The position numbers and the translations under genes were made by a program. Positions 1 through 64,000 of a stretch of DNA of 64,000 nucleotides are shown here, in pieces. Within the stretch, counting starts at the first letter, position 1. Each line of letters starts with the position of its first letter. The notes under the pieces were generated by a model. That model was not told the origin of the DNA. It saw nothing but the letters and a program-made list of their open reading frames with translations, and did no database searches. The DNA comes from Apostichopus japonicus. Lineage: Eukaryota; Echinodermata; Holothuroidea; Aspidochirotida; Stichopodidae. The stretch is taken from contig NC_092574.1 of NCBI RefSeq assembly GCF_037975245.1, positions 25,898,713 to 25,962,712 of the forward strand, written 5' to 3'.

Positions 1-178
1 TTTCACAGGTAACTTTCAGGCGATGCTCATGACGATAATGCAGGTTCCAAGCTTAATTTCGACAGAATAGTGGGCCCAGCTATCCGTCTGCGCTGCAATG
101 CGCTTCAGTTTTAGTTTTATAGTTCTTTGGTCCAGGGTGACCAATACACAACCGCGTGCGATGTACAGCCTTACATAC
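1..178 (+). repeat. Copy 1 of THAP exon-1 edge plus intron start
   Basis: The window opens with the last 8 nt of a THAP-type first exon (codons for F, H and the first two bases of R), a GTAACT donor at 9, and about 170 nt of intron. The same block recurs at 31658-31829 with only a few differences by eye. Similarity stops at about 178, where this copy enters a different repeat. The exon body would lie left of the window, so I cannot say whether this copy is a working gene. High similarity suggests a recent duplication. Confidence 0.75.
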
Positions 179-179
179 C

Positions 180-838
180 AATTCCACGAACACCGATAAG
201 TTTTAGCATTCCATATGTCCACTGTATCATCTATGTATATATAAGTTAGTACAGTGACGCAGGACTTAGACTTTCCCTCTGATTGTCATCAACAAAGCCT
301 ATAATTTTATTCTGCTAGTCACTTTACAATCTACATATCTATACATCTCATGTGACACACAACAAACAGCTCCAAGGCGTTGAAAATATGTCCGAATGAC
401 TGTACTGACGCATATCACAAAGCATAGCTGACGTATGCAATGACGTATATACTAACTCGGTTTTTTATTTGGGTAATATTGGTGAAGAATCAGATAATGT
501 TACGAAGTAAAGGAAATGATTTAAGGAAACCGTTGTAATGTTTAAAGATGATGAGGCATTTTAGAGTATTTTAACCTTCATTCATTTTTACTGTATTCTG
601 TATCAATACTGAATCATCGCTGCATTTGCGTAAGATGTTATTTGAATTTTTGAGGCGATATATTGAACAGCGCAGAATTTAAGGCTTCCGAACGTGATAT
701 CTATTCACACTCCGTTCGCGAGATTTATTTAGAAAACAACTGTGTCTCGTTTGCCTAATTAGCGGGTAATTTAGAGGTAGGTCTTGATAAATTATTACCG
801 AACAACTTGTTTCCATAGAATTAATCTCGCAGGATTTA
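180..838 (+). repeat. Dispersed repeat block, copy 1
   Basis: Sequence from about 180 to 838 recurs, in order, at 1413-1720 and 2105-2505. Shared landmarks include the stretch around TCCACGAACACCGATAAG, the GACGCAGGACTTAGAC segment and the end segment TTAATCTCGCAG(G/A)ATTTATT. No coding potential was seen. It is probably a degraded transposable element or local duplication. Confidence 0.7.
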
Positions 839-839
839 T

Positions 840-1186
840 TCCTCTTCTCTGATCCTTACAACCTTTCCCTCCTCTCTGATCCTCACCCCTTCCCCTCCTC
901 TCTGATCCTTACACCCTCCCATCTTTTTTTATCCTTACAACTTTGCCTTCCTTTCTGATCCGTACACGCTTCCCCTCCTCTCTGATCCTAACAACCTTTC
1001 CCTCCTCTCTGATCCCCACACCCTTCCCCTCCTCTCTCTGATCCTAACAACCTTCCCCTCCTCTGTGATCCTTACACCCTTCCCTTCCTCTCTGATCCTA
1101 AAAACCTTCCACTCCCCTCTGATCCTTACACCCTTCCCCTCGTCTCTGATCCTTACAACCTTCCCCTTCTCTCTGATCCTTGCAAG
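840..1186 (+). repeat. Minisatellite, about 27-bp unit
   Basis: Imperfect tandem repeats of the pattern CCTCTCTGATCCTTACAACC, followed by pyrimidine-rich TTCCCCT. About 13 units can be counted, with C/T-rich variation. It sits between the two copies of the dispersed block. Confidence 0.85.
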
Positions 1187-1412
1187 GACGTGGACGTGTA
1201 TGCATAGCTTTGAGGCAGTTTTATAGCAAAAGATAACAATTGGCGTTAAGCATCTTCAATCAAGTGCAAAAGCCTCAAAGACACCCCACTAAAAATGAGG
1301 ATTAATTTTTTGAGGGGACAATAATGAAGGTTTTATTGTTTCTTTCTTTGATTTAGACTTGATCATTTTGTTTCTGTATTGAGAGAGCGAGCGTAACAGC
1401 GTAATATCACCA

Positions 1413-2505
1413 TGCCAATTCCACGAACACCGATAAGTTTTAGCATTCCATATGTATCATCTATGTAAATATCTATTCCACTTCTATTCCACATCTATTC
1501 CACTGTATCATCTATGTAAATATAAGTTAATACAGTGACGCAGGACTTAGACTTCCCTCTGATTGTCATCAACAAAACCTATAATGTTTTTTTACCCCCA
1601 GTCACTTTACAATCTATGAGGTTATATCTCATGTGACACACAAAAACCAGTACAGCTCCAAGGCGTTGAAAGTATATCTTAACTGACGTATGCAATGACA
1701 TAAATCAATCTCGCGAATGGTGTGTGAATATTTGAGTTCACCCTAGGGGGTTCGTTAGACGTTTCTGAAAGTCAAAACTAGAGTACTTTTGTTGAGCTAA
1801 CATCTGATAAGTCATATAATTTAATAATGTGCAAAGGTCGTACCTATAGACAAACTCTTTTCGCGTTCCATACGCATATGTTGTCATAGTAGTACCGTAC
1901 CATGCATGTGATACTTGATCTTTTGCGAAGCACTGTTATGCGTATTATAGTATAATAATGACTCATATAGTGTCTCGAAAAGTTGTGGGTTCGTGGACAA
2001 ATCTGACATCCACAGGGGGTTCGTGGGGGGATAAAATTAGGGAAACCCTGCTCTAAATGCCTCATCATTTTAAAACATTACAACGGTTTAAAATAATATA
2101 AAAAGACGGAGTTAGTATACTAACTCCGTTTTTTAAATATATTTTTTGCATAATATTGTTGAAGAATCAGCTAATGTTATGATAAAAGGTAATGTTTAAT
2201 GAAACCGTTTTAATGTTTTAAAATGATGAGGCATTTTAGAGTATTTTAACCTTTATTCCTTTTAACTTTATTCTGTATCAATATTGAATAATCGCGGCAT
2301 TTGCGTAAGATTTTTTGAGGCGATATATGGGACAGCGCAGTGTTTAAGGCTTCCGAACGTGATATCTATTCACACTCCGTTCGCGAGATATATTTAGAAA
2401 ACAACTGTGTCTCGTTCGCCTAACTAGCGGGTGATTTAGAGGTATAGGTCTTCATAAATTATTACAGAACACCTTGTTTCCGTAGAATTAATCTCGCAGA
2501 ATTTA
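1413..2505 (+). repeat. Dispersed repeat block, copy 2, with foldback insert
   Basis: This is the second copy of the block at 180-838, split by extra DNA at about 1725-2105. An inverted repeat is present: the segment containing TGCCTCATCATTTTAAAACA at about 2057-2095 is the reverse complement of 2205-2240. A 20-bp palindrome reading GGAGTTAGTATACTAACTCC lies between the arms at about 2108. This looks like a foldback or inverted duplication. Confidence 0.6.
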
Positions 2506-3004
2506 TTCAATGTTGGTCATCTCCCAGTAAAATACAATTGCTGCTAAAGCCATAGTATTGTTTTGATGTACTCAGTGAAGCCATAAATTATGTTTCGCAG
2601 CTCCGGGAAACTATATGCTTGAGAAACAATAATAGTACTAAACACATAAAAATCTTATGGACATGACTTTTAAGGTTTAACATTTGCATAATAATTAAAC
2701 CCATTGTTTACAAAACAAAGTTGACCATTCTGAGGATGCCATTCTTGTGTCTCTTATGCATTTCCATGTCAAAAATAATGAATTTTTAAATTTGGGGCTA
2801 CTGCTCAACACAAATACCTCCCATTGACTGTCCTTAGAGAGGTAAAAAGCATTCTTAAAGTAGGGGCACTAGAAGTTTAAGTAGGGATACAATACTCGTG
2901 TCCTTTAACTTGGTAAGGATTTTAACAATTGCTACTGACACAAAATGTGGGGGGTGGGGTCAGTATCGACTGCACGGGATGGGGAGGGCACTGGTCCCGT
3001 TTAC
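2506..3004. other. No recognisable feature
   Basis: AT-rich DNA without a supported gene, RNA or repeat that I can name. Confidence 0.5.
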
Positions 3005-3384
3005 CGGTGGCGGAGCGTCCATACAGTCAGGGGGCGAATGACCCCCTGACGGACTCAAATGGACTGCTGGCGCCCTTTTCAGCTTTTTACCACTTTTTTA
3101 CTTATTCGCGATTATTGAATTTTTTCTTGCGCTCTCATCAACATATTGACATTTGTCACATTTTGTTGGTGTAATTTGGCGATGACACCTATTTAGTCTT
3201 CGTTTATCTGTAAATTAGCCAGGCCCGGAGAAGGTCATTTCCGGCGATCTAGGGAGTATCTTTACTCAAAAAATTTCTTTCCGCTACGCGCCAACCTGTG
3301 GTGGCGCTCCGCTTAAATAGTGTCGAAAGCGCCCCTACAGACCATTCTCGCCCCTCCTGACCAATACCCCTAGCTCCGCCACTG
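3005..3384. mobile_element. hAT-type MITE with 8-bp target duplication
   Basis: A 380-bp non-autonomous element. The left end is CGGTGGCGGAGC and the right end is GCTCCGCCACTG, giving imperfect 12-bp terminal inverted repeats. It is flanked by the direct repeat ccgtttac at 2997-3004 and 3385-3392. An 8-bp duplication with CAGTGGCGGA-type ends is the hAT signature. The interior matches, inverted, the element at 8822-9221. There is no transposase. Confidence 0.9.
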
Positions 3385-4013
3385 CCGTTTACCCTACCTG
3401 GCTATATGGGCCTACTTCCAGATTGTACTTTTGTTCACCAGACAAAGTGAAATTAAACTCAAAAGGAGATTTGCTAGTTCTCTTTTTATTTCGTTGCTCA
3501 TCTCTCCATATCTCTTTCTCTTTTTCTCAGTCCTTTTACAAGTTGTGTTCTGTCTTACATTGATTTCCCACTCAACCTTTCTCTAAGAACAGTTTACAAC
3601 TCACAACTGTATGTAGAAACACACTATTCTTTAACTCAATATAAACTTGAGTTACATAGCAAAACAGAATGGTTGGGCAAATAATAGGATGGCATTTTGA
3701 AAGCATTTGCCTATTACATAACTTAGCAGGTGCAAAATTTCGATACTGCTTTACTCTCTAGAACAACCTTTAACAACCTTCTAGCAAATTTCAATTTCGG
3801 ATCATACCGACGCCCTTTAATGTACCTCTCATTTGCGGCCGAAAGAAATATATAAGTTGAATTTAACACTTCGTACACGCGATGAAGATACCATCGTTGT
3901 ATGATGCTCGGAATACCAGGCCCTGAGTAAGTTATCTACGTGGGCAATCAAAACAACGTAAGTGACTTTACTTTCAGCGGCCTCTTTGGCGGATTTATAA
4001 TAGGCTATACTAT

Positions 4014-4203
4014 GAATTTCACCTGCAATTCAACTTAGGACGATAGGCTACAATAAATTCCCCTTGCAATTCAACTTAGGACGATAAGGGAATAATCAAT
4101 TCCACTTGCAATCCAGCTTAAGATGATAAGCTACAATTAATTTCACTTGCAATTGAACTTAGAACGATAGGTTACAGTTAATTTCACTTGCAATTCAATT
4201 TAT
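4014..4203. repeat. Minisatellite, about 44-bp unit
   Basis: About four copies of a unit containing TTGCAATTCAACTTAGGACG followed by ATAGGCTACAATTAATTTCAC. A further partial unit reappears at 4487-4530, after a SINE insertion, so the array was interrupted. Confidence 0.8.
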
Positions 4204-4486
4204 AATAATATAATAATCAGCAGTTATATTTACGACGCTTAAGCGACCACAAATGTGGGAGAAACCAGCCAGGGGTTTATGGATTACAACTTACACGTCG
4301 GGTGGCTTCCAATTAAGCATTTTAACTCAAATTTGGAATCTTTTTCAATTTGGAAACCCAATTCAGACGGGAAAATTGTAGATTGTTCTTGAATAAAAAA
4401 CCCAACTTAATATCACCCAGCCGGGTATCGAACCCAGAACATGCCGATTACTGAGCCTTATGAATACGCCTCACTGCTTAGGACTT
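4204..4486 (-). mobile_element. tRNA-derived SINE
   Basis: On the minus strand the element starts with a tRNA-like head: a GGCTCAGTAATCGG region as box A and GGGTTCGATACCCGG as box B. An AT-rich body follows, then a tail containing GCGTCGTAAATATAACTGCTG. It splits the 44-bp minisatellite. The same tail recurs on the plus strand at about 15225-15290. It is not a functional tRNA, because the cloverleaf cannot be completed. Confidence 0.6.
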
Positions 4487-5024
4487 AGGACGATAGGCTA
4501 CAATTAATTTTACTTGCAATTCAACGACTCTCTTGTAAGATGCGGCTGTCGTGTGTGCTGCCAGGCCACCCTGCAGCCACCACAGGATTCTATACTTAGC
4601 ATCACAGACTAGTTGCAAACTGATGCGGTAAACATATATAATGATAATAAACAAATGTACAAAGGAAATTGCTTTACAAGTAATATCATCACATTTATTG
4701 ATTTTCTTTGGCATAGTGTTTGGTGAGTTTGCTCATGAAAGTTTTGTTATCCTATGGGCACCATATATTCCATGAAATAATTTTTGTTTCAGTTATTGAA
4801 TTTTTACAAAATTTGACGAGTAAGTGGGACCTATTTTGAAAGAGACCACTTAAACAATAAGAATCACTGCTCATCTTTTTGTTCTTGTAACTTATTGCAT
4901 CGTTGATTTTTCATTCCTGGCAACAGTTGCCATGGTAACAGTTAATTTTCCTGCGTAACTACCATTCGGAGGGTCACCCATGGTGGGGTACCCTAGGGTG
5001 ACCAGAAATCCATGACTGTGGGAG

Positions 5025-5112
5025 AGGTAAAACTGTGTTTGTGTGGGTTGGTGTGTGGGTCATTGTGTGGCTGGGTGTTTGTGTCATTGCTTGTGTGAGT
5101 CATTTGTGTGTG
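5025..5112 (+). repeat. GT-rich simple repeat
   Basis: Degenerate GTGTGTGGGTT/GTGTGTC repeats. They only give spurious open frames. Confidence 0.6.
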
Positions 5113-5207
5113 TACAATTTTGTCAATAACGCCTAAACGAGTGGGCCGAATTTGTTCAAACGTAGTGGAAAGGTAACCCAGGGTCAACCCTTAAGGTGGG
5201 TCTGTCA

Positions 5208-5795
5208 CTAGTTTAGATAAGCTCGAAGAAATAGAAATACATTAGGCATAAACCTACCTTTGCGATTCACATAGACATACTCAGTAGGTCCAAGAATCAC
5301 ACCATGGACTCTAATATGGGTGCCATCTATCGCTTCTACAACATGTGGAAATCCTCGCACAGCCATGAAGGCCCTCTGGTTTCGTTGCAATCCATCAGGG
5401 GTTGTTGGACATTTTATGAATCGACTGCAGTCCGCAGAGAGCATTTGTCACTGGCCTGCTAGCTCGACATGCTGTTGGCAATCTAACATCATTGGGCTAA
5501 GCACCTGGGTCATCTGTCAGAGACCAATGCCATAAGAACCGCAATGCAATAAAAAACCTGCAGGATTGGTGGTGGTGCTTGCCCTCGCCTTGTAGCATGC
5601 TGTATAGTTGCTCCTGCAGCAAATCTATTATGTTCAGCTGGCATGCAAGTCTGCTGACACGATATACTTTGCATACATTTTTTGGTCAGTCAAAAGATCC
5701 AGTGGGGTTAGCTCTGTCTCTAACTATTCTCTCCCTACGTAGAATACGTCGGTGTTCCCTCTCAGGCAGCCCAAATAGCCATATACATAGCCATA
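5208..5795 (-). pseudogene. PIF/Harbinger (HARBI1-like) transposase fragment
   Basis: On the minus strand, the frame at 5444-5208 encodes a HARBI1-like segment: a RAFMAVRGFPHVVEAIDGTH stretch carries the first catalytic Asp of the DDE nuclease, followed by YVNRKG. Upstream (about 5795-5450, other frames) are RDRANPTGSFD and ALRFLWHWS-like pieces typical of the N-terminal part. In-frame stops and frame changes break it, and the C-terminal catalytic residues are absent. It is a dead copy. Whether it derives from a transposon or from a domesticated HARBI1 gene cannot be told. Confidence 0.75.
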
Positions 5796-5799
5796 TTTG

Positions 5800-8170
5800 A
5801 TATACAAGCTAACTCACACATACTGAAACATGTAAAACTGGCAATGTTTTGGGGACTTTTTTAACCGCCAAATTCACATGACACACTTTTTTAGGTGTAC
5901 TGAAGATTATTTTTAAAGCTAGGAACGATTTCAGTACAGAAATAGTTATGCATTCTTCTTAAATTGATTTATGAAATAGTAAGAAAGAAAATTGTTCCTC
6001 AAGTTAATAACAATTATCGTCTTAGGAGCAATTATTATAATTCCGAATCATTTATGAAATAGAGCCCAGGTGACTTTGATCCGTGTCAGTTACATGTGAA
6101 CTTGTCTAACTTTTCACTGTATGATCTGGTGGGGGGGGGGGCTATAGGGGGCGGATGCCAGTGACACAAGAAGACTAAAACAAACACTAAACCTGTTCTC
6201 TACTTTATATCTTGCAACGATATAATTAACTCGTTTCTCTTAACTTGCAACGAGCGTTATTAAAGTAAAATAATGAAATAAAAATATAGAACTGACTTAC
6301 AACTAATTTACTCCCAGGAGAATCCTTAATTAATACCAAGTTTTCCCCAAAGATATAAAACAAAACATTAAACATATCCGATTAAAACACAAACAAACAC
6401 ACACCCACAAATGGTGTAATTAACCGCTTAATTAAGTAAATTGTTAACAGGATTCCTCTCTACTTCCAGAAAGTAGGCGTCAACGATCTCCTCAGAGTCG
6501 ATCTCAAAGTTAGTACAGTCTTTGAATATGCGTTTCTCTCTTCTGGGTTTTAAGTAATATAGCCACGATTATGGGCTCTGCTAATGAAAATAACATTTTG
6601 TGAAGATGATGCTCTCCCTTGAAATGGCTTTAGCGAATAAAAGCTATAAAAGGATAAATGTGTCGGTTTCCTCGTAAAAGAATGTACAGTATGTCGACAG
6701 AATGATAAAACCAAAACTACGGTATGGAATGTTTCCCCGAAAGGTAATTAGGGAGGTATAGTGAAGAATTTGATATGCATAGACTCCGGATGTGCGACCT
6801 GAATAATTTTCAGATGACATTGCAAAGGTCCTACCTGTAACGCGTAAAATTTGTCACAAGGGTTCTACTCGCGTAATGGGTAAGGTTGGCATGTTATATA
6901 CATTTTTGAGTAGCCAAAGAAGAACTTTATATCATAATACATAAAATATAAATGTTTCTTTTACGTCTTCTGCCATGCAAGCAGTTATTTTCGTTAAATA
7001 TATATTTCCTTTCCTTATTTTCTTTTAATTAAAAGCCAACTTACCATACCCCTACCAACATAATGGACTAACCTATAAGCTTCAGGTAAATGGACTATTG
7101 TATGAGTGGTTACCAATTTCTGTATCAAACACGACATGTTTTAACATTAAAAGACATGTTAACTACATAATGTTATGAACATTTACTAATTGAATATAGT
7201 ACGGTACCAAGTATAAATTTCATATTCCTTTGATAATTTTATTCTCAGTACCTTGACAAACAGTGCAGACTCTATGATTTTAGTCACAGCAGCCTTTTTG
7301 AGAAGCCATGGCCTAACGGTCGCTGGCCAAAGATTTGTACCAACGAAGTCTAAGGCTTTGAGTACAGCGTTTCTGTATGTTGCCTTTCGTGCTTACACGT
7401 TATCCTCTCCTATCCCACGATTTCCTTATTTCCCAGTCACCCATCCCATAATCTCCTTTCGTGTGACAGGTTGACGATACAAAACAGGCCAAGTAGACGA
7501 GGTCAATTAACCAAGAACAAGGTTTAATGAGAGAAACTTAAAAAGAAACGCGTTAATAGGAAAAAAAGTTAGAAATAAGACAGAATTATAAAAGAGAGAT
7601 GGAATGACATATGAAAATAAAACAATGTTATCCAGTCAACACCCTGGTTACAAGTGTAACCAGAATGATCCTATTATCCAACTGGTTGTAACCACATATA
7701 TCTCTTATGTCAACTGGTTGTAACCCGATTGCCAGAGAGTACGACTAGTGCCGGATTCACACCCTTTGGTGCCAAATAGCACAATATAATCTCCCCTCCC
7801 ACCCCAGCCCCTCCCCCGCCCCATCTTATGAGTTTTGCCGATACAAAAATATATAGTTGATATATCTTGCCTGTACGAGGAATGTGCATGGAGGCTCCTT
7901 GACCTTGGGGGTCATTGCGCCTGCTTAGGGGGGGGGAGGGGGGCACAGAACGTGGAGGGCCCTAGATTCACGACATGAAGGGAGTGATACAAGCTTACAA
8001 CTAAACGTAAATTGCAGCTTTCACAATATTCCAGCCCTGGGTTCTCTACAAGCATAAGGCTAAACATAAGTAATATAAATGATGAAACATGGATGTATAT
8101 GATACATATTATGCCTGAAACACAAGCCACTTTAAGACTTCTCAGCTAATGTTTCCGTTGAACTCTAGGG
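5800..8170. other. Intergenic, no gene seen
   Basis: AT-rich DNA downstream of gene A. It holds a poly(G) run at about 6130 and G-rich tracts near 7927, but no coding exon that I can support. It presumably includes the 3' UTR of gene A next to 8170. Confidence 0.5.
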
Positions 8171-8376
8171 TTATTTATTATCCATAGCAATGTTCTCATC
8201 CGTTCGATTCGACGAGACCTGATGTTTACCATGGGGCTTGATGACGTCACCGACATTCTCTTGGACAATTCCTTTCCTTCGGCGTCGAGATACTGTCGCC
8301 AATATACAATCTATGAATTCGAAAATGGTTACGATGCTAGCTCCACCGAATAGACCCATATATGCGCCAATGTCAC
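8171..8376 (-). CDS. Gene A exon 10 (TM2, tail, stop)
   Basis: Residues 404-471. SDIGAYMGLFGGAS carries the GAS selectivity filter; TM2 follows, then RRRR and a hydrophilic tail of about 35 residues that gene B lacks. Acceptor TTTCAG. The stop region reads AATAAATAA, so a poly(A) signal-like hexamer overlaps the last codons. Confidence 0.95.
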
Positions 8377-11300
8377 CTGAAATTGAAAGAACCACAAGGA
8401 TGGATAAAAATGGAAGACAAATGGAAAGGAATAAAACCGAAATGAGGAATTACAATGGTTTGCTATAATATAATAATTTCGTTTCGTTTAGTTTATTTGT
8501 TTTTTTTCACAACATATATACAACAAATGTAGCGAATAATGAGAGTTATGGAATGTGAAAGGAAGTGCATCAAGAAATCCCTGTGGGCTTATCTAGTGTT
8601 ACACTCCCTTTACATAGAGTACACAAATAACTTACAAAAAAGAATGAAGAAAAGAACTAAGACAAAGAGAGGCAAAAGAAATGAAGGAAAGAGGAACCTC
8701 AATCTCAGTATAAGTTGAAGTAAAATCTCTTTAATTTGTATTTAAACGAATTTCGAAAAGGCAGTGTGACCTGATATTAAGAAGCAAAGAATTCTATCTG
8801 ATGCTTGTACGATGTCGATGGCAGTGGCGGAGCTAGGGGTATTGGTCAGGGGGGCGAGAATGTTCTGTAGGGGCGCTTTCGACACTATCTAAGCAGAGCG
8901 CCACCACAGGTTGGCGCGGAGCGTACAGAAATTTTTTGAGTAAAGATACTCCCTAGATCGCCGGAAATGACCCTTTCCGGGCCTTGCTAATTTTCAGATA
9001 AACGAAGAATAAATAGGTGTCATCGCCATTTTGTCAGAAAATTACACCAACAAAATGTGACAAATGTCAATAGGTAGATGAGAGCGCAATAAAAAAGTCA
9101 ATAATCGCGAATAAGTAAAAAGTGGTGAAAAGCTGCAAAGGGCGCCAACGGTCCATATGAGTCCGTCAGGGGGGGGGAGGGGGGACATCCGCCCCCTGAC
9201 TATATCGACGCTCCGCCACTGGTCGATGGCTATATTTTCCTACATTGGTGTGAATGCGATTAGGGCGTAAACTTTGTATGTGTCGTGTGTTCTAATTGTG
9301 AATGGCATGGTTGTGAACAAGGAAATTGTCGAAAGCAGGTGGGACCTGTCCATAAATAGCTCTATAGGCAAATGTGACTACATATACATTTATTAAATCA
9401 GGGAGCTTGCGGATGTTAAGATCTTTGAAAAGTTTACTTCTATGTTCATTGCAATTGACAAATAAAACGTGTCTAATTGCTCTTTTTTGAAGAACAAAGA
9501 GTTTTTTTTCAGCATGTGTGACTGGTACCAGACAATACTAGTATGCAGTATGTAAACTGTGGTGCGATTAAAGTAAGATATAACGAACGCAAAATTCTCT
9601 TGGGTAAAACATGCTTAAGTTTTGAGAGAAAGCCACAGCCCTTAGGAGTTAAATAATGGACGTAGCTACTTACTGTTTAGCATAAAATACACACTGGAAC
9701 AAAAGAATCATGACAGCTGTTTTTAACCAGAAATATAAGCAACTCAAAAGAATCTTTGATTTCTAGTTCCATCTTTTCATTTGACCATTGTTATAGCACT
9801 AAGGTTCTTGCACTAATTTTGATGCACATATCAAGTGTAAACTTTATTCATAATATTTGAGGTTGGAATTACTAAGGTTTACAGAATTTGCAAAATGGAT
9901 GCACATATCAAATATTAACTTCAACTATCCTTTATTAACATTGTCCTGCATGCCGTTTAAAGGAACGTTGCAAGGTATGAAGAAGGCATATGGCTGCAGA
10001 GGGTGGAAATGTATAGCCATGCAAGCGCCGCTACACAGCCCTTTAATTATCACTAGCAAATTATGAAACGCCAAAATGCATGAAGTTCCGAAAGCCTATC
10101 CATGTTCAGGCGGACGCTATATATATTCACTGATATATGGCTGATGTAAATATAATGTGTTGCTACTATTAATGGACATATATACTCGGTATCATTTTAC
10201 AAACTTGAGCAAGGTTAGAGCGTCATTGTATAAGACGTATTGCAGAACCCTAAGATATTGAATATTGCACACTGCGCATACCCCGCGCTAACTGCAGAAA
10301 GCTAACAGCTAAAGAAAACAGAAAAACTAACAAATACTATGCTGATCTGTATACAAGGTAAGATACATGATATATGCATTATGTTGCTGTGTAAATACAT
10401 GATTCGTTAACAACAGCGGCACATATCCATACCAGCTACACATTAAGGCACGTTACCGACAAATGAGTAAACCAGTATGGACCCATGATCTTATACGGCA
10501 TGGGTATATCTCTCTGAACACATGCATATCCGATGACCGTTTCGGCGTTCAATATACAGAAGGGCAGTAGAGTGGATGGTTTTTTGGATGAATGGAGTTA
10601 CAAGATGTGATGGATTTTAAGTCACTTGAGAGGTGGACTCGAGATGAGAGTCAGAGATATTTCTATTTAGAAATAATGTAAAGATAGAATGAGTGGAAAC
10701 GCTCAAATAGATTGTCTTAAAATGAAAGAATGGACTAGTAGCAAAATTAACTTCAAGATTTTCAAATTTCGTTCACTTGTCACATAAGTATAATATACAT
10801 GTATGTTAGTTAAAAGACTTGCACAAGATGGCATCTCGAACATGTGTTCACTTAAGTAGCGTCCCCTATCATTTTTTAACTTTCCTTCCACATCCCCCCC
10901 CACCGTTCCTTGGGCCTTTCACCCCTACTTTAAAACACACATGCCATACCTTTTGTCATTCGTGACTTTCTCAGTCCTGAAGGAAACTCTCTAAAATTGT
11001 ACAGATTGAAAACATTCGATCCTAAACTTTTGATAGAATTCTATGTTGTGACGATTCACTAACGCTACGATTTTAATGGCGTATGATTGGTCATGAGGGT
11101 ATGAATTTAAAGAAACAAAGCCAAGAAATACTTGTATGCCGCTAATATCACACTTATAAATCAACATATGACTCAATTATTTCAACTGTGTAGGAAAAGT
11201 GACGCACATAAAGTATAACTTGTTCCAAAGTTACTCTCCAATTTCAATTCGCTATGGCTTAAATTTTAATCCGTAAAAAGATTAATATCATTTGATTTAT

Positions 11301-14300
11301 CTTCTAGAACGTCCGATGATATTTGTGACCATTGTTCTACAAAAAGGGAGGTCAGTTTAAATTGTAAAAGAATCATTATGTATGAACCGGGAGAGGAGAG
11401 GGGTGGAGGTGAGTGAAGAACTTACTCTGTAGGGCGAAGTAATCATAACTCGGGGTTTGTGACAGTTCTTCAATCCCAAGAACATCGAAAAATAAGTTCA
11501 ATTCGAGAAAATTTGATCTGAGGAATCAAAAGAGAAAATTTTAATAAAGACAGAAATTTGACTTAAAATTTCAAGCGTTCGATTTTAAGAGGGGGGGGGG
11601 GGGTAGAGGAGGGGGTAATTTAATACATATTGTCCTGAACAACATAGAGTGAAGTTTGTCAGTTAAGCATTTTCGTAGGCAACGAATGATATATGTTTCT
11701 TTTTTTTTCTTCTTTTTTTAATTCATGACGTAATGTAAAATATTAAACCAGCTGTTTGTGTTTTAAATGTAACGTTTCATTTTAAGGCAAAACATGAAAT
11801 AAAAATATTGTAAACTTTTATGCATAATTGATGATTTCAAATGTTTTAATGCTTTTAGATCATCTAAGGATCTTCATATTTATTTTCTAGTTTTTGTTTC
11901 GTCCTTGCCCTATAGAAAAAATCCAAAATATGTATTAAATTAGATATATCAAATATATATTAAGCTTACCGCAAGAAATCTGTTGTCTTATTTAAATTAT
12001 TTGCTATGTAGGTTGCTTCGAAATCTGAAGGCCATAGAGTGAACGATATTTTCATCTCATACGCCTCCTCCTTGCAAGGAAGGGAACACTCACACGATGA
12101 GCATAGATCCGTGATGTTATCTAATATGATAGTGACCGAAGTAACAAAGATCGTAATCTTCACATTGCATCATCACGCAATAAGACAATATAATATGTTA
12201 ATATATGCAATGGATAAAGAAGAAAAAGATGACCAATACACTGATTTCTAAAAGTTGTGACATGCACTGTAGTCATGAGGGAGTCCCATAACAACACCCT
12301 GCTGCAACGTGCTATATGTAATACCCTATAGTACTTCACTTCAGTATAAAAGCTATTGAAATTTATGGTGTCAAATTATGTCAACAAAATTCTCTGTTGA
12401 CCTGTTAAATTATATTCTAAAAATTGCGTGCCACAATTAATGTTTATCTATTCATACCAAATTGGTCACTTTCCAAGGCCGTCAGGGGGAAAACAAGAAA
12501 AGACAAGAAAAAAAGTCATGGAGTTCCATACCCTCCATGTGATAGTTGTTGGTTTGGTCTATCCTGGATGCAATTTGTATCAACAATAATTGATACCATT
12601 ACAATGACGATTTTTGAGTCCCCAAGTTTACTTCGACTAAAATAGATATACAAGTTTTCAAAAGGATTTTTTTTTTTTAAGGTTATTAAGTTTGAAATTA
12701 TATTTTCACACATTGAGGTGTATGTGTGTTATATGAGACAAGCGTATATGTCTCACAAAGAAAGAAAAAAATGCTTACAAGTTGAAACCTAACCACTATT
12801 ATATATGCTTACCAGGTATCCTACCATCAATATGTTAGATGTTAGCTTGGGCTACCATGCTTGTCACTTGAGAGAACAAAACATGTAAATAGCCTCCTAC
12901 CGTTACAGTTTTGAATTTTTGTGTCCCGTTTCACGAACGAACTTTTAACATTTCTTTCCTCTTTAGAATGAACCTGGGCACGAAAAACCAAACAACAGAA
13001 CGACTGATCCGCTCTCAACCCCAGCCCCCTTTACATCAAGACTGTGACTGTGTAATGATCGTGAGGAGTGTATTACGATTGCCCTACAAGGGGAAACATC
13101 ATGATCTCAGACAAAATGTCGAGACTTACACATATTATTAGTCCCTAAGTTTAGCCTGCTAAAATAGATATAAAACTTTTCAAAAGTATACATTTTTGTT
13201 GGTGAGGTTATTAAGTTTAAAAATCTTGTTTTCATAGATTGAGGTGTACTACGTGTGTTATATTATACAAGGGTATACCTCAATACCTAAATCTTTGAGA
13301 ACGTTGAGTGCCTACCAAGGCTGATTGTTTAGGATAGGAGTAATACTGCAGACCTTTGATTTCTGCAGCTTTTGAACGGACTAAGCGTATATCCATACAC
13401 ATATATATACGTATTATTCTCATTGTTGTATGTTTACCAATCCATGACGTCACGCCATCTTGAGCGTTTATAAGGAATGACGTAACAAGTACAGCGCCAG
13501 ATTTTAATATGCATCAAGGGGCACTGCATATATATTCAGTATTGGGTTTTAAACTTTTAAGTTTTAACGCTTCATCGATCTAAATATATGCAGAATATTA
13601 CTATTTTACAACTATTAATAAAGGCATTATCTTGCAACATTTTGCTTAACTTGGAAGAAAATGCAACTTACTTATTGCTGGGAAAACACATTCCAGAATT
13701 TCCCTTAAATTGCAGAGTTCTTCAGTACCTGTCAGTACCGAAGAAAAGAAAGCTTATAGGAAACAACACTGAAGCTGCAGTGAGAAAGTTTACCGTAGTT
13801 GGGTAATGAAGGAAATTCAGTTATTATGTGATTGCTTGACTGAAAAACATAATATGGGCATATGTGGAGAGTGTAATTGAGTGTGAATGCGTGAGGGGAA
13901 GGGGAGGTGTGGGTGGGTGGGTGGGTGGGTGAGGAGGTATCAGAAAAGGTGAGGAGTCTCGGGAACACGAGTGGAGATTTGTCAAGGCAAAAACGAAGGG
14001 GGGGGGGGGGTATTTTTCTGGATTTGGGATATACGGTATATTATATTTATTGTAGAAAGGATGTGATGGAGAAAGATGAGTTTTTCGTGAGAGTAATAGT
14101 TCATAGTAATCTGCTACATATCTTGAATATGCATAACCTGTATTTGCATAATCTGTTACATATGCATTCAATAGTTTTGTAATAAATTACACATTAACAT
14201 CTTCACTCGATCGTATCCTTACGAGACCGTATATATGTTCTCTCTCTCCTTTTTCAAAGATATTTGGAAGGGAAATGCTTGCTCTCGTCAATAAATATGC

Positions 14301-17300
14301 AATTTTTCTTAGAATATTCCAATAAATGTATGCCTATATAACTGTGATGAACTATATGTATGAATTGTGGCCTGCATACCTGGGAACTGATAGTATCGAC
14401 ATCCACAATACTTTGTGATACAGTCAGCTTGGCATTCATAAAAGCAGGCTTCAGCAGAATAACTGATTGAGTGTTCGAGTTTCTTATCGCCGACACAATT
14501 AGAACTAAACGGATAGGGCAAGTTTGTGCTCTGCAAGGAATGAAAATACAAAATTGCAACTTAAGATTTACTTTTAAATACCACTAATAGTCTCCTTAAT
14601 TCATATATCAGGGCTTCTCAGTTCGGCTCGCGAAAAATGTTGAAGTCTATTTCAGTCTAGCCCCCGAAAAAACGAAGAAGAAAAACACACAAACAAATAT
14701 TTCATTAATCGAGGATACGAGTGATTAGGCCACTAAGAATAGTATATCCATATACCTCGGCCTAGCCTGTAGATTGTTAATCTGACTATAGTGGCCCTAA
14801 CCAGGTCTTTTGCCTTGTCCCTTCAGAAAATTACTTGAGAAACCTTACATATTTAACATAAATTTACAACAAACGGAGCGACGGAACATCGTCAACATGA
14901 ATTCATTGATTCGACATTGATTGTAGGTACACATTATGTTATCTACTTTGTAACATCAACACGTCCCTGCACTGTCAGCGTTTCTGCATACTGTATTGCT
15001 CATCCGCGTACGGCTTTATAGGGCAGAACAGAACCCACACTCTTACACGGTCTATACTAGACACTTAAGTGATATTACGTAATTATTACTCTACATTTGC
15101 ATATAATCACACATTTTGCTTGGTGACCCCAATTTTCAACGTCATCATCTCGGTCCGGGTAACCCTCCAGTGAAGGATGCTATGGCCTGGGAGGGGGGGG
15201 GGGGGGTATATGGGGAGGATATATTTGTGGTCACATTTGTGGTAACTAATTAAGCGTCGTAAAAATAACTGCTGATTATAACTATTATTAAACTCACAGT
15301 AATATCAAATATATAATTGATTTATACCCCACGCTAGACCTACATTGATGTAACTTACATTATATGTGAACATATACCACACTTTATATGCTACTTATAT
15401 TGATATAACTTACATTAGCCTATATATGTACATAACACACATTATACTTACAGTGATATAACTTACATTATATTTGTACATAACACACATTATACTTACA
15501 GTGATATAACTTACATTATATGTGTACATAACACACATTATACTTACAGTGATATAACTTACATGATATGTGTACATAACACACACTATACTTACAGTGA
15601 TATAACTTACATTATATGTGTACATAACACACATTATACTTACAGTGATATAACTTACATTATATGTGTACATAACACACATTATACTTACAGTGATATA
15701 ACTTACATGATATGTGTACATAACACACACTATACTTACAGTGATATAACTTACATTATATGTGTACATAACACACATTATACTTACAATGATATAACTT
15801 ACATTATATGTGTATATAACGCACACTATACTTACAGTGATATAACTTATTCTGACAGATGTCTTGAAACCCGGGGAAGCAGAGATACCGAACTGACCGA
15901 CTAGAGGGAATTGTCCTTTAGGATGTACGAAGATCTAACAGGAAAAGACATGAACAAAAGAAAGGTACAAATAAGCATACATACTTAAAGGAAGTTAAAT
16001 ACCTCCATTACCACAACACGTTACCCCTGTATACATATACCCACCATCACTCTTCTCCTCCCACTCGTCTAACCTCCCCTCTACTTTCCAAGGCACATCC
16101 CCTCCCGCATGTTCATCTTTACAAATAATTCCACTACCAGAAAAGTTTGCTCAATGACGCACTATATTCCCCCTGCCTCTCCTCCTGTAAGATTTCATTT
16201 CTTTGGATTCAGTTGTAGGAACTCTTGACGTGAAATGAATGAATACCTTAAAGCCAGCACCCGTGTAATAACCCCAGAAATAGTCGTACTGCTCCGCCGA
16301 TAGTCTCAATCGCAGCCCTTGAGAACTTCCAGCTTCGGTAATCATTAACTCCGAATTAGAAATCGAGTTAAAGGTATAGCACACCTGCGTATGGAAGAAA
16401 CCAAAACACCTCCTATTATGAATTGGGGGGTTATAAAATGACAATTCTGAGGGAAAAAATAATATTGAAAATATTCCTCTAAAGTCCACTTTCTTTGAAG
16501 ATTTAAACAATAGAAGGCTCCTCTGACATAAATGTATATCTTGACGTTTCTTCACCGCTTATAGACTATTCGTATCTAGGCAAGACACGGAACGCCAAAA
16601 GGGCCACAGGAGATGATAATGATATTAGAATACATCATGTTAATATAAAGGTACTTTTGTATTACCACGTATGTAGACCGCCGCCAGTTCCTTTATACTA
16701 TCATCTTCAACTATCGATTAATATCTGGCAGTATTTCAGTAAACAAGTAGGACTTTTAATAATACCTTATATATAATGGAGAACAAACCCCAATAAACTA
16801 TAAGGGAAAGAATTAAGAGGATATTCCTTCGGCAAATGATTGTGCCAAGCTTATATAAATCACTCCTCGGGCTCCTATATTTCATGAAATAATAGAGTTT
16901 TAGGTCATTTAACAGGCAGCAAGATTTCTTTTAGCGTTTGCGCAATTGGAATCGGGTTTCCATGGAAACTTGTTTCATACCCCGAAATCGGTAATGACGG
17001 TGGTAAAGTTGTGCGCTCCACATGTTTCTTCCTGGTTCCATGTGCATTCTATTAACATATCATCTAGCTGGTGGGCCAGTTTTATGGCCACCTCCGTCAT
17101 GTTCAAGTAGTCATCCATATCGTGGAGATCCCAGTCAATATCAACTGAATCACTGGTGGACAGAGATGTTAGAACCTAGAAGTAAAAAAAAACATGTATT
17201 TAATAGAAAAGATGCAAGCATGCAGGTAATACTGGACTTTTCTTGCTATTTGATAAGCCTCCTGCGATGAACATGCGACGTATAGCCACATCCGAAAAAT

Positions 17301-20300
17301 AAACAGTTCGAAGTTAGCGGGCAAAATAGCCGATAAACCTTGGTCACTAACTGGACCAAACATTCGTAGATCCCTACACCACCCGCCCCATGTCTCGTCT
17401 CGAAGATATCATTATTGTAGCCAATGAACTAGATTTTAATGCTTTCGCAAAAAGACACGCAACTTTACTTTCCGTGTAAAACTCTTTCAGACTGGACATT
17501 CATACTTGAAATATGCATTGATAATATCCGTGTATGGATGGCAGAAAATCGATTTAGTACTAAACGATAGGAAAACAGAAGTGGTTTATTTCCACAGTAA
17601 ATTCAGAAAGGATAAGAAAGAAAAAAACATCATAACCAATTTCAGAGTCGGTATATGACTCATGTTAAACCAGTCTCCGTTGTCCGAAAATTTAGGAGTG
17701 CATTTCGATGAACTTTTCCATCTCTGGTCATGTTTCAACAATGTGCCAGTCTGCAACATACTCGTTGTACCGTATCGGTTTAACTCGTTAGCTTTTATAC
17801 CACAACAGCACAGAGAGATTGATTCGTGCATTTGTTACATCACACCTCAATTATTGTAATAGTTAACTGTATGGAACTTGAGCACCAGCAACTTGCACGT
17901 CTTTAAAGGTGGGATCGCTCGTAAATTCTGTACCTCCATGGTCCTTCACACCACCCGATTCAAAATATAATATTAATACTGCCCTCAACTGGTTCGTCGC
18001 TGTTGTCTCGTAATTTCTATTAGCAATCCCGTATTTACGGCTAGTAAGCAATAAACGGGTTTGGGTTACTAGAGCGGTGGCCTTGACGAAATTCCTGCAT
18101 AGCTTCTTGTCTGCGGCAGTGTCAGTGGTGTGTGTGTAGTGTGCATAGAAAATTCATATACTCGGCAGCACGTATGGTCACAGGTACTAGGAAGCTCAAA
18201 CTCATCACTCCCATATACTGGTTGATCTTCACTGGCTACCTGTCTCCGCACGGATTGAATTCAAGTCTCTAGTCATTACATACAAGATTATAAATGGCAC
18301 TGCTTCTCGATATAAATCTCAGCACTATGGTCAGTCGTGCGGCTCTTCCCGGGCATTGGCAGATTGCCAATCGTACCGGACAGAGGAACAGGAACAGTCT
18401 GTGGAGGTCCGGCTGGAGCCTAGCAGCTTCGTCCAGAAAACTTTTGGTGTACGATTGTTTGCTTACTTTGCACCAGATCTCTAGAATGCACTAACTAAAT
18501 GACATTAGGACAGCACCATCATTAATTGTGTTTAAATCACTTCTAAAACACACCTTTTTTGGAAACATTTTGCATTCGTGCATTATAGGGATCTTGTCAT
18601 GTTGTTTTTATTATTGTTTTAGTCATTTATATATTCTCTCAAGCACTTTCTGTACAACTTGTCAACGTCGACAATTTTTATCGCTGTTTTAATATTTTAT
18701 TTTACCGCTGTATCAACTTTATACTTAATGGTCAAGTGCTTCGAGATCATATTTTATTTAAGGTGCTATATAAGAATAAAATGATTATTAAAAATGAGTA
18801 TTATGTCACTATATATGGCAACTTTGTGGCGATGGAAATGTAACATAGGGTATCGCTGATATAAATGAAGCAACTGTACAAGAGGTGGTTATGTACGTGA
18901 TTGGGAATGAGGTGGACTAGGGTGGGTGTACACTGCTTAAAGGGGTGCGTATGATGTGTAAATGTATCTATTGAATTGATATCAGTATGACGATATATAG
19001 TTAGTAGTACATCGTCCATAAATTATGGAGAGAAATTTCCAACACTATAATTTACATTTCAGGTGGAACCCCCAAGCTCTTTCTCTCTCTCTCCACCTCT
19101 CTCCTCCTCTCTCCACCCCTCTCTCTCTGTCTTCTCTCCCTACCCGCACCCCAGCCTTACCCCTACTGACCCCACTCACCAAAAAAAGGTTTAAAATGTC
19201 GTTAAAATGAATTGTTTAATTTTAAGGAATTCGACAGAAAAATCTTTACCGAACAAAAGGTCCTGCGTAAGAATTTGATGTTCATGCTATTTGTGCTATG
19301 AAAATGTAATTTTTACTTACTTCTCGCAAAAGAGTATAATTCTGCAAATGTGATTTTCGAAATTGGTTGTAATTACAAATTGTGACGGCAGGGAATTCTA
19401 GATTATTGACATAGTTGAACATAACGGCTGTAGAAATTGGATACGAAAAGTATTTGGTCAATCCGTTGACAATTCCATAAGCGAGCCAGACAGCCAAGCA
19501 CACCAGCAAAATCAGCCAGCATATTCTGTAAATCAAAATAATTTAAAAAAGAGAGATAAATAATATAAAATAATTTTAAACTAATTCGTTAATACTGTAT
19601 CTCCAAGTTTATAATTAAACTCGGCAACAGAATGTTGACAATCATGTTTCGTTATTGTTACTATAAATTGGGTACTTTAATTGTTCGTTTTCCCTTTTTT
19701 TTTTACTTCCATTACAGAAAAAAAATGTCTTCGTTTCAAAATAACCAGACTGAGCATTCGTTTGAATTTTTTCTTTTATTATTGTCAAATTTTGTCGGTG
19801 GTGAATATTTACTTTTTCATGTTTTTTAAAATACCTGTATCTTTATGTAAGATAGATGAACACACTAAAAAGAATCATAGGATATGTTTTCCCATAGACG
19901 TAAAAAAAAAGAACAGTTTTAAGTTAAGATAATTAAATATTGAGAGCAACTGGGCCCCGGTTACATGGTAACCCGAGAATGAGAGCAGAAATAGCTGTAT
20001 ATGAATAATGGTTATAAAATGGTAATAATGCAGGTATAGAAACGAATATTCGGTTGATTCCATGGCAACCTACGAAATTATACATTGGCAAGTTAGAATA
20101 ACACTGTGGTCCGAGTATTAGATTATATAAGGGGCGGGGCTCCCTGACAACCGTTTCTTGTCGGGTAGGGGAAGTGGAGTTGGAACCTTCTAACACGGTG
20201 TAGATGACCGTTCGCTACGTACCGTGCAGTAAAGGGGCGGGGGGGGGGGGGCGTCCTGACAACCCGTTTCTTGTAGTGTAAGGGGTAAGACAGCATACAT

Positions 20301-21224
20301 TATAGCACGATGTACAAGCCCATTCGCTATATCGTACAGTCAGGGGAGGGGGGGGGGGGATCCGTCAAACAATTCTTGCAGGGTTAGGGGTAAGACAGTT
20401 TACCTTCTAGCACTATGTATATGCCCATTCGCTATATCTTAAAGTTAGGGGGGAGGGGGGTTGTTCCGACAACGATTCTTGTAGTGTTAGGGGTGAGACA
20501 TATATACCTTTTAGCACGATGTACATGCCCATTCGATACATGTATCGTAAAGTAAAGGAAGGAGGGGGGTGTCCGTCAAACGATTCTTGCAGGGTTAGGG
20601 GTAAGACAGTATACCTTCTAGCACGATGTATATGTCCATTCGCTATGCATCGTAAGGTTAGGGGTGGTCCCGACAACGATTCTTGCAGGGTTAGTGGTGA
20701 GACTATATGCCTTCTAGCACGATGTATATGCACATTCGCTATATCGTAAAGTTAGGGGGGAGGGTGGTCCCGACAAACGATTCTTGCAGGGTTAGGGGTG
20801 AGACAGTATACCTTCTAGCACGATGTATATGTCCATTCGCTATATCGTAAAGTAAGGGGGGTGGTCCCGACAACGATTCTTGCAGGGTTAGTGGTGAGAC
20901 TATATGCCTTCTAGCACGATGTATATGCACATTCGCTATATCGTAAAGTTAGGGGGGGGGTGGTCCCGACAAACGATTCTTGCAGGGTTAGTGGTGAGAC
21001 AGTATACCTTCTAGCACTAAGTACATGCCCATTCGTTATGTATCGTAAAGTTAGGGGGTCCCGACAAACGATTCTTGCAGGGTTAGGGGTAAGACAGTAT
21101 ACCTTCTAGCATGATGTATACGCCCATTTGCTACGTATCGTACGCCATGTAGAGTTGTTTCTTCAGCAAATCGGCTTGCCCTGGATTTGGTCACCTCATT
21201 GCGTTGTGGTCCCCGGTCGTTCAT
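8171..21224 (-). CDS. ASIC/BASIC-like DEG/ENaC sodium channel, gene A (10 exons)
   Basis: Trimeric, amiloride-type cation channel subunit in the plasma membrane. Exons, in order: 21224-21103, 19525-19321, 17175-16981, 16384-16247, 15934-15836, 14530-14380, 13728-13672, 12120-11970, 11517-11426, 8376-8171; total 1416 nt, 471 aa, with every phase joining correctly. Landmarks: HG gating motif at 26-27, TM1 about 43-65, FPAVTICN at 85-92, Cys-rich ectodomain about 110-400, TM2 with GGAS at 414-417, basic RRRR after TM2, and a cytoplasmic tail to 471. After TM1 it reads YFSYPIST, as in BASIC/ASIC5, not the His-His of ASIC1, so the ligand may not be protons. The start ATG is chosen because gene B has a matching N-terminus (PQ followed by FA-E-TTLHG). 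Transcription of the predicted exons is inferred. Confidence 0.93.
8822..9221. mobile_element. hAT-type MITE with 8-bp target duplication
   Basis: A 400-bp element with perfect 12-bp inverted ends CAGTGGCGGAGC / GCTCCGCCACTG, flanked by the direct repeat gtcgatgg at 8814-8821 and 9222-9229. It is the same family as 3005-3384. It lies in gene A intron 9. Confidence 0.93.
11426..11517 (-). CDS. Gene A exon 9 (pre-TM2)
   Basis: Residues 373-403 and one base, 92 nt as in gene B. It contains NFLELNLFFDVLGIEEL and YDYFALQ, the palm strand that leads into TM2. By eye 18 of 30 residues equal gene B. Acceptor CCTCAG, donor CAGA|GTAAGT. Confidence 0.92.
11970..12120 (-). CDS. Gene A exon 8 (Cys-rich)
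   Basis: Residues 323-372 plus two bases, 151 nt as in gene B. It has CSSCECSLPCKE, with the C-x-C-x(3)-C pattern, then ISFTLWPS. Acceptor ATATTAG, donor TTGCG|GTAAGC. Confidence 0.9.
12610..13300. repeat. Local duplication in gene A intron 7
   Basis: 12610-12760 and 13140-13285 are similar along their length (shared landmarks AAAATAGATATA, GGTTATTAAGTTT, ATTGAGGTGTA). Between them, 12965-13095 is a different repeat that also occurs at about 26325-26445. Confidence 0.65.
13672..13728 (-). CDS. Gene A exon 7 (57-nt small exon)
   Basis: Residues 304-322 with split codons at both ends. It contains LCNLREILECVFPA between acceptor CTGACAG and donor GTAAGT. It was found by homology of phase and length to gene B exon 7, and supplies the family's C-x(8)-C after the GCxC motif. 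It is easily missed by gene finders. Confidence 0.88.
14380..14530 (-). CDS. Gene A exon 6 (Cys-rich)
   Basis: Residues 254-303 plus one base. It contains NCVGDKK, SYSAEACFYECQADC and YCGCRYYQFP. The spaced cysteines match the thumb disulfide ladder of ASICs. Acceptor TTGCAG, donor CCAG|GTATGC, phase 1. Confidence 0.93.
15225..15300 (+). mobile_element. SINE tail fragment
   Basis: Matches the 3' tail of the SINE at 4204-4486 (AAGCGTCGTAAAAATAACTG region), in the opposite orientation. It is a truncated copy in gene A intron 5. Confidence 0.55.
15340..15846 (-). repeat. 48-bp minisatellite carrying the exon-5 splice donor
   Basis: About nine regular 48-bp units (15446-15846), plus degenerate ones to about 15340. 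On the minus strand each unit repeats the exon end AGTTATATCACT and donor GTAAGTATA, and holds a second GTAAGT 33 nt further on. As 48 is 16 codons, the exon frame stays open through the array to a stop at 15410-15412. Units with TGATATG at about 15568 and 15712 are 144 bp apart, hinting at a three-unit higher-order repeat. Confidence 0.95.
15836..15934 (-). CDS. Gene A exon 5
   Basis: Residues 221-253, 99 nt as in gene B. It contains IFVHPKGQFP and SPGFKTSVRIS, matching the palm-domain HxxxxxP and PGF motifs. It ends ATCACT|GTAAGT in phase 0. The end of this exon is the seed of the 48-bp array that follows it. Confidence 0.92.
16247..16384 (-). CDS. Gene A exon 4
   Basis: Residues 175-220. 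It starts VCYTFNS (the CYTFN motif) and includes SSQGLRLRLSAEQ (the G-GL-L-L motif), ending YTGAGFK. Acceptor CGCAG, donor AAG|GTATTC, both phase 0. Confidence 0.92.
16981..17175 (-). CDS. Gene A exon 3
   Basis: Residues 110-174. It contains HQLDDMLIECTWN, then C-G-HNFTTVITDFG, matching the family pattern L-x-x-C followed by NFT-x-V-x-T-x-F/YG. Acceptor TTCTAG, donor GGG|GTATGA, phase 0. Confidence 0.9.
17480..18796 (+). mobile_element. CR1/L2-like LINE 3' fragment, antisense in gene A intron 2
   Basis: On the plus strand, broken frames give reverse-transcriptase C-terminal pieces: IRVWMAENR, VSVVR-F-GVHFDE-like, LDLHWLPVSARIEFKSLV, TYKIINGTASRY, FGVRLFAYFAPDLWNAL-like and SKTHLF. It ends with GTGCTATATAAGAATAAAAT and an ATT-rich tail, the usual 3' end of CR1/L2-type elements. 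Stops, frameshifts and an interruption at about 17880-18150 make it dead. It lies opposite to the host gene. Confidence 0.85.
19321..19525 (-). CDS. Gene A exon 2 (TM1, FPAVT motif)
   Basis: Residues 41-109. It contains the hydrophobic TM1 segment, the post-TM1 YFSYP, and FPAVTICNYNQFR, the classic DEG/ENaC signature. Acceptor TTACAG, donor GAA|GTAAGT, phase 0. Confidence 0.93.
20130..21130 (-). repeat. About 100-bp minisatellite derived from exon 1 end and its donor
   Basis: About ten units (spacing roughly 94-113 bp) fill the start of intron 1. Read on the minus strand, each has a piece like TACGATATAGCGAATGGGCA, then TATACATCGTGCTAGAAG and GTATAC. This corresponds to the last codons of exon 1 (RYVANGRIHHARR) plus the donor, followed by about 55 nt of intron. 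Some copies keep the peptide ANGHIHRARR; some have GC in place of the GT donor (near 20707 and 20907). The first unit is the real exon edge at 21103. Confidence 0.9.
21103..21224 (-). CDS. Gene A exon 1 (start codon, HG motif)
   Basis: Encodes residues 1-40 plus two bases. It includes FAEETTLHGVRYV, where HG is the conserved gating pair. It ends GCTAGAAG before the donor GTATAC. The last 40 nt or so and the donor are the source of the tandem array in intron 1. Confidence 0.88.
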
Positions 21225-21436
21225 GAGGCCGTTACTTTCATGTGAACAGCTGCAATCTAGACAATTCACGTAAGATAAGTTTAAACATTAATGGATTAAA
21301 GTGGCATCGTATCATGGCCTCAAAATTTGGTATAAAACTACGGCAATGCTTTAAAATGGTAAACAAACAAACTAAAAGCTTTTGGAAATTCTCTGAGAGT
21401 TTTGTAAGAGTTGTTTCATTAATATTCATCGTTCTG

Positions 21437-22402
21437 ATACTCCAGAGGAAAGCTAGTGAAGGACGGTATAGCGAAGGACGCTAGTGAAGGAAAGCTAGTG
21501 AAGGAAAGCTAGTGAAGGAATTAAGGTAGTGAAGGAAAGCTATTGAAAGAAAGCTATTGAAGCAAAGCTAGTGAAGGAAGGTAGTGAAGGAAGCTTGTGA
21601 AGAAAAGCTATGAAAGGAAAGCTAGTGAAGGAAGGTTGTGAAGGGAGGTAGCGAAGGAAAGCTATTGAAGGAAAGTTATTGAAGGAAAGCTAGTGGAGGA
21701 AGGTAGTGAAGGACGCTAGTGAAGGAAAGCTAGTGAAGGAAAGCTAGTGAAGGAATTAAGGTAGTGAAGGAAGCTAGTGAAGGGAAACTAATGAAGGAAG
21801 CTAATGAATGGAAGCTAGCGAAGGAGCTAGAGCTAGTGAAGGAAAGCTAGTGACGGAATTAAGGTAGTGAAGGAAAGCTATTGAAAGAAAGCTATTGAAG
21901 GAAAGCTAGTGAAGGACGGTAGTGAAGGAAAGCTAGTGAAGGAAAGCTAGAAGAAGAAATTAAGGTAGTGAAGGAAAGCTATTGAAGGAAAGCTAGTGAA
22001 GGAAGGTAGTGAAGGAAGCTTGTGAAGAAAAGCTATTGAAGGAAAGCTATTAAAGGAAAGCTAGTGAAGGAAGGTTGTGAAGGAAGGTAGCGAAGGAAAG
22101 CTATTGAAGGAAAGTTATTGAAGGAAAGCTAGTGGAGGAAGGTAGTGAAGGACGCTAGTGAAGGAAAGCTAGTGAAGGAAAGCTAGTGAAGGAATTAAGG
22201 TAGTGAAGGAAGCTAGTGAAGGAGAGCTAATGAAGGAAGCTAATGAATGGAAGCTAGCGAAGGAGCTAGAGCTAGTGAAGGAAAGCTAGTGACGGAATTA
22301 AGGTAGTGAAGGAAACTATTGATAGAACGCTATTGAAGGAAAGCTAGTGAATGGAGGTAGTGAAGGAAGCTAGTGAAGAAAAGCTGGTGGAGGAAACTAG
22401 TT
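21437..22402 (+). repeat. Long minisatellite, about 14-15-bp unit
   Basis: Nearly 1 kb of GAAGGAAAGCTAGT-like units with many variants (GCTATT, GGTAGT, GAATTAAG), some in longer repeated blocks. It lies a few hundred bases upstream of the gene A start codon, so it may sit in its promoter or 5' UTR. Confidence 0.93.
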
Positions 22403-22404
22403 AG

Positions 22405-22405
<1 letters not shown>

Positions 22406-22474
<69 letters not shown>

Positions 22475-22585
22475 TATATAATATATAATTGAAAACGTAA
22501 TGAGTTGGAAAATTTAGAACAGTGATTCGAACCCGGGCCTCCCGCTTTATATATATATATATATATATAAAATATATATATATAT

Positions 22586-22664
<79 letters not shown>
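22406..22664. repeat. (AT)n tracts flanking a SINE piece
   Basis: Two long (AT)n microsatellites, about 22406-22487 and 22547-22664. Frames read through them are meaningless. Confidence 0.95.
22476..22550 (-). mobile_element. tRNA-derived SINE fragment
   Basis: On the minus strand it reads AAGCGGGAGGCCCGGGTTCG, with box B, then a body similar to the element at 24487-24612. It is bounded by (AT)n on both sides and truncated at the head. Confidence 0.65.
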
Positions 22665-22665
<1 letters not shown>

Positions 22666-22666
<1 letters not shown>

Positions 22667-23789
22667 TGATTGGAAGTAAAACAGCCAATGTTTGGTTTTT
22701 GCAGAGCTTTCGAGCAAAACTAGCTCTTCTTCAGTGCATGATCACCGAAAGTGACAAGGAGTAGCAGGAATTGAAACTGTTTTATAGAGAAGATGTCGGC
22801 ATGATTGTAAAGGCAAAGCGACTTACTGATTTCTGGTGAATTGAGCAGAAGTTTTAGAAATTCGGATTATTTTAATCCGCGTTGGATTATTTTAATCCGA
22901 TTCCGTCGTAATTGTAAAGGAATTGTTTTGGTTTATCTGGGACGGCAAATCGTTTCTGATGTTTAAACCGAATGGTACCGTGGTCTTTAGGTTTAGTTCC
23001 CAGAAATTTTCTTTCGCTTTCCTAGATTTATCTGTCCAAGAATCGTTCTGGTCAATGGCAATAACACGCAAATTCTCAATTGAATGATTTTGGAGATTGA
23101 AGTGATTTGCAACAGGTTGGTAGATCTTTTTTGTTTTGATCGCCGATCTATGTTGTGTCATTCTCATTCTAAGAGTGTTTTTGACTCTCCAATGTATTGT
23201 AAGTTACAAATATTGCAGTAGATGAGGTAAATGACATTTTTGGATAGGCAGTTAATTTTGTGCCGAATTTGGAACGTGCGTTTGGTTTGGTTGCTCTGAA
23301 AGGCCCCGGTCGAATCGACAAGTAAGCACGTTTTGCAATATTGTGTACAGGGCGATGATCTTGTAGTTTGTTTTGCTTTCCCCTAATGGGGTGTCATCCC
23401 GAAAGGATGCCCGAACTAAGATATCCCGTAGGTTGCTGGGTCTTTTAAAAGCGATGACAGGTAATTCTGGGAATACTGATTTCAGGCGTTCGGTGCCTTG
23501 AAGTAGGTGAAAATTCTTCTGAATGATATTAGCCAGTGGTGGGAGACCAGGGTGGAATTCAGTAACCAATGGTACCCTTTTGGAACTGGTTTGACGAGTT
23601 TTGTACGTCAATGTTTCGGTACGGGGTTTGCTTTTAGCCTTTTTGATGGCATTTTCAATAGTACCCCGAAAATACTGTCTGTTTAGGAGGTGTTGTGACA
23701 GTTTTTTAGTGCGTGAATCAAAATCGACTTAAGAGGAGCAAATGCGTCGAATGCAAAAACCAAACATTGGCTGTTTTACTTCCAATCAC
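22666..23789 (-). mobile_element. Penelope-like retroelement fragment
   Basis: Minus-strand frames give an RT C-terminal piece (FHPGLPPL, LPVIAFKRPSNLRDILVRAS; 23611-23252). A GIY-YIG-like endonuclease piece follows (IYLIYCNICNLQYIGES, then MRMTQHRSAI and ENLRVIAIDQ; about 23250-22892). A frameshift between YIGES and TLRMRM breaks it. It is bounded by a 38-bp inverted repeat at 22666-22703 and 23752-23789. The 3' side has a hammerhead-like core: CTGAAGA, a GAGC/GCTC stem, then GAAA (about 22735-22710, minus). RT plus GIY-YIG plus hammerhead-like motif is the Penelope pattern. The 5' part of the RT is missing. Confidence 0.8.
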
Positions 23790-23873
23790 TTACCTAATTC
23801 AATTATTGTATCTCACTAGAGATCCAGCCTTTCTCTAAATGCAGCATAGTTGTTTAACAGTTGTTCCGTTATT

Positions 23874-23996
<123 letters not shown>

Positions 23997-24029
23997 CGAA
24001 AATCCACGTTTACTTCAAAAGAAAATATG

Positions 24030-24268
24030 ATTAGAGAAAACCAGAGAAATAAGAGATGACTCATAATTGACAAATAAGGAGTAATGATTTAGAAAATATA
24101 TTGGAATTTTCGGTACCCCTGGGACCTTCGTCAGCAATACTTTCATTCGACTGCCAAGTATTGCTGACAAAGGTCCCAGGGGGACCGAAAATTCTAATAT
24201 ATTTTCTAAATCATTACTCCTTATTTGTCAATTATGAGTCATATCTTATTTCTCTGCTTTTCTCTAAT
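24030..24268. repeat. 239-bp near-perfect hairpin, hammerhead-like core in each arm
   Basis: Left arm 24030-24140 and right arm 24158-24268 are reverse complements over 111 nt with 5 mismatches by eye, around a 17-nt loop. Reading inward on the minus strand, the left arm has CTGACGA, then GGTCC/GGTACC stem sequence, then GAAA; the right arm on plus has CTGACAA, stem and GAAA. This resembles the hammerhead core of Penelope-like terminal repeats. (AT)n tracts flank both sides. Confidence 0.85.
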
Positions 24269-24271
24269 AAT

Positions 24272-24423
<152 letters not shown>

Positions 24424-24486
24424 ACAGGTTACAAACGCCTACAGTGGAATTACGACCTTCCTTACCGGTTTAGAATCTCTGGACAT

Positions 24487-24612
24487 ACAATCAGCGTCCA
24501 TGGCCTAGTAGGTTAGGGTGTCCGCGTACAAAGCGGGAGGCCCGGGTTCGAATCCCGGTGGAGGCTGGAAGTTTTTTCACTGTTCTTGATTTTCCAACTC
24601 ATTACGATTTTC
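24487..24612 (+). mobile_element. tRNA-derived SINE
   Basis: The head has box A-like GGCCTAGTAGGTTAGGG, an anticodon-arm-like CCGC/GCGG stem and a T arm CCGGGTTCGAATCCCGG. The acceptor stem pairs except one base. The body then runs CTGTTCTTGATTTTCCAACT to an (AT)n tail. The copy at 22476-22550 shares the body, so this is an element and not a lone tRNA gene. Confidence 0.75.

Positions 24613-24613
<1 letters not shown>

Positions 24614-24663
<50 letters not shown>
24614..24663. repeat. (AT)n microsatellite
   Basis: About 50 bp of (AT)n directly following the SINE tail. Confidence 0.93.
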
Positions 24664-25074
24664 TATTCATTGATTACTTATTTATTAATTTTTGACAGTA
24701 TAAACGTACGACTATTAACAGCCACTCGTTCGTTTCCATTTCATACATTATCAACGGTGTACTGTGAGGGATTGCGCCATAATACATTATGATTGATGAA
24801 ATTTCCGTCACACTTTATATGAGTTTATGACAGATTGGATTGGTTCCTCGCGCTCAGTTTGAAGAGAGCAAACATATGCTGCTGGATCCATATCAACATA
24901 TATATTTATTTCCGAATTTTGAGCTTATGTAGATTCTAAATACTAGTAGCTTCTAAACTTGTATACGAATAAGTAAAGAGTTAAATTCTGTGAATAAATC
25001 TCACTGAAGAATTTCGTTTTTCCTTTTCATGTGTATGGTAGAGAGCGCATGGTCAAGATATACGTATGTGGAGA

Positions 25075-25172
25075 TAGAGGGGAGGGGTAGTGGGGGAGGG
25101 GTAGTGTGGGAGGGGGTAGTGGGTAGTAGGGGAGGGGTAGTGGGGAGGGGGTAGTGGGGGAGGGGATAGTGT
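25075..25172 (+). repeat. G-rich minisatellite
   Basis: Six or so units of GGGGTAGTGGGGGAGG type. G-quadruplex-capable by composition. Confidence 0.8.
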
Positions 25173-25462
25173 GGCCTTCTGTCAATCATTAATATAACAA
25201 GATGTGTATAGAAGCAGGGGCGTCAACCATTGCGGACAGGGGGACACGTCCCCCACTTTCGGAAGGGTTGAGGGACACAATGTCAATGTCCACCCCCTTA
25301 CCCGGGGTTAGTGACTGACTCGTGTAGTCGCTAGGCCTATCAGGTTCATAATGACTCGTGTATCTCATAAAGGGAGCTCAAACATTGTGCTATGAGATAA
25401 GTAGTTATTAATGTTTTATTCTCATGTGCTCAACCCGCCTATGAAAGAGAGGCCATTTCAAC

Positions 25463-25834
25463 CAGTGGCGTAGGAAGGTATTTTTGAGTGGGGGGCTGAA
25501 GACTGATGGCCCGCCTGGGGGAAGGGTCTAAGGGGAGGGGGTGTCCCCCTCCCCTTTGGAATTTTTTGCATTTCCAGGTGGCCTCAGATGCAATTTGGTG
25601 CAATATAGCACACTTCAACACCCACTCCATTTTGTAAACTTAATTTTGTATTTTCACCTGGCCTTAGATGCAATTTGGTGCTCCAAATGAGATATTTTTT
25701 CTCATTTGGAAATGAAAAAGGGGTTTTCGGACTTGCGAAGCGGGGGGGGGGGGCGGAATGATACTTCCGCCCCTCCACATTTTTCACTGGGGGGGCTGGC
25801 GTCCCCCAGCCCCCCCCCGGTTCCTACGCCCTTG
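25463..25834. mobile_element. hAT-type MITE with 8-bp target duplication
   Basis: A 372-bp element with ends CAGTGGCGTAGGAA and TTCCTACGCCCTTG, flanked by the direct repeat atttcaac at 25455-25462 and 25835-25842. The interior has a GGTCTAAGGGGAGGGG block and a TCAGATGCAATTTGGTGC block, both shared with the inner element near 58430-58560. Confidence 0.92.
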
Positions 25835-26324
25835 ATTTCAACTGCATTGAAATAAGGATTACGGATTTTATTTAAAGCGTAATTTAAATGAGGAACCGCG
25901 CCCATTAATCGCTGAGGCTATCTGCTAAGCCTGGATGCTAAGCTGCAAGTCATGTTGTTGTTATAACCATGGTACCCAGTTGACCTCAATTTTCTACTTT
26001 AGTTGCTACGAACATATGTTCACAAAATATTTTATATGTGCTTAAGTTAACTGATGCTAAGTACATGGACCGTAGCCTGCGGGAGGGGGTATCTACCCCC
26101 CCCCCCCCACCTCCGAGAGTTCTACTTCCTAGATTAAAGTAGGCCTGCGATAATGTGAATGCCTGGACAGTATCCACTATTTCATTTAGTAATATAGTGT
26201 TCATATCATTTATTCTGATGTCATTAGTCAGTAGTGTATAACGTCAAGACTCTGGGCACGTTTTGTAGGAATGGCGTTCGAAAAGAACACAAGGTAGTTT
26301 CTAAGAAAAGTCTCACAAGAAAGG

Positions 26325-26445
26325 ACATGGGCACGAAAAACCAAACGACTGATCCGCTCTCAACTCCAGTCTCCGTGCATGAAGACTGTGAGTGTGTGAT
26401 TATCTTCAGGTGTGTAGCACAATTCCCCTAGAAGGGGAGTATAAT
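26325..26445. repeat. Dispersed repeat, second copy in gene A intron 7
   Basis: Shares GGGCACGAAAAACCAAAC, CTGATCCGCTCTCAAC and the GACTGTGA(G/C)TGTGT region with 12975-13090. The copies differ by small indels. Plus-strand peptides HEDCECVII and HQDCDCVMI look alike, but no gene context is seen. Confidence 0.65.
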
Positions 26446-26449
26446 GCTA

Positions 26450-29080
26450 AACATGATCTTTAGCCATGCAGAAGGCTAATTCTCATCACGTACTAAGTAT
26501 GCACGATCGCGGAGGTGATCACCGTGCCTGCTTTTTTTGGTTTTCACGAGTTTTGTTAGCATAAACAATAAATGTAGAAAGCTCATGATTTAACCTGCGT
26601 GAACAGTGCAACAGTCTAATGTGAAACTACTGTTCATAAATGTAATAATTTCCCCTATATGTTTTAGACAGGCCTATCAGTTTCATTGTTAGCCATATAT
26701 CAGTACCCAAATGTTCTAACTAAGAATATTAAGGCACAGTCCCACATCCGGCCCACCCACTCAGCTCATTTGCGACCCTCCCCTACCCCCCCCCCCTAGT
26801 TGATCCCTTTTTGGCACGTAAAACAAATAATGGTAACCGTACAAAATCCAAAACCTGAAGTCCCCATTTGGCTTCCCCTCGGCATATAGCCTACTGCCAC
26901 CATGCATGGGAATGCCCTAGCGTGCTTTATATATTCAATTACCTGTGTAAAACAATCAATAAAGCGGAGCTTATACAATAACGTGACGTCCTATTCTTCT
27001 ACAAAGTGATTTTTCTAATTAAGCTTTTTTTTTGGGGGGGGGGGAAGTGTAAATTTCTAAAACGTGCATCTCAAAATAAGAATGTTTAGATGCAACTAAC
27101 AAGACCTGGGAAATGCCATTTTCGACAATCTGGGAGGCATTTTTGCTTAGATAGTGTCATGATGGTCCCTTCTGGGAAATGGCCCACCCGCTATAAATAC
27201 CTTTAAAAAGGCCCTGGTATATTCGCACGTCAAAAGCATCCCGATGTAACATTTGGACGGTATATGTTTGCTTTTTAAATGTACATATATAATACCATAT
27301 GTGTGCATGTTGTAAACATATGTGAAACAAGATTATTTTATTCGTGTGTGCAAAGTATAAGAATATTTCCATTTTTGGTTTAAGTGTCAATTTTATTAAT
27401 CGTCTTAAAGGGCCTACGTTACACCCGGATGTTAAATAGATAAGTCTTACTGAAGTTAAGTTTAATCACTTGTCAGATGTGACTATTGTAAAATATGTTT
27501 ATGACTGACATATCAATTCAGGGACCAAACAGAAGCAAACTTGAAGATTCTAGATGTGAGTCCGCCCCCTGGACCCTTGTGGGACTTCTCCCCTGGAGCC
27601 CACCCGATCAAGGCTTTGTCGCGACACTCCTTCATTTGTATCCATGATCAGTCATTTATACCCCCCCCCCCTCACTTTTCAGTTGGGATTGACCGTTGAC
27701 GCACCTGTTTAGAAGTAATTCTTCCACGATCATAATTTATCAACGTAAATCAGTGCATGGCAGTAGACACTGAAATAAAATAACAGTAAAAGACATCGCT
27801 GTTTATTATATATTTTATATCATGTTCCAAATCAATTTCCAACTTCCGCGTTTCCACGTTACCTCTGTTGATATAATGCACCTTCTAACAACAAGAACAG
27901 CTTTTTGATATCCGTTTATATGCATGTATGTCGATACATGTATTAGCATGTTATAGTATGTTATAACTATGACGAGTTAGTGTGGTCATACTGAAGACCA
28001 ATAAAAGAAAAACCAGTGGTCGATATTGTAGGCTAATTTAACCATAGCTATGAACGTAAAGGCGCGCCTATTTTGAACGTTTTCACGCGCTAGTTTTGAA
28101 CATAGAAATGTCATTATCTAAAAATGTCGAAATTGTATCAACATGTCAAAAGCAATATAAACACGTCCAAAATTAATATCAGCATAAAATTAGGTTTGTG
28201 AGAAAAAAGAAGAGAATTATTTTTACTGACTGTTTGTCCGGAACCGTACCTTTTAAATGTGGGGTAGACCATTAATGGAGCCTATACTTGTATATTCGTT
28301 TTGCAGACATCCGCCGAATGACGCATTATGATATTCTGTTGGCATTGATAACGTTCATAAACTCGACCCATTTCACATTATGTACTCGGTAGCTACGGAG
28401 CTGCACGCAGACGTGTGGGTATATATAGCACGGAGATACACATAACATATTTGGCCTTAACCTGCAAAGATTGTACAAAATTCGATAAATCTTTTTGAGT
28501 CTGTCGATTGATTTTGAGTTTCTTTTTTTTTTTTTTTTAAATAACTGACTAATATAGAATTTTGTGTATAAGAGTATTGTATAACCTACATGTCTTTCTA
28601 CAGTTTTACTGTCTATCTTTAAGCCACGCAGCATCGTGCCATTGCGAACAAATTTTATTTCCTTATCAGCATGAATGTGGTCTATCTAGTATGCATTTTG
28701 TTACTATAAAGCAGACCGCAGAACCCGCTTCAATATATCAAATAGCATTATAAGACACAGAAGAATTGACCACTTCAAACATTTTAGCGTTGACAATCAC
28801 GTGCTTGACATTTTAGTGTAAGAAAAATAAATAAAGTCAGTATATTGCCTATACTATATGTATCTATAGTCCCGGCACAGTACAAACTTAATATGCGCCG
28901 TGTACTTTAGTGACTGGATATAGCCTTGCTAATTCAAGAATTGTCGATATTTAGAGATAGTGATGTTTGCATAATTGTGCAATTGTTCTACATAGGCCTA
29001 ACAGTATTATTTTTAGTCGGCACTTACTAAATTTCTGGAACGTATCTTTAAGTGTAAAATATGATTAGGCCTACATTTAG
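26450..29080. other. Intergenic, no gene seen
   Basis: AT-rich with poly(C/G) runs near 26785, 27036 and 27661. No supported exon, RNA gene or complete element. Confidence 0.5.
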
Positions 29081-29092
29081 TAGGCATACGTG

Positions 29093-29542
29093 TATGGCAA
29101 GCCATATAGGACAAACACTGCATAATATATCCGCGTATTAATTGGAATTTATACGCGTATTAATTGGAATATATACGCGTATATATTTTTAGCCAAACAT
29201 ATGGCTTAAATATATCCGCGTATTAATTCTAATATATATACACGTATTAATTCGAATATATACACGTATTAATTCGAATATATACACGTATTAATTCGAA
29301 TATATACACGTATTAAATAAAATACATATGGGGATTAAATCCAATATATGCACGGATTATTAGAAAATACACGAAAAAACATTTCCGCTCTTGCTGTGTA
29401 CATATACCAACGATAAATGTTTTGGCGGGCTCGCGAGATCGCTTCAAAAAGCGAAACTTTACACATGTAGGCTACAACACATGTATATTCGAATTAATAC
29501 GCGGATATATTATGCGGTGTTTGTCCCACATGGCTTGCCATA
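29093..29542. mobile_element. Foldback MITE with internal minisatellite
   Basis: Inverted termini of about 65-70 bp begin TATGGCAAGCCATATAGGAC on the left and end GTCCCACATGGCTTGCCATA on the right. The direct repeat tacgtg (29087-29092 and 29543-29548) flanks it as a candidate target duplication. Inside are tandem units of about 22 bp, ATTAATTCGAATATATACAC. No coding capacity. Confidence 0.8.
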
Positions 29543-29549
29543 TACGTGA

Positions 29550-31594
29550 GACTAAGGCTAGGTCAGTTCGTGTACTACACAAAACCATTATATCATATCA
29601 TATAGTATCACGTATATACCGGAATGCAATGGCCGGGTGACGAGTATTTATTGCTGCAAGCATGCACTGGCATTCAGTGGCCTGATTGTTAGTGGCATAG
29701 ACTAACGAAATCAGTAGTTACAGTAAAGATTAATGTACTTCAGTATGTATACCATACAGGAACGATTAAATTAGACATCGTCACGTTTGCCAACAAACCT
29801 AAATAAGTGAATCAAGCACAGAAGGTAACTGCATGTTTATATATGAGACATGTTTCTGTGTTCTTTATTAGGTTAAACTGTCAGTAACTCTCTAGGAAGA
29901 GGCATATACGGTTTGCACCACAGAGCGCTTGACGGGTATAATATATACCATCCAATAGCGTATGAATATACCACTGATTTGGAAGAATATGTCTATACAT
30001 TCCCAGCGAAAAATAAAGTTTTAATGACAGATATCACAGAGGGTCAGTTATATGCATTTCTAAAGTATTCAGTAGCATTTCAATTTCAATCAATGATGTT
30101 ACAATTAAGTAAACCACCCCTTTCCCTCCGCCACATTGGTTTACAGATAACGTAACATGTTTTGTTCTTACGGCAGTGGCATTCCATTTTAAATCACACA
30201 AACAACAAGTTACCGTCTCGCCCCCCCCCCCCATCGGGTCTCCCCCCCTCCACCTCATCGGCTCGATTCCCGGCATGCCCATGGTCACCCGTCTTGCGTT
30301 GCGGCAAGCTTCAGAGACTAGCGAGTGGCGACTACCCTTACGGGTACCCTTACACACATGTAGGCTATAGTTATTTAATCTATACTACACCCGGGTTAAC
30401 CTGCATGTAGGCTATATAAAATGTTGGGTACCTACCGGTGGTTGAACCAATGTACTGTTGGGACGAAGTAGGCCTATACCAAAACACGTACTGCAGCAAA
30501 GTCAGTTGTCGCCAACACCATTCAGTGATCAACACAGAGGTTCATACATAGATGAGCGATCGACCGACCGCTCCATTAAAACTGATTCCGCAAGAGTGAA
30601 CTTACTTGATTTTAACACTTAATATCGCAATACTCTGCATAAACTGTGGAAAATGATTGATTAGTTTATTAGCCCTCGCTTATATCAAATTATGATGTAC
30701 AGTGTTAGCCGTTCTGTGTATATAGTATAGTCTTGTACGGTCTACATATATATCTATATATAGGCCTTTATGTATTTGTATGTAGGCTTAAGTGTATCGT
30801 ATATCATGTACGCAGAGCACGACGTGTTATACTATATCTATACACATACTTCCTGTGACCTTTTGCATTCCCGCATGACTACAAGTTTCATATATCAATA
30901 AAAACCAGATCACAATAGGAAAGTTTGAAGAAAGAAGTAAACCGCTGGAAGCCGAACTAAAAGGTTTGCTTCGTCACGGTTTGTCAATTGGGGACTCGAG
31001 AATCATGAATATGGCGGATATACATAATTCCCGAAAACACTAAAAGGTTGGATGGGGGGGGGGGGGGTACCAGGATTAAGGGTATATTAGGCACTAGGCC
31101 TGCGAAGTCTTGGAAGTTAAAATTCCTCAACACTATATCTAAGCGAAGCGTCACTACATGGGTTGGTGCGTAGTACCATACGAAGAATTGTTTTGGCTAG
31201 TTTTAATTGGGTAAATACCTCCTTGATTGCGGAAAATGATACTCGTATCCCGACTCACGCTCGTATCCTGAGTCACCCGATTCACGCTTTCTCTTATATC
31301 CATCCGATATGTTATTTATGTTAGCTTTCAAAGGTACCTATACTGTAAACTTGCTGATATGAAAGCAAAACAATAGGAAAGTTGGACGGCAGCCAAATTA
31401 GAGAAAGAAAGAAAAACTGTGTTCATGGCATAGAAGTAGGGAAGGGGAGAATGACGTAGTTGGACGATCAGTGAAGCCGAGACAGTTTTGATTACGTCAT
31501 GCGCTGTTGGGCAAAAAGTCTTGTCCGGAAACGGCGCGTAACATAATTAAATCCAATGAAAGTGAACAACTGAGAAACCTTCTAATGCACTAAA
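29550..31594. other. Intergenic, no gene seen
   Basis: Includes poly(C) at about 30218 and poly(G) at about 31058. Short open frames here have no family resemblance that I recognise. The last 100 bases may be the promoter or 5' UTR of the THAP gene. Confidence 0.45.
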
Positions 31595-31665
31595 ATGGTT
31601 ATTTCTTGCTCAGCTTTTGGCTGCACCAATCGGTACAACCGTGAGAGCAACATTCAATTTCACAG
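31595..31665 (+). CDS. THAP-domain protein, first exon
   Basis: ATG at 31595 opens 23 codons plus two bases, ending CACAG|GTAACT. The peptide starts MVISCSAFGCTNRYNRESN and ends IQFH. This is the N-terminus of a C2CH THAP zinc finger, a DNA-binding domain of nuclear regulators and of P-element/Kolobok-type transposases. The two Cys are the first zinc ligands (C5, C10). I could not find the next exon, with the CSxHF motif, on the plus strand before gene B. So it may have a long intron, be a pseudogene, or be part of a transposon. The edge of a second copy is at 1-178. Confidence 0.85.
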
Positions 31666-34054
31666 GTAACTTTTCAGGCGATGCTCATGACGATAATGCA
31701 GGTTCCAAGCTTAATTTCGACAGAATAATAGGCCCAGCTATCCGTCTGCGCTGCAATGCGCTTCAGTTTTATAGTTCTTTGGTCCAGGGTGACCAATACA
31801 CAACCGCGTGCGATGTACAGCCTTACATATACATTATCGTGTATGTGTGCGTGTGACGTTGGCATTGCGTGTGTTTGATTACACAATGTGGTATTTTCGT
31901 AAGCCCCCATTTCTTCGTAGGCCCTAAAGTGCCTACTCTGCCTATTGGGTAAATTCGTGCCTGCGGTGTGGGGGAAGGGGGGGGTGGTGGGTGGGTTGTA
32001 TTTGTAGCACCTCTTTAACACATACAATCATGGATGGGTATGCATTTTATTTTGAATTACGTACATAACTATACGAAAATCATACAAAAGGGTTTGAGGG
32101 AATGATAAATTTGCCCTTCTTCGTTTCTTAAAACCGATATTTTTGATGTTGAAAATTCCAGATATGTAGTTAAATATCTCAGGAGAATCTTATGATGATG
32201 ACACTCACCGTAGACTACCCTATACCCCGCCCCACCCACACGCACCACATTCCCCGTCCTGACTTACACACACGCACATATAGGCTATATATTATATATG
32301 CACTGTGTAATCTCCTTTTTTTTTGTTCTCCTTCCCTATAGCTGAATTCAATGTTCTAAAGCGGATTGCTGTTATATGAAACACCGAATATGCAATATTT
32401 AAACACAAAATAAAAACAAAATGAGAGAAACATGTTTGCAGGGTTGGGTTTTATTTTTATCATTAACAATAAAAATATAAATAAAGATGTATTTGAAGGT
32501 TCTAATATTAATTCAAACTTGCAAATAGCGTGCGACCCACTCAGAATGATGACAGAAATGTTCACCTCACACGTTTTACTATTCGTCCCAAGTTTTCTAC
32601 CTAACTCAATGTGATCACGAGCTGAAGGGCATTTTCCACTCGCAAAGAATACCCCCCCCCCCCAAAAAAAAAAAAAAAAAATAATAATAAATATAAATAA
32701 AGTAATCAAAAGTAAAACGATAAATAATACGGAAATGGTCGATTGATGATAAACTATACCGTAAAGAAGGTTATGGATTATTTTAAGTCACTATAAGCGT
32801 ATCCCGAAATATACACATGTCCGATATAATGCCATTATTGTTACATGGCAAATATATATTTCTTATTTATTGTGAAAATAAAATAAATGTCCCGCTCATT
32901 TCCAACTTGTTTAAGTTGATGGCGCTACTGACCGACCGGTATTAGACTGATGATTCTTACTGGAAACATATTCTTTGATAGAGATATACCGTTTTAAGTG
33001 GAAACTTCTTTAAAACAAAATTCTTAGGAGAATCCTTGGAAGTCACTTTGCAGAATGGAAGATTTTACCTAGAGCGTTTAGGTACGTACTAAGAGTTGGA
33101 GAAGGCTATATATGGTGTTCAGCAAGGCATTTGCATAAAAATGGCATTTTTTTGTGTTAAATTCGACAACGAAGCAATGGGTGTTCTCAGGTTCATCAAT
33201 TTTATGAATAATCCTCCGTATGTTCTTTATGCAAACTTCGTGTGAGGGTCATAGTGAGATTGGGGATTCAGTGGAGGTGGGGGGTAGGACATGGGATTGG
33301 TAACAATATATCAGAGCATAGCAGTGTGTAGTAAGACAGTGTAGTACCTTCACAGCGTACTAAACTAGCATATGTGTCTTATGTTTGGTGACATAAGACA
33401 CAGTGCTTCTAGCAAAGAACGATTGTAGAAGCAATGGATTCGTATCATTCAACCTCGGGGTCTCAACCATCAAGAATGACTATGCCCACTTTCCCTTCCC
33501 GACCTACAAATTCCCTCCCTAACCCCTTCCCTTCCTTTTCCCTCTCGTTCTCTCAACCTCTCTCCACCCATCTCCCATCAACCCCCCCCCCCCTTCCCTC
33601 TCTCTCAGCAACAACCCTGTCCTTCCACACTCTTATGCTCTTTTCTTCTATTTGTCTTCTCACAATTTTCACCCGTTTGCCAAATCTCCTTGTTACATCC
33701 TGCTGTAGAGTTTCAGTCTCCAGCACCTCTGTCATCTCATGTAACCCTTTCATCTGCTGCTTCCTTTCATCTCACTGTCCTCTTTCTCTGTGTATATTTT
33801 ACCCTCTTCATTAGTCAATGTTCCAATAATTTACGTGTCTGTCCATCTGTCTATTTTACTTGTGTCCTCTGGTTTCGTTTCATTCCGCCTTTGATATAAA
33901 CTTTTATATATTTACCAACAATATTTTTGTTTTTTACAGCTGCAGTATGTACAGCTCCCCCCCCCCCTCCTCCTCCACCCCTCTCCACCACTCTCTCTCC
34001 ACCTCTTTCTCTCTTCAATTTTCTAGTTTATTTGACTTTCAGTTATTCGACCTT
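31666..34054. other. THAP intron or intergenic; no further exon found
   Basis: 31658-31829 repeats the window start. Beyond that are G/C homopolymers (31978, 32651), pyrimidine-rich low-complexity DNA at about 33470-33800, and no exon that I can support. The gene B 3' UTR lies at the right end. Confidence 0.5.
34027..34032 (-). terminator. Gene B poly(A) signal
   Basis: AATAAA on the minus strand, 22 nt past the gene B stop codon. It is the first canonical hexamer downstream of the coding sequence. Confidence 0.6.
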
Positions 34055-34173
34055 TCAGTTTAAGTCTACTGGTCTTCGACGTCGAGATATTGTCGCTAAT
34101 AAGCAGTCTAGAAATTCGAAGATAGTTATAACGCTAGCGCCACCTAATAGGCCCATGTATGCCCCTATGTCAC
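34055..34173 (-). CDS. Gene B exon 10 (TM2, stop)
   Basis: Residues 408-446. It has SDIGAYMGLLGGAS, TM2, RRRR and a short tail. Acceptor TTTCAG. The tail is 29 residues shorter than that of gene A. Confidence 0.95.
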
Positions 34174-37100
34174 CTGAAATTTAAAGAACAGAAAATCAGT
34201 CACTTTATGACGATAATGTATAGAAATGAGTATTTAAATATGAATGCAGATGAACACATGAGTACAAGTTAATGCGTGGGTGGTACAACTCTGAATACCA
34301 GAGAGTCAAAGTGTGAGCGTAAATTCTACAGTGTGTATGTGAGCAAAAATGAATATGGTGAGTAGCCTACAAACATGTAAGAACCCGTGGGAGTGCATGA
34401 GTGAGTACAAAAAAATCAGTGTGTCAAAGTGTGAGAATGAGTACAATTGTGTGCATGTGATTAGAGGTGAGTATGTAGGTACCCATGAGTATGTGAGAGT
34501 ATTCTCGAGGATGTGAATAAATGTATGAAGTAAAGTGAGTACCAAAGAGTCTATGAACAACATATTATGTGAGAATGAGTACAAGTATGAGAATGAGTAC
34601 AATTGTGTATATTTGATTAGAGTACTCATGAGTATGTGAGAGTATTCTTGAGGATGTGAATAAATGTATGAAGTAAAGTGAGTACCAAAGAGTCTATATG
34701 AACAACATATTATGTGAGTAAAAATTGAATTGATGAGTATACAATATATATATATAAGTGCGTGAGTGATTGAGAGAGCACAAATCAGTATAAATGAAAT
34801 TATGAGTACAGATGAGTTTATGAGTACAACACAATTGTTAAATATACATGGAAGATCTGATTCATTCCTTTCGTATTTACAGTAACCAAAAATGTATATG
34901 ATGAGAAGCTAGAATTTGTGCATATCATTTTGATTATTTGACCAATGAGTAAAAGCTGTTTTCTCCTCTTTAAATATGTTTGCCACAACCCCTCCCGGCC
35001 TACACCTCTCCCCTCTCCAGCTCCCTCCCCACACCCCATCCCTTCTCCCACACTTCGTACCGCTATTAGGCTGTTTTTGCTCTTGCATTTAATTTCTGTA
35101 TGTGCAGTACTGCCTTACGTGTTTCGTGAATCATTGTTAAAATGAAGCTTCGAATTACTTTTAAAAACAGAATAATAACTGTCATATTATTGACTTACTT
35201 TGAAGTGCAAGGAAATCATAACTAGGTACTTGTAGAATCTGCTGATATCCGAGAATGTCGAAAAATATATTCACCTCCAGATAATTCGATCTAACATATA
35301 TATAACAAAAGAAAAGACAAAGAATATTACAATGACCTATGATTTTACTCAATTCTTTTTTTACCGAAAAATCAAGACTCGAAAATTGAAGAAAGTTTGA
35401 CCATAATCACTAAATTTCACAGTGTCATGATGTAAGTCTTATGTTATGTATCTATAAATGTATTATATTGTATTGTCTTCCACCATGACAAAGCACAATA
35501 CAGGGGGGGGGGGGTGTCATTTAAGAAGTTGACACAAAGCACTCAATCTAAATTAAAGGTTTCATTTTCAAAAATCAATTTTGTTTGTCAGGAAATTGCC
35601 TTTTAAAACACAGAGAGCAGATCTGAGATTTCAATTCCATCGATTTTGTATTTTGTTTGTTTCTTGTCGTCATTCTTGGTTGTGAAATTCATTCATGCAG
35701 CGATTCAAAACGTGTAATATATATCAGCATTGTCATGTGACTTTAGTATAGGAGATCGACTGTTTGCACGCGTTTATCAGGATCAACGCAAAAATATTAA
35801 ACAGTTAAAGACGCTGGACTTACAAGTTTAAGAAATGTGAAATTCGCTATATAATTAGAACATACCTATTTTCCCCCGTTCATTAGTAACATGGTAGTTA
35901 GTGCACATAAAAATATACCAATTACAAATGATGTTAGCTCTTTTGAATAAATAAAGATTTAAAGTTAAAACCGCAAAGTTGACAGTGGTATACAAACAAA
36001 TGTAGCTCAATGATGGATAACCTTGTTGTAGCAAGTAGGTCTCAGCCTATAGGCTAGTTTACGAAGTATCTATAATTAATACAATATGATTTACTCTGTC
36101 GGTCCATTGTCTTACACTCATATAACACACTGACTGAATTACTATACTCCCTGTACCGTTTCCTCTCCACTGTTACCATATATGTTTTTACAGAGAGACG
36201 GTTGTTTGGGGGGGGGGTGAGGGGGTGAGGGGGGCCTAGTGTTTAGCATAAAGAGGGCCTAATTAAGTGGGAATACACTGAGAAGTCAACAGTGTCTGTC
36301 TGAACCGAGAAAATGACGTCATGATCAAAGTTGCTTTAAAGCGAATTCCGTATATTTAGAAAGTGTATGTTATGACCAAAAAAAGAGGAAGGACAGAAGA
36401 AAGTAAAACAAAAACTATACAAATTCGCAATAAACACAGAAATATATATACGTTCACTTATCATGCTTTTGTTTCATACAAACATACCGCTTAATTTGCC
36501 TGACGCCATCCAAGAAGAATTTAAAAAAAAATGAACCGTATATAAGGAACGCCGTATGTGAAACAATATACTTCTAGTTGTACGGCTGTCACAACAAAGT
36601 TATTGTTTTGTGATTACCGTTGTTCGAGTGCTCTGATCTGTGATTAAAAATTAATCCTTCGCGCCCACCCCCCGCCCCCCAATAAACCCACCCCTTACCC
36701 GTTCATCTTTAACAAAATTGCAAAATATTCTGAGATTTGACGTACATGACTGAGACTGCTTACCGTATAAACTCTTTCGTGTGATTATAATATTTGGATA
36801 CTTCCTCCGTTTCAAAGTCTGAAGGCCAGAGAGCTAACGATATCTTGATGTCATAGGATTCATGCATACAAGACACTGGACAATCGCACTGAATATTCAA
36901 AACGCTAAAAGAATCTGCCAAAGAGAAAAATAAACACAGACCAGTGTATCAATGTCTGAATGTAAATAGAGTATATTCAAGAGCGTCTGTTTGGCAGAGG
37001 TCCGCGTAAAGCGATACAGCTGCCATGTACGATAAAGCAATGTGCGATCTTATACAGTTAATTCTTGATTTAATTTGTTCGCAATGACGTCATATACTGT

Positions 37101-40100
37101 CCGGTGAACAACCTCCAATCTTTACCTATTTGACTTACTGACGGCCTCCTTTATATAAACCACTCATTCTTGGCTGTGTTTCAAGAAATTAATACTTTTC
37201 AGTACTAAATTCATATGAAAATGATGCGTTATATTATCTTGTCTATATATAGTCAAATGCAGGTATCTTTCTAAACCATGATGTATAAACACACATCGAA
37301 AGCTTGATTTGCTGGCTCGCATACGGATATGACCATAATAAACAAGTTTGGGGGCGACATTTTGTTTTGAATATAATGGAAGCATTAAATATGTAATATG
37401 GTGTCACAAATGCTATAGAATATGTCTCAAGTTTATGAATTGCAATCTAAGTTTGGGGGAAAATAATCAGACTAGAGTTGATATAAAGTTAACAACCAAG
37501 GAATTGACAATTTTTATTTTCATTTCAAATTTTTATTTGTCATCATATTTGCTTTCAACATTTTCTTGCAAAACTCGTTTGATAGTCAGTGAAAGTGATT
37601 TTGTATGTAATACTTTGAAATTTATTAGTAACATGGAATGACAGACAATCAACGAATAATTCAAAAACCAAATGACTTGAACTGTTTGCTATTGTTTTAG
37701 AGGTTCTTATTCCCCTTTGGTCTCGATTAAGTAGGATTATACAATTATAACGAGTTATGTTGTTTGTTTTTACATTTTACAATCGTGTAAATGGAAGGCT
37801 GTGATATGAACTCATTTTAATCTATATAGAACATAATAACAGCGATTTCAATGTTAAAAACAAAACAGCACATTTCTCTCTAGCACTGAGAGTTTACTAA
37901 CATCTTTCTTGGCACAAACAGCATATTTCTTGTCAAGTATTAACTGCTTAGACAAACAACACCCATTCGCATAGATGAGAATTGAGCGAGCAGAAGAAGG
38001 TAACTATTAAGCGCAATATTACTTTTTGAAAATTTATTCAGCCGGGACATTTCTTTAATTGAAATGATTAATTTGTATAAACAGTTACTTACCTTGCGCT
38101 GGTAGAACACACTGTACAATTTGCCTGGGACTGCATAGAGGTACAGGACCTAGTAGTGGAAAGATAATTTTGTCTTGGAAAAGAATCCATACAGAGAAAC
38201 GGTGTTAGTAAAGCTGTTTCAAAATACACAATGATGATGATGATGATGACGATGATGATGATGATGACGATGATGATGATGATGGTGATGATGATGACGA
38301 TGATGATGATGGTGATGATGATGATCATGATGATGATGATGACGATGGTGATCATGATGGTGATGGTGGTGATGATGATGGTGATGATGATGATGATGGT
38401 GGTGATGTTGATGGTGATCATGATGATGATGATGACGATGGTGATCATGATGGTGATGGTGGTGATGACGATGGTAATGATGGTGGTGATGTTGATGGTG
38501 ATCATCATGATGATGATGATGATGATGATGGTGATGATGGTAATTGTGACGACGACGACGATGATGATGACGATGGTGATGATGATGATGGTGATGATGG
38601 TGGTGACGATGGCGATTATTGTGGTGATGCTGATGATGGCGATTAATATAGTGATGGTGATGATAATGATGATGATGTAAGGTTGTGCTAATAGTGCCTT
38701 TATGTTTCTTGCGTGGGGTTTAAAAAATGGGGAGGGGCTTGTGCAGCCCTCTACACCCGCGCCTTACATCTGGCCTGATGACATTCGCATACCACATAAA
38801 GTGAACCACTTCCTGGTAGAATCGAGGGTAAGTCAATTAAAATTAGTTACATTTATTCATCAAATTCTCGATTTAGGAGGGATATGGAGATGGGATCAAA
38901 TTGGTTTTTTTTTTTAAATATTTTTCTATAGTGTTTCATTGTCTGACATTGTAATCTCCCGTTAAGCATTTTTTCTAGTTATTTTATTTTTATTATAATT
39001 TTACATGGATACGTTAGAGTGGTGCAACCTGAAGAGTGAAATACATCTTTAACAATTCATAATTTCGTAGTGCTTTTTTTCTTTCTTGCAATAATAATTA
39101 CTATATATTCCGATTTGTGCGCGTGATCTTCTTTGAGTCACGGTCACGAGGGTGCACTAAGCTGTATGAACATACCCACCCAACTGCCAGCAACCAGACA
39201 GCTAATTCTTTTCCAATCAATTTTAACCTAATCTGTCATTTTTCAATGATCTGATATTCGAACAATCTCGCTTGTTTTGACAGTACAGTAAGTAATACTC
39301 TAATAAAAGATTTAAGAAGAAGAAAGTGGACAATTTCCGAGAGTTGTAAAAAAAGTTCCTTTTTGCCATTCCAACTGAAGCAATATGAAGTCATTCTTTG
39401 CATACATTTGTTGGTAAGTGTAGTCTCACATTCTATTTAATCTTGTATATGTACCTTTAAGTTCGTAGCTCTATTGTATGTGTAGTAAGAAGGAATGCAG
39501 TTTGTGGATCAGTTAAGTGCCTTTTGTTACAGCTCTGCTTCGGACTATTGTTAGGTTAATCAGGTTGTATTGTTAGTGTCCTACCTTAAAGTAATCTTGT
39601 TTTCTGTTACTGTAGCCTACTGTTCTGTTACTGTACTGTACTGTGCTGTACTGTACTGTTCTGTTACTGTACAGTTTATCCTCAGTCTCTGTTATACTCT
39701 TGTAGAGAGAACAAGTTGTGTGCAGCAACAGGCTGTAACGTAGGCGTAGGAGCCCAATTTGATTTGGGGGGGGGGGGGCTGTAACGACTTGCCCGAAAAA
39801 TATAAACAACATTTTTTTGCGCGCACCGCGCGTTCAACATCTTAATGTACATATCATATATATGCATGCATCGGTTATTACATCGCATGCCAATTACATA
39901 CAATCAATTGTCGTGTTATTAGCCTTCCATATTAGTTATCATTTTGGGGGAAGTAATAATACTGATAATAATAATATAAATTTAACCATTGAAAAACCCA
40001 TTGCAATTTAGTTTTCTTCAAAAGAAATTCTTAGCATATTGCCAGAATTTTCACAAAAAATTTGGTTGGGGGCTGCAGCCCCCAGCCCCACCTCCTAAGT

Positions 40101-40948
40101 CCCCGCCTCCTACGCCTATTGGCTGTAATATTCTCATCTGTCTCATGCGTATTCTCTAGCTAACTCTTAACAGCATTTACATAAACGAGACGGTAATGAG
40201 AAACTGAGACAGCAACAGGAATTTAAGAATCGTTGGGGAGGGGTGAGAGAGCGAGGGGTGGGGGCGGATGGTGAATGGAGGTCACATAGAATGCTATCGG
40301 TTAGCGCAAACGGGTTGTTTTTGGACAGTTGTGCGAATAAACTTGTGGCGATCTTAATTTTTACTAAAAACTTAATACTTAAAAAGCAAATTACCTGGGT
40401 ACTTATAATAGCGACAACCACAAAATTCTGTTACAATCTTAGCCTCACATTCGAACCAACAAGCTTCCGTAGAATAGTTAAGAGAGTACTGGAGTTTGGC
40501 GTCGGAACAGTTAGACTTGTATGGTGTTGGCAAACTTTTGCTCTGCAATGAAAAAAAAATGAAAAAGGAAGAGATGTTTTCCTTTTAATTATCATTTTCA
40601 TAACTTGATAGTTTTCTTCAACACATAACGTTGCGTTACTTGTCGACCGTTGACCGAATTACTATTTTTTGACGTGTTGTCATGCAAGCTATGTGCATCG
40701 CACACGTGGGGCAGTGACCCAGTAAAACTTACACAGTGATAAAAGGCAAAGCAAATAAGAGACAAAGAATAATATAGCACAAGATAAATATCAATTAGAG
40801 GTTGTTGAGTTCTAGAAACAGATGAGTCTTCAGAGTTGATTTGAGGGTCTCAGGGGAAGGAGAGAGCTCGATGGATTGAAGTTGTTAAGTTTGTAAACTG
40901 TTGCCGCCTTTAGCTTTATTTCAATATCTATATATATATATATATATT

Positions 40949-40981
<33 letters not shown>

Positions 40982-40986
40982 TATAC

Positions 40987-41030
<44 letters not shown>

Positions 41031-44000
41031 AAACTTAAAAGAAAGACGTTGGGACCTGTAATAATAGATAACATTAATATGCATATATCGGTAACCGAAG
41101 AACACAGTACAAATGACAAACAAAGACAGCTGGGTCACACCACTGGAATGTTCATGCCTTCTGTGGTTTGTCCTTTATATCCATCTTCTTGTCAACATAT
41201 GTTAAGCTATAATATTTCTAAGTGTAATGCTTGATGAACGACATGTATTGTGACGTTAGAGAAATACCTAATTGTTATGTTTGTTATAGAAGACACTCTC
41301 CTGATGAAGGCACCACAGCGATGAAAGAAAGCGAAAGAAAAAAGGATGATAGTTCATTGACGGAAAAAGTTCAATGTGATGAAGGTGAGTACAGGTATAT
41401 AAAGACGGGTGTTCCTATATCAGCTCTGCATCGAATTACGAGAATATGATGGAAACTGAAGGAGGCACCCACCTGAGAGAAACACAGCTGGAAGTAAGTT
41501 CTCTTTCAATATGAGGCTAACCAACTCGAAATCAGTTTTGATTCCTTAAGCCGGATCTCGAAAGAGATACATATTTAATTTGTTTTTATTATAACATGAC
41601 CTGGATCTGGCGCAGATCCAGTGCTATGCACCCTCTTTTCAACAGGAAACACACACAGAGACACAAAAAGGGTTATATAAGCACATCCATGCATGTGGAC
41701 CTATTTATAAACCTTACAATTTATAACCTAAATATGCCACAGAATATATATTTTTTCCGGCTACAATTGTAGGACCAGTCTTAGCCACCCTCCCCTCCCC
41801 CTCCCACCCCCTCCTTACATGGTAGAAGGTTTCAAAGACCGCAAGGCCACACCCCTCATTTTACTTAAAATCCTGAGTCCGCCTCCGATGACATCATAAT
41901 ATTTGATATTAATCTTCAAAATAAAAACACAGGTCATATTTTTAATTAATTACTAAGTTATCTCACACCGTACACAATCAACATGTCATCGAAACGAAAG
42001 TGAAAATAGCCTCAAAACAAAGAAGTCTTGGATACTGAGTGGTCACACTTTATTATGGTCCATTTCATGAACGTTCTTGGTATGCAAGGAGAACCCAGCT
42101 CCGCGTATACCCACTCCCATGTACTCTCCTGCCCTCTCCACTCCTATTAACTTGTACCCACTTCCATTACCCCTTCCCGTTAGCGAGTGAATTCATGGGG
42201 TACACGTCAAAGGTAGTAATTGTACAATAGGTAAACGAAACGGCTGTAATGTGAGACAAATAATAACATAGCATGAATAAGGATGTAACAAATAATATGT
42301 AAACCGTTGCCCTATATACTTACAATGACATCACTAATTCTAAAGGAGGTCTCGAAACCCGGAGAAAATGAAACGCCGAGTTGGTCCACGAGAGGGAATT
42401 CCCCTTGTGGGTGCACGAATAACTGGAACGTAGAACGTGAAATATGTGTAAGAATCATTTAATGAATTAAATCTTTGCTGTATTCATGACCCTCTCCCCT
42501 CCCCTTCCACCCCATTTGGCCCATTAAACTTTCAGTGAGTTTGTATTGGTCAAAAGTTTCCATAAGTATATAGATATTTGACGATGATTTCATATCGAAT
42601 GTGGTTCTGGTTATAAAATGTAATTGTGGTTAGTAACAGCACAATCAAGTAATGCGAAATTACCGTTAAAAAGACACTAGATAAAATATAAGTTGTTGAC
42701 CAAATAAAGGTAGCTGTTTATTGAAACATGTGATACATGATTGCGATTAATTTCTAATTTCTAATTTTTTTTACAATGAAAGCGGTTAGCTGGCTGTGCT
42801 TGCCACACCATTTCGAAGGTCACGAAAAGCAGTGCATAATGCCTTTATTTCGTCATTAATTTGTTATCACTTTGTTATAATTATGGATTCCTAATATTTT
42901 ACAACTTTCTGCATCAGGAGATATACTTTAAATCGACCAATAAGTTGAGAGAAAGCAAAAAGGCGCTTTTTCTACTTCTCTAAAATTACTTTACTTTCGA
43001 AATAAGTTCCTACAACAATCAATAAATATCCTTATGACTATTACCACCTTTCCCAACACTCTCCCCGTCCCCTCCCCTCCCCTTGCCTTACCTTAAATCC
43101 AGCCGCAGTGTAGTATCCCCAATAATACTCATCCTGTTCTGCCGATAACCTAAGCCGCAATCCCTGGGAAGCTCCCGCCTGACTAACCGTCAGCCTTCTC
43201 CCAGAATCCCTATCTCCGTTGAAAGTGAAACAAATCTATGTTGAAAAATAAAATAATTAATACGAGCATCTCGGTTTCGAACAAGAATTAATCAACTGAG
43301 CCGCTATAGTGTAGCTAATATTCTTCTTGATATATACAAGGGTAGTATATATCGTGCCACTTCAACCCCCCCCCCCCCCGTAGCCTCGACTGGGAGCCGA
43401 AAGCCCCGGTTTTTCGGGGGCTCCCGTTTTTTGGGGAGCCTTCGCCACCTTGTACAGGGAGTCTCCCGTTTTTGGGGAGCCGTTTCGGGGACTCACGTTT
43501 TTTTGTGATTACGATATAATATGATGTCATCGTTATGTTGGGAATATCCCTCTGGAAGCCGCAGGTATCCGTTTTTTTCGGGGCCGTCTCCTGTTTCGGG
43601 CTGTTTCGGAAGCCTTCGTTTTAGCTTGTAAGAGTTATAAAGAGTTATATATATATAAATATATATATTACTCTAAAGCCCGGGTCACATCTGCGCGATT
43701 CAACACGCGATTCAACTCGCAATACAATTGAAGGTTGAATCGCGTAATCAACTTGTTGCGCAATAAAAGTTGCGCCGTCGATTTGGGTTGATTTGCAATA
43801 GAGCAATGTCCTAATCAGCGCAACTTCTCAGAAGCAACTTTTCTGATGCGCGTGATTTTAGTTGCGAGTTGAATCGCGTGTTGAATCGCGCGGATGTGAC
43901 CCGGGCTTTAGTAAATATATATATTATATAATTATATAAATATGTATATTACTCTTACATATATATAACTATTACTTTATATATAGCGATCATCGCTCAA

Positions 44001-44105
44001 CGCGTGAAACTCCGAGTTACAGTATTCCACTAGTCTCAACATATTCCGCTCTGTCCCCCGGACATATATCACTCTGCGCCAAGATAGACGCCAACCAACC
44101 AACTC

Positions 44106-44170
<65 letters not shown>

Positions 44171-47100
44171 CATAACGATGACATATATCATCTAGTCGCG
44201 TTACAACTCGTTTTGCTTCAATCTCTTTCATCTTGACTTACATTGGCACCGATGCACGGTATCTTCTTTACATCTAACACTCCATACGATAAGCGTTTTA
44301 GTTTAGTGCCGCTTGACAGTTACGTAAGTTATTTGGGACAGTTCACGAAGGAAAGTACATTCTGGATATTAATTAGTGCATTGGCAGTTCTTGCAACTAT
44401 TGCTGGTTTGGTACTATATGCGACTTATGTTAGAAACGGTATAGCGCTAGGATGATATAGCGTGTACGTGTATATACATTCCCCTCTGCAGTATGTTAAA
44501 CGCATGTTAAACGCATTTGATGTTAAACGCATTGGTAGGTCTTGCAACTATTGCTGGTTTGGTAACAAATTATGGCTTCTCTTTATTAATTTGGTGGAGG
44601 CTTCAGGGGATAATTTATTCCCAAAACGGGAGACTCCCAGTACAAGGTGACGAAGGCTCCCGAAAAATATATAAAAATATTTAATAAAAATAAATGAATA
44701 AACTGGAGCCAGTACAATGTGGCGAAGGCTGCCCAAAAAAAAACGGGAGCCCCCCCCCCCCAAACGGGAGCATTCGGCCCCAGTAGAGGCTCCCATGCAG
44801 GGGAGAGGGTTACGTGGCACGATATGTACTACTGCAGCTGCAACTCCCATCAACATCCATCTAAGATTGAATATTTTACAAGTCTTTTCTATATATAGTG
44901 TTTTATTTATGAGTAAACATTATCTAATTATGCACATTGGTGATGTAAAGGGAGTGACTGCCTTATTTTCTGTTATGTTATCCATTTGTTTTCACAACCT
45001 TCGTTTAAAAGACACTGCCCACAGATTCGTGGCCTAGGGCGAATTTTTGAAATATTTTATTGTCTTCTTTGAAAATAAGAACATCACATTATGACATTAT
45101 TCATATGATATATGTGGGTTTGTATAGTTAGGGGTTAACTTGTGAAGGGCTAAATAAGACATGTTGATACTCAACACTCTACGTCATAGTTTGCACATAT
45201 TTAAATGAGTTTCCCAGATTGATCAAAACTTCAAATGTGTATCTCTTGGAAACGAAAAGATCTTTTCAAAAGCTTTAACAGATTTTGAATAAGATTATCA
45301 CACACAACAAAATGTATTGCATATGGGGCAAATTGGCTATAGGCGTCCGTAGTACTTTAATCTGTTAAATAAAGATATTGATGAAGGTGAAATGATAAAG
45401 CTCGCGAAATCTCGATTAAAGACCTTCATCAAATGTTGCTTTCTAAAGGTCTTTAAATTCCAGACATGCAAGTTTCAGTTCATTTGACTTATGAAGCATG
45501 GCGCCTTCTAATGTGCATTTGGATAATTGAAAATACTTAAAGATCAGACACTGTGTATAGGCAGAATCAAAGATAGTCAAAACCAATCAAATTGTCTCGC
45601 TTGGATACTTATAATATAGGGCTTTTTTGTGTGTGTTATGTCTTTGTTTGTTTAGAAAGAGCAAGGACAATTAATGGATAAAAAACCAGTGTCCTTAAAG
45701 GCATTGAAGACTCGCCCCAAACAGCATGCCGCCATCTTTATAAAGTTAACTTTCTGTTGCTTGCAAGTGACATTTTGTTCGTGTCGCTACAAAATGCAGA
45801 CAGTAATGAAACGTGATACCTTGTTATCTTTAGCCGGACCTGAGATGTCCATTGCTGTATCGTTTGTACACTGACTGTGGGAATTGACCGCAGCTGTATG
45901 TACTGACTGTACACTAGTGTCTATAATTACCGACGGTAGCAAGCTGTGTGTGTATTTTCTGGGAACGATGGTGGTGTCTAACACTTCTATTACACCTCAT
46001 TCGAAGTTAGGTCAGATTACCGGCATTAGACGTTTCTTTTTGCGCGAGTCTTCACACCCTTTAATATCCAGCCTATACTGATGGTTTTATCAGTTAAAAA
46101 CTGGTAAAGGTGAGTACCCGTTAATCAGTTAAAACTGATCTGTGTTATAATTTCTTAACATATGTTACATTTATGGGCAGTTGCTACTGAGGACTTACAA
46201 ACAGAAAATACGTAGCACACAATCATATACGTGATTGACTGAATTAACCAGACTACTACTCTAAAGGTTTTCACCAACAATTTCGTCCACAGTGGATGAC
46301 ACTTTACTGCCAAACGCTTTAAATCTGCAATTCGAACCATCTTTACAATATACTTACTTTTCAAACCTATATTTGTTTAGACTCCTAACCAGTCATTAGT
46401 TGAAATAGTCTTGTTAAGACCTAGTATGAACAGCCTAGTGTACCTTTCTTTTTCACAAAGCTATTTTCCTGTATCTATTTGCTGTACTGCCTAGAGAAAG
46501 CCCCCCTGCAACGCTTCGATTGATACTAGGAACAGATCATAGGGAATGTATAATACAATGTGCCAGCACATTCATGATAGGCAGAAACTGACTCTGAAGC
46601 AGGTATATAGTTTGCACGCGAGCAAAAGAGTGTTATAAATGACTTTGCCAAGACTATGGTTGAAACAGCCCTTGAATAATGAATTCGTCTGTTAGTAGTT
46701 TTTTTTTCACAGTAGTATCTGGTGACTAGTCTAACATATGTTACTGTGTTGTAACACACTTCAGTTTATACTGATTAACGGTTGTCTCTTATTCACAGTA
46801 CAAACTGATCAAGCCATGTACATTGAGTACACAGTAGCATCTGCTGACATGTATAACATGTGTTACAGTGTTATAACACACTTCAGTTTATACTGATTAA
46901 CGGTTGTCTCTTATTCACAGTACAAACTGATCAAGCCATGTACATTGAGTACACAGTAGCATCTGCTGACATGTATAACATGTGTTACAGTGTTATAACA
47001 CACTTCAGTTTATACTGATTAACGGTTGTCTCTTATTCACAGTACAAACTGATCAAGCCATGTACATTGAGTACACAGTAGCATCTGCTGACATGTATAA

Positions 47101-50100
47101 CATGTGTTACAGTGTTATAACACACTTCAGTTTATACTGATTAACGGTTGTCTCTTATTCACAGTACAAACTGATCAAGCCATGTACATTGAGTACACAG
47201 TAGCAGCTGCTGACATGTATAACATGTGTTACAGTGTTATAACACACTTCAGTTTATACTGATTAACGGTTGTCTCTTATTCACAGTACAAACTGACCAA
47301 GCCATGTACATTGGGTGTAAGATCACGTGTAAGATCCATTGTATGTTCTATCGACTAAGGACCAATATCCAGCAAAATATATCATATCAATCACTATTTA
47401 GACATTTTGCTTTGTTTGTTTTCGTTTTGACTTTCCCCCTTTATTTTGTTTGTCTATTTCTCTGACGCGGGATTGGCACTCAGAAGAGACAGCACGCTGT
47501 ATATATATCCTGTAACCTTCCGGGAACACACACTATAGTTTCATTCGCTACAATCCAGAAAACAGACAAGAAACGAGAGGAATTTGTAGTTACTCGTCTG
47601 CCTTTGATTGAATAATTTACGGATTCTACTTATGACGGTTATATCATAACCTATCATTTGTACAGACTATGACACCTCCACTTAGAACTGTGTTAAGTAC
47701 CCCTCACAATGCCCTCCCGACCCCCCCCCCCTCCCCTTTCATCAGAATAGAGGAAATTCCGGGTTGAATTGTGTACCAGTTTCTTACTAATCTTGAGAAT
47801 GTCAGATCGATTATTTTCCTGAGAATCGTGACAATTTTAGTTTGCATTTTATGGATAAACTATAAATCGGAATTGATCGTCAAATGTCGACATCTTTATA
47901 GAATTATAGTTAACAGAGAAATGGGGGTCGGTATACTCCACCCCCTTATCGACTGCATAAACAAAATGAAAAGAAGTTCTTAGCACATGTACCATTGCAC
48001 GTCTACAATTCTATAGAAATATTCTTTGTGAGGAGGCTCGGACCGTCCCAACCCTACATGGGAGTCGACCACAACGACAACAGGGCCATATCCCTCCCCT
48101 TTAAAATCATGGATCCTTTACCCCTGTTTACAGAAGAATTATTATCAGCACAGGCGTTTTCTTCATGAAAGGCGGTGGGCGGGGTGGGGCGTGTTTTTTT
48201 TTTCTTCCTCGATAGACGTAACTATTTGATACCAACCCCGAAATCAGTGATAGTAGTAGTAAAGTTCTGGGGTCCACATGCTTCTCCTCTGTTCCATGTA
48301 CAAGACAGTAACATATCCTCTAGTTGATGACCTGATGTGACGGCCACCTCGGTCATATTCCAATGATTATCATTGTACAGAGAATCATGGTAGTCCCAGT
48401 CAATATCAACGCCTTGCTTGACGACGAGAGCCAGTAGAATCTACAGAGAACGAGCAAGAAGAGAAGCAGAAGACACTGAATTGGTCAAAGAAGGTACATA
48501 TAATTAAAAAATACATATGAACAACATTTGAACATTTGAAAGTACAAATACGACACAATGATAGGATACAACAGTTATATATGGAGTGGAGTGTTAGCTC
48601 AGTGGTTTACACCGGTGCCTTTCAATCATAAGGTCCCCGGTTCGAGTCACTCCCAGATTAATGTATGTCGTCCAGTTACAGAGTTGTTGACAATTGACAA
48701 TTCATAATCATGGACGTTAAATATGAATGTGAGAGACTGACTTCGGTCAGCTTGCGGCCTTGATAAGCCAATTAGGCTTCTTCGCGAGTTCCTGCTTGCA
48801 GGAGGATCTAATATACATACATATATAACCTAAACTATATAACTAAATATAGTAAATAAGTAATACTTAAAAGGTCTTCGCTAAACATATATAAACATCA
48901 CATTTAGCATTTCAAAAAGGGAACTAAATATACTAGTAATACGTTAATAATTTCGAGGGATATCTCGGTACTAAGTTGAGAAAGTTTGTGCTAACGTATA
49001 GGCTAAGATGATTAACTTTGGAGACATACACAACCATCATATTTCGCAAGGTAACATAGAGTTTTGTAAAGAACAACTCCCCGCAAACATCTTCGCCTGG
49101 GAAATGTCCTATAGTTTGCAAGTCTTGCCAGGGAGTTATCATTCTGTGATTCTAGTATATGTCATTTATAAAGCCATTAAAGGTTCTTAAACCTGTTACT
49201 TTCTCTCAAGTTGTTTCTTTTTTCATATTTTCGAGATAGAATGGCAAATGTTGGCACTGAAACCGATTCCATTATCAGGTCGTGTTTAGACTTTCAGTAA
49301 CCAATAGATTCAGCATTTATAAAACCCACATAAACATTGTAATACAAAGCACATGTGGCTCAATGATATCAATATTTAGATTTGATCAAGTCAAGAGCCT
49401 ATCGCGTCATGCACATTAAATATGTGATATCTTCCGAATGGAATAATATTTTTTCTTAGCTCTTTTGTGACAGCCTTAAATTGATCATAGCGGTTATCTT
49501 TATCCTATATAGATATTATAATATTTGGGTTTGTGTGTTTCCTTTAAGAAATATATACATATGATGTATGACACAACCGATTTCGCATCCGTCATAGCCT
49601 ATAGATATAGACTCGAAGAGGGACCGAGAATTTGATACAGTGCAGTGTTCATTACACAAGGAGCTGTATAGCATAACGTTATACATGGAAGAAGGGGGGG
49701 GGGGGAATGTAAATCCATTTTTCCTCCCGACTGTGCAGACGACACCACTTTCAACGCGCTTGTTAGTTTCAAATTTATCATGATATTTGACTCACCTGTT
49801 GAAATACAGGATCATAAGTCTCCAGTTTAGATCTTCGAAATTGATTATAATTACAAAAGGTGACAGCTGGAAAGTCGATGGTTTTCACGTAGTTAAACTC
49901 GACAACCGTGGAAACAGGATAAGTGAAGTACTTTCTGATGCCAGACATAATGCCAAAAACGAGCCAAATGGCCATAGATATCAATAGAATGAACCATAGT
50001 AACCTGCAAAACAATTCAACAATTTATTACTCTGTTGGCTTAAATATATAAACACACATTAATTCGTCAGTTTTCAAGCTGGCTGAAGCACAGAATTTTA

Positions 50101-52331
50101 CAATTGGCATATCCTTTACCTACCCAACACGGAGTTTGGTAGCTGATGGCTTGATATATCATGGTGACTGCACATGTACATAATCATGACCGCTAAGATT
50201 TTGAGGTATAGATAAGGACCAGGCCTGGCGAGAAAAGGTAGTCTGCAGGGGGATACGACCCCGGGTAGCGATTTTTTAGCCCCAAACAGGTTTGCAATTG
50301 TGTGTAAATAGTCGTTCATGATTGGTCGGAAAAGTTACGTCATCACCATAGAAACATTCACTTCGAGGGTGCCAAAATGTCTGCATCCATTCGAGGCAAC
50401 GAAGATATAACCGTTCAAAGTCACCCGAAGCTTTTCGTATGTTTGGAATTGGTTTAGACATAATTAACACACTAGTTTGTTATGATTGTATGATCTACTA
50501 TCGATGTTTGATCGAAGTTTTCTGTGAAGGCATTATAATCGACTACATCACACAGTGAAAGTTTCGTACATGCAGGCGCGGATCCAGGGGGGTCCAGGGG
50601 GTCCGGACCCCCCTGCTCTTGGCCAAAAAAAAGAGAAAAAAAAGAGACAGAAAAAAAGAGGGAAAAAAAAGAGAGAGAAAAAATGAGAGAGAGAAAAAAT
50701 AATTAAATTAAACGCCAATTTTAAACATGTAGGACGTCAGAAGGGCGGTTAGGGCTTACAAGTCAGCCAGGTGTGTCTTTTCGGTCAAATGAACTATAGT
50801 GTGCACGCGTGCTACACGTGCAAAAAATGCCTAAAAACCTCAATTTTCAGACCGAAAAGTTTCAAAATTGAGGTGGTGTTCGAATTGTTTTGGGCGGTGA
50901 GGTGGCAGAGCGGTAGGCTGATTAGGATGCGCCAACGAATTCTTCATGAGAAATCGTTTTCTGCGGTGAGAAGGCATAAAACTGTTCTCCGATCAACAAT
51001 GGGCAAGGAACGTCTCACAGCTCTTGTTCTCATGAACACGTATTATAACACTCCTATCGACACTGACGAAGTGGTCCGAAAGTTCATTGAGAAACATCCA
51101 CGGCGTTTGTTCTCTCCAATCTACCATGAATAGATCATCAATAAAACTAGCTACCTCGTACTGATGCAGATACATTTCGAGTGAGTTTTTGTAGGTGCTT
51201 TGAATGGCTAAATTGAAGGGGGTTCCCTGTTGTACTTAAATATCCAAGAATTTCACAATGGATAGAGGGAAACCCACTCCCCTTAGACCCTAGGATCACT
51301 GGAGGCCAAACCCCTCACCCTTCCAGAATCCTGGATCCCGCCCTGCATCAAACAGTGGTGACGGAACGGGAGAGGGATTGGTGGCTAAAGGCATTATGAT
51401 TTTTGTATCATCTCAACTCATCTGATATGTATTACCATATTTCATAGATTGTTTTTTCTCATCAATTGAGAAATTGCAGACATGAGATCCATATTTTCAG
51501 GCTAGGTACATGCAGCTTAGAATACTCGGGAAGTGCCGTTTCCGGCCATCTGGGGGGGTTTGTAAAGCCAAAAATTTTATGGTACGCTCCGCGCCAACCG
51601 ATGGTGGCGCTCCGCTTAGATAGTCTTTCGATCAGGCGCGGCTGGACCAGTCAGACCCCCCCCCCCCCGTCAAAAATCCTGCATCCGCCCCTGACATGGT
51701 GCATCAAACATGTGCTGTAGATCTATATGTATTATAACTGTGTACACAGTGCAGTGACGGAAATGTATCATACTGCAGACTATCGTTTTGCGTATATTCA
51801 TTGAAGACGCGTGAACTCACGTCATGAAGTTTATATTAGCGCACCCATTCCACGAAACGAATTCCGATTTCAATAGAACTGCTCACGAATCTTAGATAAC
51901 TTAAACACGAACCCAATGGAATGTAGCGTATGTGTCATAAGTAAGGTTAACATGTGATCCAAGAAATAAAAGTAAAGTTAGGTCGTTTGAAGGGAAACCC
52001 CGTCACTAAACTTAATTAGTGTCCGTGTGTTATTCAGTGTATGTCTTCGAACTTCCAAGCGATGTTCATTATTGGTGCTGACGTAACGAGCAATCTGATT
52101 GACTGTAAACTCTGTAATTGCAAACCTGTTTGGGGAAAAAATATTCGCCCCGAGTCTCGGTCAATTCAGGAGCTCGGGGAAATATGTGATAAATAACCAT
52201 TTATTCTCACTTTAATGTTAGATTTACTTAAAAAACAAAAAACTTCCAGAAATGAGCCCGGTGACATATTTTCCATGCCAGAGCACAACATCATCATCAT
52301 CATCACCACCACCACCACCATCATCATAATT

Positions 52332-52410
<79 letters not shown>

Positions 52411-52556
52411 TTGAAAACTATATTATCATCAAGTTACCTTCTCGCCTTATGCAAACGGCTGTTCGTCACGTAACGGATGCCATGTAGTGTGGTTTCGTCA
52501 GCAAATTTAACTATGATTGATTCGTATCGTTTCGTCTGTGGTTCCTGAATTTCCAT
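34055..52556 (-). CDS. ASIC/BASIC-like DEG/ENaC sodium channel, gene B (10 exons)
   Basis: Paralogue of gene A, 446 aa. Exons: 52556-52438, 50003-49796, 48440-48237, 43235-43092, 42422-42324, 40542-40395, 38149-38093, 36914-36764, 35290-35199, 34173-34055; total 1341 nt with all phases consistent. Landmarks: HG at 25-26, TM1 about 41-63, YFTYPVST then FPAVTFCN at 84-91, Cys-rich ectodomain, GAS at 419-421, RRRR after TM2 and a tail of only a few residues. As in gene A, the ASIC1 His pair after TM1 is absent. The tandem arrangement and identical intron phases indicate duplication; the proteins have diverged a lot (about 60% identical in exon 9 by eye), so the duplication is old. Confidence 0.93.
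34270..34740 (+). repeat. Degenerate minisatellite in gene B intron 9
   Basis: GTGAGTAC / TATGTGAG-type units. A longer block of about 130 bp (GAGTATGTGAGAGTATTCT ... ATTATGTGAG) occurs twice, at about 34490-34580 and 34630-34720. Confidence 0.75.
35199..35290 (-). CDS. Gene B exon 9 (pre-TM2)
   Basis: Residues 377-407 and one base. It has NYLEVNIFFDILG and YDFLALQ. Acceptor GTTAG, donor CAAA|GTAAGT. Confidence 0.93.
36764..36914 (-). CDS. Gene B exon 8 (Cys-rich)
   Basis: Residues 327-376 and two bases. It has IQCDCPVSCMHE and LALWPSDFE. Acceptor TTGGCAG was chosen over a nearer TTTTAG because it gives the same phase and 151-nt length as gene A. Confidence 0.9.
38093..38149 (-). CDS. Gene B exon 7 (57-nt small exon)
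   Basis: Residues 308-326 with split codons. It includes PVPLCSPRQIVQCVLPAQ between acceptor CTACTAG and donor GTAAGT. Same length and phase as in gene A. Confidence 0.9.
38231..38690 (+). repeat. (GAT)n-rich trinucleotide array
   Basis: About 450 bp of GAT with GGT, GAC and CAT variants, starting 82 nt from exon 7 of gene B inside intron 6. Long Met/Ile-rich open frames on both strands come only from the repeat. Confidence 0.96.
39739..40120. mobile_element. hAT-type MITE with 8-bp target duplication
   Basis: A 382-bp element with inverted ends around TAGGCGTAGGAG / CTCCTACGCCTA, flanked by the direct repeat ggctgtaa at 39731-39738 and 40121-40128. It lies in gene B intron 6. Confidence 0.9.
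40395..40542 (-). CDS. Gene B exon 6 (Cys-rich)
   Basis: Residues 259-307 and one base. It has SNCSDAKL, YSTEACWFECEAK and FCGCRYYKYP. Acceptor TTGCAG, donor CCAG|GTAATT. Confidence 0.93.
40928..41032. repeat. (AT)n microsatellite, interrupted
   Basis: (AT)n with TTTAT interruptions in gene B intron 5. Confidence 0.95.
42324..42422 (-). CDS. Gene B exon 5
   Basis: Residues 226-258. It includes LFVHPQGEFPLVDQLG and SPGFETSFRI. Acceptor TTCCAG, donor ATT|GTAAGT. Unlike gene A, this donor is followed by unique sequence, with no 48-bp array. Confidence 0.93.
43092..43235 (-). CDS. Gene B exon 4
   Basis: Residues 178-225. It starts ICFTFNG and includes GASQGLRLRLSAEQ and WGYYTAAGFK, two codons longer than in gene A. 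Acceptor ACATAG, donor AAG|GTAAGG. Confidence 0.93.
43673..43911. mobile_element. MITE with about 48-bp terminal inverted repeats
   Basis: A 239-bp element. The left end CTAAAGCCCGGGTCACATCT continues CGCGATTCAACACGCG; the right end is its reverse complement with few differences. The interior is also rich in TTGCGC repeats. The superfamily is unclear, and a target duplication could not be fixed. Confidence 0.8.
44108..44170. repeat. (AT)n microsatellite
   Basis: About 62 bp of (AT)n. Confidence 0.95.
46725..47310 (+). repeat. 122-bp satellite
   Basis: About 4.7 near-identical units in gene B intron 3. Each contains GTTGTCTCTTATTCACAG followed by TACAAACTGATCAAGCCATG, which reads as a good 3' splice site on the plus strand, antisense to gene B. 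A palindrome-like ACATGTATAACATGT segment and GTGTTATAACAC are also present. Very low divergence suggests recent expansion. Confidence 0.95.
48237..48440 (-). CDS. Gene B exon 3
   Basis: Residues 110-177. It has GHQLEDMLLSCTWN and CGPQNFTTTITDFG. Acceptor CTGTAG. The donor GGG|GTTGGT is unusually weak (GTTGGT, not GTRAGT), though the homologous position in gene A fixes the boundary. Confidence 0.88.
48582..48830 (+). mobile_element. tRNA-derived SINE
   Basis: Head GTGTTAGCTCAGTGGTTTAC is a strong box A; GGTTCGAGTCACTCC is box B with the T stem lost. A body of about 170 bp follows, including TTCCTGCTTGCAGGA, ending in AT-rich tail. It lies in gene B intron 2. It is not a functional tRNA, because the T arm cannot pair. 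Confidence 0.75.
49796..50003 (-). CDS. Gene B exon 2 (TM1, FPAVT motif)
   Basis: Residues 40-109. TM1, YFTYPVST and FPAVTFCNYNQFRR are visible. Acceptor TTTGCAG, donor CAG|GTGAGT. Confidence 0.94.
50573..51345 (+). mobile_element. hAT element remnant
   Basis: The left end CAGGCGCGGATCCAGG and the right end CCTGGATCCCGCCCTG are near inverted repeats. Flanking 8-mers (cgtacatg and catcaaac) do not match, so the ends are either wrong or rearranged. It contains the transposase fragment at 50890-51133 and lies in gene B intron 1, antisense. Confidence 0.55.
50890..51133 (+). pseudogene. hAT transposase C-terminal dimerisation fragment
   Basis: The plus-strand frame reads KSFSAVRRHKTVLRSTMGKE, then RLTALVLMNTYYN, EVVRKFIEKHPRRLF and a stop. 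This is the hAT C-terminal dimerisation region (FSALRRIKTxLRSTM-type), as in TTF/ZMYM-type transposases. No zinc finger or catalytic Asp region is present upstream, so it is a fragment. Confidence 0.8.
51460..51693. mobile_element. hAT-type MITE remnant
   Basis: Contains GTACGCTCCGCGCCAACCGA and TGGTGGCGCTCCGCTTAGAT, shared with the MITEs at 3005, 8822 and 61509. It ends CCTGCATCCGCCCCTG at 51693. No matching left end and target duplication could be fixed. Confidence 0.55.
52290..52412. repeat. (CAT)n then (AT)n microsatellite
   Basis: CATCAT/CACCAC repeats followed by (AT)n just downstream of gene B exon 1, where gene A instead has its 100-bp exon-edge array. Confidence 0.93.
52438..52556 (-). 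CDS. Gene B exon 1 (start codon, HG motif)
   Basis: Residues 1-39 and two bases. It includes KFADETTLHGIRYV, ending GCGAGAAG|GTAACT. The frame is open upstream of the ATG for some distance, so an earlier start or a 5' exon is possible, but the length matches gene A. Confidence 0.87.
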
Positions 52557-55500
52557 GAGATGAATATCGGTAGATACCTTCAGGACAAATGTATACACAG
52601 ATGTCAATAGACCTACACGGTGTGCAGGAGAGGAGAATTGTGATTAAAAAGTTACTATAGGCTCTATTATATATGTATAGGTCTATATATATATATATAT
52701 ATATATGTGTATGCAAATATCCAGAAACCAAAACATGTATTCATGTACATGTAGTCAAGACATTAAGTTAATAAAGGACAACCCCTGCTGTATCTAATAA
52801 ATGTTTAACCGTCAAATGATGTGTTTATGATTTTTTCGTGTGTCGATTGATGACATTTTAATGTACTCACAAAAGAATGAAAAGAGAAACTCGAGTCATT
52901 TATCTAACAGCCCATGAAAGGAATAGTGCAGTGAACTCACCTCAAAGGCACACTGCATATATTTACTCATTGTAAAGAAGAAGGGGGAAAAAGGAGGAAA
53001 TAACAAACAGTGGCGTTTACATGAGGATGGTTTCAACACGCAATTGAATACAATATAAAGGTCCTCAGTAATTTAGCATCCTAAATATCATAACAGTTTA
53101 ACCCAAGGTACTTTCCTGGAAGGTGGCCCTTAACGAGTGCAAATTATTTTCAAGTAATGACATGGGTTTATGTAAACAATGTTAGTCCGAAGTAGGAAAA
53201 CTGTTTTGATGGAGGACGGGGAGAGGGGAGGGTGAGGGGAGGACAGTAGAGTCTAAAGGTGTTTCATACATGAGTGTTTATTACTTAACATTCAAGCATA
53301 AGAAAAAACTGAGGACCAGTTAATATGCTTATTTGTATATAATAGCTTATACGGGAACTATGAATCCATTTGGACTAAGGCAGACGCACCAATAAACTCA
53401 CTGTTGGTAACTTATCATAATCAATCCAGAAATAATCGCTTCATTTCTGTATATTAAGACAGTGGCGTCGAGGGCCATGCCGGACCCGGCAGGGGACAAT
53501 TATGATACCTGGCCTATATATGTTAGAGGTCATCTCATGCTTTGTATTTAGACCAAGATAGAGGTGGCTTTTATACACTTTTCCACATTCAAATAGAACT
53601 GATCGAATGGAAGTGGCAAACAGACCGGAGACAACAGCAAATATACTTCTCTGCATATTTATATTTACTTTATATGTTTAAACATATAGTGTAATGTACC
53701 GCACATCATGCATGGCAAACACCATATAAAGTTAAACCAGCTAAATTATTTGGATTCGTTCCAACCGTTTACCTATCCCATCATGCAATTTACACTTAAA
53801 CACTACATAACAAATGATTGAGTAAGTCAAAATCATACTTTACAATACAATCTGACAAAGATGAAAGCATATAATCAATAGACTGTAAAACTGTAATGTC
53901 AACATTATCCCTTCTTCTTGCATTAATTACAATGACAATGTCATGTACACGTCAGTTTGCTACTCAATACGACCATGAGGCTTTGTTACACAGTCAAAGT
54001 ATTTGTGTATACCTTCGGTACGTTGTTTCTTTTTTTTTCTTTTTTCCTCAATTTTATTTCGATGCCATTGTCAATTAAATTAGGCTATGACCGAAGAGTG
54101 AACGATAAAAAGTAATCTTCTTGTCAAGTTTTGTTTAACGGTCGTCTAGTGTACACATTCATGAGCAACAATAAGCTTTTAGATCTGTAGGCCTACAGCA
54201 CGTCCACAAATATAGTAATAAATCCAGCAGGTTAATTGGCATGGGCATATTGGAATCAGAGCTTAGGTTGTTGCTATCATTAGTATTGTTTCAGCTGCAT
54301 TGTGGGTATAAGAATAAATGCTTCATAGCTCTTTCGTGGGCATTGCATAATATTATCAGCATGGCTGATTCAGGTGAGACGATGTGATGCAATGATATCA
54401 TTTTGGAACTGAACGGCAATCTCCAACTTTATATATAAACTGCAATGATGACATTAGCGAACAAAACCAAACAAAAGTGATGTGAGGTATACATAAGTAC
54501 TTCTTGAAATAAATGATGTGTAACGCCAGTTTATTGGATTAATAATGTTCCACTATGTATCGTAAGGTCAAATAGATAGGCCTAGATATTATCATTGTAT
54601 CTAACATACGTTGTGGCAATAACGCGGAATGATATAGTGGAATATTTTACTTGGGTGATGGTGAGAATTAAGAAGCGCTATAGTGATATAGCAGCAGATC
54701 CCGTACCGTATACATATTGCCAATTAAATACCAATAAAACCACCGGTTAAGAGAGTCTTTAAGCAACAACTACGATGTACTGTACAAGCAAAGAGTGCAT
54801 GGGTGTCAATTATGGCTACCAATAGAACAGGAGATAGGATATGATGTGCTGGTATAGTCAAAGTACTAATATAGTGCATTACATGTGCAGATATACAAAT
54901 TGTCGGTGCAAATGTATAGGCTATATATATGAAAACAAGCAATCTTGGCGTTGAATGTGTCCGTTACGTTGCTTCAGCTGTTTTGCAGCAATTATGAAAT
55001 CACTTAGGGAATAAGAAAGGATCTTCAAGAGTAGAGAATGTTCTTATATTCATATAGGTGCCTTCATTTAGGGATACTATAAAAGTCTCGAGTTGGAAAA
55101 GTTCAACAAAATATGAAATGAAGAAAATGATTAATTATTAAGTCAGTCTATATAGGATACATATATACCATATGCATTAATGCACTTATTCGTGTTATTA
55201 ATTCAAGTTAAGTTTGCAATGTTCTGCTTCCTTGTGAGAATGCTCCGTATTGGCCTATATATAAAACGGTTAGCAAATGAGACACTTTTTGAGCGGCTCT
55301 TTGTTTTCTTATTCTAAATCGTCAGTTATGTATGTTAGATGTATGTTAGATGTATGTTAGATGCATGTAATTGAATTTTACCAGATATCTGGAGGAAAAT
55401 TCGCTTCAAACGGGTCATGTTTGAAACGTACGGTACTCGTTAAATTTGTGTGCAGTAAGATAGATATACGAAGTCATATACCGAAGAATATTTGATAAAA

Positions 55501-58089
55501 TCGTACACTGCAGTATATATTGATCTAACACAGGTAAACTTTATATACCTGAATTACTGTACACCAATCCTATAAATATGAACAAATCAAGGAAAACTAT
55601 TAAAACTGTACCTGCCTTATTAGATGACTTACATTAATATATGACATTTAAGAGGCGTCAAGAGGGTCAGGTGAGGTCAGGGGGGCCAGGTGAAGCCTCG
55701 GGGACATTTACTGTATGTCACCGGTCCGCCTATGGATCAGTCTTGGGCATTCATATTGGTCTATATATGCATTCATATAGGCGTTTGAAGATTCTTATTT
55801 CTGGTAGACGGAATTAGTTCCTGCAGTTAGATTCGTCCTTAACCCACCAGGCACCGAGGCACGGTAGTGTATAACTCACCCCACCCAACCCCACCCCATT
55901 CCACCCCAACACAATACCACTTTTGTTAGGCCTGCTTTAGATAAGCGTAGTGAGCAACAAATATTTTGTATGAAATTTCCATATTGAGACCTGTTTATTT
56001 TCCTTTTCATTTAAATGAAAGCATATACTTTAATAATACCACGATATATAGGGACTCGTCCATATTCTTTTGTACTCATGATACCGGAAATAAATCTAAT
56101 TCGTGTTATATACTATGCATGATGGACATATGGTTCTCTATATGAGTAACACGTAGCCTATACCGATGATTATGAAAGTACGGATACTCAGCCATCAAAC
56201 ATATATGTCAGAAGATTCGAAAAGTGTGTTCAGCATGAGTGGAAGAATATATGCGGGCAATAACGATGGTATGTTTATATTAAATTCCTCGTGGGTTAAA
56301 GTACCGTGTGTTACGTAGGCATCGCTGTTCAATGACATATGTACATCAATGTCTTTATATCTATATGATTGTCATAATATGGATGCTACAAAAACTAAAA
56401 ACACAAAAATTTATATATCCGTATGACTCGATTCAATTATTCCCCCTGTGTGGTTAAATCACGTGGGTGTGCAAATTTCATTTTCATGAACTTCGGATCA
56501 GGGTCCTAGCCACGGGTGGAGGGGAGGGGGAGCACCGGGATACGATATAGTTCGATTTATTTATTAAGCTTTCGTATATACAAATTATGTGGTGGTCTTA
56601 CCTTTCTCAAGGATATATAAAGGATTGAACGATAGACAATAAAATTGAGGGTGGGTGGGCCATGTGGACTTCTTCAGACTCTCTTTACACCTAAAATGGC
56701 TTACATTTTATAACACGCATACACAAAGTCGTATACACTGGCAGAGATGTAGATAAAATGATAGAAAAGTTAGCAGTATTTTACATCTAAGCACTTTTAT
56801 CTAACACAAATGTCTCTAGACCCCCTATAACGCGATGGACATCAACCAATTCATGTGCTCTCTCCCCCGCCCCACCCCACAGAAAATCGAACTCCGGTTA
56901 CGGGCCTGCTGCAGCCTATACAGGCACTGCCTCTGTTAATAAGCATTGGCTGTAGTCATTGATCGGGAGTGATCAGGTATATACGTGTAATCATGCCTGC
57001 AGTGCTCCATAGCTACTAATAACTAATACATTGATATTACATGTGCAGACGGTTAACGGTAAGGAGAAGTCGGTATCTATAGTAGTGCCCCGCATAGTGC
57101 AGCATGCGTCATGACCAAGAATGTATCCACGGAACAAAGTATATTATTCGGGTTTGGTCGGATCGCATAGGCCTACATGTATAAGCATAACCTCCCACGT
57201 ATGCGCGATATTTGGAAACGGCTGATAGCGTTAATTGCATATATACTTCATTGTTTAATGATGCGGTAACAATAACAATTCTGGATTAAATCCTTCATCG
57301 CACAAAAAAAGATATAAATTATTTCTACAATCATCTAAGCTTTCACTGAATGAAGGCTTAGAGCAGAGTTTGTCAATGGGCGATCCGCGGACCATCCTCT
57401 CGAAAACTTTCAATTCAACGCCGTTTGTAGTAATAATCATCGTCATCGCCGTCGTCGTCGTCGTCATCGTCGCCATCGTCATCATCATTATCACCATCAC
57501 TATCGACCATCGACCATCGGCCATCGACCATCATCATCATCATTATTATGTATTGATGTTTTTTTAAATTTTGTTTGTCCGTTATCACATTATGTAAGGA
57601 ATGTGCGGTTGTCAGTATAGGCTTGCTGTAAATGTTAACCTCATACTCGTACCACGGGCTATTGCACATTTAGCAAACGCATATTTTCAATGGCATAGTA
57701 GATTTACAATGCAACAGTATATGCTACAATTTACAGCGCACTAAATTAGGGAAGCCCATAATGCAGGCGGTAGACTGGAAATAAGGTTGGGACCTTACAA
57801 TGCATGAAAAAACAAACATGGACCGAATAGCCAAAACCGGAGAAATTGTGGATCTTCTACTGTCTCAAATTATTACTTAGCAAGCGCATATACCTTTATA
57901 AGGAGACCTTATAATGTACCTGTTGGGTTCGGAAAATGGGTTGATAAAACAAACATAACAACTAAACTATAAACGCACTGAAGCATGGCAATCTATACAG
58001 ACAAATTGACTGAACTGAACGGACTTACTTAAATTGAAGAGATATAATGCTGGTGATAATACGGTGTGACAGTGACCATGGTTAAGCAT
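52557..58089. other. Upstream of gene B; no gene seen
   Basis: AT-rich DNA that may hold the gene B promoter and 5' UTR exons, which I cannot place. Minor items: (AT)n at 52685-52706, a single hAT-like end near 53462 (CAGTGGCGTCGAGG), and a GTC/ATC trinucleotide array at 57425-57550. Confidence 0.5.
57425..57550. repeat. (GTC/ATC)n trinucleotide array
   Basis: CGTCGTC and CATCATC runs with ATCGACC repeats. Open frames rich in Asp or Val are by-products. Confidence 0.9.
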
Positions 58090-58097
58090 TATACATG

Positions 58098-59306
58098 CAG
58101 GGACGTAGCTAAGGCCTGATGATTGGGGGGGGTGTAGTGGCTGAAATTCCAACTGGATGGGTTTTGGAGCCAGAAAATTCCGACTGCTGCCTTGTACCCC
58201 CCCCCCCCCCCGCACTAATCGTCAACGATACGGTCAGTGTCAGTCAGACACCCTATCTCTCGCGACTGCACTTATGTTCCGAACTTTTTTCGATACATTT
58301 GTACCTTATGGGGCAAAGTTTTTGCTTATGTTGATGGCACTTTTAAGCTTCCGTAGATTAGCATTGGTGTTTTAATTGTATACCGTAGAGACAATGTATA
58401 TACCCCAACGACGTAGCCAATAGTTTGAAAGAGGGAGCACCTTTTGCGATTGATATGGGGGAGGGGTCTAAGGGGAGGGGTCTAAGGGGAGGGGTCTCCC
58501 CCTCCCCTTTGAGATATTTTTGAACAATTGAAGGTCCTTAGATGCGATCTGGTGCAATTTGTTGCCAGTTTCATCATTATCATATGATATCATATTATCA
58601 GCAGATTTTGTTTCCTGTTCGAATTCTTTTACATGTTCTTTTACATAATATACCAGAAATACATTTGACGAACTTAACTGATGGACAATATAAACTTTCA
58701 TATTTTTTAAGACAGCCAGATGTGCAGTGGCGTAAAAACAAATATTGTTATCGCCGTGTATTAGCAGTGTAATAACAACAGTTTTTAAACATATTTTGCG
58801 ACACTGAAAGGGGGGAGCAGTCGCTCCCCTGCTCTCCCTGGCTACGTCCCTGTATATCCTGAACTTACTTGAAGCTAGCGAACAGGGTCGACCCACCCAA
58901 TAGCAAAATGAATACATAAATTATCCGAATTGAAGCTGGCGAACGTTGTATTTTTTTTAGAGTATTCAAAATCATAAAAAGTTTTGTATGGTGGAGTATA
59001 AGGATCGCGAGATACAATTTCTCAATGTGACGAGGAAATCGTGGTAAATATGACTGATTAAAGGTCAATTTTGATCGAAAATTTTATGCCACTCACAAAT
59101 TACAAGAACATATGAAAATAAGAGTGCGACAGTCAGAAAAATTAGAGTGCGACAGTCGGAAATTCCGAATTGAAGCTGTCGACAGTCGGAAATTCCGACA
59201 GTCGGAAATTCCGACTGTCGCACTCAAATTTCCCAACTATCGTCATTTTTACCAAGATTGGGGGGGTGAGACACCCCCCACACCCCCCCCTCTAGCGACG
59301 TCCCTG
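58098..59306. mobile_element. Nested hAT-type MITEs
   Basis: The outer element starts CAGGGACGTAGCTAAGG and ends GCGACGTCCCTG, with the direct repeat tatacatg at 58090-58097 and 59307-59314. An inner element ends CTGGCTACGTCCCTG at about 58852 and contains the GGTCTAAGGGGAGGGG block seen in 25463-25834. Its left end is probably near 58410. A 59130-59230 segment has self-complementary TCGGAAATTCCGA repeats. Confidence 0.8.
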
Positions 59307-59314
59307 TATACATG

Positions 59315-61508
59315 TAGTAAATATATTGCCTTGTTTGTGTCTAAACTATATCATGTTTATTGTTTGTCAACTTTTGCATGTTAACGAAATGTCATAAATT
59401 GTTATTCTGTACTCTCAGGGCATTACCGTAGTAAAATGCATGATCGAGTCCGTCGTTAAGGTGCTTCATGCATACATGAACTAGAGAGTAATACTTTCCT
59501 AATGGTATCTCAGTTCTATTCACTCCCCCCCCCCCCCCGCCCCTCCCTCCATCCCTTCCCGCCCCACCAGCTTCTGGCTCAAGTAAAGAAACACGGTAAA
59601 TTACTCATTGCAAGGCTGCTATCCGTTCTGCTGTAAATTGAATCTATTTTTCAAGAAAGTTCACACACAAAAATCAGTCTCTGTATATCGACTAAAAGTA
59701 TATATCATATTACCGGAAAATTAACTCACATTTGTTTCATAAAGTAACGGACTGTCAACAGATGTTAATTAAATGTGCCTACTATAGCGATAATATAGAA
59801 ATGTGATTTTTACATAATACATAAACCATGGGAAATATCGCAGAACTATGATAGAGTATACTGTACATCTTTATATAAACATATCTACGTAGGATACGCT
59901 ATAACGGTCACACTGTGACAACATATACTAAACACTGATGTGGTGATCTCGAAAGATAAAACCGATCTAAATGAAACATATTTACTTACTTGTCGATTCA
60001 GAAAATGCTAACTACATTGAAGCCGTAAGGATCCTGTTTTGACAACCGAGAAGAAATTTCTCCAAATTACAAACGAAAGTGTTATATCGGCAGCACGTCT
60101 ACTGTCTAATATAAGAACTACAATGGTGCTAATTTTGTTACGGCATTTACAATGCCCCACAGATGTCTTGAAGCCGTACCAGCAAATTTAAGACAAGACA
60201 TTGAGCGATTAGAAGTCGGTAATGCGCGATGTGATAATACTGTTAAGAAAAAAACACAGCAGGCGATAAATATAAGGACCTTGCCGAAACAAGATGACAG
60301 AAAGGTGGAGATATATTATTGACTGCACTAACGCACGGCATCTGCTCATAAACTATCGACAGCATAGTCAGTGAACGCGAGTGACTATAAAACTATTTAT
60401 CACCTTCGTTAACACGATGAACCGAGGGTGATAATGAGTATCGGCTCATCACATTGATCTGTGTCAAATGCTCGTCTGTAATTTAACGATTAGCCTACAC
60501 CGCCCTAATTCCAATAAAAACATTCTTGTACGAAATTAAATGGCCTGATTATTTTCATGTGCTTTTTATGTATGCATTGAGTAGATCACAACTTAAGCCA
60601 TTGCCGTGGTACAAAGTTACGGCAAAATGGCATCGGGCATAATTACCGTACCAAACCAGTCTCCGCATGGGCCCATCTAATATGTAGATTCCGCAGAAGA
60701 CCCTGTAATAAACAGGTGAACCTCAGTGTGCATGCATAACATAAATTACTTCTTAAATAATACACCCTCCCCGCCCCCTCTCCCCTCCCCGGTTATCCTC
60801 CCACTCGCGAAAGAATCCTACAATGCATAAATATATCAATCATTTCGAATATTATGCAGACGATATGACAGGTATTTGTACCTCTTTCTAAACCCTTGTT
60901 CGGCTAAACCAGGTACTTTAATTTGTACTTGAAAACGTATCCGGGTCCTTCACTTCCATCCCCCCTCACCCCTTCCGTGTACTAACCCCCCCTCTTCCAC
61001 TTTGATTAACAGCCAGTATAAACACCGATAGCTTATATGTATGTTCAATAATGATCTCTTTTTGGATAAAAGTAAAAGTGAAATGATATTAATATGTTGA
61101 GGTAAAATTGCATCAGAAACATTTCTAGGTTCAGTGCAGTTTACTGTATGACGCAAGTGAAACGCTTTGAGGAAGTTAGCAATGCACTGTAATTAGTTCA
61201 TTGTACTGATCATTTTCTCGCACCGAGTTTGAAATGTAATGTCCGTGATGTTAAATGGACTGGTGGGTGAAATAAGCCAAGTGAAACATTATAAAGATCC
61301 GTGTGTTGTTTAGTTAAAGGACGCCACACAGATGTACACGAGTGGAGGAAGATATTCTTATCAGGTTGGCATATGGGATTAACTTACAGGGGGTGGGGTA
61401 GGGGAACGGGGAGGGTAGGGACGGGAGGGGACGGGAAGGGGTAGAATATGCCGATGCACGAATGCAATATCATGGAGCTATTCCGTAATAAATGTGTAAT
61501 GACCTATT
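59315..61508. other. Intergenic, no gene seen
   Basis: AT-rich DNA with a poly(C) run at 59524 and G-rich tracts at 61388-61440. No supported feature. Confidence 0.5.
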
Positions 61509-62168
61509 CAAGGGCGGCGGAAGCACTTTTAATCTGGGGGGGGGGGCACCGACATCAAAGGGCACTTTGCAGAAATTCGATTCGACTGATGCAGCCTTAT
61601 ATTAAGTACCCTTTATAACTCTTATTGTATTATCTTATTTGCGTATACACATCACTCCATCAAGCCCCCCCCCCCCCCCCCTCAAGGAAAATATGCATAT
61701 AGCTCTGCAATATCCAATGAACAAATTGGGAAACAAGGAACAAGTTTTCTTTTGAGACAGAATGAGGTGAAATCATGCTAGTTGCCAATGTAGGAATCTT
61801 CCGAATTAGAGTTTATTTCTTGTTAATATCTTAACAAATTTTTGCCATTCGAAATAGCTCTGAGTTTGACCAACAGTAATTCATTAAGAGTCAGGGGCGT
61901 AGCCAGGATTTGGAAAGTTGTATGCACGACTATCTGAGCGGAGCGCCACCATCAGTTGGCGCGGAGCGTACTAGAAATTTTTTGGTTTTACGAACCCCTC
62001 AGATGGCCGGAAACGGCCCTTCCCGAGTGTTCATTCTGGTTCCCTGGCCTCTAATTGCTAACTTGGGACACCTCAATTTTTATGTAGAAAAAGGGCACAT
62101 TTTTAACCTGAGGAAAAGTGGGGGGGGGGCACGTGCCCCCTGTGCCCCCCCCGGTTCCGCCGCCCTTG
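61509..62168. mobile_element. hAT-type MITE with target duplication and nested insert
   Basis: Ends CAAGGGCGGCGGAA and TTCCGCCGCCCTTG are 14-bp inverted repeats. The direct repeat gacctatt flanks it at 61501-61508 and 62169-62176. A second left end, CAGGGGCGTAGCCAGG, lies at about 61893, with the GCGGAGCGCCACC segment shared by other MITEs here, so one element sits inside another. Confidence 0.92.
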
Positions 62169-62176
62169 GACCTATT

Positions 62177-63319
62177 CCAATGGCAGTAATCTGAGAACAA
62201 GATCACCTCCAACTTAATGTGGACTGTTCGGTTCGTTTCATGTTAAGGCAGTATATTTCTGATGTTATGCATGTTTGCTATATATACTTAAGTTTATGTG
62301 AGTTTTTTTTTAAAGGATTGTAACATTCACAGAGCATTAAAACCGTCCAGTCCTTTGCTAAATATGATCTGCAGAAGATTGTATAACATTGTATTGCATC
62401 AAACAGGCATACTCATAACTACGTATATCTTATACATATATTGCTCTAAGCAACAACGACAACAAAAGAAGAAGAAGAAATGTCGTTCATGAATCTTCAG
62501 AAATCAACTCCAGTAGATATAAGTAAACATCAAATCATTATATAAATAAACAAATACCGCAGTGTATTTACCTTCCTTAGTTGGAGGAATGGTTCGTACA
62601 CAATTATATCAATGCTTATTTTAACAGTTACAAATAATTTGTGTGTGCATGTGATGCATGCTAAGGACACAAGCCCAAACCATCATCTTTAATTTATATC
62701 ACAGAGACCTTTGTAGTGAACAACTTTCCCAAACCACTAAGAAAAATCTTGTACCGATTGGAAGATATCCTAGTTTAAAATTTGTGTCTGAAAGCTGTCA
62801 ATTTGACAATGTTTTAAAAGTTAATCTGTGATGTCGCAGTGCCTCAAGGATCTGAACCTTTAAAAAAATTCTTTGTCTTATTTTCATATCTTAAAGTTAT
62901 AATGTTAACAATGTTGACAATGAAATCAGTGTCATCATTATGTCATGTTAAAAGCATTAATATTGTGGATGCAGCGTGTAATACCATCTCCATTACAGAA
63001 AAATAAACATTTTAATAGTAAATAAAAGAAGAAACATAAATTCAATTAAGCATAGGCTCGATAATATCATATCATTTGATATCATACAAAATGAAGGCCT
63101 ATTTTGGTCTTAGAATTATTCCAAATTAAACTATACATATGAAATCGACTTATGTTTATATCTTACTTTGGGAAGGGTATTTATTTATAGTCAAGCAACG
63201 ACTTACGAATGTTTGTTGGACTGTTGAGTCTCGTAGAGTCGCACACAGTGGCTAGGGGAAAGTTGATGAGGTCGAATTCAAGGGCTCTTGTAATTCTATG
63301 ATGACACCTGTGAAGTCAA
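62177..63319. other. Upstream of the TERF2IP-like gene; no feature seen
   Basis: AT-rich, with no exon that I can support. It should contain the promoter of the downstream gene; no TATA box or other element can be singled out. Confidence 0.5.
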
Positions 63320-63677
63320 ATGGCGGCAGACGGTTCAAAAGAAAGCGAACCGAAATTTATTTTCATCTCAGATGACGGCGATGCATTAACATTCTTCATA
63401 AGACCATCGGAGACTAAATCTCGATTACGGCCGCTCATTGAGGTACTTATTTTTCTGAAAACATGTGGAAACGAATAGAATGGCTTAATTTGGAAAACGA
63501 CCGTAGCATCACTATCCATTCCAAGTATACTTTGAACAATAACCAGTTACACGAAATGAGTAACTGTGTCCTTCTGTCCTGTTTCAATTTTGTAATCTCT
63601 CTTTCTAAATTCCATATTCAACAGAACGCTGGGGGACTGGTTACAAGCAAAGCAAGACAAGGTGATGATGTCATCAG
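63320..63677 (+). CDS. TERF2IP: TERF2IP/Rap1-like telomere protein, exons 1-2 (partial)
   Basis: Exon 1 is 63320-63442 (41 codons, GAG|GTACTT) and exon 2 is 63625-63677 (17 codons plus two bases, CAG|GTAGGT); acceptor ATTCAACAG. The peptide reads MAADGSKESEPKFIFISDDG, then ALTFFIRPSETKSRLRPLIE, then NAGGLVTSKARQGDDVI. This matches the N-terminal BRCT start of Rap1, where a DDG-x-x-FxVRP-x-x-KxRL-x-x-LI-x-x-GG pattern is found. Rap1 binds TRF2 at telomeres and also regulates transcription. The remaining exons (Myb and C-terminal domains) lie beyond the window. Recognition rests on about 58 residues. Confidence 0.8.
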
Positions 63678-64000
63678 GTAGGTAGAAATTTTAGTACTTA
63701 AAATATGATAAAAACTCAAGAAAAATAAGATATTGAGCAAGTCACAATTTCTTGATCAGGACTACTGTAGGCCCCTACAGTGAGTCAGTTATTTTGACAA
63801 TAGTGGGAGTCACTGTCATGCTGCTACTCTTTTTATTGAGTTTAAATGGCCATATGTGTTATAAATGACCCAACATCTTCTTCTTGGTTCTTTCAAGTAA
63901 GGAAAGTTTGTATGACTGCTACCTATTTGTGATAAAAACACTGTTTCAATTATTCAGTGTTTAGTAACATTCCTATTGCCTTTCGCCAAGAACTTAGCCT

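Follow-up and report, generated by a model that had tools for sequence, protein, structure and literature searches.

A 48-bp minisatellite multiplying the exon 5 splice donor of an ASIC-type channel gene in Apostichopus japonicus

Gene A and the array at the end of exon 5

The stretch of DNA analysed here (hereafter the window, 64 kb in full) contains gene A, an ASIC-type DEG/ENaC gene on the minus strand, whose exons span positions 21224 to 8171. Exon 1 (21103..21224, with the ATG at 21224) ends in GCTAGAAG and is followed by the donor GTATAC at 21102, and the further exons, all on the minus strand, were placed at 19321..19525 (exon 2, TM1), 16981..17175 (exon 3), 16247..16384 (exon 4), 15836..15934 (exon 5), 14380..14530 (exon 6), 13664..13731 (exon 7, ends approximate), 11970..12120 (exon 8), 11426..11517 (exon 9) and 8171..8376 (exon 10, TM2 and the stop codon). 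Exon 5 is 99 nt long, is in phase 0 at both ends, has a homologous exon in the paralogues and ends in ...ATAAGTTATATCACT; its phase-0 partner, exon 6, is entered through the acceptor TTGCAG/AGCACAAAC. When ten pieces were searched with the PF00858 (ASC) profile, six matched at E≤0.01, five of these six lying above the cut-off, and the piece with exon 5 and three others gave no match. The matches fell in exons and in order, which places gene A among the DEG/ENaC genes.

The NCBI protein model that fits the neighbouring copy of the gene (P0001, named ASIC1C-like) also carries PF00858, and in exons 3, 6 and 10 it is closer to that copy than to gene A. P0001 resembles ASIC-type channels in sequence (E 5.6e-63 to ASIC2, 6l6p_A) and in fold: its AlphaFold model (mean pLDDT 77.2, pTM 0.69) matched ASIC1 structures, with a Foldseek E of 5.7e-37 to human ASIC1a (9e4a_A). 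The assignment in the earlier note, a DEG/ENaC gene with the array at exon 5, agrees with both the profile matches and the fold, and the protein is an ordinary one of its kind if the first donor of exon 5 is used. The exon 5/6 junction, between T267 and S268 of P0001, is close to where a predicted strand (258-269) ends, in a stretch of high confidence (mean pLDDT 92-96 over residues 251-270), and aligns between residues 280 and 281 of the ASIC1 chain 6ave_A. The junction thus falls just before the LPPP turn, in the region known as palm/thumb, where the earlier note had put it. Judged from the model, a hydrophobic insert of at least 11 residues at this place would likely harm the channel.

The native 5' splice site GTAAGTATA (15827..15835, minus strand), whose homologue serves as the donor in P0001, belongs to a 48-bp minisatellite of 8.9 copies and 96% matches that was delimited with TRF at 15421..15849 on the minus strand. 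Each unit comprises the last 14 nt of exon 5, the donor and 34 nt of intron 5, so that GTAAGTATA recurs nine times with a step of 48 (15443..15835, minus strand; starts at 15835, 15787, 15739, 15691, 15643, 15595, 15547, 15499 and 15451). Inside the units the exonic ATAAGT has become GTAAGT, a second and weaker donor per unit, of which there are eight, again with a step of 48 (15461..15802, minus strand; starts from 15802 down to 15466). Pairing energies, calculated with what we take to be the 5' end of U1, were equal among the nine main sites (-7.3 kcal/mol) and ranged from -5.4 to -5.5 kcal/mol in the internal ones. On re-reading of the letters, the positions given for both series in the earlier note were exact, and all 17 donors are, as it held, in phase 0, in an exon 5 frame that stays open to the TAA at 15412-15410 (15410..15412, minus strand), the first in-frame stop downstream of the exon. 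Two GTAAGT sites come on top of its count, at 15413 (frame-shifting) and at 15358 (past the stop).

Spacing between successive donors alternates between 33 and 15 nt, and units 6-8 repeat units 3-5 with 1 mismatch in 144. Decayed distal units follow at 15341..15420 on the minus strand, with ATAAGTAGC and GTAGGTCTA at the would-be donor places; TRF rows of longer period reach 15341, and decayed pieces continue by eye to about 15281. The array as such exceeds chance.

Origin of the array and arrays at other junctions

In four paralogues (B, L028, L034 and L039) exon 5 ends at the homologous place and lacks the 48-bp array, the ends in the last three having been set by eye. In paralogue B, which lies in the window, exon 5 (42324..42443, minus strand, upstream end approximate) ends AGAATTAGTGATGTCATT/GTAAGTATATAG with no array, to be compared with AGAATAAGTTATATCACT/GTAAGTATAG in gene A, and GTAAGTATA itself is found at the exon 5 junction of both B and L028. 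A short AT-rich run (16-bp x 2.8) was seen beside the junction of L028. Since the paralogues without the array share the exon end, this end and its donor are older than the array, which arose as copies of the native junction; the unit thus spans a splice junction that is homologous in exon end and donor to that of array-free B, and the proposal that a minisatellite multiplies the native donor is borne out.

A second copy of gene A lies 47 kb away (C14:25854000-25880000, L009-L011, against 8000-21300 of the window) and is 97-98% identical in exons and introns. It carries the same nine and eight donor sites with the unit variants in the same order, and differs from gene A at 2 positions in 555 nt of the exon 5 array and its edge. 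From this agreement the array would be older than the gene duplication, or would have been homogenised since. The two copies, which could in principle be haplotypes placed in tandem instead of a tandem duplicate and lend themselves to comparison in either case, differ by 2-3% and are equal in copy number (nine main sites each), so the copy-number polymorphism suggested in the earlier note was not seen in the single comparison possible. Exon 6 and its flanks (14100-14700) differ by 5-7% between gene A and L009, with 13 differences in the 151 nt of exon 6, whereas in the remaining 300-nt segments of 12600-19700 the difference is 0-3%. Exon 6 and its flanks may have undergone gene conversion or be under relaxed constraint.

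A second minisatellite at a donor junction was found at exon 1 of gene A (20242..21142, minus strand; unit mostly 95-108 bp). Its unit takes in some 40 nt from the end of exon 1, followed by the donor and some 60 nt of intron 1, and the homologous exon 1 end of paralogue B has no array. Junction copies number 10 in gene A and 16 in the duplicate (L010 205-1760), and some of them have GC instead of GT donors. Read on from exon 1, the frame of gene A closes at a stop 16 codons downstream of the donor; that of the duplicate runs open for 100 codons beyond exon 1 and crosses two more junction copies, an observation that counts against taking such copies as passengers. Another DEG/ENaC gene, L040, has an array on the acceptor side (6010-7545; C9:25440009-25441544), in which a 34-bp unit, made up of roughly 12 nt before and 22 nt after the intron/exon junction, is present in 45 copies with many stops, and in a third, L044 (8084-8252; C14:14.65 Mb, minus strand), the acceptor and the start of exon 2 occur in about three copies of 62 bp. 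Junction multiplication is thus recurrent among these DEG/ENaC genes, and the other arrays, at exon 1 of gene A and in L040, are not bound to frame. Within intron 3 of paralogue B (minus strand), five near-identical 122-bp repeats were also noted on the plus strand at 46708-47313 of the window, each with an acceptor-like TTATTCACAG.

Whether junctions attract arrays was examined at exon edges of 84 exon matches from 23 loci, leaving aside 5 donor edges, with control points taken from the same loci. Arrays lay at 4 of 163 exon edges and at 38 of 1000 random non-exonic points (P 0.50), so no enrichment was found in these loci; with L005, L006 and L038, which had been dropped for overlap with other loci, the counts were 4/171 and 50/1000 (26 loci, P 0.17). 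L040 had been chosen for its array and the window given for one, by which both counts are raised. The edges were placed automatically near the ends of tblastn matches, and the edge of gene A exon 5 is consequently an array copy and not the native donor. In a smaller test of array placement, on 36 hand-set exons of five loci, an exon edge was crossed by 3 of the 12 arrays, where 0.98 would be expected (P 0.066); a 60 bp overlap cut lowered the expectation to 0.39 (P 0.005), that cut having been chosen afterwards and the sample including L040. A special seeding of minisatellites at junctions was rejected on the wider edge test.

Reading frame, donor strength and donor use

The open frame of the array was compared with null models. 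In a given frame, 42% of 48-nt stretches of the window contain no stop, and the corresponding value was 37% for units shuffled with both donors fixed and 18% for fully shuffled units. One period in three is divisible by 3, as 48 is. Given these expectations, and given that the other junction arrays break the frame, frame-keeping of the exon 5 array is unremarkable and selection on frame is not needed to explain it. The unit variants also show no sign of coding constraint: 5 of the 6 are nonsynonymous, where all single changes would be 111 nonsynonymous, 26 synonymous and 7 stop. On the other hand, three observations count against reading the copies as passengers, namely that the array copies equal the native donor in U1 pairing, that none of the 6 variable unit positions falls within the 15 donor positions (P 0.09), and that neither gene copy has lost any of the 17 donors.

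Six other donors of gene A gave U1 pairing energies from -5.4 to -8.2 kcal/mol (exon 6 donor, -7.2), a range that takes in the nine main sites, and among GT sites sampled from the window about 3% attain -7. A blocking of donors by RNA hairpins was rejected, since the folding energies of one, two and three units were ordinary (z -0.23, -0.15 and +0.58), with no special fold, and the first donor (fully unpaired, 0.040) is no more open than the other 18 GTAAGT sites (0.008 to 0.159). No AG/GT steps, as for recursive splicing or acceptor use, were seen by eye inside the array.

With regard to donor use, P0001 joins ISYIT directly to STNLPPP, that is, the first donor to exon 6; it is the one member examined of a 6-member sequence cluster, in which another isoform could differ. 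Searches of 5.8 billion proteins for the repeat peptide of the array (5484 and 3019 word-sharing candidates) returned no protein at E≤10 in a database that lists one protein per 90% cluster and holds predicted proteins only. Of 18 relatives aligned across the exon 5/6 site, 14 are without an insert and P0002 has one; P0014 shows a small number of additional residues where its alignment is poor, and in P0007 and P0008 the part beyond the site is missing. The P0002 model, from contig 1,385,864 of a different A. japonicus assembly, is weak and exits the exon at the first of the internal array donors: it reads ISYIT-KRIVFYVCALYYTYN-STN, and the insert aligns to 15850-15803, ending exactly at the donor at 15802. 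In P0002 a K-R after ISYIT leaves no GT at the first donor, and the exit is the next in-phase donor; exon 6 is out of frame, and the insert exceeds the length expected from the array by 4 residues. Earlier A. japonicus assemblies were built from Illumina and PacBio CLR reads, according to Table 1 of PMC10344927, and P0002 presumably belongs to one of them.

Interpretation of the array and its meaning

A literature search for arrays at junctions gave as its nearest find the work of De Grassi and Ciccarelli (2009; PMC2812944) on human segmental duplicates, and in the text available to us the genes concerned are recent duplicates, whose minisatellite units likewise lie across exon/intron boundaries and can carry splice sites along. 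Duplicated genes with tandem repeats at such boundaries are therefore already known in human. Repeat number in those cases, as far as that text goes, differs between paralogues, which holds for the exon 1 array of gene A (10 against 16) but not for the exon 5 array (9 against 9). The human transcripts are described as showing new or alternative introns, whereas the exon 5 array is known from DNA and predicted proteins, and it is set apart from the cases described there by its large series of 17 donors, every one of them in phase. Tandem alternative splice sites (TASS) likewise consist of several sites of the same type in close succession, one of which usually dominates, in the account available in PMC8055015. 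TASS clusters as defined there require successive sites within 30 nt, however, and the alternation of 33 and 15 nt in the exon 5 array exceeds this; the exon 5 series also differs in being caused by a minisatellite. The repeats of Sparus myostatin-2 (PMC3045353) were considered as a parallel and set aside, as they are intronic and no amplified donor was found in the text available.

We consider it probable that the array is a neutral minisatellite born at the junction and carried as intron, with the first donor in use. A tandem duplication on the exon 5/intron 5 junction would have given rise to the minisatellite and included 14 nt of exon end together with the native donor. Exon 5 and its first donor would stay in use, and the other eight main donors and the eight internal ones would be passengers of the intron, in frame because a period of 48 nt is, by accident, a multiple of 3 without a stop codon. 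The array donors may yield rare in-frame noise isoforms that are unmarked for nonsense-mediated decay. The neutrality of the array and the dominance of the first donor are inferred.

Competition among the donors is a possible, though rather improbable, alternative, in which the spliceosome would choose among 17 U1-binding sites and produce a ladder of in-frame isoforms (+11, +16, +27, +32 ... residues) or lose the correct product. Nine sites with identical U1 pairing would favour it. So would a two-donor reporter in which, according to the part of PMC1877881 available, suppression of the intron-proximal site was seen with 27 of the 32 elements tested and with only 1 of the 8 inserts used as neutral controls, so that a downstream donor is not ignored by default. 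The insert of P0002, ISYIT-KRIVFYVCALYYTYN, ends where the donor at 15802 would cut; against this, the model stems from another assembly, with exon 6 out of frame and 4 residues too many, the model that fits the HiFi assembly (P0001) uses the first donor, and the repeat peptide found no protein at E≤10. The same P0002 looks like a case of spare donors, its exit lying at the next in-phase donor where the first has no GT, and the copies would then be in-phase backups by which loss of the first donor is made harmless. We give this only a very slight chance, as exon 6 of P0002 is frameshifted, a sequencing error in an earlier assembly of the kind tabulated in PMC10344927 may account for the change, and backup capacity would be a by-product and not a selected function.

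The length-tunable protein segment proposed in the earlier note, with a copy number that varies between individuals and an added segment that is functional, is likewise very improbable. Phase 0 at all 17 sites in an open frame speaks for it, and the exon 1 array (10 against 16 copies) indicates that arrays at this locus can change length. But the exon 5 array has nine main sites in both copies, amino acids change freely between units with no coding constraint, the NCBI model uses the first donor, the search for the repeat peptide was negative at E≤10, and the place just before LPPP would be a poor one for a hydrophobic insert. A bolder version, in which the spliceosome reads the array, up to 17 donors yield a ladder of ASIC isoforms that keep the frame, repeat number sets the possible lengths, the exon 1 array acts as a second, mostly out-of-frame switch, and the two minisatellites together tune channel dosage and length, seems to us quite improbable. 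An assembly error in the array, which the earlier note had named as able to overturn its claim, is unlikely, since the published assembly of 671.60 Mb rests on 64x HiFi reads of mean 14.7 kb that outspan the array (PMC10344927, in the text available) and the second gene copy carries a matching array; as an explanation of the whole it has next to no probability.

As a minisatellite born at a junction, the exon 5 array is a natural multi-copy test of 5' splice-site choice, with nine identical donors in near-equal flanks. Its isoforms would be in frame and so not hidden by nonsense-mediated decay, and exon 1 of gene A provides a control whose frame closes. If the first donor always wins, position and the upstream exon decide, not the donor sequence. 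For the gene family, the edge counts suggest that a few percent of junctions lie in tandem repeats, no oftener than other DNA of the same loci. With junctions captured at such a rate, their multiplication may continually supply material from which introns and exons can change.
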